A DNA stretch of 64,000 bases from positions 3,847,131 through 3,911,130 of the forward strand of contig CM026424.1 in the NCBI GenBank assembly GCA_014871385.1, in the 5' to 3' direction. Of the stretch, positions 1 through 64,000 are shown in pieces. A model generated the notes under the pieces. It ran no database searches, was not told where the DNA came from, and saw only the letters and a list, made by a program, of their open reading frames with translations. Each line of letters opens with the position of its first letter. Within the stretch, counting starts at the first letter, position 1. The position numbers were made by a program, and so were the translations under genes. Source of the DNA: Ceratodon purpureus (taxonomy: Eukaryota; Streptophyta; Bryopsida; Pseudoditrichales; Ditrichaceae).

Positions 1-1776
1 CTACGTTGTTGAGTTCCAGTTGTGGAAGCATATGCAATCAATAAGTTGCTTTTAATCGAAACCAATGGTTTTATGCACGATTGCTCATGTGCATAGTTCA
101 CTTGCAACCCAACCCAATTGTATCATTGCTACAGTGTTGCAAGCCCGTTAACAATAAAGATCTAGTATTTAGTGTGCAGAGAGTGCCTATGAAGGTATCG
201 GCCCGGTCACAGCTCACAAGTTCCCCTGCCAGAGGGTTCGTATTGAGGATATGATGAGGTTGGGTAGACCAGTCATCTATTGTTTGCACACTGCTTGACA
301 GCCGAGGGTAAGACCCCTCTTCACTCTCCAGAAACACATGTGTGATCCACCACTATGTGGAACGTTGAGGCCTTTGTTCTAGCCTTCTGCAAAAGCCAAT
401 TAAATAGAACAATTTGGGATTTAATCAGATAATTCTGAAGAGTATCAGTAGGTGCCTTATTTGTCCCACATGAAAAAATAATAATGCAATAAAGTAAATC
501 TCTTGGTATCTCTTAGAAAATCAATGTGGGTTCCTCTATTGTTGGTTTCGAAAAGATATTATCAAGACCTTGGGCCTTCTGTATCTGAGGACCCCTACGG
601 ATGCTAGAGCTCAATAATCAAAGCCAGAAGCATTGGCAACATATTCACAATAGTGTCAACCACAACAATATTGATGCAAATGTTGTTGTATTGCTGTTTT
701 ACTTTTTGATTCGTGGGATCATCACAAAGCGAGGGCCGAGCTATCACTCCAGTCTTTTCTCCAATACTCTACCAGACGAACAATGCAAAACCCAGATTCA
801 TCACAATGGCAGCGTCAACAATTGCTCGCATGTACCACTCGACCGCCATGGCAATCTTCTACCGGTATGAACAACCGACTGACCTCAATGTCTATCTCAG
901 TTTGCAAACTTGCAGAAGCTTCGAACAGGTGCCTGGAGTACTTACAGAACGTTCTTTGTGTCTCAGGACGGACGAGTGATGCCTTCTAGAAGCAACTCCA
1001 ACCGAGTGCACAAGTACACCAAGGTCCCCTTCCCAACAGAGCTAGCCTTGGATGCGTTCTCTCCTCCATACTTGGCAGCTTTACTTGAGACTCAAGTAAA
1101 GCTCTCAATCAAAGCCTGAACACCTGCGAACTGCGAGTTGAGCATCTCCCACTACACACCACATCCACCTGTTAGAAATTGTAGATGTATAATTGAACCC
1201 CGTTGAAGCTTCTAACTAACAAAATCTGTCACGATAAGTACAATGCCTCTCAGATATTAACGGCAAAGCTTTCACAGAAGGGTGAAGTCGTACCTGATCT
1301 AGAGGAAGTGAAATACCTGGCATACAAAGACACCGGTTGGTTCACAGATTGCATAAGGACCGATGGTGTCAATGAAATGATGTTATCGTATAAAATGAAA
1401 CGACGGTACGCTTTTAACATCAGAACTTGCCCTGCCCTGCTTCTCTACCAATCCTAATCCCAGCTGGCAGTGGAATTCCGTATACAAGACTAGCATCAGA
1501 TAACAATGATGAAAGGTTTGATAAATTTCTGTTCGAGTTGGCCTTTAACGGTTCTCTGCTAGAACTCGCTCAAACTACAGCAAAAGAATCCAATGCACAG
1601 CGAGGTTGGATGTCAAACCTTTCTGATGTCTGTAAACACCTTCCCTTTGAATTTCTTCACAAATCACCTCCTGCACATAAACAACACAGCGTTCAGTTAA
1701 TCCAGTTTCAATTTCTAGATTCAGTTAAAATTCCTACAACTCTGAAATTGAACAAGTAAATGTTGTTCCAAAGGAC
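1..1776. other. No supportable gene; flank of the nuclease-like gene
   Basis: Moderate GC content with several short open frames on both strands, none longer than about 110 codons and none with a domain I recognise. The minus-strand gene at 1777 ends AAG then GTGAGT around its stop codon, which also reads as a splice donor, so further 3' exons of that gene could lie here on the minus strand. I could not identify any with confidence. Confidence 0.4.
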
Positions 1777-2742
1777 TCACCTTTGAACCACCCCACGTTC
1801 TGACCAGAAACGGTTGTTGAAGTTATCCAATTCACGTGCACTCAATACAAACTGCCCTGGTTGAACACCTGGAGGTAGAGCTACACCAGCAAAAACCAAG
1901 GCAGCCGGTATAAGGAGGCCTTGACCGTTGTACTGAACATGGGCATCCAACAGTATAGTCTGAGCAGCTCGAACTGAGAGACCATAGGCAACACCAAGCT
2001 TAGAAGGCCGAATCTGGGGACAAACCTCCCATCGTTCTATCAGAATAGTATGCAAATGGTTGTTGATGTGTAGGAGAATTGCAACCTTTGTTTGCCCTCC
2101 ACTCTCCCTTAACCAAAATCTGAGATCTGCTTGGAGCATTTTCAGAGACCCAGAAACTCCCACTTCAACAACCATCGATGGCCATTCAGTATCCGGAACA
2201 CGAGAAATGGGCTTCCAAGAAACGTCTGGCTCCTTGGACCTGCCTGCCAGACTTGTGAATCTCGCAGATCCAGTTGAAGTCAACAATTCCTCTACCTGTG
2301 GGCTCAAATGCCGTTTGAATGTCCATTCAAACAATCGTCCAACAGACTCATGGGCTACACCCACCATGAACTTCACAACCATCGATCCCTCAGACCTGTC
2401 GTACAGAAGGGAAATGCGAGGTAGGACACAGTTCCTACTCTCACGCAGGCTATCGATAGCCTGAAAATCCTCCTCCGTAACTCCAATGTATGCCTTGTAT
2501 GGGCATCCTTGGCCGTTGATCAACCCACTCCAATGACTCTTGCACTCAGTCCTGAAAGAGGCAACAGTGGAGAAAGTGACTCTCGGAAGGTCGGGGTACT
2601 CGCTGAGCAGTTCTGCCTCTTGAGTCCTTCGGGTGGAATCATAAAAAACCTCAAAGGACCTCCAGTCATCTCCAGTACCATACACCGCCATTTGACCATT
2701 TGACCTGCCATACACAAAAAATCTCATAAGGGTCAGGGACAT
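1777..2742 (-). CDS. Putative PD-(D/E)XK (Uma2-like) nuclease-fold protein, 321 aa
   Basis: A single uninterrupted frame of 321 residues. Residues 170-176 read KEPDVSW, followed by WPSMVVEVGVS at 187-197 and an Asp at 206 ahead of a beta strand (VAILLHI). This order, EPD then a strand with VVEV, then Asp and a helix plus strand, matches the Uma2-like branch of the PD-(D/E)XK nuclease fold, with D173 and E193 as candidate metal ligands. Proteins of this layout are common and mostly uncharacterised in fungal genomes; I infer kinship from motif order only. The canonical catalytic Lys is not obvious, so activity is uncertain. The stop codon overlaps a good donor (CAAAG then GTGAGT), so the true C-terminus may differ if an intron is spliced. 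The start is the first Met of the frame; MRFF six codons in is an alternative. It has no operon-like neighbours. Confidence 0.6.
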   Translation of the reverse strand: MSLTLMRFFVYGRSNGQMAVYGTGDDWRSFEVFYDSTRRTQEAELLSEYPDLPRVTFSTVASFRTECKSHWSGLINGQGCPYKAYIGVTEEDFQAIDSLRESRNCVLPRISLLYDRSEGSMVVKFMVGVAHESVGRLFEWTFKRHLSPQVEELLTSTGSARFTSLAGRSKEPDVSWKPISRVPDTEWPSMVVEVGVSGSLKMLQADLRFWLRESGGQTKVAILLHINNHLHTILIERWEVCPQIRPSKLGVAYGLSVRAAQTILLDAHVQYNGQGLLIPAALVFAGVALPPGVQPGQFVLSARELDNFNNRFWSERGVVQR

Positions 2743-4153
2743 TCACTCCCACATCACGTATGATCACGTCGGCTACCTAACCGAGGAGGGAGTCTCTCTG
2801 GAAGAGAGGGAGAAGGGGAAGTTGGGTCGAATATCCAGAGGAAGGAGGTGGAGGGCCGCAAAGACGTCGGATAGCGGACCCTGAATACGAAACATTCTCA
2901 GCAAAACACCTTCACCGCCCTCCTCAGAAACCAATTCGGTTACCCTCAGTCCCTCACTACCAAATTCTACAATCCAAAACGAAAACGGGTAGCAAGAAAA
3001 ACAGAAAAACCCTCCGAACCCTTCCAAAAGTAAGAAGCGACACGGAAATCTCGAAAAGCGACAAACCCCCAACTCAACTCAGGTAATCGCTACTGAGGCT
3101 CGGAAAAGCAATCGAACTCACTTGTTCTCTGTTTCTTCGTTCTTCCTTATGCTGGTGATGCTTTTGCTGGTGATGCTATTGTGCAATGTGGGTTGGAAGG
3201 ATGAGATGCCTGGCAATGATATTGTGATGTCGGGGTCGTTTGTTGGGTTGGGGAGGAGGAGGCTGGACCTGTCTGGCTGATGATTGACTGGCCAGATGAA
3301 AGCAGCAAAGCGTTAGAAATTGAATAAATCGTATATGAACAGTGAAAGTGCAGTAAGCAGAGCAAAAGTTAAATAAAAATCATCAACATTCTGATTTCTT
3401 CAATATTATGTTCAGAATTTTGAGAAGAGGACAAAGCCCCTACCTCGTCCACAAACACAACACCGAGCTGAAAAACACGCGCCCGTGGTCTCTAGAAGCA
3501 TCCAAGTCCGTCTGAGCTTTCAACCTAATCTCACGTAAGAACTTAAGGGCAACTCTGCAATTACAAACCAAATCCCACAAAGCATAAGTCAACATTTTCA
3601 AAACCAACAACCCGGAAGAATAACAAAAACAAAACGCAGAAAACTTCTCTTGCGCTAAACCCTCAGAAACCTAGCACTCAATTTCAAAAAAGGTTGGTAA
3701 AACCCACATGTAACATGAACAAAATTCTCAAAAGAGGTGGAAATCAAACCTGGAACCTGGCCCGCTAGAGAGAGCAAGAACGTGAACGTGATCGGCAGGA
3801 GTACCAAGAGAGTATTTATTCACAGCAGTCTTGAACTTCGACACCAGGTTTGTGTGCAAGGCTGCAAGCAACTGCAGCAAAGCTCAAACTCCTCCGAAGT
3901 AGGCTCCTCTTTACACTTCACGCAGACCCCAGGCTTCACGGCACTCGAAAGCTGCACACCGTCGTCTCTCTGCTGCTGCAAGGGCTCTCGTCTCTCTCTG
4001 CTGCAAGGGCTCCCTGAGGCGTAGGAATTCGTGCCTTTTGGTAGTCTTTTGGCCGTGCGTCACACTTGCAGTGCACATGGCCGGACCAGGCCGGATCACA
4101 GGCAGATTCCGTAGGAAAATAGCCACACTGAATCTGCATTAAATTAGTGACTG

Positions 4154-4154
<1 letters not shown>
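2743..4154. other. Upstream flank, no recognised gene
   Basis: Probable promoter and 5' leader side of the minus-strand gene ending at 2742, of moderate GC content. Short frames exist on both strands but none shows a known domain or a convincing exon pattern. The stretch from 3830 to 4060 has CT/CTG-rich runs that produce spurious frames. Confidence 0.4.

Positions 4155-4184
<30 letters not shown>
4155..4184. repeat. (GATA)n microsatellite
   Basis: About seven perfect tetranucleotide units (GATA) in a row, marking the edge between the moderate-GC flank and the AT-rich island that follows. A short ATCT-rich run reappears at about 5177-5197 beside the 5S-like segment. Confidence 0.95.
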
Positions 4185-5059
4185 AAACTCCGGACCCAAA
4201 ATAGGGCCGGCGTGAATACAGTGTCTGTTCGTATGGTTAATGAACCAATGCCCACCAGACAAAGGGCCACTAATACCAAACTACTCACCCCTTTCGGGGA
4301 CTGTACTCACTAGATGAATGAGGAATGAAAGTGCGACATTGAAGCCAGAACCTTGCAATTCCCTCAATTTTTATTTATTTTTTGTTTTATATATTCTGAA
4401 TGACTTAATTAGTTAAGTTTATAATTTAAAAATTAAAATTTCATTTTTTGAAATTTAGTTATTACATTCATGGTTTTTCTAAAAATAAAATTAGTTATTT
4501 TTATTTTGATAAGTTTGAGTCTTTTTTTTAAGAATTATCCGGATGAATATAGGGGCTATAAAACCCAAAATCCAATGAGATCAACCCTAGCTACCCCGTA
4601 AACATCATTTTGAGATAATCCTAAGTCATAACGGGCAATGGATCCTACCGGACCCATTGCTCTCAGTCAAATCCTTCTCACTCCGCTTGCTTTATATTGC
4701 TCAAATATTTTTATGAGAAATAAAAATATTTTACTTATAAAATTCAATTTAATTAATGAATTTATTTCCCTAATTTTTTTGTCAAAGGAGTAGTGACCGT
4801 ACACAACGAAACTATATTTTTCATTTGATCCTTCATGAATGTCGGTCTTCATTCCTTCGATTTTATGACCAATGTCTAATTACCTAGCTATTGACAGGCC
4901 TATGTGCACTACAAGTGACGCACGGCCATAAGATGTCCTCTCTTTGGACCCACATCCTTGCCCTAAATTGCACGCACGGGTGCCCACACATGTTACTTTC
5001 CCCACAACTGTTCCTTTTTAAATAATCTCTAGATGTTGGACCTTGACTGTCCAAATCGG
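4185..5059. other. AT-rich intergenic DNA
   Basis: No frame, tRNA or repeat that I can support. Base composition drops sharply in GC from about 4360. Confidence 0.5.
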
Positions 5060-5153
5060 AGGCAGTGTATTGGATTCAGAGTAGTTATGGTTTTGAAAGG
5101 GCCGAAATAGTACTGGGATGGGTGACCTCTCGAGAAGTCCCAATGTTGCATCC
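5060..5153 (+). pseudogene. 5S rRNA-derived segment (pseudogene or SINE head)
   Basis: Bases 5107-5127 carry AGTACTGGGATGGGTGACC, matching the internal box C region of plant 5S rRNA (AGTACTAGGATGGGTGACC), and continue as AGAAGTCCCAATGTTGCATCC, matching the 5S 3' end (GGAAGTCCTCGTGTTGCACCC). Upstream, AGTTATGG near 5083 sits where box A (AGTTAAGC) is expected, but the 5' half is much more diverged. I see no neighbouring 5S or 18S/25S genes, so this is a dispersed 5S pseudogene or the head of a 5S-derived (SINE3-type) element rather than a working gene. Confidence 0.75.
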
Positions 5154-5453
5154 ATTTTTAACCGGGCTAGTGTTTCTATCTATCTTCTATCTATCTGATG
5201 GTTTTGAAACCTTTTTCTCTGCCTTGGTAGTTTACTAGTTCACTGACGGTGAAGTTGTTAATTTACTAGCATACTTCTATATTTTAATTTTTAAGTTTTT
5301 AATTCTATATTTTTTCTTTTTTTATTATGTAATATTTTTGTATACCGCATGTGAACTATGAGTATGTTAAAATTAAAAACTTCGTAGAAATAAAAAACCT
5401 TGTAAAAGTAAAAAAAATTATGAAGTTATCAGAAAGGGTGTAGTTATATTGGT

Positions 5454-5756
5454 TTGTATACTTATACTTATAAAAGTGCTAATTCAACTCAAAGAATGGC
5501 AGGGTTGTCAAACGACAACATTGACAGATTGTTCAAAATATTGTTGCATCCATCCTACACTATTAAGAGTCTCAAAGTAAAATCAGCTGCAAATTTACAA
5601 AATTATGAACAATCTTTTTATAATGAAGATAATAGTTGGTGTAGAAGAGATGTAGTAGGGTACAATTTTAATTTTGGTGAACCACGTGGTGCGTTAGAGC
5701 AATTGTATTCTTTGCCTGCAAAAGCAGAGAACTTCACGTTGATTCCTTCAGAATAA
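5454..5756 (+). CDS. Unrecognised 100-codon frame in transposon-rich DNA
   Basis: An open frame with protein-like composition (for example LFKILLHPSYTIKSLKVKSA, then NSWCRRDVVGYNF and GALEQLYSLPAKAENF). I do not recognise a domain. The wording recalls N-terminal accessory regions of large transposase genes (a leucine-rich helix, then an 'xSAxxLxxYE' block), but that is a weak impression. The surroundings are AT-rich and full of MITEs, so it is more likely a transposon remnant than a host gene. Confidence 0.3.
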   Translation: MYTYTYKSANSTQRMAGLSNDNIDRLFKILLHPSYTIKSLKVKSAANLQNYEQSFYNEDNSWCRRDVVGYNFNFGEPRGALEQLYSLPAKAENFTLIPSE

Positions 5757-5831
5757 ATAGTTGGAAAAGAAAAGGTATATTCTACTCCTGCAACTCGGAC
5801 ATGGTGACACTCTATGCACGTTAGGAGCTGT

Positions 5832-5905
5832 ACCTTTGTTTTTATATGTTAAAAAAAAAATATTAGTATTTTTAAGTTTTACTATTTATTTTTATTAGAA
5901 TGTAG
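5832..5905 (+). repeat. Dispersed direct repeat, copy 1
   Basis: Begins ACCTTTGTTTTTATATG and ends TAGAATGTAG. The same roughly 73-bp sequence recurs at 7152-7223 with a few indels in A and T runs. The two copies bracket two MITEs and may be the remnants of a larger duplicated unit. Confidence 0.8.
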
Positions 5906-6284
5906 CATAATTGAATTCAATGCTTCCAGCCGTATATTAATGGCACTGAGCAGAATGTGATGCCGGAATTCAGGATTCAATGCTAAAATGAGTCCCATGA
6001 CGATTAGGTGGAGGGGGAACCTGCCCATCCCATCCCTGTGAACGAGTACGTCCACTACGATCTTGAATTGGATGTTCATGTTTGCTGAGGAGTCACAGTC
6101 GGCTTTGGTTTGTCACCGAGAGACAGGCTACCACCGCCCCACCGAGTCCGGACTCGGGGCCGTGTGAATGTCACAGGACAGCTGACCCTGTCACTTCCAA
6201 CTACTTGATCAGAACATGATTCCACCGCATGTCCGTGTAGCTGGCTGCTCGCCCCCTTGCAAGCCTGTTCATTCGACTTCACCA
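5906..6284. other. Moderate-GC spacer, no gene recognised
   Basis: Unlike its neighbours this stretch is not AT-rich. I see no domain-bearing frame in it. Its right edge is the target site of the MULE-type MITE that follows. Confidence 0.4.
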
Positions 6285-6293
6285 GCAAAAGTC

Positions 6294-6561
6294 GCGGTAC
6301 ACTAACTAATACCCATCGAACTTCCCGGGTGGGCTCATGTAGAACCTCCCAACTTGCATGTTATTGGTTCTAAGGTCCGCGGGAGGGGTTCCCTGACCAA
6401 ATCTGGGGTGTAGAACCCGAATTTGGAAAAAAAAAATCTATAAAAAGACTGTAGAACCCCACATTTGTAATTTCAGGGTTCTACATGTAGAACATGAACA
6501 GTGTTCTACATGCTAAAAAAGGGTTCTTCGAGAGTTCGATGGATATTAGTTAGTGTGCTCC
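6294..6561. mobile_element. MULE-type MITE, 268 bp, with 9-bp target duplication
   Basis: The left end reads GCGGTACACTAACTAATACC and continues CATCGAACTT. The reverse complement of the right end reads GGAGCACACTAACTAATATC and continues CATCGAACTC, an inverted repeat of about 28 bp with four or so mismatches. The element is flanked by a perfect 9-bp direct repeat, GCAAAAGTC, at 6285-6293 and 6562-6570. A 9-bp target duplication with terminal inverted repeats is the signature of Mutator-like (MULE) transposition. No coding capacity; inside are several TAGAAC/GTTCTA blocks that could fold. The intact duplication suggests a fairly young insertion. Confidence 0.9.
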
Positions 6562-6742
6562 GCAAAAGTCATTTAGTTCTCCAGCTTCAAATTGGCACCA
6601 GCATTCAGGATGTTGACCTGGAATCGATTGTACCTCGGACGATTTCTGGATCAAGTTTGGAGATTTCCGTAGCAATAACTAGTTTTGGGTTCCTCCAACC
6701 AGTTGCTTGTGGTTCCATCGGTTTCAACTCGGACGACGCTTA

Positions 6743-7081
6743 ACCCTTAAACAACATTTTGGGTCCTGGGTGGGCAGCCCAGACGGAATCTAGATCTTTT
6801 TCCCCCCAAAAATGGCTCTGCAATGCACTGTAGCACTGTACCATTGGAGCACTGCTGAACTTCAGCTGCCCCAACCTCAAAACTTGTTGAATTTGATAAT
6901 TTTGATTGCTTACCAACGATTCCACAATCTCTCAAATGAGGCGAAAATTTGGAATCTAGATCTCTTTTTCAATAGCTTTCCAACGCAACAAGTCTCGCTT
7001 GATTTGGTTGAGAAATGAAACATTTGTCTCAAATTATTCCATTAAACCCAGCCCCTCAGGTTGGGTATGAAGTTTAAGGGT
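6743..7081. mobile_element. TA-flanked MITE, 339 bp
   Basis: Left end TTAACCCTTAAAC at 6740-6752; the right end at 7072-7084 is its exact reverse complement, GTTTAAGGGTTAA. Both ends can be read as an element starting ACCC and flanked by the dinucleotide TA, as in Tc1/mariner-type insertion. The interior is non-coding for any known protein, although a frame of about 68 codons runs through it. Termini of the same style (TTAACCC) bound the elements near 10714-11469 and perhaps 12211-12982. Confidence 0.8.
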
Positions 7082-7151
7082 TAATGGAGCACATTTATCG
7101 ACAAGGTCATTCTCTGCACTAGACATAACAATGGGTCAAAAAAATTGGGTC

Positions 7152-7223
7152 ACCTTTGTTTTTATATGTAAAAAATATTATTAGTATTTTTAAGTTTTAC
7201 TATTTTTTTTTATAAGAATGTAG
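7152..7223 (+). repeat. Dispersed direct repeat, copy 2
   Basis: Second copy of the repeat seen at 5832-5905, starting ACCTTTGTTTTTATATG and ending AAGAATGTAG, with small length changes in the A and T runs. Confidence 0.8.
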
Positions 7224-7241
7224 GAATATTAAATTGCACAG

Positions 7242-7331
7242 TGTAGAATGTTAAACTAGAAAATTTTAAATTGTAGAATGTAGAATGTTAGAATGTAGAA
7301 TGTTAAAATGTTAAATGTTAAATTGTAGAAA
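7242..7331 (+). repeat. Degenerate minisatellite (TAGAATGTTAAA-like)
   Basis: About eight irregular units built from TAGAATGT and TTAAA blocks lie directly after copy 2 of the dispersed repeat. Probably a replication-slippage expansion of the ATTAGAATGTAG motif at the end of that repeat. Confidence 0.75.
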
Positions 7332-8487
7332 GCATATAATAATTTTAAGATAAAACCAACAAAAAAGGAATGTTCATGTGTATAGGAACATGTGAATGCC
7401 GAACATGAGGGTGCGGTGATTGCACCACTGATCTTGATCTTGCACAGTGATAAGACATCACTTTCAAAGAGTGGCAAAGTAAGTGGACATCATATATGTT
7501 ACTCTAGCAAATATTGCGTGTGAAAATAGATACTTCTCCAAAGGGCATTTCTTGTTGGCTATTTTACCTGATTTTTCATCACAACCATCAACTCCATTGC
7601 GACTGTTAGAAGCATTTCAAAGTTGCTTTGACATCGTTTTACAAGCACTGAAAAAAATAAAAAAATTTGAGTAAGGACATTCTAACTCTTGTAGTGTACA
7701 TTTATGATACATTACAAATTTGTTGTTTTTTTATTTAAAAAAATAAAACTTGTTGGATTAAAATTATGTTTTAAAAGATTTTTTTGTCAGTTTTTGTGAA
7801 AAAATAGATTTTTTTTTAATTTTTTCTTCTTGTCTTCGTTTATAACATGAATGGGAGTTTTTGGGTTGTAAGGTGACTTGAACTCACTGATCCATTTGGA
7901 AATGTACAAAGAGTATTTCTGAGGTTGTACTCCTGTATGGTAGACCACCCGGAAGGATGCAAGGTACAATACTATATAAAGGTACAATACTATATAAATG
8001 TAACTGTTGAATGTGAAATTGGAAAAAACCTCAATGTTTTTATTAAAGTATAATTGTATTAATGAATCTTTGGGGAATTTTGCCAACATTTATTATTGAA
8101 GCATTTGGGAACTTCTTGGAATGATATGAATTAGCATGCCGTTCAAAAGAATTCACGGATGAGTCATTGAGGCGAATGGATGAATACATGAAAGGGTATG
8201 TTGTCGAATCCAGTCTTGTTTATATATTTAGGATTTTTGAATAATTTTTTTGTTGTTTATTTCTAAATTAATTTTATTGTAGAAAAATGACCATGTCATT
8301 TACTTTGTATTCTCTTTTTTCAGCGCGTTGTTGTCGTTTCAAAATAACTTGGATAGGTGGCAAAAATTATGCTTCAAGATCATCAAGATACATAACATGG
8401 TCCAGTATGCAACCTCAATTTGACGATCAAGTAAACCAATCTTGTACAGTTATAATTTATATGAGCACCTACACATACCGTACTTTA
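7332..8487. other. AT-rich stretch without a supportable gene
   Basis: Only short AT-driven frames are present. The segment 7483-7674 has some protein-like composition (DIIYVTLANIACENRYF) but no recognised domain. Confidence 0.4.
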
Positions 8488-9412
8488 GGGTCAGCTTCGT
8501 CAGAAAATAATTCCATAAATATATGTTGGAAATTTTAGAAAATTATTGGCATCTTTGGTCGAATATAATATCAATTATTTTTCAAAATTGCCAAAATGTA
8601 AAGAAATTTCACTTCACACTAGACATTTACTTGTATTTGAAGCATGTGCAAATTACAGTGGAGAGAATGTGCTCCTTTTGTAATCAAGCTCACACACATT
8701 AGTTTACAAAGTATATGGGTTAAGAAGTAGCAAGAGTCTAGGTGAGGCTTTTCAAATGTGTTGTATAGAGATTTTCGGATTCCAATTGAGCATAGAAGAT
8801 AAAGTTTTATAGAATTGTGATTAACTAACAAAAGTTGATAAATTAATTCTTCTTCCAGCTCTAACAAATTCTGTTTTAAAATAAGTCTTTATGCAAAAGA
8901 TATGAACAAATCATTGCAGCCTTGTAAAGATTAAAAAAGCTAGAATGGGTTTAAAACAGTTTTTCAAAGGTCATTTTTGCATAGAAGATTAACTTTTTTG
9001 AAATCTTGATGGTCTAAGAAAAGTTTATAAATCAAGTAATCTCTCACTTCCAACAAATTTTATGTCACTTGAAGACTATATGCAAAAGTTATGTGTGTTA
9101 TAAAAAAGAAGACCAACTAAGTTCTTCACCTCAAAGTTCACATTTCCCATATAGATTGTTGGACACAACTCCACTCTACTTACATAAAGCACAGAGCATT
9201 CTCAAATAGTAAATACATCTATCTTGTCATCCAATGGAAAAAAGATGTAGAGGATTGATATTTTAGTAGAAAAATTAAATAAGGCTTTAAGTCAAATTTT
9301 TAAGAAATTAAAAAAGAAATTGTTGAAATTGTGAATATTCTTTTTTTAGGTGTCGGACATCAAAACTTGAAATTAATTAATTATTCGACCGAGGGGGTGA
9401 CGAAGCTGACCC
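8488..9412. mobile_element. 0.9-kb terminal-inverted-repeat element, copy 1
   Basis: Left end GGGTCAGCTTCGTCA at 8488-8502; the right end at 9398-9412 is its perfect reverse complement, and both are flanked by TA (8486-8487 and 9413-9414). The inverted match extends outward as CTTTA/TAAAG. The interior is collinear with the element at 13270-14141: shared blocks include TAGCAAGAGTCTAGGTGAGG, GAGCATAGAAGAT, and near the right end TTAATTATTCGAC. No coding capacity, so it is a non-autonomous element. The TA duplication fits Tc1/mariner-type integration; a degenerate TTA/TAA of PIF/Harbinger type is an alternative. Confidence 0.85.
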
Positions 9413-10713
9413 TAAAGCACAGTAGTAATAATGAAGATTCCTTACAGGGTTAGCAATAAACGAGAATATATAGATTATATTGTAAAACACAATTGTAGGC
9501 TGGAAGCTTTAAGGCGTGCTACAACAAGGATACAACAAGGAGAGAGGAGTTTTTGTCTTTGTTTGGGAAGAATACAGTGTTGAACACGGTAAATTTTTTA
9601 AACACTTTTCGAGAATGGTTAAAAAAATCTAATATTTTGTCATAGACCATGAGATTTTATTGTAGGAACAATAGTCTGAAAATTTGTTTATTATACTGCC
9701 ATAATAACAATATTTTTTGTGGTGTTGAATGATAGGCTTTGGAAATGGGGGAACATGTATTGGTTGGCTTTCAAGGCAATTTACCTATGAGAGCTTTGGA
9801 AACTGAATTTCTTCAACAATATCTACAATCGAACCCAAAGTTTCAACTGCTATTAGGATTGCAACCAGAGCTTGGTAAATATTTGAAGCAATGTTTGGAG
9901 TTGTATATGAGCGAACATAATTTGAAGAGTGTTTGGATGTTTTAAACATAAAAGAATCTCCCATTTCCATTCTTTTTTGAATTCTATTTATCTTTATAGC
10001 TTGTAGTTTTAAAATACTTATTTATGTGGTTTTAAAAATAATTTGTGTTTACATGGTATTTGTAGACTTTGCAAATATATAGGTCACTAGCATTATGCCT
10101 TGATATGGCCCTGAATTGGGGAGGCATTTCCATGTTCACTCGTGCTACTCCAATATTTATAAGGAAAGAGTGGTTTGGTAATATTTCCATTGGAATTGGT
10201 AATACATTTACTATGGCTAGCTTTGCCTTCTGTATATATGATAAGAGAGCATAATCAGACAATAATCAAAGATTTGTGCTTTGTGTGATTATATGAAACG
10301 GTGCAATTTCATACACTATTAAAATGCCTTAAATTAAAATGGCATGGTGAAGACATGAGGTCCTTTGCAGTGGTAGAAATAGCAGCAATTCTTTAATCTA
10401 TTCAAGTGGTACCAAACTTTGAGAGAGAAGGTCATTTCTTTGTAAATGTTTATAAATTTTGAATAATAAATCTTTAATTATTTGGAATTACCAAATTCAA
10501 GAGGATTCCAACGCACTTCAACAAGCGTTATTTGGATATTGTATGTATAACTTATGATTTTTCAAAGTGCTCATTCTGTTTTATTCTTTGCAAAAATACC
10601 GTGGTAGTGGGTCAGTATTGAAACAATATTGTAAATTAGCAAACCTACTCCTATTCTGTTGCGGTACTTCAAATTGATGCAATACTGTTGCATTGGTATT
10701 GCAATTGATTTTA
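9413..10713. other. AT-rich DNA with unrecognised short frames
   Basis: Frames at 9739-9945 and 10069-10254 on the plus strand have some protein-like composition (for example QGNLPMRALETEFLQQYLQS) but no known domain. From about 10590 the sequence is built of CAGTATTGCAAC-like words that resume after 11470, so the element at 10714-11469 appears to have inserted into an older repeat. Confidence 0.4.
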
Positions 10714-11469
10714 ACCCCTAAACGCCTAAACGACCAAAAACTGGTTGATATCATTTTTCCAACTTCCATAACTGTCATCCAAATGACAAATTTTCATCCA
10801 TTTTTTTCTTCATGTTGAAATGTTGTAGATATCTATCTAACCTCCTTAATGAATCCTCAAAATGATGATTTCATGAATTTTGGTGCCTCCCTGAAGTCCA
10901 AATCATCAATACTGTGTGTGTATTCAAAAATTCCTTAAAACAGACAGCTGAAACGCAATTTTGACTAATGGGATGATCTTTTTTGCATTTGAGGCAAACT
11001 AATGAAATGTAGCTTTACAAATCTAATTTCTAGTCCAATTTGAAAATTTGAAAAATACTAAAAATTGAGTGATTTATAGCTGATATAAGATGAAGGGGTA
11101 TAACCGTGGCTATTTCTTGATTTTCCACGGTTTTAGGTTTTTTCATCATAATTTTGGATTAAAACATAATTTTTGAGCACGGTAACCAGTGTAAGGTTTT
11201 TGGTTGTCATATACATCTATGGTAAATATTTCGTAAATTTTTGATATAATCCATATTTGATATGAATTTTCTTTGTTTGTAATGATTTGAAAATTTATAA
11301 TAATTACATTATGAAATCATTAATTTTGATAAAATTATTGCTTGTAGATTACATGTGTACCTATCTAAGAAAAAATAAAAATTCATATTTTACATTATTT
11401 ATAGTGGAAAAATAGAGCATCCAAAGTCAAAGTCTATTTCCATGGTCATAGGCTCAGGCATTTGAGGGT
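10714..11469. mobile_element. TIR element, about 756 bp, nested in an older repeat
   Basis: The left end reads TTAACCCCTAAACGCCTAAA from 10711. The reverse complement of the right end (to 11472) reads TTAACCCTCAAATGCCTGAG, about 16 of 22 positions matching. Both ends are flanked by TA. The flanks on either side share words such as TATTGCAA and CAGTATTG, as expected if an older repeat was split by the insertion. No frame of note inside. Confidence 0.65.
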
Positions 11470-11683
11470 TAAATGGTAGTACTGAAAAGGTAATATTAAA
11501 ACAGTATTGCAACAGGACTGACAAGAGTATTGTCGCAGAATTATAATGTCAATTCCCTGCGACAGTATTGCAACAATACGAACGCATATACTGTCGAGTT
11601 TCCTGATGCACAACATCTAATATACTGTAGAACAAAGACACTTTGTTCCTAATAAGTCGTGTTTGCCGCACTTCACCACTTTG

Positions 11684-11876
11684 TTGATGATTTTGAGTAA
11701 ATTCAAGCACTTTCTTTCATTTCAAATTTTAGAGGACTGTTCCGAACAGGACCTTATGACAATTGCAAACAGAAAGACAGTGTGTGGTTCCTAAGCATAA
11801 AATCAAAACCTATCATCAGACATGCCGTCGACATCTGTGCAAAGAACTCGCCCAAGACTTCGTCTATCTCAAATGC
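11684..11876 (+). repeat. 193-bp dispersed repeat, copy 1 (inverted partner at 32316-32508)
   Basis: From TGATGATTTTGAGTAAATTC to CGTCTATCTCAAATGC this segment matches the reverse complement of 32316-32508 at roughly 85 percent by eye, including CAATTGCAAACAGAAAGACA and AGAACTCGCCCAA. The same reading frame has stops at the same place in both copies, so it looks like a repeat, not a coding exon. No terminal repeats found. Confidence 0.85.
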
Positions 11877-12210
11877 TTCCTCTATCTCGAATCCAGAGTT
11901 TTCAATATAGGTACCAATTAGTTACAAATTTGAAACTTAACTGTGTTTCAACCATCTTATATTGCATAATCTTATTTCTTTTTCTACTCATTTATCCAAT
12001 TACTTGACATTCTAAATTCATCATATTGTTAATGCCAATAAATGAAGAAAAGCCAAATCTTTGTCATGTCACGTTGTTTATGCTTGTGATTCTACAATAT
12101 AAAAAAATTAATATTTTCTTGAACAATTATTTGTCACGATTTCAAACCTTCAATTAGAAGGGTATTTTCTAATTTAATGAAACATGCTTACAAAATTTAC
12201 TTTGAGGCAT

Positions 12211-12982
12211 AAACCCTTAAAATTCCAAACTCGTTTTTGCCAATTTCCACGTATAAAATACTGATTTTTCAAAAACAAAATCCCAAAATAATTCAAAAAT
12301 CTAAAAATCAAATTTTAACCAAAAGATGTTGTATTTCACATTGAATCAAATGCATGGTGAAATTTTCAGAATTTTTGACCGTACGGATCTGAAGATAATA
12401 AGAGTCAAACATTTTTATTTTTATTTTTTTTACCACATATCCGAATGTGTTTGTACACTTTGAATTTCAATAACTAAAGTTCTATGTGCAACCAAAATTG
12501 AGAAATTACATACATAAGGGCTTCAAGTTGAGTACATGCAAAAAACAAATGGCTTGGAAAAAAAAACCAAGAACAATTTCAAAGTTTGATCAAGGCTGAT
12601 ATGGTCTTATGAATTGTGGCCAGAGTCTGATGGGATGGTGGACATGCATGGATGGGTGGTATGTTCATAAGTTGAGATTATTGCAAAAAAAATCAAGCCC
12701 AGCATGCACCCGGGCATTGACGCATTAAAAAGCGGCTACATTATTCATTGGTCAGAATTTACAACATCATCATCAAAACATGCCCAGTTGGTTGCAGTCA
12801 ACTTTGATTATGTCTTGTAAACACAAAAGAACCAAATGCAATGAAATAAAGTACCTCCGATAGAGTATGATTTATTAAATCTATAATAAAAAAGAAGTCA
12901 AAAATATTAAAAATTCTAACTCTGGCAGCCTACCCAAAGTACCTTTGACCCACTTTGGGTTTTGTGGAATTTTAGGGGTTAA
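12211..12982. mobile_element. Possible decayed TIR element
   Basis: AACCCTTAAAATTCC near 12212 is mirrored by GGAATTTTAGGGGTT at 12966-12980, giving an imperfect 15-bp inverted pair with the TTAACCC-style ends seen in the two neighbouring families. Length (about 770 bp) is close to the element at 10714, but the interiors are not obviously alike and no clear target duplication remains. Confidence 0.4.
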
Positions 12983-13261
12983 GGTAGAGATACCCATTAC
13001 CGACAGGTGACCAATAACCGATATATCCTAATTCCTAGATTGTAAAAGAACAAATGTACCTCATTTGGATATATCAGTTATGGGTTATGAAGTACTTTCG
13101 ACTTTGAAAAATTGTACAAATTTCAATATTGGGAGATAATTCATGCAAAAATGCTCATTCTTTATAAACCTTATTTTCCTACAAACTAAAGTTATCTCTT
13201 TATCCATAACCGAAACTTTGATATGCTAAAATGCTTAAGTTGTCGGTTATAGGTGTCTACC
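12983..13261. mobile_element. Possible small MITE with ACCGAC-containing ends
   Basis: GGTAGAGATACCCATTACCGAC at the left is mirrored, with several mismatches, by GTCGGTTATAGGTGTCTACC at 13242-13261. An inner pair, AACCGATATATCC and GGATATATCAGTT, adds to the fold-back character. It abuts the next element directly. Confidence 0.45.
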
Positions 13262-13269
13262 GTAGTTTA

Positions 13270-14141
13270 GGGGCTGGTTCAACACTAAAAAATTCAAATA
13301 TTATAAGTTGAATTTTATTTGAAATTATTACTTAATATTGCCAGAATCAATCTAAAATACAGTAAGCATTTGACGAAATAAATTAAATTCATTAAGTTCA
13401 ACCCTAAATGGAAGAGGTGTGTGAGATTCAATAGAGAGAAGATGCTTCTTTTTGTAATCAAACCCACTTACATTAGTCTACAAAGAGTATGGGTCAAGAC
13501 GTAGCAAGACTCTAGGTGAGGTTTTTGAAATGTGTTGTAAACAAATTTTTAGAGTCCAAATAAGCATAGAAGATGAAGTTTAATGGCATTGTGTCAAACT
13601 AAAAAAAGTTGAAAAATCAAGCCTTCTTCCACTTCCAACAAAGTTTGTGTTAAAATAAGTTTTTATGCAAAAGATATAGACAAAAAAACATTGTAAAGGT
13701 CAATGTGTCAAACTGCGTTTCTAACAGTTTTTCAAAGCTCATTTGTGCTTAGAGGATCAACTTTTTTGGAATTGTTTTGGTCTAAGAAAATCTTAGGAAT
13801 CAAGTACTCTTTCACCTCCAACAAATTTTATGTCATTTGAAGACTTTATGCAAAAGCTATGCATGTTATAAAAATAAAGACTAACTAGATGCTTCACCTC
13901 AAAGTTCACATATCCCACATGGATTGTTGGATACAACTCCACTCCAGTACAGAGCATTCTTAGAACTACACACTCAAATTTCACATGCTAACTTGATGAA
14001 AAGACTTGGTCTTTACAACATGACGGAATTCATAATTTTAAGGAGAAAATTTTCGAAATGATCAATAAATTATTTTTAGGTGTCGAATGCAATTTTTTCA
14101 CTTTAATTAATTATTCGACAAAGAAGAGTCGAACCGGCCCC
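13270..14141. mobile_element. 0.9-kb terminal-inverted-repeat element, copy 2
   Basis: Left end GGGGCTGGTTCAAC; reverse complement of the right end GGGGCCGGTTCGAC; flanked by TA at 13268-13269 and 14142-14143. The interior is collinear with 8488-9412 (for example TAGCAAGACTCTAGGTGAGG, GCATAGAAGATGAAGTTT and TTAATTATTCGAC near the right end). The outermost bases differ from copy 1 (GGGGCYGGTTC against GGGTCAGCTTC), so the two are diverged members of one family. No coding capacity. Confidence 0.85.
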
Positions 14142-14911
14142 TAACCTACGGTATATCTTAAGTAGATCAATAACATAACAATTTTTTTTTTTAATTTTTT
14201 TTTATATAATTGGTAAGTTGATAAAAAATAATTTTGTATTAAAAAATTAAAACCACATAAGATCCAAATTGTAGAATATTTTGTTCTCTTTTTAAATAAA
14301 TAATTTTTTTATTATAAAAAACAACTATATGAATAAAATTGTAAAATATTCTAAAGACATATATTTTATGAAGTTTTTAAAGAACTACATACCATTATAA
14401 CAAATTCATAGCATGTCAAAACAAGCCTTTTGTTTAAACCTCAAGCTATTGAATTTTCTAAATAGTTGACATATAGTAATAATTTTTTTAAGGTATTATG
14501 AATTATTTTATTTTATTTTTTATTTTCTTACCAAGAAACCAACCATAATCTGTTTTATTCAGTTATTTTTTTTAACATGGTTCTCCAATTTATTCAATTG
14601 CACGCTTATACTATGACTTAATCTAGTACAAAAAAATGTCCAAAAATTAGACTAGTTGGAATTGAAGGCATGATTGTTAGTTAAAAGAAGAAAATTCTTT
14701 AAAGCCAAAACAACCTTACTGACTACCGTATATAACTAAAGTTTAGAAATACATACATTTTATTTCATCAAAATATTAGATTTCATATATGTTTATTCAA
14801 AATTAATCCATTTTCTTCCACATCTCATGTATGGGATACAATTTTTTTATTACACCAAGTTTTTCACAAAAGTTATTCCCCATACAAAGATGGTCCGCAG
14901 CACTATAGACA
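14142..14911. other. AT-rich DNA, nothing recognised
   Basis: Very low GC with long A and T runs; no frame, RNA gene or terminal repeat that I can support. Confidence 0.5.
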
Positions 14912-15150
14912 CGAAAAGAAGATAAAAAGAAAGGTAGAAGATGGAAAGAAAAATATGAGAAGGACGAAGGAGGAAAAAGTTGAGCAGAGGAGAAAAAGTA
15001 GGAGAAGAAGAAGAAAAGTTAGGGGAAGGAAAAAGTAGGTGAAGGAAAAGAAAAGTAGGGGGAGGAGTAGTAGAGAATTTGGGAGAAGGTAAAAGAAAAG
15101 TAGGAAAGTTGGTGGAAGGAAAAGAAAAGTAGGGGAGAGTGAGAAGAGAG
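14912..15150 (+). repeat. Polypurine (GGAAAAGAAAAGTAGG-like) tract
   Basis: About 240 bp almost free of pyrimidines except for scattered T and C, built of loosely repeated GAAGGAAAAGAAAAGTAGGG units. It lies 350-580 bp upstream of the PEX4 start codon, at the border between the AT-rich island and the gene, and could be promoter DNA able to form a triplex or an open chromatin region. The pyrimidine strand gives long spurious Leu/Phe/Ser-rich frames. Confidence 0.85.
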
Positions 15151-15195
15151 TATGCAGTGGGCCCGGAGTCCATATCATTCGACCCAAAAGCAGAT

Positions 15196-15263
15196 CTACG
15201 ACCAAGATGCACGGTAATAGGAGAGAAACAGCCCAGACCTACGACCAAGATGCACGGTAATAG
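15196..15263 (+). repeat. Tandem duplication, 25-bp core, 43-bp spacing
   Basis: CTACGACCAAGATGCACGGT plus AATAG occurs at 15196-15220 and again, exactly, at 15239-15263, followed by a GA run. It falls in the probable promoter or 5' leader of PEX4. Confidence 0.9.
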
Positions 15264-15495
15264 AGAGAGAGAGCTCCTGTTGCGTCGCCTTCTTCCCCAA
15301 ATGTCCTTCTTCTTGCTCCACTCTCATCATCCCAGTAACTTAGTGCCGGAATCAAAGCCCAAGTTGCAACAAAACCAAAATAATCCACTCCAAGGAAGAC
15401 GGTAGCAGCAGCGCTTCACTCCATCGCCACTCCACTCCCTCGCCACTCCATCGTCCACTTCTCTCTCACTCTAATCACTGCTCCATCGCCCACCC

Positions 15496-17189
15496 ATGGT
15501 ACGTACTCTGTCTACTTCACTGGGTCCTCTATAGTCACAGATGACTCTTCTCTTCTCTAGGGTTTGTGGGACGGAAGGGTTATTCGGATTTCATGATTAG
15601 GTTGCCTTTCCCAATTCTCTTCCTGTCTATGGTCTATTGTGTGGGTCTTTATGTATGTGAAGGCTGGGGTGTTTTGTGGAATTCTTTGCTTGAGCTGAGG
15701 AGTTTGGGGTTTTTAGAAAGTAACGTATGAGCGCTAAGACATGGTATTTTTTGCATCTGAATTATGAAGAGGTAGGAGGGTTAGGTTTTAGGTTTCAGAG
15801 TGATGAGTAGCGACATGAATTTCCTCTTGTAGTGGTGGATCGGTCACGACGTTGTCGTAATTTTCTCAATCTTCTTTTTTTTCTCTTTGACGTCTTGGAG
15901 AAACTCGTGTACTGTAAGGTGGTGTTTGTTGAGTTCATGAGTTGGTGACGGGCACTCTGTGTGCCGCGACTTTACGGGTCAAGAAGTTTTATCTCTTGGT
16001 ATTGGAGTTTTTTTGGGTTTGGGTTTTGCATGAGATGGGGGCTAGATTGGCTGACTTGGATTTTATTGTGGACTGGTGTGGAGTAGACGTCGCGAGCGAG
16101 GTTGTTTAAGGAGTATAAGGAAGTGCATAGGGAGAAAGGAGGCGACAATGACATTCAGCTGACATGCGATGACACCAATATATATCGTTGGACTGCTTAC
16201 ATCAAGGTACTCCATTTTATTTGTCATCGCTTGTAATCGTTCGATTAGGATGTGTATTCACGTCGATATGTGTGTCGTAAGTAGGGTCTGGTTTGGTGTG
16301 TAGTTTCCTCTTGAGCTTTACGTTAGTGCGCAGCTGTTTTAGACCTATGAGAATGCCTGCATTTTGATAGTTCTCTTTGGTTTCTATTCAGACACTCATG
16401 GTTTCTTGTTTGGCAACCATTGAGTTGCAGGGGCCAGTAGACACTCCATATCAGGAAGGCGTGTTTCAGCTCGCCATCAATGTACCGGAGCAGTATCCTC
16501 TTGTTCCGCCTCAAGTGCGGTTTGTCACAAAGATTTTTCATCCCAATGTCCACTTCAAGGTCCGTTCTCTCGAAAGCTACTCTTGAAATGATTTTTGCGA
16601 AGTGCTTTGCTATGCTGGAGATTCTTGTTTAAAACTTGATCGACCTTATTTCCTAGCTAACTATCTGCCGATCACCTTGGAAAAGTTTGATTGCGGATTG
16701 TGCATGGAATTCCTTTCAAACACTCCTTAAGGTGCTTTTAAAATAAGTTGGGTTTGATGAACGTATGTGCTCACTTGTGTGTTGTTATGATGCAGACTGG
16801 TGAGATCTGTTTGGATATATTGAAGACTGCGTGGAGTCCTGCGTGGACATTGCAATCAGTTTGCCGTGCGGTTATTGCTCTTCTGGCGCATCCAGAGGCT
16901 GATAGTCCACTCAACTGTGATGCAGGTGTGTGACCGAATGCCATTTAGTTGTGACTCAGTTCTCTTCTATGTGATTTCACTACTGCGGGTCGGATTATGC
17001 ATTTCGAGAACTAAAGCTGGCTCTTGTATTTGAACCTGCTTTCCACACGTGCCTCACCTTCGATTTTCTGGGGCGCTTGCAGGAAACTTACTGAGATCGG
17101 GTGACAACCGTGGTTACCGATCTATGTCACAGATGTATACGCGTCTATGTGCAGTTCATCCAAATGCTGGGCGACCAAATTCTTCTTAG
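15496..17189 (+). CDS. PEX4: Peroxin-4, peroxisomal ubiquitin-conjugating enzyme E2, 162 aa
   Basis: Five coding exons: 15496-15498, 16087-16206, 16431-16559, 16796-16925, 17083-17189. They join in frame to a 162-residue E2 that follows plant PEX4 closely (SRARLFKEYKEV, CDDTNIYRWTAYIKG, TPYQEGVFQLAINVPEQYP). The HPN motif is at 78-80 and the catalytic Cys at 89 (GEICLDILKTAWSPAWTLQS). PEX4 transfers ubiquitin to the PTS1 receptor PEX5 at the peroxisome membrane, held there by PEX22, so that the receptor can be recycled; this is family knowledge. The first coding exon is only the ATG, followed at once by a GTACGT donor; no other Met lies upstream of SRARL in frame. The C-terminal tail (HPNAGRPNSS) is a few residues longer than in Arabidopsis. 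A polypurine tract and a 25-bp duplication lie upstream. Confidence 0.93.
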
Positions 17190-18420
17190 TTTTCAAGGTT
17201 TTAGCCTATGAAGCATTCAAACTACCAGAAGGCGATGGAGAATGGACTGTACAACGATGCTTACAACAGATCTTTTGAAGATATTGTTTCACTCCGCGCT
17301 AGGATGTATTTCTTCATTATAGATTGTTTTTTGAACATTATCTCTATGGCTCAGGTATGATATAAGCGTTTCAAGGGCTGTCCTGTGATTGTGGTTGTGA
17401 AAGGCGGCCTGCCGATTTCTATCAACTTCGGCTTTTTAATACTCAATTGAAACCTTGGTATCTAAGCCTTGCTCATGGTACTGGTAGCACTGAACTCCTA
17501 TCCCATAGCACACAATCTAGATGTGACTGTGCTTTAAAGGTTTGTACCTTCGACAGAAAGATTACACTCAAACACAGATCAAAGGCCGGCACATCCTAAG
17601 TTCATTGATGATTGACACTGATGACGTTTTCGAATATTTCAGAGATGTCCCTGATGCCGAACAGTCCCCGATCCCTGACCGAATTCAGAGAACTACCTTA
17701 ACTAATCCACATGTTCAATCAGAGCCTGGATTCCGAGCAGTGGAAACTGTGTAGGCACATCCCCGAAGACCACAATGTCCACACTGCGATTCCTCCGAGC
17801 CAACTAATCAATCAGTAGCTTCTACAACTTAGGCCATGGCCTCCCGAGCTGGGCAGAACCCCGCTCCTGACTGAATTGGACACCTAGTCTCTCTACAGTG
17901 CGCACAGGCCTACACTCCGATCAAAATCACTCCGCAGACACCGCTCCGACATACCAGCGAGGGGTCGAATGTAACCTGTGAGCATATCTCGCCTTTGTCT
18001 TCTCTTCCATCTTGTCTTTTCCGCTGTGAGCAACCATGCACACATTCTTTGTACGTATCCTCTCGATATAGACCATGCAAACTGCTGCGATGGAAGTAAA
18101 ATCACGCCATCTCCTCATTGCGAATGATTCTTACCCAACCACAGTTCCGACCCCGTCCTGTGAACCTCCAGATGCGGGCGAGTAAACTATCCAGTGTCTA
18201 CATGAACTGCACCAATGCCAGGGGTAAAAACGTCGGCACACGTAAAAGGCAAAGTCTTCACCAAGCTTCGGTCGTAAAGCACAAAGTTTGCAAACACTGA
18301 ATGCGGATCTGCGAGCCTGGTAATGGCGTCATTAATGAAGCGTCATACAACTTCGCGGCCACCTTCCTCTTGTATGTTTACTACAGTAATCGTCCGCAGC
18401 TGAGAGCTTGGCCATGCGCA
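17190..18420. other. PEX4 3' flank; no further gene recognised
   Basis: The first few hundred bases are probably the 3' untranslated region. Short frames near 17542-17754 and 17893-18118 have no recognised domain and no convincing splice structure. Confidence 0.4.
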
Positions 18421-18459
18421 CTGATTCCACTAATTCCACTAATTCCACTAATTCCAGTA
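18421..18459 (+). repeat. 9-bp tandem repeat (ATTCCACTA)
   Basis: Four consecutive units of ATTCCACTA, the last changed to ATTCCAGTA. It lies just upstream of the left edge of the 5-kb duplicated block. Confidence 0.9.
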
Positions 18460-18519
18460 AAAACAAACACGCTAGAGAGACCCTACCCAGAATGGCTGGA
18501 GCTTGTGACACCGGGACCC

Positions 18520-21500
18520 CAATTTGCCACTTCACAAGGCTGGAAGACTGATTGAGGTAGGTGGAGTCCAAGTGCCGAGGATGTGCTCGGATGTGCAGTC
18601 TAGCAGACCTATGGTTCATGAACCTGCGGGAGCTGCTGTGTTTTGGCGGCTGGGATGTGTGGAGCGATTAGGCAGTGAGTGAGTAAGTTGGCGGGTGCTA
18701 GAGGATCTGCAGGTGGCTTAACGGCTGGGGGGTTAGGATGGGTGCTGGACGATGAGTGCAGGCGCGAAGCGGTGACCTGGTTCAAGGGTTTGGAGCAGAG
18801 CACTGTGGTGTAGCGTCTGCGGTTGTTGGAACTGGTGAGTGTCGTGCTGGGATACGATATGCTGTCTTCGGTTAGGATTTCGAAGTTTGCGCTTTCGTCA
18901 GTTTGTTGTCTACCCATCGTGAGAAGCCTTCGGTTAGGTTTCGTGTGTGATGGTGTCGAGAGACGTGTAGGATATGACAAGGGTTTTCTGTCTTTTGTCG
19001 GGTGCCCTAACCGGGGTTCATGTAATTCACGGAATGGGGTCTTAGGAAGTAGTTAAATTGTTGTTCTTAGGTGTTTTTGGGTTCTGGTTTTTGGGTGTAC
19101 TTGCCCCTAATGCACGGAGGATAGCTTATCGTGAAGTCTACACTGTGGGGGGCTAGCTTTGAAGATTAGTTTCTAGCCATCGGAAATGCTGCGATGGATG
19201 GTAATTGAAATAACCTAGTCATTTTTTCCAGCGTTGTTAAGAATGGTGGATATAAGTTCTACTTTTGCAGCCGAATTTCTTGCTAGAAAAGCGGGGCGAG
19301 CTACTTCCGGTGTTGATACATTCTTCCGGAGTTCGTATATATATGGGCATGGCCTGTTTTGTACTGGCTTCGAACAACAGTTAGTTCGTGGATAGTTAAG
19401 CTGTAATCGTGGTTCATTTAACCATACATACAGCCTCACATTCAGCTGATAGTTCATACATTTAGGAAGGTGACCTTCCCTTCCTATAGCAAGGTGCTCT
19501 GTCGGCACAACTGCATGATTAATTCCAAGTGGGGTATATGAGCTGACAAGCAGCCGCAGAAACGGAATAGGTGAAGAAGACGAAGCACCTGTTCGAAAGA
19601 ATCCACTTTTAGTATGCTGTGCTATTGGTAATTTTTAAAAATATAACATGGAAGACGCCGGTATTCAGTGGGAACCCGTAGGCACTAACCTCCATATTCT
19701 CAATCAGCTCATATCATTCTGTTCATTTTGTGTGAAATTGTGAAAGGGTGGTCCGGGAATTGAATGAAGTTTGGATACCCCTATCAACAATCACATCATG
19801 GATCTTCTATCTGACAAGTATGAGAATTAGAAATTGACGACCTCCAACTTATTCATTCCTTGTCATGATGCTCAGATTTCCAGAGTTTAATACTGCGCAT
19901 TGAACCATTAGTTGAGGGGCAACCATGTCTTCAGCAGCTGCAGCCATGGACTTCACGGGTGTGGATTTTACGGTGGCCGGCCAATATAACGCCATGCTCG
20001 AGCCAGATTTCCATGCTAAGAAAATCTGTAAGTCTTGCCACCTCGTCAACTACTGTGTACGATGTACCAAGCCTATTCCTGAGGCAGAATGCATGCAGAT
20101 TGCTGACCACATTGATGAGTTTATCGGGATTTACTATCTCATTCAGCACTCTACTTCATTTCTTAGGTCAGCTTTGATGCGAGAAAGAGTTGTATTCTTT
20201 GCACTTGTAAACAGGGAAGCTAAGCACTAAAATATATAACTTTGTACATGCTTACTCATGGACACGATTCTCGGTATGCAGTAGTTGCCGTCAATGAGGA
20301 AGATAGACAAGATGAGGGGATTCAGAAATACTACCGAGTTCAGGATGCGCGGCAGCAACCTTCGAGCTCAAAGGATGAAATAAGACGGCGAGGTCAATCG
20401 AGACCGGTAAGATATCCAACTGGCTTGAGTTCCATCGCTCCTGTCCTCGTCTGAGATTATTTTCCTGGAAGGGCATCTTCCCCTGGGCAATTGAGGCTAA
20501 CATGGATGATGCTATCTCAGGCTGTGAGAAGACCCGCATCAGCGCCGATGCGACCTGTGGATGTGGCGAACGGCAAGTTCCCATTCTGTCTGGTGTGGGT
20601 GCCACTCCCGATCGTTGCATGGCTGGTGCCGTTTGTGGGCCATGTGGGGATATGTCGGGAGGACGGGGTGATCCTGGACTTTGCGGGCAACATCAACATC
20701 GATAACCTGGCATTCGGTTCGACGGCGAAGTTTGTGCGGCTGGACCGAGAGAAGGTATGTATCTGAGGCTGTGATCAGATGTATGAGCTCGTCGGTGTGG
20801 TTGTGAAGAGGGTGTAGAGGTTCAGTGGTGGTGCGGTTATGTGCAGCGAGTGGGTGTGTGTGATGGGAGTTGTGAGGGTTGGGAGAAAGTGAGAATGTGA
20901 CTTGGAGCAGGTACTGAGTACTAAGATGATGTTGTGGTTTGCAGTGCTGCTTTCCTCACCCACGGCACGGGCACACATGCGAGATCGCGGAGAAGCACAC
21001 AATCGCAGGGATGGCGTACTCATGGGACGATGCGGTGTCACGATCGGTGCAGGTTTTCGGGAAGAAGTCGTACAACTTCTTCACGTGCAACTGCCACTCG
21101 TTCGTTGCGAACTGCATGAATCGGATGGCGTATGGGGGATCGACGAACTGGAACCTTGTGGACGTGCTGTTGATGGCTCTGGTGAAGGGGGAGTTTGTGA
21201 ACTTCGAGGGGTTCCTGCGGGCATACATTCCTTTTCTGGTAATCATGAACATTGGGCTGTACATTGCAGGGTGGGCATTTTTCTTCTTCTGGGCGGGGTT
21301 CGCAGCGCTTCTGCTTGGGTGGTTCACATATGGGACATACGCATTCGGAGGTTACATCGACTGCTGAAGGGAGGCAATGCATTTGTGACAGACTGGGTTA
21401 TGGCTGGTGGGCAAGTTGGTGAGGGACAGTGAATATAGACTGGACGAGTGGAAAATGAGGTTTTTGTCAGCGAGTGACGGTGACGATGTATCAGGTTAGG

Positions 21501-21760
21501 AGAGGAGAGGTTAGAGTGTACATATGCAGGGCGTGCTGAGTAGAGTTTTTAGGTGTGATGGGAGGATGAATGAAGGAATTGTATGGTACATTTGAGTAGA
21601 GCTCTTGGAGGTGGTACTTCTGAATCCCTGCTCGGAAAGCGGTGGGTGGACGTCAAGAATCCGGCGGAGCTGGCATTTTCCGATTTGTTGCGCTCAATTA
21701 TATTATTCCTAGGCTTTGAGGATGTGTTGAGGCCCTTCATAGATCCAGTTTTTGCATGTG
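18520..21760 (+). repeat. Direct segmental duplication, copy A
   Basis: Collinear with 23670-26650. Shared landmarks from left to right: CCAATTTGCCA, TTCATGAACCTGC, the phrase GCCCTAACCGGGGTTCA (about 19008 and 24194), the whole RTE1-family gene, and the 3' words GAAAGCGGTGGGTGGACGTC. The offset shrinks from about 5.15 kb at the left to 4.91 kb at the right, so indels have built up. Conservation is strongest in exons 2-4, weak in the 5' third. Confidence 0.85.
19925..21367 (+). CDS. RTE1/TMEM222-family membrane protein, copy A, 294 aa
   Basis: Exons 19925-20027, 20282-20406, 20521-20754, 20945-21367. The product has a variable 75-residue N-terminus rich in charged residues, then the RTE1 (DUF778) domain: FPFCLVWVPLPIVAWL, GHVGICREDGVILDF with His117, and YNFFTCNCHSFVANCMNR with Cys204. 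The paired His and Cys sit where NlpC/P60-like papain folds place their catalytic pair. The C-terminus has two hydrophobic segments (about 245-265 and 268-285). In Arabidopsis, RTE1 is an ER/Golgi membrane protein that promotes ETR1 ethylene-receptor signalling; TMEM222 is the animal counterpart. The sequence cannot tell RTE1 from RTH subtype. The start is supported by the same MSSAAAA opening in copy B. Confidence 0.9.
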
Positions 21761-22937
21761 ACTTGAAGGTCGCTTGATGAGCTCAGTATGTTTAATTTTT
21801 TGAAATTTTATATCTTACAACATTTTGTTTTCCTTGTGCGTCTACTGTGAAGTCGTCTATCATCTTTAGACGTCCCAGTTTTCGTCATTTGGATGTTTCT
21901 TGCAGTTTTAATTGAAGTGCAGGAGATGCCGTTAGTGTATAGAAAACTGTAAGTAGTAAAATGTAGGCTAGGCTGTAGCACTGTTCTCTTGGACATTTGG
22001 ACATTGACACATGATACTGGACAAACAGGCAATTCACTCCGGCCCGTCAAAAAGTAACCATTGTAAACATATGCTAGTTAAGGAGGAAGGTGGTGTGTGC
22101 AGTCCATCCCCCAGGCCAACTCGGCCCTTTTCAGAGGATGCAAGGTCCTTGGGCTATCAAAAATGCACAGTACAAGGTGGAAATCTTATGCTAGGGAACA
22201 CTGAAAGGCTGAACTCTTAAGTTACTGTACAATTATACGTTAAAAGTTTGGAGTACTAAGTTTCATCTGTAGTAGGTGGGTCTTTTACATGGAATCCTTT
22301 GGGGATGAACACCTCCTGGCCGACCAAACGGAAGCATGCAAATCACACTATCCAGCGTTTTGGTTGCTCAAGGGGTATTTAGAGGAATCATATTGTTTGC
22401 AGGATATTAGGCAGGATTGGTAGAGCAGGTTGGCCCTTTTTGGTAGGCCCATTGCATTAATATACTATTGTCATTCAAGCCGAGTCAGCAGAGAAGATAT
22501 CTGCACTTTATTTTGTTAAGCGCCCCACCCTGGCCCACTGGAAAACCCACTGGCATGGTCCAGCTTGATAACAGGCCCAGGTGGGGCACCTCCACCTTTG
22601 GCAGGCTCCAGCATGGCAAGTATCCATTCGTTAAAAAAACCATACACCCAGGCCCATCGCCAAGTTGGACCCTTCCAATGGGTAAGTTTTCTAGTGGACC
22701 CAGACCCCTACTTCATACACTCAAGAAACTCCTCTTTTGCTGAGTTGTATCATGTCCTTCTTTCATTCATAACAAAATTCTTACTATTTTTCCAGTAACC
22801 GAAAAAAGAAAACTCGTGTTTCTGGCCATCGTCGCAAACACTGCATCAAGAGATGGAAGACTCATTGCATGCGTACAAATGAAACAATACTTACCCAAAC
22901 CTCCTGTATAATCCAAACATGAGAAGTTCTAGTACTA
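21368..22937. other. 3' flank of copy A and unique spacer
   Basis: To about 21760 this is the 3' half of the duplicated block and likely 3' untranslated sequence. From there to 22937 it is unique to this spot; the frames present (for example 22468-22798) are short with no known domain. Confidence 0.4.
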
Positions 22938-23432
22938 AGGTTGAGGCACCCAAAACCGATCAAATAAGAGAGTTCGCAATGATTCCTTGGGAGAAATTCT
23001 GAATGGTTATTTTTCATGGAAGGGGAAATAGAAATCATGAAGAATGCCAATTTTTTGGAAATTTTTGAAGCATTTTCTGAATTGATACAAATTTTCTAAT
23101 GAACATTTTTACTTTTACACACAACCAACATGTAGGTTTCCCTAAAACCGACCACCATGACACCAAAACTTGATCACTCTACTACCACCAAAATATTCCC
23201 ATATGATTCCCTTTCTACCAATCATGCTTCATACTTTCTTCTAGATCTCCCAAGATTTTAAATCTGAAAACTTGTCGGAATTGGAGAAGTCTAGTGATCG
23301 GTTTTGGGGACCCGGTTGGTTTTAGGTGCTTCAACCTTACGTTTGGTATAGGTTCGCCGGCAGGGGTTTTCTCTTGCCTGGTTTTGCAGCGGTGTACTCT
23401 TTTCACTTGCAATAGATCACACCATTTGACTC

Positions 23433-23464
<32 letters not shown>
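22938..23464 (+). mobile_element. Retroposon (SINE or truncated LINE) with A26 tail and 14-bp target duplication
   Basis: A 14-bp direct repeat, AAGTTCTAGTACTA, lies at 22924-22937 and 23465-23478. The right copy follows a run of 26 A (23433-23458) and a few purines, the structure left by target-primed reverse transcription. The 527-bp body encodes nothing I recognise. Its first 30 bp (AGGTTGAGGCACCCAAAACC, then GATC) are an inverted version of 23293-23339 with an 18-bp difference, and weaker inverted similarity goes further in. The near-perfect target duplication and long A run point to a recent insertion. A SINE, a 5'-truncated LINE or an inverted LINE end are all possible. Confidence 0.85.
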
Positions 23465-23466
<2 letters not shown>

Positions 23467-24651
23467 GTTCTAGTACTACATCGGTTTCCATTTAACTCGG
23501 AGAAAAAGAAAAAAAGAGAAGTTAGTGCTAATTCGGCAGTGACGGAGTTGCGTACGATGCCCGGTATGGATGCCTGGGAGATGGAGTTCCTGGCAGCAGT
23601 GGAGTGGAATTCTCACTCGGCCAGCCCATGTGACGGAAAGATCCGAATTCTGATTGTGCTCTAAGTTTGCGCCCCAATTTGCCATCTGACACTGTGTTGG
23701 TGGAGCCCAAGTGCTCGGATTTGCAGTATTATTCTACCAGTGCAGTGTAAGTTCATCTTGTTCATGAATCTGCAGTGCCTCCTGGAGCTGCTGTCAGTGT
23801 CCCGGTGTCGTCTAGACTCAGGTTGCGGAGCCACCATCTAGATGCGGGTGCCACAGCATCTGCAGGCGGAATATCTCACTGGTCAGGCGGTTGGTTGTCG
23901 CGGTTGGAGCGCTCTTGTATGAGTGCTGGACGATGAAGCGGTGATCTGGGGCAAGCGGTCGACTGGAGCGTTGGTGGAGCTGGTGAGTGTCGAGGTCATG
24001 GCTGGAATGATGTTGTCTAGATTCGGTGAACTCATGTTTGTTTGCAGGTAAGTTAGCTTTGTTGTTACTATACAATCTGCAGTGTTCTGTGTTCATGTTC
24101 TATATTGTTCAGTTTCGGTTAGGTTAGGTTTTCTGTGCGGCGGTGGGGGAACCCTGTGGGCTATGACATGAGGTTTCTGTCTTTGCGCGATGCCCTAACC
24201 GGGGTTCACAGAATCAACGTAATCGGGTGCTAGATAGTTGTCAAGTTTCAGCACTTGGGGTGTAGTGCACTCCGGCACGGAGTTTTATGTTCGTTGTGGT
24301 GCGTCGTTTAGACTCTTTACAACGCAGATGCTGCGAGCGATTGTAGCCGGGTCGACCTAGCCGCTGTGAAGGATGGTGGATACTAGTTCTACTTGCACGC
24401 AAACATAGTTTTGTTTCAAGGGAAGCGGGGGTGGTTTCTCTCACTTGTTCGGTAGTTTCATCGACTGGTTGTTGGGTAGTGATGTGGTAAACCCATGTAC
24501 TATAGATCCAATTAGTAAAGTTTTTCTTTGGGTATCATGCTGATACATACTAGGTGTAGAATATACTTGATTAATTGGAACACAATATCATCTTAGTTTC
24601 AGAGGCACTACTTTATCTCACCGACCATAATCGCATTGGATCATTTGCGTG
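23465..24651. other. Left part of the duplicated block, copy B
   Basis: From about 23670 this resembles 18520-19700 in patches, enough to show the duplication extends upstream of the gene, but no exon is evident. Probably promoter and 5' leader. Confidence 0.5.
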
Positions 24652-24690
24652 TAGATATGGCTGGCCGAGTGGTAAGGAAGTGTAATGTGT
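24652..24690 (+). other. tRNA-like A-box segment
   Basis: ATATGGCTGGCCGAGTGGTAAGG resembles the 5' part (acceptor end plus D arm, A box) of a Ser or Leu tRNA. No matching B box (GGTTCGANNCC) or 3' acceptor strand follows at the right distance, so it is not a whole tRNA gene. It could be a tRNA fragment, a SINE head or chance. It is absent from the matching position of copy A. Confidence 0.35.
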
Positions 24691-24886
24691 AGACGCTCTT
24701 GTCATTAAAACATTTGGTGCAACACTTGAATGAAGATTGCAGGGCTATTTATTGGTATTATAATTGAAGAGCTAAATGCCTCAGCAGCAAGTCTTGAACG
24801 TGCGAAATTGACGCCTTTCCCTTGTCCTGATGCTCAGGTTTCCAGTTCTACTTTCTGCACATTGAGCCATTCGTCAAGGGGCAGTT

Positions 24887-26302
24887 ATGTCTTCAGCAGC
24901 TGCAGCCATAGACTTCACTTTGGCTGGGCAATATAGAACCATGCTTGAACCATATTCACATGTTGATAAGAAATGTAAGTTTTGCCCCCTCCTCTACTGT
25001 CTTTGAGGTACCAAATCTGCTTACGTAGCCGAATGTACAATTTCCACTGCTTAGTTGATGGGGTTTGTTATTGCGGTTGGCACCTTTCTCTAGAATAGGT
25101 CCAACTGGGGATAGCTCAGCAGCACTATACTCGTAGATGATCTTCATACAAGGGATCAGCCATGGTGCGAGGGATAAGTGCTTTCAGTACGATGAAGAGC
25201 TCGCGTGTGTATACTCATTCTTGGACTGGGTTTTTGATCTGCAGTAGTTAGCGTTACTGAAGAAGACATACACGATGAGGGGATCAAGAAATACTACCGA
25301 GTTCAGGATGCGCGGCAGCCACCATCGAGCTCAAAGGATGAAATAAGACGGCGAGGTCAATCGAGACCGGTAAGATATCTCTCTCATCTTGAGTTCCATC
25401 GCTCCTGTCCTCGTCTGAGATTATTTTCCTGGAAGGGCATCTTCTTCCCCTGGGCAATCGAGGCTAACATGGATGATGCTGTCTCAGGCAGTGAGAAGAC
25501 CCGCATCAGCGCCGATGCGACCTGTGGATGTGGCGAACGGCAAGTTCCCATTCTGTCTGGTGTGGGTGCCACTCCCGATCGTTGCATGGCTGGTGCCGTT
25601 CGTGGGCCATGTGGGGATATGTCGGGAGGACGGGGTAATCCTGGACTTCGCGGGCAACATCAACATCGATAACCTGGCATTCGGTTCGACGGCGAAGTTT
25701 GTGCGGCTGGACCGTGAGAAGGTATGTATCTGAGGCAGTGAACAGATATGTATGGGCTCGTCGGCGTCGCTGTGAAGAGTGAAGAGGTAGTGTAGTGATG
25801 GGGATTGTGAGGGTTGCGAGAAAGTGAGAATGTTAGATGGAGTAGGTACTGAGTACTAAGATGATGTTGTGGTTTGCAGTGCTGCTTTCCTCACCCACGG
25901 TACGGGCACACATGCGAGATCGCGGAGAAGCACGCGATTGCAGGGATGGCGTACTCATGGGACGATGCGGTGTCTCGATCGGTACAGGTGTTTGGGAGGA
26001 AGTCGTACAACTTCTTCACGTGCAACTGCCACTCGTTCGTTGCGAACTGCATGAATCGGATGGCGTATGGGGGATCGACGAACTGGAACCTTGTGGACGT
26101 GCTGTTGCTGGCGCTGGTGAAGGGAGAGTTTGTGAACTTCGAGGGATTCCTGCGGGCATATGTGCCTTTTCTGGCGGTCATGAGCTTGGGGCTGTACATG
26201 GCAGGGTGGACATTTTTCTTCTTCTGGGCAGGGTTCGCAGCGCTTCTGCTTGGGTGGTTCACATATGGGACATACGCATTCGGAGGTTACATCGACTGCT
26301 GA
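24887..26302 (+). CDS. RTE1/TMEM222-family membrane protein, copy B, 289 aa
   Basis: Exons 24887-24974, 25245-25369, 25488-25721, 25880-26302; exons 2-4 have exactly the same lengths as in copy A. Exon 1 is 15 bases shorter and differs most (MSSAAAAIDFTLAGQYRTML). The GHVGIC and CNCHSF motifs are kept, and the two C-terminal hydrophobic segments are present (FLAVMSLGLYMAGWTFFFFW). Nothing suggests loss of function. Role as for copy A: an ER/Golgi protein of the RTE1 family, inferred from the domain. Retaining two intact copies with different N-termini and first introns fits divergence of regulation or targeting rather than of the core domain. Confidence 0.9.
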
Positions 26303-26796
26303 GGGGAGGCTGTGCAATTGTGGGCGGGCAAGTTGGTGAGGGACAGTAAATGTGGTTTGGAGGGGTGGAAGATGAGGTCTTTGGTGAAGCTGGATGACGA
26401 CGATTCCGTGGGTAGGTGAGGGAGTTCAAAGTGTACATATATAGGGCTTGGTGGTAAGAGTTTATAGGTGCAATGAGAGGATGGGTGAAGGAAATAGTAT
26501 ATTACAATTGAGTGGAGCTCTGGGAGGTGTTACTGTGAACCCCTGCTGGGAAAGCGGTGGGTGGACGTCAAGAATCCCGGTTGAGCTTGCATTTTTCATA
26601 TGATAAAGATATTGTTCTTGTTGGCCACGTATTTGTGGCTTCATGGCCCGAGCTATTTCTAGCATCAAATTCAACGAGTATAGATTAGGTCTGTCAAATT
26701 ATACACCTGTTCATTATTTGTCATTCTGGGCGTGTGTAGTGAGGGCTCATTCGAGAAATTTAGGTTTCCGATATGGATACAGACTGATGTTATGAG

Positions 26797-27135
26797 ATGA
26801 GGTACTCAGGGGTGGTTATCTATCAAGGAAGTTCTGGTTGTAGTTTGGATTTGGTTGCAACCATGGCTCGTCTGTGCTTCGAGGGAAACGACAGCGATGC
26901 TTTGATCGGAATCAGTTATGCGCTTCATGGATCGATTGACAGTCTGGATGAGTTTCCCGAGGTTGAAACCAGGTTGGAATTGGAAACTGCAGATGGGGTT
27001 GATTCTGGCAATGGCGACAATAATGAATCTTGTCCAAACTTTCTTGGCGTTGTAGGTGGGACCTTGAAGGAGACGGTGGTAAATCTGGTGTCTAGACCCG
27101 AAATCCGGAAATTGCTGGTGGCGGGTCGGATATAA
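26797..27135 (+). CDS. Hypothetical 112-codon frame
   Basis: An open frame with balanced, acidic composition (FEGNDSDALIGISYALHGSI, then SCPNFLGVVGGTLKETVVNL). No domain recognised. It sits between the duplicated block and an F-box-like frame in a different reading frame; the two could be pieces of one decayed gene, but I have no splice evidence joining them. Confidence 0.3.
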   Translation: MRYSGVVIYQGSSGCSLDLVATMARLCFEGNDSDALIGISYALHGSIDSLDEFPEVETRLELETADGVDSGNGDNNESCPNFLGVVGGTLKETVVNLVSRPEIRKLLVAGRI

Positions 27136-27245
27136 TTATCCGATGTAAACAATGATTTGTTCTGCTTCAAGGCTCTACAACAGTGAACCAGACTTCAACA
27201 CCTTCATGTTCAGCATCTCTAGGGCAGAGTTGAGTGCATTGACTT

Positions 27246-27428
27246 GTGCACATAGTTGTGAAAATCACCCTGAGCTCATGGATCCATTGTTGTCTCACAT
27301 TTCCTGACGAGATGGTAGCGCTTGTGTTTGCGAGCTTATCCATCGACCAAATTATGAAAATTTGTGCGCAGTCGATGGCGTGGTCCACAATTTTCAAGAA
27401 CCCCAAACTTCCGACGAGTTTTCGATGA
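27246..27428 (+). pseudogene. F-box-like remnant
   Basis: The frame contains FPDEMVALVFASLSIDQIMK then ICAQSMAWSTIFKNPKL, which follows the F-box pattern LPDEL...IF..L....L....VSK.W..LI..P.F, complete with the conserved Trp. A stop codon follows within ten residues (SFR then TGA) and no substrate-binding domain (Kelch, LRR, FBA) is visible downstream, so it is probably a truncated F-box gene. A missed intron just after the box is the alternative. Confidence 0.5.
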
Positions 27429-28409
27429 GTGATACCAAAGTTTCAGTCTAGTGATGTTGATCATTGATTGCTACCCACCACTATCTTACTGGCAGAGTAT
27501 GTGGCATGCAACGATGACTCTAAATCTGGTGCATGGAGCAAGATGCTCTCCGGGTTCCTTCCTGGAGAGCATGGTTCCATGTACGCTTGCAGCAAGTTGA
27601 AAGTTGGATAATCTACATTTGCATCTTCCTCATGATAATCGTATTACTGAATCCAAGAGGTATTTAACGGTCAAAGACCACCTGTTTGTGCTACAAGATT
27701 AGCAGATGGGTGAGCACAAGAATCGCAAGTCCAGAGTATGCTATTGAAAGAACCAAGTGCTTGTGGATCACAGTAACCATCATAACCATCAAGTGCTTGT
27801 GTAATCACGTTCAAGCTGCACGCATGCCTGGCATCCAGCAAAGGCAAACCACATCATGTCCAGAAACAGGGTTGTATCCACCTTTGGGCACCAAAACAAC
27901 AAAAGTTTATCCGAATGCAAGTCATTTACATCAACAAACAACCTAATAACTCCTCCGCATTCCAAAACTCCATAATCTCCTCACCTTGCCGGATGGGAAA
28001 CGGAGAAAAGCCTGTGTGTGTGGATAAAAAAAAGAAAAAAGAAATCCAGAACCCATGTCCCCACCAAAAACTCGTCCAGGTTTCGTCGAACGTGACCCAA
28101 AACCTCGTCACCGTCCGTGGCCCCAAAACCCAGAACCCTGAATGCGAAGCCTGGATGCACCCAGTTTGGAAGCTTGACGATCTGGGGTGAAGCTGGGTGC
28201 ACCGGAATCCATCACCAAGCACGCCATTCATTCCATCACACAACACCAACAGCCTTCCTGCATTTGTAACCCAATTGGTAACTCACAGCACTGCTTGCCA
28301 AGGATTGAATCCCTTGTATTTTATACTAAGAGTTGCAGTTTGTCTGTTCCTTGTAGTATCTCTCTGTGTTGTTGCCGTTTCGAAGGTGGGCGGCCAGTTG
28401 GGCTGCAAG
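27429..28409. other. Spacer and probable 5' leader of the tryptophan synthase gene
   Basis: No gene recognised to about 28200. GGCTGCAAG then GTAGGAATG at 28401-28418 is a plausible donor, and TATTTTTTAG ending at 28640 a plausible acceptor, so an intron at 28410-28640 probably splits the 5' untranslated region. Confidence 0.45.
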
Positions 28410-28650
28410 GTAGGAATGCTGTCCCAGAATTTCGCATGAATGTGATGCGTTTCTGAACATGAGAATTAGATTTGTGAGGGTTAGGATAAGATGGGCATTT
28501 TTTTTTTTTTATGTTGTGGTATGTTTTGGTGGGGAATGAGGGTTTCTGCGGGTTGTGTTGCATGTGGGTTAGATTGTGGGGAGATGGGGAGTATGAATGA
28601 GTATTGTTGATTGATGTAGACTGAGTGCGCTATTTTTTAGGGTAGTGGCG

Positions 28651-31600
28651 ATGGCGCTAGCGGGAGGGTGTGTGGGGGTGGCGATGGTTGCGTCCGCGGG
28701 GCAGTCGCGGCTGCAGGAGGGGCTGGTGTCGCAATTCGTGGCGCGCACAACGTGTTCGCCGTCTCTGTCGTTGGGGAGCCATTTCCCGTCGCAGTTCTGT
28801 GGTTCCTACTCGAAGGGTGCTCGGATGGTGAATTCTTCCACGCAGCGGTTTGTGGTGCCGCGTGCTGCAGCTGCCTCCGCCACGATGGCCGAGAGCATGA
28901 CTAAAATCGCCGACACGTTTGCTGCGCTCAAGGAACAAGGCAAGGTGCGTTTTTCCTTTTGAGATGCGCAGTTGATGACTCTCAACCCTGAATCCCAAAT
29001 TTTGAATTGAAGGGGCAAGGCGAGAAAATACTGGAATTTTAGGAGAGCCATTTTGTATAATTCCTTCTTCAATTTGAAGAGTCAATTCCGTATGAAGTAG
29101 CTGATTCTGATTCTTAGAAATGAGAAATTTAGTGGCGCTCTAGTCATGGTTCGAGTAATCTGTTGATTTGTCTCGGCTGCAATGTGATATCCTTGGTTCA
29201 GTATGGCATTAATCACTGGTGGGATAGAGCTGTACATGGCATTTTGAGAGTTAACGTCATCTTGCATGTGCTGAATGACTTGGTTAACGGTGTTTATCAG
29301 GTCGCTCTCATTCCATACCTTACTGCCGGCGACCCCGACTTGGATACAACGGCAGAGGCAATGCGTCTACTAGATGCATGTGGAGCCGACATTATTGAGC
29401 TTGGAGTTCCCTACTCGGATCCTCTTGCCGATGGTCCTGTCATTCAGGCGCGTTCATTGTTCCCAGTGCTTCAATCTCGGCATTTGTCAGGGTTTGAGTT
29501 CAGAGCTGTTAAGTAGAAAAGGATTTGCACTTCATACAGATTGATTTAGTACCGCAGAGTAATCAACTTACTAAATCTCTGGTTGCTTCTCACAGGCTGC
29601 TGCGACAAGGTCACTTGCGAAAGGCACTACCCTTGATAAAGTTCTGTCTATGTTGAAGGAGGTAAAGTTGCTTTCTTGCTTGCAGTTGAGAATGCGGTAC
29701 AGTAGTAGCTGGTTCAATGCTGTATCGGTTTTGTGTACGTGCAACAGTGATCTTGGCAGCTGTTGTCTTGAGTCCTGCAGAGTTCGTACTTTAGAATGTG
29801 TCCTTCGGACATATTGGATAGCTGTGTGAGTAAAATCTTAAAGGTACTCGGTTTTCCAGGTGTCGCCAAGCTTAAGGGCTCCGGTTGTGCTATTCACATA
29901 TTACAACCCTATTTTGAAGCGAGGAATGGAGCCCTTTCTTAAGGCTATCAAAGAGGCTGGAGGCTCTGGTATCGTTTTCTAACTGAATCATTTGCATTAG
30001 CATCCTGTTCGAAAGCACACAGTTCTTCAACAGAGGATAACGTGATTGAGCAGAAGAGTTGTATGTGCTGCTTGGAGCCGATTTAAGTCTTCCAGGATAG
30101 CTAGTGCTATCTTAGTACAAGGTTGAGAATGGTTGTAGAATTTTAGGGTGGTTATATTTCAATGCAGCTCAAATTTCTACGTTTAATAGCAGGGCAATCA
30201 GAGCAGTGCGGCTGCATTCTATAGACAACTACTAGCAAGGTTAGTTGTCTGGTTATTCTGTCCTCTCAACTCCTCTACATAATCTGCAATACGTGCAGGC
30301 CTGGTAGTGCCAGATGTTCCTCTTGAAGAGACAGACAAACTCCGGGAGCGGACAACTGCAAATGGCCTTGAATTGGTGAGTTGAATGTCTTTCATCTTCG
30401 GTACTGTAGAGGCTTAGGTTACCATACTGGGTTTCACTACCATACCAAAAGAATCAGTGACGAGTATAAGGAGCTTTGCCAATTATATGACCCGTGTGTT
30501 TTCTTCCAGATCCTGTTGACGACTCCTACTACTCCTAAATCTCGGATGGATACAATTGCCAAGGCTTCGCAAGGGTTTGTCTATTTGGTGAGATCTGGTC
30601 TTTGAACTGATCGTGCCTGATGCTTATGTAGTTTTATTCTGCCTAAGGCGTATTCTTAGCATTTCTTGTTTTTAAAGGAAATGCGGAATTAGATTCAGTA
30701 AAATCATGTTCGGTTATTTAAGATACATTCAGATAGTGTCCCTTTATTTTTGATGAGGTCCGCTTTGATTCTTGTATAAACGGTGAACACTACGGGGTTC
30801 CAGTTGATTTGCTCTCAAGTTCCATTCTGCCAATTCTTAGTTCTGAATAGACTTTTAGGGTTATCCATATCATATTTTGATATTATGTACTTAGAGAAGT
30901 TTTGATGAATATTTGCAGGTAAGTCTCACTGGAGTTACAGGAGCTCGTACTTCAGTTCAGAGCCGCGTGCAAGGTCTTTTGAAAGAGTTGAAGGAGGTGA
31001 CTCTCTTTCCTTTTCGTTCTCAGACTGTTTGTAGACTACGATGTGTAAGGCTTAGAGCTCATAGATTTGTTCCTTCATGTGTTAGATTGGTTCTGGTGTT
31101 TAGCCGTCCTCGATCATTATGTTAGCATTTTGCGCTTCACTATATTCTTCTGTTGGTTCAGAGCGTTTTTTGCGGCGAATTTTATACATTTTCGAGCTAT
31201 CAATCATAGTCGCTTTAGGAAGTCCAAGGCAATCTATCATCTATACACACTAATAGCTACAGGTGACTACAGGTGACTGACAAACCAATAGCTGTTGGTT
31301 TTGGAATTTCACTTCCTGAACATGCTGCCCAGGTATGTACTATTGGCTTTTTATTGTCAATTACAAGGTCAAAATAGTGATGTTAAAAGGTCTTCTTGCT
31401 TTCGTCACCCCTATTCGGTTCATGTGATGCTCAGGTCCAGGACTATTATTGATGGGCTCATCTACTGCCTATTTTTTAATTGGAGGAATAGACATTGCCG
31501 ATCTCAAGCCCAAAGTTTCTATATGTCCAATATTACATAGTTTCTTCCTGCTGAAGCTTGTGTTTGCATTAAATCACTTGCGATCGTTACAGGTGGTAGA

Positions 31601-31727
31601 GTGGGGAGCCGATGGAGTGATAGTAGGCAGTGCCATTGTTAAGATTCTGGGAGAGGCTGCAAGTCCTAAGGAGGGTCTCGCTGCTCTTGAAAAGTTCACG
31701 AATGATTTGAAAAACGCCCTTCCTTGA
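28651..31727 (+). CDS. TSA1: Tryptophan synthase alpha subunit, chloroplast-targeted, 347 aa
   Basis: Nine exons: 28651-28944, 29301-29447, 29596-29661, 29860-29968, 30299-30375, 30510-30587, 30919-30996, 31273-31332, 31593-31727. The first 75 residues are rich in Ala, Ser and Arg with few acids, a typical plastid transit peptide. The TIM-barrel enzyme follows: [17 protein letters not shown], then [19 protein letters not shown] with the catalytic Glu131 and Asp142 (Glu49 and Asp60 in E. coli), [37 protein letters not shown] and IAVGFGIS. It cleaves indole-3-glycerol phosphate to indole and glyceraldehyde 3-phosphate and passes indole to the beta subunit. Intron 2 appears to begin GC instead of GT, after a CAG codon. 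Exon 7 starts GTAAGT. A 5' leader intron (28410-28640) is likely. The free indole-forming homologue (IGL/BX1) cannot be fully excluded, but a transit peptide and a single copy favour TSA. Confidence 0.93.
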
Positions 31728-32315
31728 GGTAATCTTGTAATCCAGTATGATGCTTTGATGTATACATATTACGTGAGCTGGAATGATTCAATATTAATTT
31801 GTCTTTTGTGATTGAACCACATGTTTTTTTTCTTGTTGTGCAGTGGTATACGTATGGTAAATATTTTCTCATAATTTGGTGGATAGGCACCTCGTCCTTC
31901 ACGCCAACAATGAAGGAAAGGCGAGTACATGCTTGATGATAGAGGCTGCCCTGTTGTTTTGCTCATCGTAGTAAAATGACCACCTCTTTGTTAGTACTAG
32001 TTTTGTCATTCTGCCAAGGAATATTTCAACAAACTCATGTTTCTAGTTAGTTTTATAGAGACTTGGTAACATGATGAGAGGAAATATCATAAAGCCTATC
32101 ATGTGGGTGACGTTGACACTTAGCATTTTTGTAGGCAGGGAATATTAGTTTTAAGGTTACAAATTTAATCGACTCATTTTTAGTTGAACTAACTCAGTTG
32201 ATTTGTTCTGCTCACATTTGAAAGTATTTCCACACACGTCGATCTTGTACCCTTGCATGTACATTCTTCAGCAACTGGCAGTCTTGTTGTTTAAACTATG
32301 AGTAGACAATCTAGA
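31728..32315. other. Tryptophan synthase 3' flank
   Basis: Likely 3' untranslated region and spacer. No gene recognised. Confidence 0.5.
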
Positions 32316-32508
32316 GCATTTGAGATAGACGGAGTGTTGGGCGAGTTCTCTGCAGAGATGTCGACAGCATATCTGACGATAGGTTTCGGTTTTATGCTCT
32401 GGAACCACACACTGTCTTTCTGTTTGCAATTGTCCTGAGGTCCCGTTTGGAACAGTTCTCTAAACTTTGAAATGAAAGAAAGTGCTTGAATTTACTCAAA
32501 ATAATCAA
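32316..32508 (-). repeat. 193-bp dispersed repeat, copy 2 (inverted relative to 11684-11876)
   Basis: Reads as the reverse complement of 11684-11876: GCATTTGAGATAGACGGAG at the left, and AAGAAAGTGCTTGAATTTAC near the right end. This copy sits in gene-rich DNA 0.5 kb upstream of the first B3 gene; the other sits in the transposon island. Confidence 0.85.
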
Positions 32509-32527
32509 TAAAGTTATCTGATATGAC

Positions 32528-32562
32528 ACTTCCAGCTCTCAATGATCATTGAGAGATTGAGC
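32528..32562. repeat. Nested palindrome upstream of the first B3 gene
   Basis: CTCTCAATGA and TCATTGAGAG form a perfect 20-bp palindrome at 32536-32555. Around it, ACTTCCAGCTC at 32528 is mirrored by GAGCTGGGAAGT at 32568-32579, with an intervening GAGCGATT. It is about 0.45 kb upstream of the B3 start codon. Confidence 0.8.
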
Positions 32563-33025
32563 GATTTGAGCTGGGAAGTTATCATGATTATATCTAAAAC
32601 TTTCGAGTTTGTCTAGGTACTAAAACTTACGTTGTCTTGATTATCTCATAATTTTGACACCTCTCTGGAGTACTAAGTACTTATTATTCTTGCTGCTGTA
32701 CGTCCAAATCGAACTACATTTATGGGCTTAATCTGTCCTCGTCGGCTTTCCAACACATCAACTTGAATCTACCAAATTCAATCTTCTAAAAATCTACCTC
32801 GCCACTTCTAAAATCTTGCTCCAGAAGAAGCGTCACTCACCTGAGAAAATTGCACTTTCGCTTCCCAAGTCATCCTGGAGCCCGAGTCACTTATGTATTC
32901 AACACCGCCATGGATACTTGAACGATTCTTAGTGTTCGAGGAGTGGTGATATCCGAGTCTGGTTGATTTTTGTTCGAATGCGGCAGCGCATTGATCAACG
33001 CTCTGGAAGCTGCAGTGCTTCAGAA

Positions 33026-34486
33026 ATGGTGCCAGGACAAGGCGATGCATCTGCGAGGCGACGTAGTTGCGGGAAGGCGACATGGATATCTGGGGACATG
33101 ATCAGAGTTCTTGCTGACTTGCAGGACTCCGGCATGATTTATTTCCAAGGGTCGCTCGCACGGTCAGAAGGCCACAACGATCACAAGTTTGGCACAGATG
33201 TGGAGTTGGTATGTTACTGTAGGATGTTTCTAGGAATCTGGTACGTGTGTAGTTCTGTTTTCGTCTTGATCCAAATTTGGTGCCACTCATCCGAAAGTGT
33301 GTTCTCACCTTATCCTCGATCTTCGATCTCTTGTAGGCACTGCCCCCTGCTTTCTTACGAGAGCATGGCGACAAGTTTGAAGACTATGTCGTTTTTTGGA
33401 CTCGATCTTCCACAAAACCATGGGTTGTTCAGGTCAGCATTTTTGAAGAGCCTGATGGCGCAGTAGATGTCAAGTTTGCCGATGGATGGGATGAGTTTGC
33501 TGCTGACAATCGCCTCAAGCCAGGCGATTCATTGATTTTCGTTCTGAATGTGCCACAACCCGAGTTTATGGTCTACATCTTTCAAGGAACTGGCATGTCT
33601 TCTCGAGCATCGGCCAGAAACACTGATAATCGCACGAGATTATCAAAGCAGACATGGAGGAGCTTATCTGATGGACACAGAAAAGACCGGCAGAAGAACG
33701 GCAGAAAGACAGGGGGTCTGTTGATTGGAAAGAAGGCAGTTCAAGAGGTAACTAACTCTGCCCATCATGCCCTCCATCTCTCTAAACTGAGCAACAAATC
33801 TTCTTTCATTTCCTTTTCAAGTCCAAGTTTACTCGTTGGACTGTAGAATCTTTGAACTTTTCGCAATGATTCACAAGTTCATCTTTCGTCTTACAGTGCT
33901 TGCAAAGTGCAGACTCGGCAGCGAAACCTTGGAGCTAGTTTCGTCGACAAAGAATATAAGACAAACTTCTTTCCTCACTTCGAGAAACGAATCACGGCTA
34001 CTGACTTGAAACAGCATTCTATTGTAAGCTTAATTCTGTCCGTTTCGAATACTGTCTTGATCTCAATGTTGCACAGAGACGAGCTAGGTTGCAGATGGTA
34101 TGACAGAAAAATTCGAGCCCTAGCAGGCCACGTCAACATACTCAAGATTCACTAATTCCATTGTTTGAAACGCCTGCATTGATGACAGTCTCGTTTATAT
34201 GTCGATGTTTATGGAGTGGATTTGGATTCTGCAGGAAGTTCCTGCTAGCTTTGTCAGGTCACATGGCAAGAAGTTGAATCCAGCTGAAGTCAAAGTCCAA
34301 GGAATCCACCACGAGTCTCCGGTTCGAACTGGAAGACTCTGTTGGGACGAGCAGTTTGAGGCTGCGACGAGGGTCTTTTTGCGGGCTGGGTGGAGCAATT
34401 TTATGATGGAGAATAGACTACACAAGGGGCAAGAGCTTCGCTTCCCAATGACTGCTGCTTCGTTCTTTATTGTTCGAGAAGTTTGA
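33026..34486 (+). CDS. Double B3-domain protein 1, 318 aa
   Basis: Exons 33026-33208, 33337-33747, 33913-34023, 34235-34486, all joined at phase 0. The start is the Met of MVPG, matching MAPG in the other four genes; in-frame Mets upstream (from 32963) are less likely. Residues 1-61 form the shared N-terminal module (W.SGD...VL.DLQ.SG.IYF). The first B3 domain follows (FLREHGDKFEDYVVFWTRSS, FADGWDEFAADNRL, GDSLIFVL, VYIFQGT), then a basic linker, a short exon 3, and a second B3 domain (EVPASFVRSHGKKL, VFLRAGWSNFMMENRL, GQELRF). B3 domains bind DNA; in REM-type plant proteins several copies are usual, so a nuclear DNA-binding role is inferred. Its exon 3 is 75 nt shorter than the matching exon in gene 3 with frame kept. 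Most diverged first B3 of the five. Confidence 0.87.
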
Positions 34487-35554
34487 GCAAACTGTGCCCT
34501 CTCACAAGAGTTAGAACTACGTCAGATTTTTGAATTTCACCGTATGCTGTAAATATGCCATGGTGGTAAGAAGACTAAAGAACGCTCTACAAATTTATGG
34601 ACGACCAATACTGTGAGTGATTACACTTGAGTGTCGCAAGTCGATTGAAATTAACAGACTTCTGGTTTTGATTACTAGCGAAACATCCTTTTTGTAAACT
34701 TTCTGGATATATCTCAATTATGGATTGTTTGAGTTCTTATATGATTCGGTTCTTTCAGCATATTACGTATAGTGCTGCATATTTCTGGTTATGATCGGAA
34801 GCAGCTCGTGGAATTTTTTGTATAGATCATCATACTCAAACTGATTGTTATCAAATATGTGATACTTTGAGTATCAACTTTGACTCAATCATCCTCAGCA
34901 CATGTAGAGTGTAGAGTTTATTCAGTACTTGCGGATTTGCTGACCAAGACGACTTTCGGAAATCTCCTGCACTTCCCACAGCTCGAGTAGCGGCAATTTG
35001 ATTACATAGGAGAGAATCGAGATCCTTATGCCACAAGAATTGAACCCAGTTCCTGTTTTAGGTGATACATAAAACTTTTGAGATTCCACATGGAGCTTCA
35101 CATTACAGCAGGATTTTTTTTAAATGAGGTTCTACTTAATGGGAGTTGCCAATCCATACTTCCTCCAGCTCTGTAAATATGAAATTTGACCTGCCCTCGA
35201 AGAGCGTAAAATTCTGGATTCGAACGTTTGAAGGAATTTGACAGAAAGGATTGAAAGAATGACTTGAGATAGCCATCAACAGAATTCGGTGCTGTTCAGA
35301 TATTTGAGTCCTACATTGCTCTGAGCGCTCTAAACTGTAAACAGCGAGGAAAGTTGAAGATTCAAATGGATTATGGACAAAAAACAATTTTGCAGTGTTA
35401 ACAAATGCACGACCAGATAGTACTATATTCATGGCCATCTCCACTCTTCATTGTCCATCATCAGTATCATGCCAATCTAAGCGCCGCCATGCTGATTCGA
35501 ATTTCAATCTCCCAAAGTATATGACACTCATTTCTCATCAACCCTCCAGGACAG
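34487..35554. other. Spacer between B3 genes 1 and 2
   Basis: The first 350 bp match the sequence following gene 3's last exon (40646-40868). No gene recognised in the remainder. Confidence 0.5.
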
Positions 35555-35753
35555 TTTTAATCACTTCACTTAAACTCAAGCTCTCACTTCCGAAATCATG
35601 ACTCGGACAACCATGATATTATCATCAGATTTCATACAATAATACCCCTACTCCCTAAAAACGGAGACTGCCATACATGTTGATCGATTTCCTCTTGTAT
35701 GAAGACATTCAACGCAGCTTCACTTTGACACACCGAGCTCTAGTGATGCGAAG
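35555..35753 (+). promoter_or_regulatory. Shared B3-cluster upstream block, gene 2
   Basis: TTTTAATCACTTCACTT, then CTCACTTCC, AATCATGACT, CATGATATTATCATCAGA, AATACCCCTACTCCCTA and CTTGTATGAAGACATTC lead to the ATG at 35754. The same order of words precedes gene 3 and, less strictly, genes 4 and 5. ATAC-rich words at about 35634-35645 may serve as the TATA region. Confidence 0.6.
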
Positions 35754-37575
35754 ATGGCCCCAGGAGACGGTGATGTGTCGATGGCCAGGGAATTGCATTC
35801 TAAGCCATGGAAAAGTGGGGACCTGAACCAAGTTCTTCAAGGATTAGAGGTTTCTGGGAGCGTTTACTTCCTCAAGACTCTTCGCCGGCCGCAGCCGAAC
35901 CTCAAGTTTGGTCAATGTGATCAGCTGGTATGCTTCCATTACCACTTCTCTATCTGTGTTGCTTCCAGACTTGTTTGATACCTTTGAGCTCTGTTTTTGT
36001 TGTTCCAATGATGATGATTTAGTAGAGTGGTCTGCACTTCGGTGTTTGAGATAGCATTCATCTGTGAGTTGTTCAGAGAAGGTTTAAGCTGCAGCTTGTA
36101 GGCCTTCGGCGCTTGTGACGTTGCGTCGCAATAGATGCTTCGACTTGATGAGAGTAGTACTAATATGTTTTGATTCAGATATTGCCGTTCTGTTTCATGA
36201 AAGAGCATGCTGAAATAATCGAAGAATGGGTCATCTTGCGAACTTTTTCATCCTCAAAACCTTGGAGAGTGAGGGTGCACGTTGACAGAAATTCAAGGGG
36301 ATCAGTCGAAGTTAGATTTGTGGGTGGATGGAGAGAGTTTGCTGCCGAGAATCGCCTCCGCGAAGGTGATTCGTTGATTTTCGTTCTCAAACTGGATGCC
36401 AGATCCGAGTTTGAAGTTTACATCTTTCGAGGAACTAGCGTGTCAGCCGCTAACTCTCAAGTTCCAGCTGGACAGTGGCCCATTTGGGAAAGAATGTCAG
36501 GTTGCAAGGTAGAGAAAGATGCCAAATTCTCAGGTAGATACACCTTGCGTTCAGTTGGTGATGGAAACATGAGAGGAGGAGGAGAAGTGTACACCGGAAA
36601 GAAGAGGAAAGTTGACGAGGTAATTTACTGATCCCATTGTCACTTACATTTCTAAATTGAACTAAACATCGTGTTCCATGAATTATTATTATCAATCTTC
36701 CAAGTCATTACCAGAGATGTACCCATTGATTGTTATATATATCGATTAGATTCTTGGCGCAAGGGCTCTCGAAATCATGTGTTAACTTGCATCATTCGGT
36801 AAAGCCCAACAGGAGGATCATAATATATAGTTGCACAGTCTGACTTCGAATCTGATCATGGCCAGGCACCTAGTTCCTGTTTTGACGATGAACATAGGAG
36901 CGGTCTCGAATCTGAGGCTTTCACAGGCTGTGAGTGCAAGAGATTTTCACCCCAACATGGCACAAATCCTCTTCCTAGCTTTCGCAGGCCAATCAAGTCC
37001 TTTGTCGTCAAAGACGGTCGCTTGGTGAGTTAAACAGCTAGTTCCGACATTTCAAAGCACTGAATATCAATGAGGCTTGCATATCACCTACTTTTCCATA
37101 CATGGTGGCGTTTGCTGGGTTGCAAGTCTCGTGCTTGACAGGTGATTTAACAGGATGATTTATAGCCGTAACAATTTGCAACTAAAGAGCTTACCTCTCT
37201 TATAACAGGCATAAACTTAAGTCAGGACACTATTTCGAATTTTTGAAACTCCAGCAATAACTCCTCTTTTGTGACCGATATTTATGACTTGTGTAATTGA
37301 TTTGTATGCAGGAAATTCCTGCAAGCTTTGTTAGAATGCATGGCATGCGGCTTCAAGATGATGTAAAATTGCAGGGAATTCATCAAGAGTCCCCAGTTTA
37401 TAGTGTGACACTAGGCTCCCGGATAAAGCAGCGTACTAGCAACGAACGGAGGCTCTTTTTCCAAACTGGATGGAAAACGTTTTTGAACGCAAATGGCCTC
37501 CAGGAAGGTCAAGAGCTTAACTTCACGCTCACTGCTGATTCGTTCTTTACCGTTAGAGTTGTTCAAGGAACCTGA
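35754..37575 (+). CDS. Double B3-domain protein 2, 354 aa
   Basis: Exons 35754-35927, 36179-36619, 36839-37024, 37312-37575, all phase 0. Residues 1-58 are the shared N-terminal module (MAPGDGDVSMARELHSKPWK, LQGLEVSGSVYFL). First B3 domain 59 to about 160 (FMKEHAEIIEEW, KPWRVRVHV, FVGGWREFAAENRL, GDSLIFVL, VYIFRGT), then a basic tail GKKRKVDE that looks like a nuclear localisation signal. Exon 3 (206-267) is a linker with a Ser-Phe-Arg-Arg-Pro segment. Second B3 domain 268-354 (EIPASFVRMHGMRL, LFFQTGWKTFLNANGL, GQELNFTL). The frame choice for exon 3 is confirmed by alignment with gene 5 (SEA.TG.E.K....QHGTN..PSF). A DNA-binding regulator is inferred from domains only; subfamily within REM/RAV/ABI3-type B3 proteins is not resolved. 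Confidence 0.87.
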
Positions 37576-38390
37576 AACTCATCAGTCCGAACGACTTCAA
37601 AAGATTTCCTTCCTGAAGGTGGATTCTGAAAACTGATAAGGAAGAATCCAGGTCTTCAATCTCAAGTCCTTCAGACGATCCATTTCGGATGCTTTTTGTG
37701 AACGACCAATCTTGTATGTAATTGAAATGTTGACCTCAATTTCTCACATTCTAGGACTCTTATCCACAACCGTCTCTCTTGAGTTTCAAGACGTGCTCTG
37801 TGCAACATCTTCGATTTTAGATGATACTATTGTCCATTCGTGGATGAAACGTACATCCTATCTTAAATATTGTGTTCTCATGAATTAGGATTTTCCAACA
37901 TTCCAAAAAACAACCAGGAAAGACAGAAGTATGAAGTATGCGTTCCTGGCCTGAACTGGGCTCTCCAGTGCCCATCCCCTCACCTTCAGTGAAGCGAAGT
38001 CGATTCAAGTTCCCTCTTGATCGTAAAATCTACCACCATCACTACCCAGTGTACCATCCAGCACAGCTTCAATTGCCTCACTTACTTTCAAGCACTCATT
38101 CCCGCATTCATGACTTCGGAAAGGTGCACAATTATAGCATGTTGTGAAATACGAGTTATTGAACAGCCTAATAGAATGCCTCAGACCTAGTGCTCTACCC
38201 CCACACCTTCAATAAGCCCATTGCCAAATTATAGACTACGTACTCTATGAGTGTTCGATGATCAATCCTCGGCCTGTATGATGATATTGAACGCAGCTTC
38301 ACATTGGCACTCCGAGCTAAGTATTACAGCAACATCAATGGCCAGTTGTTTGCAAATTTAAAGGCCATGGATAATCATAGTTTTAATCAC
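37576..38390. other. Spacer between B3 genes 2 and 3
   Basis: Its first 280 bp match 41120-41420, the sequence after the relic last exon behind gene 3, showing that genes 2 and 3 were once complete tandem copies. No gene recognised in the rest. Confidence 0.6.
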
Positions 38391-38600
38391 TTCACTTGAG
38401 CTCTCACTTCCAAAATCATGACTCCATCAAGCCATGATATTGTCATCAGACCTATTGATTTCATACTATAATACCCCTACTCCCTAGAAACGGCGGCTGC
38501 CAAAAGATTACATACATGAGGAGTCTTCTTGATCAATCCTCTTGTATGAAGACATTCAACGCAGCTTCACTTTGACACACGGAGCTCTAGTGATGCGAAG
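38391..38600 (+). promoter_or_regulatory. Shared B3-cluster upstream block, gene 3
   Basis: TTTTAATCACTTCACTTGAG, CTCACTTCC, AATCATGACT, CATGATATTGTCATCAGA, ATAATACCCCTACTCCCTAG and CTTGTATGAAGACATTC run up to the ATG at 38601, nearly the same as upstream of gene 2 but with a small insertion (near ACATGAGGAG). Confidence 0.6.
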
Positions 38601-40645
38601 ATGGCCCCAGGAGACGGTGATGTGTCGATGGCCAGGGATTTGCATTCCAAGCCATGGAAAAGTGAGAACCTGAACCAAGTTCTTCAAGGATTAGAGGTTT
38701 CTGGGAGCGTTTATTTCCTCAAGACTCTTCGCCGGCCGCAACCGAACCTCAAGTTTGGTTATTGTAATCAGCTGGTATGCTTCCATTACCACTTCTCTAT
38801 CTGTGTTGCTTCCAGACTTGTGTGATATCTTTGAGCTCTGTTTTTGTCGTTCCATTGATGATAATTGAGTGGAGTGGTCTGCACTTCGGTGTTTGAGATA
38901 GCATTAACCTGTAAGTTGTTCAGAGAAGGTTTAAGCTGCAGCTTGTAGGCCTTCGGCGCTTGTGACGTTGCATCCCAATAGATGCTTCGACTTGATGAGA
39001 GTACTTTGTTTTGATTCAGATATTGCCGATGTGTTTCATAAAAGAGCATGCTGAAAAATTCAGAGAATGGGTCATCTTACGAACTTTTTCATCCTCAAAA
39101 GCTTGGAGAGTGAGGGCCTGCGTTTACAATAAACCAAGTGGATCATTTGAAGTCAGATTTGTGGGTGGATGGAGAGAGTTTGCTGCCGAGAATCGCCTCA
39201 GCGAAGGTGATTCGTTGATTTTCGTTCTTAAACTGGATGCGAGATCCGAGTTTGAAGTTTACATCTTTCGAGGAACTAGCGTGTCAGCCGCTAACTCTCA
39301 AGTTCCAGCTAGACAGTGGTCCATTTGGAAAAGAATGTCAGGTTGCAAGGTAGAGAAAGATGCCAAATTCTCAGGTAGATACACCTTGCGTTCAGTTGGT
39401 GATGGAAACATGAGAGAAGGAGGAGAACTGTACACCGGAAAGAAGAGGAAAGTTGACGAGGTAATTTACCAATCCAATTTTCACTTAGATTTCTTTGAAC
39501 TAAACATCGTTAACTCCAAGAATTATTATTATCAATCTTCCAAGTCATTAGCAGAGATGTACCCATTGATTGTTATATAAATCGGTTAGATTCTTGCAAG
39601 GGCTTTCGAAATCATGTGTTAACTTGCATCATTCGGTAAAGCCCAACAGGAGGATAGTTGCACTGACTTCGAATCTGATCATGGCCAGGCACCTAGGAGC
39701 GGTGTAGAATCTGAGGTTTTTACAGGCAGTGAGTGCAAGGGTTTTGCATCCCGACATCGCGCAAATTCTCTGCCAAGCTTCTGCAAGCCAATCAAGTCCT
39801 GCGACGGTCGCTTGGTGAGTTAAATTCTTTCGAACATTTCAAAGCACTGAACTATGACTATCATATTAACGAGGCTCGCAAATCATTTACTTTTCCTTTG
39901 AATCATGTCCAAGTTTACTCGTTGGACTGTAGAATGTTTGAGCTTTTCCAATGATTCACAAGTTCATCTTTCGTCTTACAGTGCTTGCAAAGTGCAGACT
40001 CGGCAGCAAAACCTTGGAGCTAGTTTCGTCGATGAAGAATATGATGGACAAAATGTGGTTGGTAGTTCCTCTGAGGATGACAAATGCAGTGAGCCCAACG
40101 AGTTAGCATTCCAACATGGCGCAAACTTCTTTCCTCACTTCGAGAAACGGATCACGGCTACTGACTTGAAACATCATGCTATTGTAAGCTTAATTCTGTC
40201 CGTTTCGAATACTGTCTTGATCTCAATGTTACACAAAGATTAGTTAGGTTGCAGATGGTATGACAGAAAATTCGAGTCCTAGCAGGCAACGTCAACATAC
40301 TCAAGAGTCACTAATTCCATTGTTTGAAACGCCAGCATTGACGACAATCTCGTTTATATGTCGATGTTTATCTAGTGGATTTGGATTCTGCAGGAAGTTC
40401 CTGCTAGCTTTGTCAAGACGCATGGCATGAAGCTAAATCAAGCTGAAGTTAAAGTCCAAGGAATCCACCACGAGTCACCGGTTCGAATTGTAAGACTTTC
40501 TTGGAAAGAGCAGTTTGAGGCTGCGACGAGGCTCTTTTTGCGGGCTGGGTGGAGCAATTTTATGAAGGAGAATGGCCTACACAAGGGGCAAGAGCTTCGC
40601 TTCACACTGACTGCTGCTTCGTTCTTTGTTGTTCGAGAAGTTTGA
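38601..40645 (+). CDS. Double B3-domain protein 3 (chimeric paralogue), 350 aa
   Basis: Exons 38601-38774, 39020-39460, 39998-40183, 40394-40645, all phase 0. Exons 1-2 and the introns around them are near-identical to gene 2 (MAPGDGDVSMARDLHSKPWK; FVGGWREFAAENRL; GKKRKVDE). Exons 3-4 and their introns are instead near-identical to gene 1 (ACTCGGCAGCAAAACC; EVPASFVKTHGMKLNQAE; FLRAGWSNFMKENGL). The switch falls in the intron near 39895-39905. A gene-2-type exon 3 survives unspliced-looking inside this intron (39665-39814), and the gene-2-type last exon lies decayed at 40870-41118. The encoded protein is complete: N-module 1-58, B3 59-160, linker, B3 268-350. If the extra exon were spliced in, the protein would be 400 aa. 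Role inferred as for the other B3 genes. Confidence 0.85.
39665..39814 (+). pseudogene. Relic (or alternative) exon 3 inside B3 gene 3
   Basis: Fifty open codons (DFESDHGQAPRSGVESEVFT and onward to the donor CGCTTG then GTGAGT) matching exon 3 of gene 2 with a 30-bp in-frame deletion. The acceptor has changed: gene 2 reads GCACAG then TCTGAC, here GCACTGAC, so the AG is lost. With no acceptor it is probably skipped, but the open frame and good donor leave room for use from another acceptor. Confidence 0.7.
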
Positions 40646-40869
40646 GCAGACTGTGCCCTATACGAGTTGGAACTACGCCATCAGATTTTTGAATTTCACT
40701 GTATGCTGTAAATATGCCATGGTGGTAGGAAGACTAAAGAACGCGCTACAAATTTATGGACAACCAATACGGCTTCGAGGGAAATTATCGGACTTCTAGT
40801 TTTACTTAGCATAACATCGTTTTGATAAACTTTCTGGATGCATTTTGGGTTGGTTGAATCCTTATGTTA

Positions 40870-41118
40870 GAAGTTCCTGCAAGCTATGTGAGAACGCATG
40901 GCATGCGGCTGCAAGCTGATGTACGAGAGCAGGGAAATCATCAAGAGCCCCCAGTTCAAAGTGTGGCACTCTCCTGGAATATTGAGCGGCGTTGAAACGA
41001 GACAATCCACCATTTCCAAGCTGGGTGGCGAATTTAGTTTTAGGCTAATGGCATCCAGGAAGGTCAGGCGCTTAAGTTAACGCTCACTGCTGATTCGTTC
41101 TTCAGGGAACCAGTAACT
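40870..41118 (+). pseudogene. Decayed gene-2-type last B3 exon
   Basis: EVPASYVRTHGMRLQADV can be read from 40868 (TAG acceptor then AAGTTCCTGC), matching gene 2's exon 4. The frame soon meets a stop after NIERR and others later, and the C-terminal words (GQALKLTLTADSFF) are partly kept. The sequence after it matches the 3' flank of gene 2 for about 300 bp. This is the displaced original last exon of gene 3. Confidence 0.85.
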
Positions 41119-41454
41119 CAGTTCACTAATGACTTCTTAAGTTTTCCTTTCTTCAGGCGGCTTCTGAAATCTGATAAGGAAGAAGCCAGGTCTTGAGTCC
41201 CAAGTCCTTCAGACGATCCATGTCGGATGCTTTTAGTGAACGATCAAACTTGTGTGTTATTGAACTGTCAATCTTAATTTTTCACGTTCTAGGACTCTTA
41301 TCCACAACCGTTTCCCTTGAGATGGTTCAAGACGTGCTGTGTGCAACATCTTCGATTTTATATGAAACTAGTGTCCATTCGTGGATGAATCGGAAATCCT
41401 ATCTAAAATATAGATCTAAATGTGGGAATATTTGGCTTCGCAATAGTAGATTCT

Positions 41455-41508
41455 GAGCTTCAGTTCACTCTCATTTCTTATTCATTCTTTGCCGTCAGAG
41501 TTGTTTGA
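41455..41508 (+). pseudogene. Tail end of a lost B3 gene
   Basis: Eighteen codons, ELQFTLISYSFFAVRVV plus stop, match the C-terminus of gene 4 (ELQFTLIADSFFAVREY). The following 320 bp match the 3' flank of gene 4 (for example CAAAATTTTACCCTTC and GTTTGAACC.TGC.ATGGTGC). Everything upstream of these codons is missing, so at least one further B3 gene was largely deleted here. Confidence 0.75.
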
Positions 41509-41829
41509 GGAACCAGTTATAATTTAGTCCCAACGAGTTCAAAATTTTACCCTTCAGTGGCTTCTGATATCAGGCCTGAAGGAAGACGTATTCGGCACCA
41601 ACTCTTGCAGATTGCAACCAAGATGTTTTGTGGAAAACCAACCTTCAAGTATAAATTATGAAAATCTCATTCATGTTCTAGACCTCGTGTCTACGATTGT
41701 TGCCATTGCAAATGTTGAGTTTCAAGAAGCTCTATGAGCAACATCGTCACTTCAAACTCAAATTATGTACATAACTGTTTTGAACCATGCAATGGTGCTT
41801 GTGATGTCGACAAATTGATCTTTAGAGCT

Positions 41830-42406
41830 TTAAGTCGTAAAGTTAGGCCTTTAAGCTTTGCACATCTTTGCTCAATGGGTTCTGTCTGCAATTTATTAGA
41901 ATAATTGTTCTACAGAACACACTCAAAGTGGCTACTTTTGATTGGATTCAATGCAGCACACAGCTTATTTCTAGCAATGCATTGCAGAATGAATCGACCA
42001 ATTTGAGTATAGGACGCACCTAATATGCCTGATTAAACATCTATTGTATAAATCCCAAAAAAACACTCTCAAATTGATGATACATACCAAGGATTGACAA
42101 ATCATTTCAAATTGGGTGCAGTGCTAACCAAGTGACAGAAACTGGAAAAAAGCACTCGATTTTAGAAAAGTATGGCTAGGCTGTAAAGAGTTAACCATCG
42201 ATTCAATTGGTACTGGAGGCCCACTGTTGTTCCAAGCATGGAAAGGAATTTACCCAAGTTTGCTACTCAGTCTCTCTTACATCGCATCTCCATCAGTGAG
42301 TGATCCTGACTAAAATTTCCCAGGAAATACAAAATCATGAGTGACTTGGAAATGTTGCAAGTGGAACACAGTCCTAATCTGTAATAGTACTGAAATCATG
42401 GGCACC
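41830..42406. other. Spacer upstream of B3 gene 4
   Basis: No gene or element recognised. Confidence 0.5.
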
Positions 42407-42700
42407 AATCACCTCACTTTAATTCACTCTCACTTCCCTAATTATAATGACTTGATCACTTTAATTCACTCTCACTTCCCTAATAATGACTTGAGCATAC
42501 TACACCATCATCCCAAATAGCATCATACCAGCCTTTGGGACTCTAGCCTTTGTCCCTGATCCTCATACCTACAATTTGCCCTCCCCTCCCTAGAAACACA
42601 CATTGCTTACATATTTTCTCTCGGAGTCTTCAGTCATACAATCTCTTGTATGGTTACATTGAACGCAGCTTTGCATTAACAGAGCTTAAGTGTTGCAGTA
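42407..42700 (+). promoter_or_regulatory. Shared B3-cluster upstream block, gene 4
   Basis: CAATCACCTCACTTTAATTC, CTCACTTCC, TAATGACTTGA and, nearer the start, CTCCCTAGAAAC, CTTGTATGG and TTGAACGCAGC keep the order seen before genes 2 and 3. The distal box is doubled here (42415-42456 and 42457-42495). Confidence 0.55.
42415..42495 (+). repeat. Tandem duplication of the distal promoter box, about 42 bp
   Basis: CACTTTAATTCACTCTCACT and the next 20 bases occur twice in a row, the second copy lacking three bases. The duplicated unit contains the box conserved upstream of the other B3 genes. Confidence 0.9.
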
Positions 42701-44560
42701 ATGGCACCAGGAAACGGTGATGCATCAGCGGCAAGCTATTTGCAGAAGTTATGGAAAGCTGGGGATCTCAGCAAAGTGCTTCTGTGTTTACAAGCTTCTA
42801 AGAGCATTCATTTTCACAAGGAACTAAAATTCTATCAAGGCGTGCAGCTGGTATGCTCCTGATGCCAATTATTAGCCTAGGTTGTGTTTAGATCAGTTTG
42901 ATAAGCGTGCCTTGGTTTTTTAGTCTTACATTCACTGTAGAGCTGAGTGGAATGGTGCTCACTTGAGCATTTGGAGTTGCTGTATCGCATGAGTCTAGAA
43001 GTTATGCGGTACTTTTAGAAGTATTTGTTAATATGCAGGTTTGTGGGCCTTAGCTTGGAAACATCATGTGGTATGCAATGTCTCAAGGCTTGATAAGTAA
43101 TTTGTTTTCTCTCAGTCACTGCCGGTGTGGTTCATTAAAGAGCATGCTTACGATTTCGAAGAATGGGCCATTCTTCGAACTCCGTCATCTTCGAAACCTT
43201 GGAGAGTGCGGGTTGGAGCTTACAGGACGACACCGGGTGGAAGTCCTCAAGTCAGATTTGTTGGTGGATGGAAACAATTTTCTACGGAGAATCGCCTCAA
43301 ACGAGGTGATTCGTTGGTTTTTGTTCTCAACGTGGATGCAAGATCCCAGTTTCAAGTGTACATCTTTCGAGGAACAGGAACAGGAAGGACAGCGGACCGT
43401 GATTGCCGAACTCCAGATACAAATGAATCAGACAACAACAATGGAGCAAGAATTTCTGGAGGGATAGAGATAGGCGTTCATGCTAGAAGACACAACTTGC
43501 GTTCGGCTGGTGATGGAATCACGAGGAAAACAGGGGATCGGCTTGTCGGAAAGAAGAAGAAAGTTGAAGAGGGAATCAACGTACTGATCCAGTTTTTGCT
43601 CACATTTCTTTGAACTGTATATATGTACAATCTCCTCAGTGCTGTACTAATCAATCTTCCCTTATGAACTGCAAGTCCAGGAGTACCTATCGAAGTAAAA
43701 ATTAGGAAGGTCACAGTTGCAAGGATCGGAACCTCAAATTATGTGTAAATGTCTTAGTAAGTGGTGTCGTTTGGAATGCGCAGCAAAACTTCGGAGATCG
43801 TTTGCCTGGCTTAAAATCCAGTGATTATTTTTCCCGAGAACCTAGTCCTGGCTATCGCGGTATAGAGAAGCAAGGTGCAGCATCTGAGGTTGTCACAGGC
43901 AGTCGGTGGAAGGGTTTTGCACCCAAGCATGGAGAAAAATTACTTCCAGGCCCGTTTCCAAGCTTCCGCAAACGATTAATAGCCCATACGAACAAGCGCT
44001 TGCACCATCTCATGGTGGGTTCAGTTCTACCCCTTCCAAACCTTGAATTATGCCATGACCTGTAAATCACCTTATTTTCGTATAATTCATACCTGATGAA
44101 CTTCGGATCTTGCAGCTGAAAAGAATTTCTTAGTTCTAACATACTACGTGATCACGGTGCACAAATTCTGAGAGAAGATGATTTGCAACCGAAAAATCCT
44201 TGAAATGCTTACTTCGTTGGCAGGCCTTCACTCAAGACTCAATGGTTCCAAATTTTGTTGGTTGGATTATCTTTGATGTGGATCTAAGTTTGGAACATCA
44301 TGCAGGAAGTTCCCGCAAGCTTTGTGAAGATGCATGGCATGCCTCAGCAGCTTCAAGATGATGTTATTCTGCAGGGTATTCATCAAGACTCCCCTGTTCG
44401 AATTGTGACATGCCATTGGCAAAGGCAGGATGCAAAGACGTTGAGGCTGTATTTCAAGGCCGGGTGGCCTGAATTTGCGGAGGAGAATGGCTTGAAGGTC
44501 GGTCAGGAGCTTCAGTTCACGCTCATTGCTGACTCTTTCTTTGCCGTCAGAGAATATTGA
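42701..44560 (+). CDS. Double B3-domain protein 4, 366 aa
   Basis: Exons 42701-42850, 43116-43580, 43784-44014, 44306-44560, phase 0 throughout. N-module 1-50 is the shortest (MAPGNGDASAASYLQKLWKA). First B3 from 51 (FIKEHAYDFEEW, KPWRVRVGAY, FVGGWKQFSTENRL, GDSLVFVL, VYIFRGT). The exon 2 donor used by the others is gone (GAAGAG then GGAATC), and the next usable donor adds three codons (GIN) before GTACTG. Exon 3 encodes a 77-residue linker with a PSFRKRL basic patch. Second B3 283-366 (EVPASFVKMHGM, LYFKAGWPEFAEENGL, GQELQF). Inferred nuclear DNA-binding protein. Confidence 0.85.
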
Positions 44561-45450
44561 GACACGAGCAACTGAGTCCGACCAACTTCAAAATTTTACC
44601 CTTCGGTGGCTTCTAATTAAACCAGGCCAGAAGGAAGAACTGACTCTTAAATTGATACTAAGTCTTTCAGACTATGTGACTTAGATGATTTTGTAGAGGA
44701 CCAGTTGTTTGTGTAAGTGAAAACCTAATTTGTTCTTCACATTCTACGGCAGTTGTAAATGTTGCGTTTCAAGATTCAGCTTCGTGTGCAACTTCTTCAC
44801 TTCCAAGTTGAAATTTAACATAACAGTCTGGTTTGAACCGTGCGATGGTGCTTGTATAGCATTAATATGTAATATTTCTCTCGTGCTTTAAGTTGGTATT
44901 CGTTTCAGGTTTCCACATGAATCTTTGTATGTAATCCAATGTTCAGCAATTGATGATTAGTTGTATCATATGACATACTCAAAGGGCCTACTTACAATTC
45001 AATTCAGTTCAACACAAATTTACGCTACAATTGGGAATTGTCTTCTTGACCGGCGGTGTTGGTTTTTATATCTGCAAACGATAGCAACGATCCACAGCGT
45101 TTGCAACGTCGTGTAAATGACGATAGATTATCCTTTGATTGTCATTTCAATTCGTGAAAGGCACTGGATTAGATTTGCCTGTTAGTAAATTTCATCTCCA
45201 TTGAAAGGTGGTGATGACAATGACCAGGAAAATATCAAATATTATGATACATGTTGGATCATGGATTGTGGCCCATACTTATGATAATGACCATTTTAAA
45301 TAATGCGAACCCATGACACAGTACTGAAATCATGGGCCGCCTTCTCGGCTCTCCAATGCCCATCATCACCACCTCCACTTTAGTCTAGCTATGTTGATTC
45401 AGAAAGTACTCTCGTAAAATCAATTGCCTCACTTGTCATCAAACAGCTTC
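44561..45450. other. Spacer between B3 genes 4 and 5
   Basis: To about 44900 it matches 41509-41830. No gene recognised beyond. Confidence 0.5.
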
Positions 45451-45626
45451 AATCACCTCAATTTAATTCAAGCTCTCACTTCCCAGAATGATGTCTTCAA
45501 CAAGTTGCAGGGTTTGTCATATCAATTGGTAGATTCAGCCGTCACTCCATCCTCCAGTGTATTGAGACGATATTGAACGTAGCATCTCATTCAGTAAACA
45601 TTGCAGGATCTCAAAGTGCTCAAGGA
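45451..45626 (+). promoter_or_regulatory. Shared B3-cluster upstream block, gene 5 (diverged)
   Basis: AATCACCTCAATTTAATTCA, AGCTCTCACTTCC and AATGATGTCTTCAACAAG keep the distal box and its spacing; the proximal part has diverged. Confidence 0.5.
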
Positions 45627-47465
45627 ATGGCACCAGGAGTTGATGCAGCTATGGCCAGTGGTGTGAAGACGCTATGGGAAACTGGGGATATGGACACAGT
45701 TCTTGCAAAACTGCAGGGTTCTGGGAGCATTTACTTTCACAAGTTGCTTGGCAGGTCACACAATTGCAAGGCAGGGCGAATTATGCAGCTGGTATGCTCT
45801 GAGCTCCAGTTAATTGCGTCCGATTATTGTGATGTTCAGGCCCTGTTTGCATACTCCGTTGATCTATTAATGCTGATTTGAGACAGAACTTAGAGCATGA
45901 TCAATTGTATGTTACAACAGTCGAACTCTCTACTTTGGAGCAGCAGCTTTAGGTGAATCTGTAACTTGTGGGCATTAGTTTGTGACATGTCATACCAGGT
46001 GATGGTGTTATCAAAAACACTGAATCTGATCTCATGCCGTTACTATTGGCTTTCTTTCAGGCAATGCCAGTGCGGTTCATAGGAGAGCATGGTGACAAAT
46101 TTGAAGAATGGGCCATCCTTCGAACTCAGTCATCTTCGAAACCTTGGAGAGTGCGGCTCAGCGTTTTCTTGAAACCTACTGGATCGCCCCAAGTCCAAGT
46201 CTACGGTGGATGGAAAAGGTTTATAGTTGAAAATGGCCTCAAGGAAGGCGATTCGTTGGTCTTCGTTTTGAATGAGGATGCGAGGTCCGAGTTTCAAGTG
46301 TACATCTTTCTGGGAACCGGGATGTTCGCTCGGAGGTCATCCTCTGCTTGTCGAGCACCGGCCAGAAATTCTTGTAATGACAGCGCCGATGGGACGAAGT
46401 TTTCAGAACAGACAGGGAAGATCTCCTATGTGGACGGAGACAAGCCCTATGCTGTTGGAAGGAACATCAGGAAAAGTGGGGATCTGTTGATTGGGAAGAA
46501 GGCAGTTCAAGAGGTATTGAAGTTGAATCTCTTCCCACAGTCGTTTGATTTATCCTTGAAATATGTTAGTGACCGGCCTTATCTCATCAACTTTTAGGCC
46601 TGCCTGGATTAGGTTTGATCCCCTGGCTTCTAAATTAACTGAGCTTGTTGCAAAGATTGTCCAGTTCATCATTTTTTCAAACTTGCATCGCTACTCAAAT
46701 GCAGAGACAGCAAAACGTGCAAGACAGACGTTCCTCTGAGGTGTTTTCAGAGGCTCTTACAGGCCGTGAACGCAAGGGTCGAGCATCCCAACATGGCACA
46801 AACTTGCAACTTCCAAGCTTCTGCCGGCGATTATATGTCCACAACCTCGGACAAGGTCACATGATAGTAAGATTATATTTTTCCGTTTCCTATGCTGAAT
46901 TATAGCTTGCAAAACACATGATCTCCATATATAACATCCTTGCTGGGTTACGGATCTTGCATTCCACTGGAATTTTGGGCCCGAAAAAACTACATGTATG
47001 TCATTTGATTGTACTACCTAGAATTCTAAATTCTGGTTTAACATGTAAATTTGTTACTAGACTTCGACCCCAGAATAAAAACATTGTTCACTGTAGGCCG
47101 CTTTCAAGATTTCTCTTCTTCCGCAAATTTCAACTCCAGCTGCCGCACCGTTGTTCTAGATATAATATGTATGAACTGTGCTTTTATGAAATATCGTGCA
47201 GGAAGTTCCTGCAAGCTTTGTGAGGACGCATGAGATGCAGTTTCAAGATGCTGTTGAACTCCAGGGCATTCATCAAGAGTCCCCGGTTCGAACTGTGACA
47301 TGCCATTGGGTAAGGAGCGGTGACCAGCAGCTCAGGCTCTATTTTAAGGGCGGATGGCGAAATTTTGCGAAGGAGAATGGCCTGATCAAAGGACAAGAGC
47401 TTCAGTTCTCGCTCACTTCTAAATCGTTCTTTGTCGTTCGAGTAGTTTGTGGAACCAGCAACTAA
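45627..47465 (+). CDS. Double B3-domain protein 5, 347 aa
   Basis: Exons 45627-45791, 46061-46513, 46705-46866, 47202-47465, all phase 0. The start is the MAPG Met; an in-frame Met at 45573 would add 18 residues not found in paralogues. N-module 1-55 (W.TGDMDTVLAKLQGSGSIYF). First B3 from 56 (FIGEHGDKFEEWAILRTQSS, KPWRVRLSV, YGGWKRFIVENGL, GDSLVFVL, VYIFLGT), tail GKKAVQE as in gene 1. Linker exon 3 with LPSFCRRL. Second B3 261-347 (EVPASFVRTHEMQF, LYFKGGWRNFAKENGL, GQELQF). Last intact member of the array. DNA binding and nuclear location are inferred from domain content. Confidence 0.87.
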
Positions 47466-48151
47466 TTACTAATTAGCCAGTTCATACGAGTGAACCCGGA
47501 GTTCAAAAACATAGTTCTGTTAAAGTTACATAGAAGACACTTACGTAGTTCTGCCTAGTCATTCCGAAGATCATATTCATGAATATATGACCATACTCAA
47601 ACTGACAAATTTTGTATCTAAATTCACAATCAGATATTAGTGTACTGTACAGGAATATCTCTTAAATCACCCGTACTACTTTTTGGTATATATTAGAAAA
47701 AACAAAAAGCATGATCCACACTGCACCGAAGTTCCAGGCCAAATCTCAAATTCTTGATAAATCTGTCGTCTACAAAATGACAACTTTCCTCGATTACACC
47801 GACAAAAACACCGCACCTCACCCTTCATGCTCCGAGCATAAATAGTAAAACCTATCTGAAGGTAGTGACAGAAATATAATTAGAACTGAAGATTGGCCTC
47901 AGAAAACCACATTCTGCGAATCAATGTCCTAATTTAATCTCATATTCGAGGAAAAACTTCCCCACGGGTGCACCATCAGGCAGCTAGACGACGGTTCCAG
48001 ACTCGTGTGGAGACATCTCAGCAACTACCACCCTGATTGTGCACCATGCGCTTCACAATGCTGCAGTACAGCCGGGTAACTATCTTGAATTGGTAACGAA
48101 TTGTTTATATACTTAGAATCGCTATTTACAGCAACGACACTTATTGAATCA
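47466..48151. other. Convergent spacer between B3 gene 5 and the peroxidase
   Basis: Contains the 3' ends of two convergent transcripts. No gene or element recognised. Confidence 0.5.
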
Positions 48152-49679
48152 TCACTGCTGGCTGCCGCTGCAAGACGGAGCGGTCGGGCAGTCCGCGGGT
48201 TTGCAGAAGTTCAGGCTCTGGGGCGCGAAGTCCGTGTTCGCCTGCGGCGTCACGGCGGTATCGATGCTGTTGCGCACCCAGCACTGCTTGCGCACCTGCC
48301 CCATGGTACCCGTCAGCACGCTAATGCGCCCCATCTTAGCCATCGACTCCTTGAACGCGGTGAAAAACGCGCTCTGATCATTTGCGAACAAGGTCACCAG
48401 ATCTTTCGTGCGTGTGTCGCTGCGGAGTACATCGTCGGAGGTGAGCACACCGCGGCCGAGCACCAGGCTCCGGAAGTAGCCATTGTCGAAGGCGGTTGTG
48501 GTGTTGGCATCGAGCGTCATTCTGCGGTCGATTCCAACTGTGTTACCATCCGTGCAGTAAGTCTCGAGCGCTTGGCCGAAAGCGGTGTCGAGGAACGGCG
48601 ACGTCGTGGTAGGACCGAATCGGTCAGCAAACGTAGAGCAGCGAGCCTGGCCAATTGTGTGACCACCTGGAAGAAAAAAAGATAAGAACAGACCATTAAA
48701 ATCATGAATTCATGGATGAGATGTATAAGTTCGAGCTTCGAACAGTTCTTGAAACAGTTGCAAATTAGTACTAGAACTACGAAGTTGAAACTTCGATTCA
48801 CCTGACAGAACCACCACGTCGGTTAGATTGAGTCCAACGTTCTGGAAATTCTGAAGGAGTCCTCCGACTTGGAGTGTACTGCCAGGCAAATTCGTCTTCG
48901 CCGCGGGTGCGAAAGAATCCAAGCCATCCCTTCGGCCGTATGCCAAATCGATGTGGGGACCTCCTGCCTATACATACAAGTATGATCAGGAATGATGGTT
49001 GATGCAACAGCAAGCAGCGTTTATACTAAGCCCATGAGGCTGAAACTGAAACCACAAGAATGGAGTTCACAAAGTTGTACTCCCGTACCTGTTCCACGGC
49101 TTCGGCTGCGGCGGCAGCGAGAATATCAGCGCAGGAGACGATGTCAGGGCACGCGGTCTCGAGCTCGGTCTTGATAGCATCGATGACGGTATACTTCCCG
49201 ACAGTGAAGTTGTTCGGGTGGTCTCGCTCGGCGAGGTTCACAATGGTGGATTTCAGCAGGAGCGACGCATCACAACCATTCACGAAGCAGTCGTGGAAGA
49301 ACAAGCGGAGCAGCTGCGCGGGGGTGAGGGAGTCCGCGGCGATAGCTGCGGCCACCTGACGCTTCACGATATCTGGAAATGTAGGGCACGTCTTGGCGTA
49401 GAAGTCGTAGTTTAGTGGCCCTTCCCCGTAGACATCGTTACCCGTAGGACGGGAAGAAGACACAGGGCTGGGAGCTGGAGCTGCTTTCGGCGACGCTGGC
49501 AGTGGCGCTGGCGATCCCAATGGCGGTTGGGGAGCTGCTGTGGGTGAGCCTGCTGCGAGCAAATTGCGCCGCGCCCCAGCAGTGCTGAATGGACATCCAT
49601 CAGCAGATGCGAGCTCTGGAAGCGATGTCAAGGCTAACAAGCCATAAATCACACCGAAGACCAGCAACGTATTCTTCAT
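48152..49679 (-). CDS. Class III (secretory) peroxidase with Pro-rich N-terminal extension, 423 aa
   Basis: Minus-strand exons 49679-49089, 48967-48802 and 48666-48152. A signal peptide (about 1-26, LLVFGVIYGLLAL) is followed by an unusual 55-residue Ala/Pro-rich stretch (SPTAAPQPPLGSPAPLPASP) before the peroxidase domain starts at about 89 (LNYDFYAKTCP). Catalytic distal Arg125, Phe128 and His129 (RLFFHDCF) and the proximal haem-binding His255 (LSGGHTIGQARC) are present, as are the paired Cys of the fold (CDASLLL, CPDIVSCADI). Family members oxidise phenolics with hydrogen peroxide in the cell wall or apoplast. The usual length is about 320-350, so this one is long. The start fits the signal peptide; an upstream in-frame Met at 49772 would bury it. 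A C-terminal Cys-rich tail (FCKPADCPTAPSCSG) is extra too. Confidence 0.93.
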
Positions 49680-50636
49680 TTCTGATGAAACTTGCAGTTG
49701 ACACAACAGAATTCCGAGTAGTTTCAAATCTGCATCTCCGAAACACAACAATGGTAAGCTCGACACCAACAACTAAAAGAATCATCTGGAGAACGAGCTC
49801 GAACTAACTTGATGGACCGTCCATGATATACAACTGTGCGAATAAGTACTACATCAGCTCTGAAGTGTACATGCCTCAAGTGTGTAACTCAAGTACAAAT
49901 TGATGAACGTTAAACTGTGAAAGACTTGCACGGAGTCACGAAGCGCTGACCTTGCAAAACCTGGAAGTGGTCTTGACTTAGGAAGTCAGCTCGTATGGTT
50001 CAAGAGATGTAAGGACTCGTAGAGATATAAGTGTTAGAAGTCAATCAGGCAATTGATGTCACTCTCAAAGCTCTCCCTGCAAACAACTCAAAATGGTCCG
50101 GGATGTTAGTAAAACAAGTAGTGCAGACGGTGAGTGCCTTGAGAGGACATGGAATTGTGAAATGCCCGAGAATGAACTATATACTCGTGTGCGGACTCTC
50201 GAAAAATTACAGAAAACTTTGTTGTCGGTGTGTAGGTCACTGACTCCGCAAGCTAGCGCCTCCTTAGCATCCGCGCACATGGCAATCTTTCTAATTGATT
50301 AAAATAAGTCCACGAGACAAATGTCCGTTAGGTGACAACCCATTTGCAGGATGGCACGTTTCTGGCTTTACAATAAAATAATTTCAGTAAGTGCCTGGAC
50401 TCAGGCCCTATATGTGTGCGCGCCCAGATGTGAACTCCAAGGCGTTCAATCTCGTGATTCATCATCAGATTCACGCCTTCGCACCTCCAGCTACCTGCCC
50501 ATAGTCCAATTCACTCCTCCACGGTGTGTGTGCTCGACCCTCAGTGCCTTGGTTGAATTTTCGATCGTAGTGATCCTCTCCAATTCGGGTCTAGGGGCGC
50601 ATTACCTGATCAAATCCTTGTGCTTCACGAATCACA
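49680..50636. other. Divergent intergenic region, peroxidase and phytocyanin
   Basis: About 950 bp separate two genes read away from each other, both encoding apoplastic redox proteins. It must contain both promoters. No extra gene recognised. Confidence 0.5.
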
Positions 50637-51273
50637 ATGGCACGGATGGTGCAAGGGTTGGTTTTGGTGATGGCTTTGGCCACATTGCTGGACGTGACCT
50701 TCGCTGTGGAGCACGTCGTGGGTGGTGGTGTGCAAAAGTGGACATTTCTTCATGCGAACGATGCATCCACCTTGTACAACGACTGGGCGGCGAACCAGAC
50801 GTTCAAAACCGGCGACACTCTCTGTAGGTCACCATTAACCAAGTTGCTTGATATTTTCCAATGCTTAGAGATGTATCGTGATTTATCTTCTCACCTGTGT
50901 TGGCTTTACTGATATTGCAGTATTTGAGTATGACAATGCGACTCACAGCGTGCTGCAAGTGGTGCAAGCCGATTACAATACGTGCAACCTGAGGACGCCA
51001 ATCGACAAGTGGATGACTGGGAGTGACTCTGTCTTCTTGTCTAACGCCGGGACTTTCTACTTCGTGTGCGGTACTCCCTTTCACTGCGAACAAGGCATGA
51101 AAGTGGCCATCACCGCCACTGGAGCCACCGTTGCTGCCCCTCCACCTCCTCCTGCTGCTATTGCTCCTTCTCCAACAAGTCCGAGTCACTCCCACGCTGC
51201 ACCTGGTGTGACCTTCTCTTTCACCTTATCAGTACTCCTCACCACTTCTCTTGCTGCCTTGGTCTGGTCATAG
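50637..51273 (+). CDS. GPI-anchored phytocyanin (uclacyanin-like), 179 aa
   Basis: Exons 50637-50823 and 50921-51273, phase 1 junction. A signal peptide (1-23, GLVLVMALATLLDVTFA) precedes a cupredoxin domain (VVGGGVQKWTF, GDTLLFEYDNATHSVLQV). The copper ligands are complete: His71, Cys112, His117 and Met122 (YFVCGTPFHCEQGMKV); Met in the fourth place is the uclacyanin type, unlike stellacyanins (Gln) or early nodulin-like proteins (ligands lost). A Pro/Ala/Ser stretch and a C-terminal hydrophobic run (FSFTLSVLLTTSLAALVW) indicate a GPI anchor at the plasma membrane. Copper-based electron transfer in the apoplast is inferred; substrates are unknown. Confidence 0.92.
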
Positions 51274-53341
51274 GACTTTTTCAATCCTCAGTTATCCGAA
51301 GAGCAAGCTTCCTTCGTCTTAACACATAATTTATTGCGGTTATCACCGCATGAATGCAACAACGATGTCTTGCATCTAGCAGACCTCTAGCTTCTGTGTA
51401 TAGCTGAAATTATAGCGAGATTAATTTCAGCGGCATACTTGTAGCACGTAGCGGGTGGGTAGTGATATTAGAGGTGGCCTTGGCAATGATGGTTTCAAGA
51501 TTCCCATATGGTTGAAACTTGCAGCTTACGTCATTTGATCGTTTATTCTTTGTGACAAAGCCAATTTAGCAATTTGTGCAACAAAGCCATGGAAGAGCAG
51601 TGCACGCACTCATTTATAACATAATTTTTTCCAACTCCGGCTCTTCCAACGTTTCGTTTACTGTTGCAATATTCTGTCCGAGCGAAATATGTGGCCTTGC
51701 CAATTACCATGTATCGTATACAGAATGGCATTGGCTGAAAATCGTATTCTGTTGATCTTTTTAGTTACCTGACAAGCACTCGTTCCCTTGCATTGCTTCG
51801 CCTGCATTGAACTACCGAAACTGGGTTTCTTATCAGAAGGCTGGAGGATTGGGCGATCACTATTCCTGTCGAACATTTTGAAAAGTAAATATGTTGTCCT
51901 GCTCCTCCACCTAGATTGTAAAAATCAGATTGTCAACAACCCAAGAATAAGCACGTATGAAGAGCAGGAGTGACATTCTTGTTAGCTGTACGTATTTTGC
52001 CATATTTCGAGGTTCTCCATGTCCAGAGTGCGTCTATCTGATGAAAATTCCTCAGAATGGACGCAATATTTCACGAAATAGAAAAAATTGATCAGAACTC
52101 CAGTTCTCCAGTCCTCCAGATTCGTTGCTGGATCCAGGATGGTATAATGCCAACCCTGGATGTGGTGCTGGCTTGCCTCCCATGCTTGAGTTCATGTCAG
52201 TCTCCGCTCCAAGACCATGGACCCTCGATGGGCAGATTGGTGTTGTCGATTCTACCCAAATTGATTATTATTGGCTGACCAGCTTTGCCGCGCGCCCCAT
52301 GCATCCAGCCTCATCGAACCTAGGAATGTTTTGTTTGGATGTACAGATCGGCTGATGCGAGCGTGACGAGAATGATATCATTCCGAGCTCTTGAACCAGT
52401 CCGGCCAACTAAGGTGAAGGCTTTTGAAACTTAGAAATGACCCACGAATGATCTCTTGAATCTTCGGTGGCCATTGCCAAATTGGACTCAGCTGTTACCC
52501 AATCCTTGTCGGCTGGAGAAAAATTAGCAAGAAAGTTAACAGAGAGCTGCAAGCACAGTGACACACCGAGAACCACAACGCCGTGCATTCAGGCGTGACC
52601 ACCCTTCCTTTAATCAGTGAAAGCTATCCAGGAATAGGTCAATGGTTTTAATACGTGGTGTCAATGATTTGAAGGCCATGGATTCGTTTAGCTAGCTTGC
52701 TGCACTGCACGAAGACCGTAGACCATCCGAATGCAATCACAAATTCACAATGATCCTAAATGTAGCCCAAGCCATGTGACAGACAGGCTCGTTCTGCAGA
52801 GGACCAAATTTGTCTTCCCAGTTGGTTACAGCTTACGTCGATGCACGAGCTAGTTCGGTCACCGCGTGAACTTGTGAACTGTTCGGTCAGTGTTGAACCT
52901 TTCCAGCTTCGGTGACCTACCTCGCGCGAATCATTTGCTTTTCCAAACGATCAGGGCCAACGTACTCCGACGTTATTCCTCACCTTTGGTTTTAATCGCT
53001 CTTTAAGATTCCAAAGAAATCAGGATGGCCATACATGGTTGGTTAAAATTCAGATTAAGGATAGCTCGAAACACTTTAACTTTTCCTCATTCCCTTCTCT
53101 CGATGCAATCAAGTTGGAACTGAAACTGTTAAATATATTGCACTAGGAATGAGAAACTAGTACACTTTCTTCAAGCAAATTATTCATGAACAACTGTTCG
53201 CAATACTGTACGAGGAAGATAGATTGGAAAGATTAGTGGCAACCTCAATTAAATTTTGAATTTTTATGTACGAGATTGCCATCGTATATATTACTTGTGT
53301 ACAAAATTATCAAAATCTCAACCCACTACTGTTACATGACT
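51274..53341. other. No supportable gene
   Basis: Moderate-to-low GC. Overlapping frames at 52057-52355 have protein-like wording (WYNANPGCGAGLPPMLEF) but no known domain, and may be a decayed gene. Nothing else stands out. Confidence 0.4.
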
Positions 53342-53373
53342 GTGCATATGGGCCCTCAACAGCCCATATGCAC
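53342..53373. repeat. Perfect 12-bp stem, 8-base loop
   Basis: GTGCATATGGGC, loop CCTCAACA, GCCCATATGCAC. The stem is perfect but ends abruptly on both sides and no U-run follows, so it is neither an obvious terminator nor long enough for a microRNA precursor. Confidence 0.9.
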
Positions 53374-55291
53374 CATGCAAACATGTCCTTCGCCGCCATA
53401 ATTCACAGGGCTTGGCCAGCATGTTGTTCCCGGTCCCTTGGCACTGAAGAATAGTTCAATTGATTCAAAAAAATTAAACAATTCACTGGGCTCACTGGGT
53501 GAGGTTTTATTTGGCACTTGTGGTGCGATCTGCATGATATTTACAACGCCGATAACTAAAGTAAATTGAAATTTCTCATGTAGAATCGGATGATCTGTCT
53601 ACGTACTTACATATAGCATAATTCTCTTTTATTGTTTAAGTAGAAACGTAAAAACATTGTTGCTGAATTGATGATAAATCGAAAATGCAAACGCACAGAG
53701 TGACAAGCCCAAAAATGACACATTGACACACTATTTTATTTTATTTTATTCTTTGGCACGCAGTGAAAACAATTTCATTACAAAGAGTAAAAATACAACA
53801 CACGTCTGCGGAAAATGGCGGCCTGGAGAAGGGTCAGCCAGTAAGTGGTTAGCACAGTTAATTGGTAATATCGAGCTTATCAAGGGGAAAAAAACCGAGA
53901 GCTCACACATATTTTAGAAATCACCCTGCTTAAATAATCAATACTATGCAAGAAGCGTTTGATTCAATGTGCTCTGGTTACCTCTGAATATAGGAATTCC
54001 TTTTCAAGATATTTATGTAGAAGTAGGAGGAGCAAGCCACTGTTTGCCACTAGATGGACAATGGAAGGGGAAACTAATTCCAAATGGGCAACCCCATAAA
54101 TTTGTGAAGTGGGCACGTGATAATTTAAACCTTTGTTCGCTGATTACATGACATTTTGTTTTACTCATATCTCTATCCAACATCTGGTAGAGGCTAAAAG
54201 GAAAATTAAATATAATGCATGACAACTTCCTCCTTAAGTTAATCCGTGTCCCCAAATGGCTGTAAATAAGTTAGGTCCAACTCTAATTTGATACTTGTAT
54301 AACTTCCCCGACTCTGTCAACCACGACCTAGATTAAGAACTTGATTTGATCTTCTCAATGCACACTGTCACTGTAATCATAAAGAAAATTTAAATGTAAT
54401 AATGGGTGTAATTCTTGGTTACCATATAAGCTACAGTCGGTGTTTCCATATGCACAACAGTTCACGACGTTACCATATACGATGATCTTATCAATTCTTA
54501 ACGCAAAATGGGCAACATTCACAACAGTCCCGCCTCTTCAACAAGGTCCGGAAAATGTCTAGATCTGCAAGTTGATCACTAATTCTGGTCCCTCATGAAA
54601 GAAGGAACCATCAAGGTGGCACCAGGTCCTGCTCCTGTCGTATCGCTTGACGGTAATATAAGCTATGGATCTAGTCATGTCCAGAGTGAATGATCAGATC
54701 ACAATTAGCGAAAGATGTGAATTGTCACAGTCTGCTTGTTGTATTCACTGTTCCATAATGTACATTAAACCAACGTGATTCAGTACTGCCCTCTGAAATG
54801 GAATTTCACTGTTTCACAAACTAGGTTGTTACTTGAAAATAGTCATGTAAATTGACCTGTCCAGGCAAGAAATATAAATTAATATTAAGCATGTCATGAT
54901 CAGTGCCCAGCTTCCATGCAAGGTCTGTGGCATGAAGTGGTCACGGCCTACTTCAGACTGCCGGAAGCGGCACAGCAATACAAATGTTGCAGCATCATTG
55001 TCTTTCCTAGTACCACATGTTTGCCGCTGGGCTACTCAGACTACAGTTACCAGTAACACCATAGCAGGTTCGCCACCTGGCGAATGAATATTTATTTATT
55101 TTGAAAAAATAAGGTTCACCTCTCAAGAAATGAATTTCTCGGTTTTTTGTTTTCTAGTAAAAAATCAGTAAAAATGACCTTAAATAGTTTAGAAATAACA
55201 AAATATTGTAAAATTTAATTTCTACTATTTTTGTTTCTAGATCTCTTTGTAATTTTTTAATTTTTACTTTTTTTTAATTTTATAATTACTT
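53374..55291. other. AT-rich DNA, no supportable gene
   Basis: Short frames only (for example 53723-53917 and 54896-55087), none with a domain that I recognise. Confidence 0.4.
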
Positions 55292-55495
55292 TTGGACGAA
55301 CTTGCTATGGTACTCCAGTATGTATATATTCTTATAGCGTGGCTACAAGAATTCTTCTGGAGTCTAAGAGAGAGATTGCACCCAAATCCAGTACTTAGAA
55401 GATTGGATACATGTTTTAACAAGTTAGTAGAGGCTGTAGAGCTTATCAATTGCACTAGTAGGATTTTTGCACTAGTAGGATTTTTGCACTATTGA
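55292..55495 (+). pseudogene. Possible helical-bundle (MLKL/PUB N-terminal type) fragment
   Basis: The frame reads EFFWSLRERLHPNPVLRRLD then LVEAVELINCTSRIF. The pattern L..L...L.P...L..L...L..A.ELI..C is seen in N-terminal four-helix bundles of plant PUB-ARM and MLKL-type proteins. The match is by impression only, the frame is short, and no partner domain is nearby. Treat as a gene fragment. Confidence 0.25.
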
Positions 55496-55699
55496 TTTGA
55501 TGGTTACCATTTAATAACATTCAAAAAAAAAATTAAATATAACTTAAGTGATAGTCACTTCTTGATTGGTTGATGTTTTGCAAAATTTCATATATTAGAA
55601 TTATTCATAAAGTCACTTTGAGTTTTTGGAACTTGTACCATGAATTTGGTTTAATTGTATCATTATTTTTAATTCCAAATAGTTAAGAGGCATGGAAGA

Positions 55700-55860
55700 T
55701 TTTAGTGGTCTCTAGATCCTTTGTGCATGAGTGGCTACTAAGCACATTGTTAGAGGTGAGCATGCCGTGGTCGAGTACTAGGCTCCGAAAGTAGTTATTG
55801 TCAAAGACGGTTGTGGTGTTGGGGTCGAGCAAATTTTGCAATCAATTCCATCTTCAAAAA
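55700..55860 (-). pseudogene. Fragment of a class III peroxidase gene
   Basis: Plus-strand words GAGGTGAGCATGCCGTGGTC, AGGCTCCGAAAGTAG and GACGGTTGTGGTGTTGGGGTCGAG match the third exon of the peroxidase at about 48400-48540 (GAGGTGAGCACACCGCGGCC, AGGCTCCGGAAGTAG, GGCGGTTGTGGTGTTGGCATCGAG), same orientation. On the minus strand it encodes a remnant of LDANTTTAFDNGYFRSLVLG. Both sides break off into AT-rich DNA. Confidence 0.85.
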
Positions 55861-56507
55861 GTAGTTTTTCTTGAGTTTAGAGACCACTGAGCTCTTATAC
55901 ACCCAATGTACATATACCATCAAGCTTTTCCATGTGTATATACTATTTACAATGAGCATAAGATTACATTTACTCAAAACTCATGGTATCTAAGTAAAAT
56001 ATCGGATGCCTTTACTAATAAATCTATCAGAACTAAAATTTAGACCTCAAAAAAGATATTTTTTGCAAAAACATGGAGCTATTTCATCAAATGATTCTTT
56101 TCATTAGAATATTTTATTTTATATTTTTATTATAAAACACCAAATTTTACTAAAGAGTTTAATATCATTTTTTTTTTTTTCAAGTCCAAAGTTTAACAAA
56201 GTAATTATCAAAGTTCTAAATCCAAATTGAGAGTGCATTTTTCATACATACAAGAGAAATAAAAGAATACTTCATTGTTAATATCAACAAACATCAATCT
56301 TTTGCTACAATTATGGTTTAAAGTTATAATTTAATTATTCAGGACATAATGATCTAATGATAATCTAATTTAAAAATCATTAGTAGTCTATCATATTTCA
56401 TCTTTTTGAATTAAATATGAAATGTAAAAAAAATTAAAAGACATCTACAATGATACTATAATACGGTTGTCCCAAGACCCCTCAAACCGTCCTAGCAGCG
56501 CCACGTA
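55861..56507. other. AT-rich DNA, nothing recognised
   Basis: Low GC with A and T runs; no frame or element identified. Confidence 0.5.
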
Positions 56508-56530
56508 CCCCCCGCCCCCCTCCCGCCCCC
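56508..56530 (-). other. G-quadruplex motif (minus strand)
   Basis: The plus strand is four C runs of 6, 6, 3 and 5 separated by single bases (G, T, G). The minus strand therefore has four G runs with one-base loops, the most stable type of G-quadruplex. It lies just past the 3' end of the LINE coding region, in otherwise AT-rich DNA, and is followed by ATTAATTAATTAAT. Confidence 0.9.
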
Positions 56531-56549
56531 TGCATTAATTAATTAATGC

Positions 56550-57860
56550 TCACAGTGAGATTTTGGGAGATAGTGAAGGGCCAATGTTTATTTCTAGGTA
56601 TGTGTATGGTTCATTAAATTTATTTAAGACTAGCAATTGTTGATATACGTATGGTTCATATAGTTTATATAGATAGCTTTGAATTTGGACTTTGAATGAG
56701 GTAGGACTCATTTTGAATTTATTTGAGCATCCAATGAATGCACATTTGAGTATACTAAGGTCCACACATACCCATTCACAAAAATTGTCAAGATTATTTA
56801 ATTGTGTTTGTAGTGATTTTGGTTTAATGGCAATTGCTGCTAAGTTATCAACATATGTTGTAAATGAAATTTTGATTTTTGATGTAACAAATGTATATCT
56901 ATTATTTCTTTGTTATAGCCACCTAAGTAGGGGTTCTAGAAATACAATAATTAAATATGAAGTAATGATATCACCTTGTATTGTACCTCTTTGGGTGGGT
57001 ATAGGTTGTATTTTTTCCAAAATGCTTTCCAGTGAATATAATGGTGGATTATGAGTATATGTTTTCGATTAGGTTTATGGCATCTCTAGAGTATCCAAGG
57101 TCTTTCATTATAGCTAGGAGCCTTGTATGGTCAATGGATCCAAACACATTTTTGAAGTTTATGTAAAGAATGTATCTATTTTGGTTTGTGAGTCTTACAT
57201 CCTCTAATGCAGCAATAAGTATTTGTAGTTGACATCTAGATGTGCTTCTTTGTGCTTTAAATCCTTCTTGACTATCATGTACAGTATTTGTTGTTTTTCT
57301 CTATATGCAAAGAGGAATGATGTCAACGTGCTTGTATAGAGTTTATATATGATATAGTGGAATAGGTCTATGATTTGGGGATTGTGATGTTTCTTCTTTT
57401 TTGTAAAGTAAAACTATGAGGCTTATTTTTGAAGATGCAACAAATTATTTTTGTTTGTAGCAGCATTGTTTTAAAAATTAAAATATTAGTTTATGAAAAT
57501 GTGGTGGCGTATCTTTTAGAATTGAATTTGAGATTTTGTTGGGTCCTAGTGTTTTATGATTTCTAAGGTTTTTTAGACATAAAATACATATTTCTTGGTC
57601 TGAAAAGTAAGTTTAGAGAGGTATATGTGGTTCTCCACATTGGTCTATGGTGAAGTTGTCAAGATCGTGTCACATATATTATCTTACATTGCATATACAA
57701 CGGCAGTAGGTGTATTTATTGGTGGTGGTATATAGGAATTGAGAGCCCATTGCTCATAGATTGTTCTATGTGTATTTCTTGCGTAATATCTTCAAGGCTA
57801 GTTAAAATGTTGTTTTGTCTATTTGGAATACAATCAAGAGGTGAGGTTTCATATACTCGT
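56550..57860 (-). mobile_element. Decayed LINE, reverse transcriptase region
   Basis: On the minus strand, from high to low coordinates, I read NFTIDQCGEPHIPL, NLRNHKTLGPNKISNSILK, LLYKKKETSQSPNHRPIPLY, SQEGFKAQRSTSRCQLQILI, YINFKNVFGSIDHTRLLAIM, PIPTQRGTIQGDIITSYLII, FTTYVDNLAAIAI and WVCVDLSILKCAFIGCSNK. These follow the order of reverse transcriptase blocks in non-LTR elements (N..RPI, GF...R, D..nAFdsi.H..L, QG...SP, Y.DD). The YADD box has become YVDN and several stops and frame changes interrupt the frame, so it is not functional. A-to-G and C-to-T type changes appear frequent, in line with the AT-rich setting. Confidence 0.88.
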
Positions 57861-59105
57861 CTATATTTTGATACAACATTGAGTATGTATTCTTTAGTAT
57901 ATTTTGTTGTTATTTTCTTAACTCCTTATTTGCAGTTTTTGTTATATTGTCTAATACATTAATCCATTCGTGTAATCCGGTGTTTATTATGGACAAATTA
58001 GGAATTAGTATATATTGGTGATTACATATTTCTTTTAATAAAGGATGACTTTGCCAATTGGAGTGATTCTTCGTAATGTATATAGATTTTATCATTAAGT
58101 GGTAAGTGGGTAGGAGCCTTTTTTATGATTTAGCTAGCTTTTACAGTAAAAAAGCCTTTTCGGTAAAGTGTTTAATTACTAACATTTGGTGTGACCCTGT
58201 GAGGCTGTTTTGCACGTTTTTTCTATGATTTATAAAAATTTCCCTATGATGTTGCCCAATGAAATACAAGTTTTTTGTAATTAGATGTGGTTTTCTAATA
58301 CTGTAATTGAATTGTCAAGTGTAAAAAATTTATTCCAAAGATTACTAAATTAAACTTTTCTAAGTTTTCTCATAATATTGGGTTTAGAATCTAGCTTATG
58401 TGTTGTTTATAGGGGATATGAGTCTCATTATTATGGTGTTATGTAGAATGTATAAGGCTATTACGTACTGGTCCAAATTGAGATTCATATTAATATTTTT
58501 TGTAGAGAAATATATATTGTTGTTTGATGAATTAATATAGAAGTCATCTATTAAACTAATGGTTGTATAATTATTACCGCCTTCTGTTGCAAATGAAGTA
58601 TTTGTTATAATATATTCCAAATTTAGGACTTTAATAAAGTTTTTATTGTATGTCGCCTTCTTGTAGTAGCGTGTTGAAAATTTCATTTTGTTTACAAATA
58701 AATGCAATGTCTTGATTAAAAATCATTGCATACGATATGTGTAAAGTTTAGATGTGCAACAATTCGATAAGTGATTGTATCTTGTATGGTGGAGATAAGT
58801 CCAATACTTTCTTCGTATGTGGGCATGTACATATAGATAGTTATTCAAGATTTTGAGGATTAGTTATCAATCTTCATTAATTGAAGATAGAGTCAAAAAA
58901 TCTAGCAAATGAGCGTAATGCATAGAGCAATAAATTTCTTAAGGTGGGAACAAAGAAATTTGGTGGCGGAAATTTAAAAAGGGCTTATATTCGCAAAACT
59001 AACTCTAAAAGCTTCCATGTTTTTACAAAATTTATAAAAAGTAAATGTTCAAAAAATGTAAATACGTAAGATAAATAATAATTGATTTTTGAATAATAAA
59101 ATATA
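57861..59105 (-). other. Possible 5' part of the LINE, otherwise AT-rich DNA
   Basis: Frames on the same strand as the reverse transcriptase continue (57910-58095; 58396-58707) with Asn/Ile-rich composition. They might be the degraded upstream ORF2 region (endonuclease), but I see no diagnostic motif. Confidence 0.3.
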
Positions 59106-60786
59106 AATTTGGTTCATGTGCAACTATAATGATTTTAGTAACCTGAAAAAAACTATGAAATATAAATGTCGTTTATATATGACAACAATATTGTAAAGTG
59201 TGAAACACACTCACAACTCATTATCAATGTTATTTCCACTAAGAATGATTACCTCTCCGTATGGTTAACGATAACAGACATAATAAACAAATTACGACAC
59301 TGCGCTTTTAGCATCGGAAACTAGTGAGAAGTCACATGCGACTTTGTCGTCCTCACTAAGATCTACAAAATCTTGAAAGTCCTCTACATCCCTTTGTTTC
59401 TACAGATTTAAAACAATGAGGTTTTTAGTATTGTCGTTGATACTTAAATCTTGAAAAAGTGGTTTGCGAAAATTATATATGTTTTCCCTCATCATCAACG
59501 TTGTGCAATATGAGCACTTACAATGCTCTAATTTTTAATTGTTTTTCTTAGATTGCCTGAGTATAGTAGCAATTCTCACTTTTATAGTCCAAACCACCAA
59601 AATTAGGTTAATTGAACAATAATATTCTTATTATTTTATTTTTGTTAATTCCCTCCAAAATTCCCGAGTTTTGTATCCCTTTAATTTCTTCTTTTATCCT
59701 TATTTTTTTTGTCTCTTGAATTTTTAATTTTTTTTTAATTTTGTACTTTATTTTTATTAAAAGATATATCATTTTATTTTCTTTGAAGGTATTTTAAAGA
59801 ATTTTTTATTGTTTAATTTTTTTCATAAAAGAAAAAATTAAATTAATGTTTAATTTTGACTAATTTCTTACTCCCGTAAGATTCTCATTGAGACTTTCTA
59901 ATCAACTACATCCATAACTTACATATTTGCATTATCTCAGTGACAAAATCGCATTGGATAATTTTTTATCAATTTTTTTTTTTAATTGTTATTAATTTTT
60001 TTAATGTTATTAGTTTTTCTTATCTTGAGTTTTAATGTTTAGCGATAATGTAGATCTTCCATAGCTTTTTCTATTGGATAGTCACTGTTGCCTCTGTTTG
60101 AGCAGCCTCCTTAGCCTTGTCTACAGTTGTAGGCCTAGCTTCAAGGACTTTTTGTATTGTTTTTTTTTTTGTAAATATTTTGTTGAAAAAAGTGTTTCAA
60201 GATATCATCTGTGAGGAAACTATCCACAAATCAATTAATTACGTGCTCAAATCTATGTATGTAAAATAAAATATCTTTATCATTTCATTGTCTAAAACTT
60301 GGTAAGATAGACAATACTGTGCTTTGACCTACTTCAAACTTATAGAGTTCTAAAAATGCCCTCATGGACAATTCTAATCTCAGAAAGTAGATGCCGCCAG
60401 ATTGTAGTATTTTTTATAAGTAGGTTCCTTAGGCGTGATAAATTCATTTTTCGATATATCATAATATTTGATATATCATGATTGATTACTTATAAGTGTA
60501 TGTATTTTTTGTTTTAATATGCTCTTTGTAATTTATGAAATGACATTTGAGAACTTGGTTGGTGGCTTATCTTCCTAAAAGGGTTGATAAGTCAGATTTA
60601 TTATGTCTGTCATCGTCAATCATACTAAGAGATCATCATTCTTAGTGAAAGAAATATTGATAATGAAATATATGTGTTATGAATGTGTTTTACACTTTAC
60701 AATATTGTTGTCATATATAAACGACGTTTATACTTCACAATATCTTTTAGGTAACTGAAATCATTACAATTGACATGAACAAAATT
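59106..60786. mobile_element. Element with about 185-bp inverted arms, 1.68 kb
   Basis: The left arm 59106-59287 (AATTTGGTTCATG, then GTCGTTTATATATGACAACA, ACAGACATAATAAA) is mirrored by the right arm 60597-60786 (TTTATTATGTCTGT, then TATATAAACGACGTTTATAC, CATGAACAAAATT). Arm identity is roughly 80-85 percent by eye. Long arms are typical of MULE-type or Foldback elements. I found no clear target duplication and no transposase in the interior, so the family is open. Confidence 0.75.
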
Positions 60787-63138
60787 TCTCCTCCTTGCCT
60801 TCGAATTTTTTACAAGCACAAAAATTAAGCATATTAAAGCCATTAAATTTTATTAAATGATTGTTGTTTGGATTAATATAGTCAAATCTCAATAAAATTT
60901 GTAAGCAAAATTAATTAAATAAATATTTACGTTAATATTTTCACAAAATTTTGATTTAAGAAACCAAAAGATTTTAATGTCTAAATCTATAAGAATTGAA
61001 TTTTTTATATCATAAGATTTAAAAAGGTAAAATTAAAAGACTAAAATATGTGAACTCACAAGACTGAAATATGTGAATCTCAAAATAAAAAATACAAGAA
61101 ATTTAGTACCTTAATCGACTTATTATTTTTAGAATATCAATTTTTTTTTTTGTAAGAAATATTTTAGTAGCTTTATAGAGATTAATTTTGCAAGAATACT
61201 TATTTAAACGACATTGGGAAAATATTACTTTACTAAATGGTCAACATTTAATATTGAAAGAAGATGAAGATTATCTTTGTTCTGCATATTGTAAAATAGT
61301 TCTTCGCTAAGGACTATTAAGAGGATCATTTTAAGGAAAAATATGAAGAAGCTGGAGTTACTTTATCATTTTATTTTAAAACACGGCTTCAGATGGATGG
61401 AAAGGAAAAAAGGATTCAGGTGTGACAAAGAGTGCTGTTAAAGGAAAAATTTGCCTCCAATTTGTAAACAGCTTGAACTACATGTGTTCAAAAAACACTT
61501 GCTCAATATTCAGCATGTTTATTCTTTAGCATCACCATTTGCATACATATATTTTCATGTACCAAAGGTTATTTACGCTAACCAAGGAGCAAAGTAAGAA
61601 ATTTTAAAATAACTTTGATTTATCAGCAGCGGTTGAAGATTATGAGAAGCTGTCACGGCCAACCATTATCTTATTAAATAATACAAATGATTTTTTTTTT
61701 TCAAATTGTTAATGGAGAATTCAATGAGAATGATTTTAACGAAATGACTGTTTTAGCATTATACCTTGCAAAAAATGGTAAAGCTATGAAGAATGATGAA
61801 AAAAAGAATAGAATAAAAGATGGTACAAGAATGATGTGCCCTGGTTTTTGTTATTCAAGGAGTATGATGGGAAGGTAAGTGCCATTATACAAATAGTATT
61901 TTTATAATTTTAAAAACATTTTTCAATAATTATGCTTTAAATATTTATAATTATTTTTACATAAATGTATTCTTTTGTAAGTATTTTTGCAGATTTAGGC
62001 ACAAGTCAAAACCTCTATACTACTCTCATGATGAAAAGTTGTGATTAATGCTTTACAACCATTTGAAGTCATTATTTTCAACAGTCTTCAAGTAGTTAAA
62101 GATGATTTGAGTTAAAGAGAATCTACTAGCAAGTGTTGATAAAATTGGTGAATTTTCTTTTAAAGCAATAAGTATAACTAAGGATTATTTTTATAACCCT
62201 CATATGGACGATGAAGATCTCAACTATGATTCTTTAATATGATTGACAGCCAATGGTATATAATTTATGTATTTTGAACATTTTTTGATTTATTTTTCGG
62301 ATTTTTTTTTGTTTTTTTTTTTAAATTTTAATTGTATTTTTTGAATGTACATACTAAACACGATGCTAGAAATAAAACGAGGTTTTATTTTCCAACTCTT
62401 GGCTACTATTTTGAGCTTTTTATTGAAGATATTCTTTTCTGCAATAGCAATGATATAGTTAATTGTTCTTAGATTACTGGATAAGCTGGACAATTGAGTA
62501 TTGCGTTGTTTTAAAAGTCTACAATTTTTCAAGGTTATCGAGTATTGAAGGAGAAAATACGTAACAATATTAGTGAATCTTTTACTAAGACTTGGCCAAA
62601 CTTTGAGAAATTCTATAGTATTAATTAGATTTTATTTTTTATTAATTTTCTTTGTCTATAAAGAAATGCACAATGTTAAATATTTTGTTTTTTATATATA
62701 GTTTTGAATTTGTATTTGGACTATAAACCTTCAATTGCATACGTGTAATGGTATTCTTTTTAACAATGATTAATCTTTAAACATAATGCATTTTTTGAAT
62801 GTAAAGTCTTTGTTTGCTATAAATTATAATGAATGTAAATTCTTATATTATACAAAGCTTCAAAATATATATTTCACATAATAAATTTACAAAGTCTATC
62901 GCTTTGCTCGGAACGTAATGTACCATGTAAAATAAATTTCAATTAATGATATGCAATTGAAGAAAATGTTTAGAATACTTCTACTATATTCAATTTACAG
63001 CTCTAGTATGTTTTTAGTAAACATTTATTACTTAATTTGTTCTTTACATAAATAGACTATAATTTAAATGCATAGTGTAAGTTAAATAAAATTGTTATAA
63101 ATGGATACATATTGTACTTAAATAACTACGATATTGAA

Positions 63139-63141
<3 letters not shown>
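60787..63141. other. AT-rich DNA with fragments of unknown frames
   Basis: The plus-strand stretch 61330-62240 has scattered protein-like pieces (for example EKYEEAGVTLSFYFKTRLQM, and IVNGEFNENDFNEMTVLALY in the frame at 61687-61878) that might be exons of a decayed element or gene. No domain recognised. Confidence 0.35.

Positions 63142-63172
<31 letters not shown>
63142..63172. repeat. (TA)n microsatellite
   Basis: About 15 uninterrupted TA units. Confidence 0.95.
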
Positions 63173-63178
<6 letters not shown>

Positions 63179-63269
63179 CTCAGATAAGAACTTTGGATAT
63201 ATTATATATTATTTAAAGTTACATTATAAGACAACATATTGTACTAAATTTCTCTAAACACAATAGATT

Positions 63270-63445
63270 TACAAGAGGTCTTTAGAAAGATTTGTAAACC
63301 TTTTTAAAACTTAAAAAGGTTTTAAAGAGGTATTTAAAAAATATTCATAAGATTTTTAAAAGGTATTCAAAAATTAATCAAGAAGTCTTGAGAAATTCTT
63401 TAAAAGGTCTTTAAAAAGTATTTAGAATATTTTTAAAGAGTCTTC
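63270..63445 (+). repeat. Degenerate TTTTAAAAGGTATT-like tandem array
   Basis: Roughly 20-25-bp irregular units made of TTTTTAAAAGGT, ATTTAAAAA and AGTCTT blocks. Units differ too much for a clean period; an old satellite-like expansion or simple low-complexity DNA. Confidence 0.5.
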
Positions 63446-64000
63446 AATATCTCTTGTAGAGGTTATTATATAACATTTAATCCATAAAGTTCTTTAATTA
63501 TGTTTCATTAAAAAATGCTCTGAAACTATCATTTTTGAAGATCTTACAGTTTTATATATAAAATAACAATTTTTAATCATTTATGATTTCATATCAAGAA
63601 TATTATTTTAGTAGATAGCTAAAAAAAATTCATCATAACCGACCATTAAAAAATAGAAGATTATAGCAATAGAAATTCGAAAACAAACTTTTTTTGATAT
63701 GATTTTCAAATAGGTCGACAAACTCTTTCTTATTTTTAGTTGGTTTTATGCATTATGGAATTTAGAAGTCTTAGAGAATAACAATGAGGACTAAATTGTG
63801 TAATTGTAAAAAGAAAAAAAAAGAAAAAAAAACATAAGACAAGTATAGTATGTTGAAAATAATATTTTTATTAAGTTAAATACATAGGAGCACTAATTTA
63901 AATTTCTTTCTAAGAAATTCCATTATTTTGCAAAGTCCAAATCTACATGGTCAAATTAAAGATTGATGTTCATTCTTTAAGTTAAAAAACTGAAAAACTT
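63446..64000. other. AT-rich DNA, nothing recognised
   Basis: No frame, RNA gene or repeat that I can support. Confidence 0.5.

Follow-up and report, generated by a model that had tools for sequence, protein, structure and literature searches.

The locus described here raises the question of how the third gene of a tandem cluster came to resemble one neighbour in its first part and another neighbour in its second, and whether gene 1 was the donor, gene 2 the recipient and gene 3 the product of a single event, as the first-pass annotation had proposed. The window, that is, the whole stretch of 64,000 nucleotides that was analysed, corresponds to C4:3847131-3911130 of Ceratodon purpureus, in an assembly of 362.5 Mb and 151 contigs whose contig C6 measures 110.5 Mb. 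The available part of the published description gives a genome size of 360 Mb and U and V sex chromosomes that both exceed 100 Mb (PMC8000587). The genes of the cluster encode B3 DNA-binding domain proteins, and the two neighbours of gene 3 that are needed for the comparison are the following (coordinates given here and below without a contig name are window positions).

33026-34486, plus strand: gene 1, of the gene-1 type (blastn; B3 domain matches).
35754-37575, plus strand: gene 2, of the undisturbed gene-2 type with intron 3 complete (blastn; frame reading; B3 domain matches).

A genome-wide scan with PF02362, in which 150 of 726 candidates were scored, listed at least 150 matches, and B3 domains are therefore numerous in this genome. 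At least 19 of the matches listed are clustered at C2:19.02-19.89 Mb, 18 of these 19 being without internal stops. Gene 3 scored 79.9 bits and a related gene on contig C7, described below, 64.8 bits (curated cut-off 30.1), each with two B3 stretches. The two-B3 genes of this locus are presumably of the REM type, a label taken from their two-B3 architecture. Tandem duplications and multi-B3 proteins, as found in this cluster, are features of the REM-type families in the available part of the survey by Romanel et al. 2009 (PMC2688026), whereas the terms "gene conversion" and "chimer" have no occurrence in its main text, unlike the case presented here. Just upstream of gene 1, a stretch of 200 bases (32315-32514) is repeated in inverted orientation 20 kb away (11678-11877) with 90.5% identity; this is likely a dispersed repeat.

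The comparison of window positions 30001-45000 with the window itself by blastn showed that gene 3 is composed of successive segments of two types, and uniform identity to one paralogue was seen neither in these segments nor in the window identities. Positions 38379-39896 matched gene 2 at 35553-37097 (86.1% over 1588 columns, bit score 1898); 39879-40052 and 40122-40839 matched gene 1 at 33795-33965 (90.3%, bit score 230) and 33962-34708 (87.5%, bit score 934); and 40870-41411 matched the last exon and 3' flank of gene 2 at 37312-37870 (78.5%, bit score 474). These four matches are far beyond chance. The alignments gave a sharp switch of type at both edges of the insert, and the resumed gene-2 match begins at base 1 of the last exon of gene 2. 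Gene 1 exons 3-4 are the nearest match to the insert among the matches listed. The segments of gene 3 are as follows.

38379-38600, plus strand: 5' flank of gene 3, gene-2-like (blastn; K80 0.082 to gene 2 and 0.186 to the C7 copy).
38601-38774, plus strand: predicted exon 1, gene-2 type (frame open, phase 0; open in the C7 copy too).
39020-39460, plus strand: predicted exon 2, gene-2 type, first B3 domain (PF02362 match spanning residues 54-143 of the predicted protein, 350 aa long).
39653-39814, plus strand: gene-2-type exon 3 upstream of the switch, a putative exon (frame open in gene 3 and the C7 copy).
39897-39902, plus strand: left junction, from gene-2-type intron 3 to gene-1-type intron 2 (alignment; same place in the C7 copy).
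39998-40183, plus strand: predicted gene-1-type exon 3, linker (gene 3-C7 dN/dS 0.70, 0.30-1.52).
40394-40645, plus strand: predicted gene-1-type exon 4, second B3 domain and terminal stop (gene 3-C7: no indels, dN/dS 0.32).
40868-40870, plus strand: right junction, where the gene-1-type 3' flank gives way to the start of gene-2-type exon 4 (alignment; same place in the C7 copy).
40870-41118, plus strand: leftover gene-2-type exon 4, decayed (3 in-frame stops, 16-base deletion, acceptor of gene 2 gone).
41119-41438, plus strand: resumed gene-2-type 3' flank (blastn; K80 0.174 to the C7 copy and 0.213 to gene 2).

The switches fall where the first-pass annotation had put them, near 39895-39905 and at about 40868, and its description of a roughly 1-kb 3' gene piece lying in an intron, with an open chimeric frame and the old last exon and its 3' flank stranded behind it, agrees with the ~0.97 kb of gene-1-type sequence found in a gene-2-type intron. 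Its assignment of exons 1-2 to gene 2 and of exons 3-4 to gene 1 holds for the matches themselves and has to be amended in one respect, since the gene-2-like part still includes a gene-2-type exon 3, which places the switch in gene-2-type intron 3. In both gene 3 and the C7 copy, the frame set by exon 2 stays open through this exon. The acceptor that gene 2 uses for it is absent from both, and substitute AG dinucleotides upstream, read by eye, would preserve the frame. B3 exons are present in the gene-2-type as well as in the gene-1-type part of the mosaic, and the predicted product may consist of exons 1 and 2, gene-2-type exon 3 and gene-1-type exons 3 and 4, or of the same series with gene-2-type exon 3 skipped. 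Without gene-2-type exon 3 the predicted chimeric protein of gene 3 has 350 aa and that of C7 has 331 aa, the composite frames being open. By family, such a protein would be a DNA-binding regulator with two B3 domains.

A search of the genome with positions 38601-41118 (2518 bases) returned at least 53 matches. Among those listed, near-full coverage of the query was given only by gene 3 itself and by C7:6394912-6397408 on the minus strand (80%, query 1-2502). When read with its flanks (C7:6394560-6397618, minus strand), this copy aligned with 38378-41438 in a single block, 79.8% identical over 3205 columns, and showed the same succession of gene-2, gene-1 and gene-2 type with both switches placed as in gene 3. 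It is very unlikely that the two junctions would have arisen independently in the two copies, and since C7 carries both at the same places, the mosaic is older than the C4/C7 duplication. The arrangement is thus not confined to the window. The outer flanks of the C7 copy match gene 2 from 35430 and over 37946-38051 (90.6%), whereas the gene-2 matches of gene 3 itself stop short of these limits. Broader colinearity of C7 with the window was absent across 200 kb of C7 in blastn (best 17 of 28 matches, all above 90 bits); the matches outside the B3 block were scattered, with one C7 place hit by two window places, and copying between C4 and C7 with the neighbours preserved was rejected because these matches contain no run of common neighbours. 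At C7:6399434-6399785, on the upstream side of the C7 chimera and ~2 kb from it, lies an extra copy of the gene 2/gene 3 5' flank, which is followed by no matching gene body.

The polarity of the change was deduced from intron 3, which is complete in gene 2 and in repeats on contigs C13, C12 and C10; the uninterrupted gene is accordingly ancestral and the mosaic derived. The gene-2-type piece of these repeats matches gene 2 continuously over 36456-37545, spanning the stretch that is absent from the chimera. The repeats (C13:13657500, C12:1097500 and C10:10218500) are 99.5-99.6% identical over 6.3-6.5 kb, and contain a gene-2-type B3 piece from the end of exon 2 to exon 4 together with a match to window positions 41754-42074. 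Judged from their sequence, they look like a mobile element or a recent dispersed duplicate that has captured parts of a B3 gene. Pieces of gene-1-type exon 4 with its 3' flank recur on contig C6, where at least 8 of the places listed begin at query base 1828-1838. Around their exon 4 pieces, C6:98311518 and C6:57520518 have ~965 columns in common (83.7%), which indicates that the piece rides in a repeat there.

The reading that we regard as probable is that gene 3 is an old chimera which was copied between C4 and C7, kept its frame in both places and was later overprinted on C4, its exon use being predicted. In the ancestor, ~0.97 kb of gene-1-type sequence (the end of intron 2, exon 3, intron 3, exon 4 and 3' flank) would have entered intron 3 of a gene-2-type gene, displacing ~0.2 kb of the recipient intron and with it the acceptor that had served the old last exon. 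The resulting gene would have taken its promoter, first B3 domain and linker from the gene-2 type and a second linker and second B3 domain from the gene-1 type, and the old last exon, severed from splicing, would have decayed downstream of the new stop. The chimera would then have come to stand on both C4 and C7 with its frame retained in each, and later exchange in the C4 cluster would have brought gene 3 and gene 1 closer together over the insert; over the 5' part the same probably happened between gene 3 and gene 2. Splicing and the DNA mechanism are those that we infer, the latter being either copying during the repair of a break whose ends matched poorly, or a pair of deletions in a larger array. 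Conversion tracts average 200-500 bp in yeast and rodent cells, according to the accessible part of the source (PMC3924818), and plain conversion is a poor fit for the founding join because the two types are scarcely alignable there and the tract measures ~0.97 kb.

The second of these mechanisms does away with tract copying altogether: a longer tandem array, ordered type 2 - type 1 - type 2, would yield the same succession after two deletions. The two types are tandem neighbours in this cluster, the order of the pieces is consistent with such an origin, and both junctions have short matches only, such as TTTCC and ATTC when read by eye. Two independent deletions and the loss of a third gene would be required, however, and as the sequence fits this account and a templated insertion alike, the deletions are considered possible and on the whole rather unlikely.

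The retention of the frame assumed in the preferred reading was examined in the gene 3-C7 comparison, in which it has to be set against the idea that both chimeric copies are pseudogenes whose open frames have survived by chance. Each of the 9 indels located in predicted exons has a length that is a multiple of three, as against 5 of 23 elsewhere (Fisher p = 7e-5), where "elsewhere" comprises introns, flanks and the leftover exon, 3 indels at the alignment ends have been dropped, and 3 of the 9 exon indels (27, 3 and 3 bases) fall in gene-2-type exon 3, itself a putative exon. The dN/dS ratio was 0.58 for the composite (bootstrap 0.38-0.88), 0.81 for exons 1 and 2 (0.43-1.74), 0.83 for gene-2-type exon 3 (0.29-4.35, an interval too wide to inform), and 0.32 for gene-1-type exon 4 (bootstrap 0.15-0.71). 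The near-neutral ratio of exons 1-2 is what pseudogenes would give, whereas the indel pattern and the value for exon 4 are against them. So is the state of the adjoining leftover exon, which in gene 3 has 3 stops in the frame of gene 2 and lacks 16 bases that gene 2 and C7 possess, and in C7 has a frame shift; by alignment, the acceptor sequence of gene 2 upstream of it has been replaced, an unrelated AG standing at its place by chance in gene 3 and no AG in C7. This dead exon also gave a dN/dS of 0.70 between gene 3 and C7, from few sites (36 differences), for which reason dN/dS alone was rejected as proof of function. The evidence from the frame for a maintained chimera is thus good and that from substitutions modest, the ratios not being cleanly apart from the dead-exon control. 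Three observations count against the preferred reading, namely that the two copies of gene-2-type exon 3 require different substitute acceptors (by eye), that C7 is without the 19 bases immediately upstream of the acceptor region of exon 3, and that broader colinearity with the window was lacking in the 200 kb of C7 compared. On balance, that both copies are pseudogenes appears improbable.

The kinship of the copies differs from segment to segment. The sites at which two of three sequences agree were counted in the 5' segment (A; gene 3 with gene 2 88, gene 3 with C7 59, gene 2 with C7 50), in the insert (B; gene 3 with gene 1 100, gene 3 with C7 43, gene 1 with C7 28) and in the leftover segment (C; gene 3 with C7 60, gene 3 with gene 2 40, gene 2 with C7 39); the chi-square p values of 0.003 for A against C and of 6e-6 for B against C are weakened by the non-independence of sites within one tract. 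In quartets, the inserted exon 4 grouped gene 3 with gene 1 and C7 with the C6 copy (19:1:1 and 20:2:0 for two C6 outgroup copies, bootstrap 100), and the leftover exon grouped gene 3 with C7 and gene 2 with C13 (16:0:2 sites, bootstrap 100). The tract tree thus conflicts with the flank tree, as expected of conversion between genes 1 and 3, and the closeness of these two in the insert is ascribed to later transfer or conversion because the grouping excludes C7. On these comparisons, later exchange between gene 1 and gene 3 within the insert, in either direction, is part of the proposed history.

These same data bear on the simplest history, that of a recent single event in which a newly made duplicate of gene 2 in this array received the tract from gene 1. 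It would explain why the C7 copy is less close to gene 3 than gene 2 is in the 5' part, and less close than gene 1 is in the insert. Against it stand the two junctions common to C7, the history of the leftover exon that the quartet assigns to gene 3 and C7 in common, and the distance between gene 3 and gene 2, which is larger in the leftover segment (K80 0.233) than in the 5' part (0.083). Were a later transfer from gene 3 to C7 added, gene 3 and C7 would have to be closest in every segment, which was not seen. A recent event, and with it the view of the three genes as donor, recipient and product of one visible step, is therefore held to be very improbable. An assembly artefact near 39.9 kb has a negligible probability, no supporting sign having been found, and a join of that kind is ruled out by the identical joins in an independent, ~20%-diverged copy on another contig.

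Within the old-chimera reading, homogenisation of the 5' part of gene 3 with gene 2 is probable to judge from the sites, but less well supported than the exchange in the insert. In the 5' interior, which was chosen after the windows had been viewed, the three-way sites stood at 77 to 36 for exchange between the two genes. The outgroup quartet with the C13 repeat, applied to the right part of the segment, gave 8:6:2 (bootstrap 60), the left part being without an outgroup, and the gap patterns (gene 3 with C7 13, gene 3 with gene 2 10, gene 2 with C7 5) lean against homogenisation there. By a division made post hoc, gene 3 is C7-like near the junctions and in the leftover and neighbour-like elsewhere (103:68 against 60:160); the p value of 1e-10 for this split of interior and junction-proximal sites is descriptive only, because the split was chosen after the window identities had been viewed and the sites are non-independent. 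The dS between gene 3 and C7 rose from 0.115 in exons 1-2 to 0.362 in the gene-1-type exons, and their divergence was only 0.05 in intron 1 and 0.17 in the 3' flank of the leftover. This uneven dS is unaccounted for by the old-chimera explanation and counts against it. The 5' parts of all three gene-2-type copies are unusually similar, which could result from constraint or from exchange extending to C7.

The later exchange may also have run in the reverse direction, with the old chimera as the source: gene 1 would then have had its 3' half overwritten by the insert, and gene 2 perhaps its 5' part by that of the chimera; we entertain this tentatively, as a conceivable course rather than the expected one. 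Had an older donor lineage overwritten gene 3, a K80 of 0.21-0.23 would be expected, the level that separates gene 2 from both gene 3 and C7. The gene 3-C7 values for noncoding sequence within the insert (0.08 in the left intron, 0.15 in intron 3 and 0.22 in the 3' flank) are mostly nearer to the 0.17 of the leftover's 3' flank, in line with the reverse direction, although the numbers are too small to be decisive.

A chimeric gene duplicate is defined, in the accessible part of Katju 2012 (PMC3449122), as a paralogue assembled from at least two donor sequences of which at least one is genic. Gene 3 resembles the duplicates treated there in being a new exon combination with an open frame; it differs from them, as far as that part goes, in that both of its donor types are paralogues from one cluster, the exon that was displaced still exists, and a separately decaying copy is found on a second chromosome. 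Interlocus gene conversion, as presented in the available portion of PMC3924818, produces one-way tracts between linked paralogues and would suit the exchange that later took place in the insert, and perhaps that in the 5' part. No published account of the gene 3 chimera was found in titles and abstract openings of the literature searched, outside of which most subscription papers lie. The type of event, a chimeric paralogue with later exchange, is already known, and the documentation of this case is unusually good.

Chimeric genes have often been inferred from a single locus with faded traces of the donor. Here one genome holds the undisturbed recipient type, a gene of the donor type, the product together with the exon that it displaced, and another copy of this product that evolves on its own, and because all these pieces coexist, the formation of the chimera, the preservation of its frame, the decay of the exon and the later exchange become separable and testable. 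The case also teaches caution, as the closest neighbour of a tract is not necessarily its original donor. If the reverse direction were true, gene 3 would serve as a hub for redistributing B3 domains in the cluster, with the sister copy on C7 keeping the older state.
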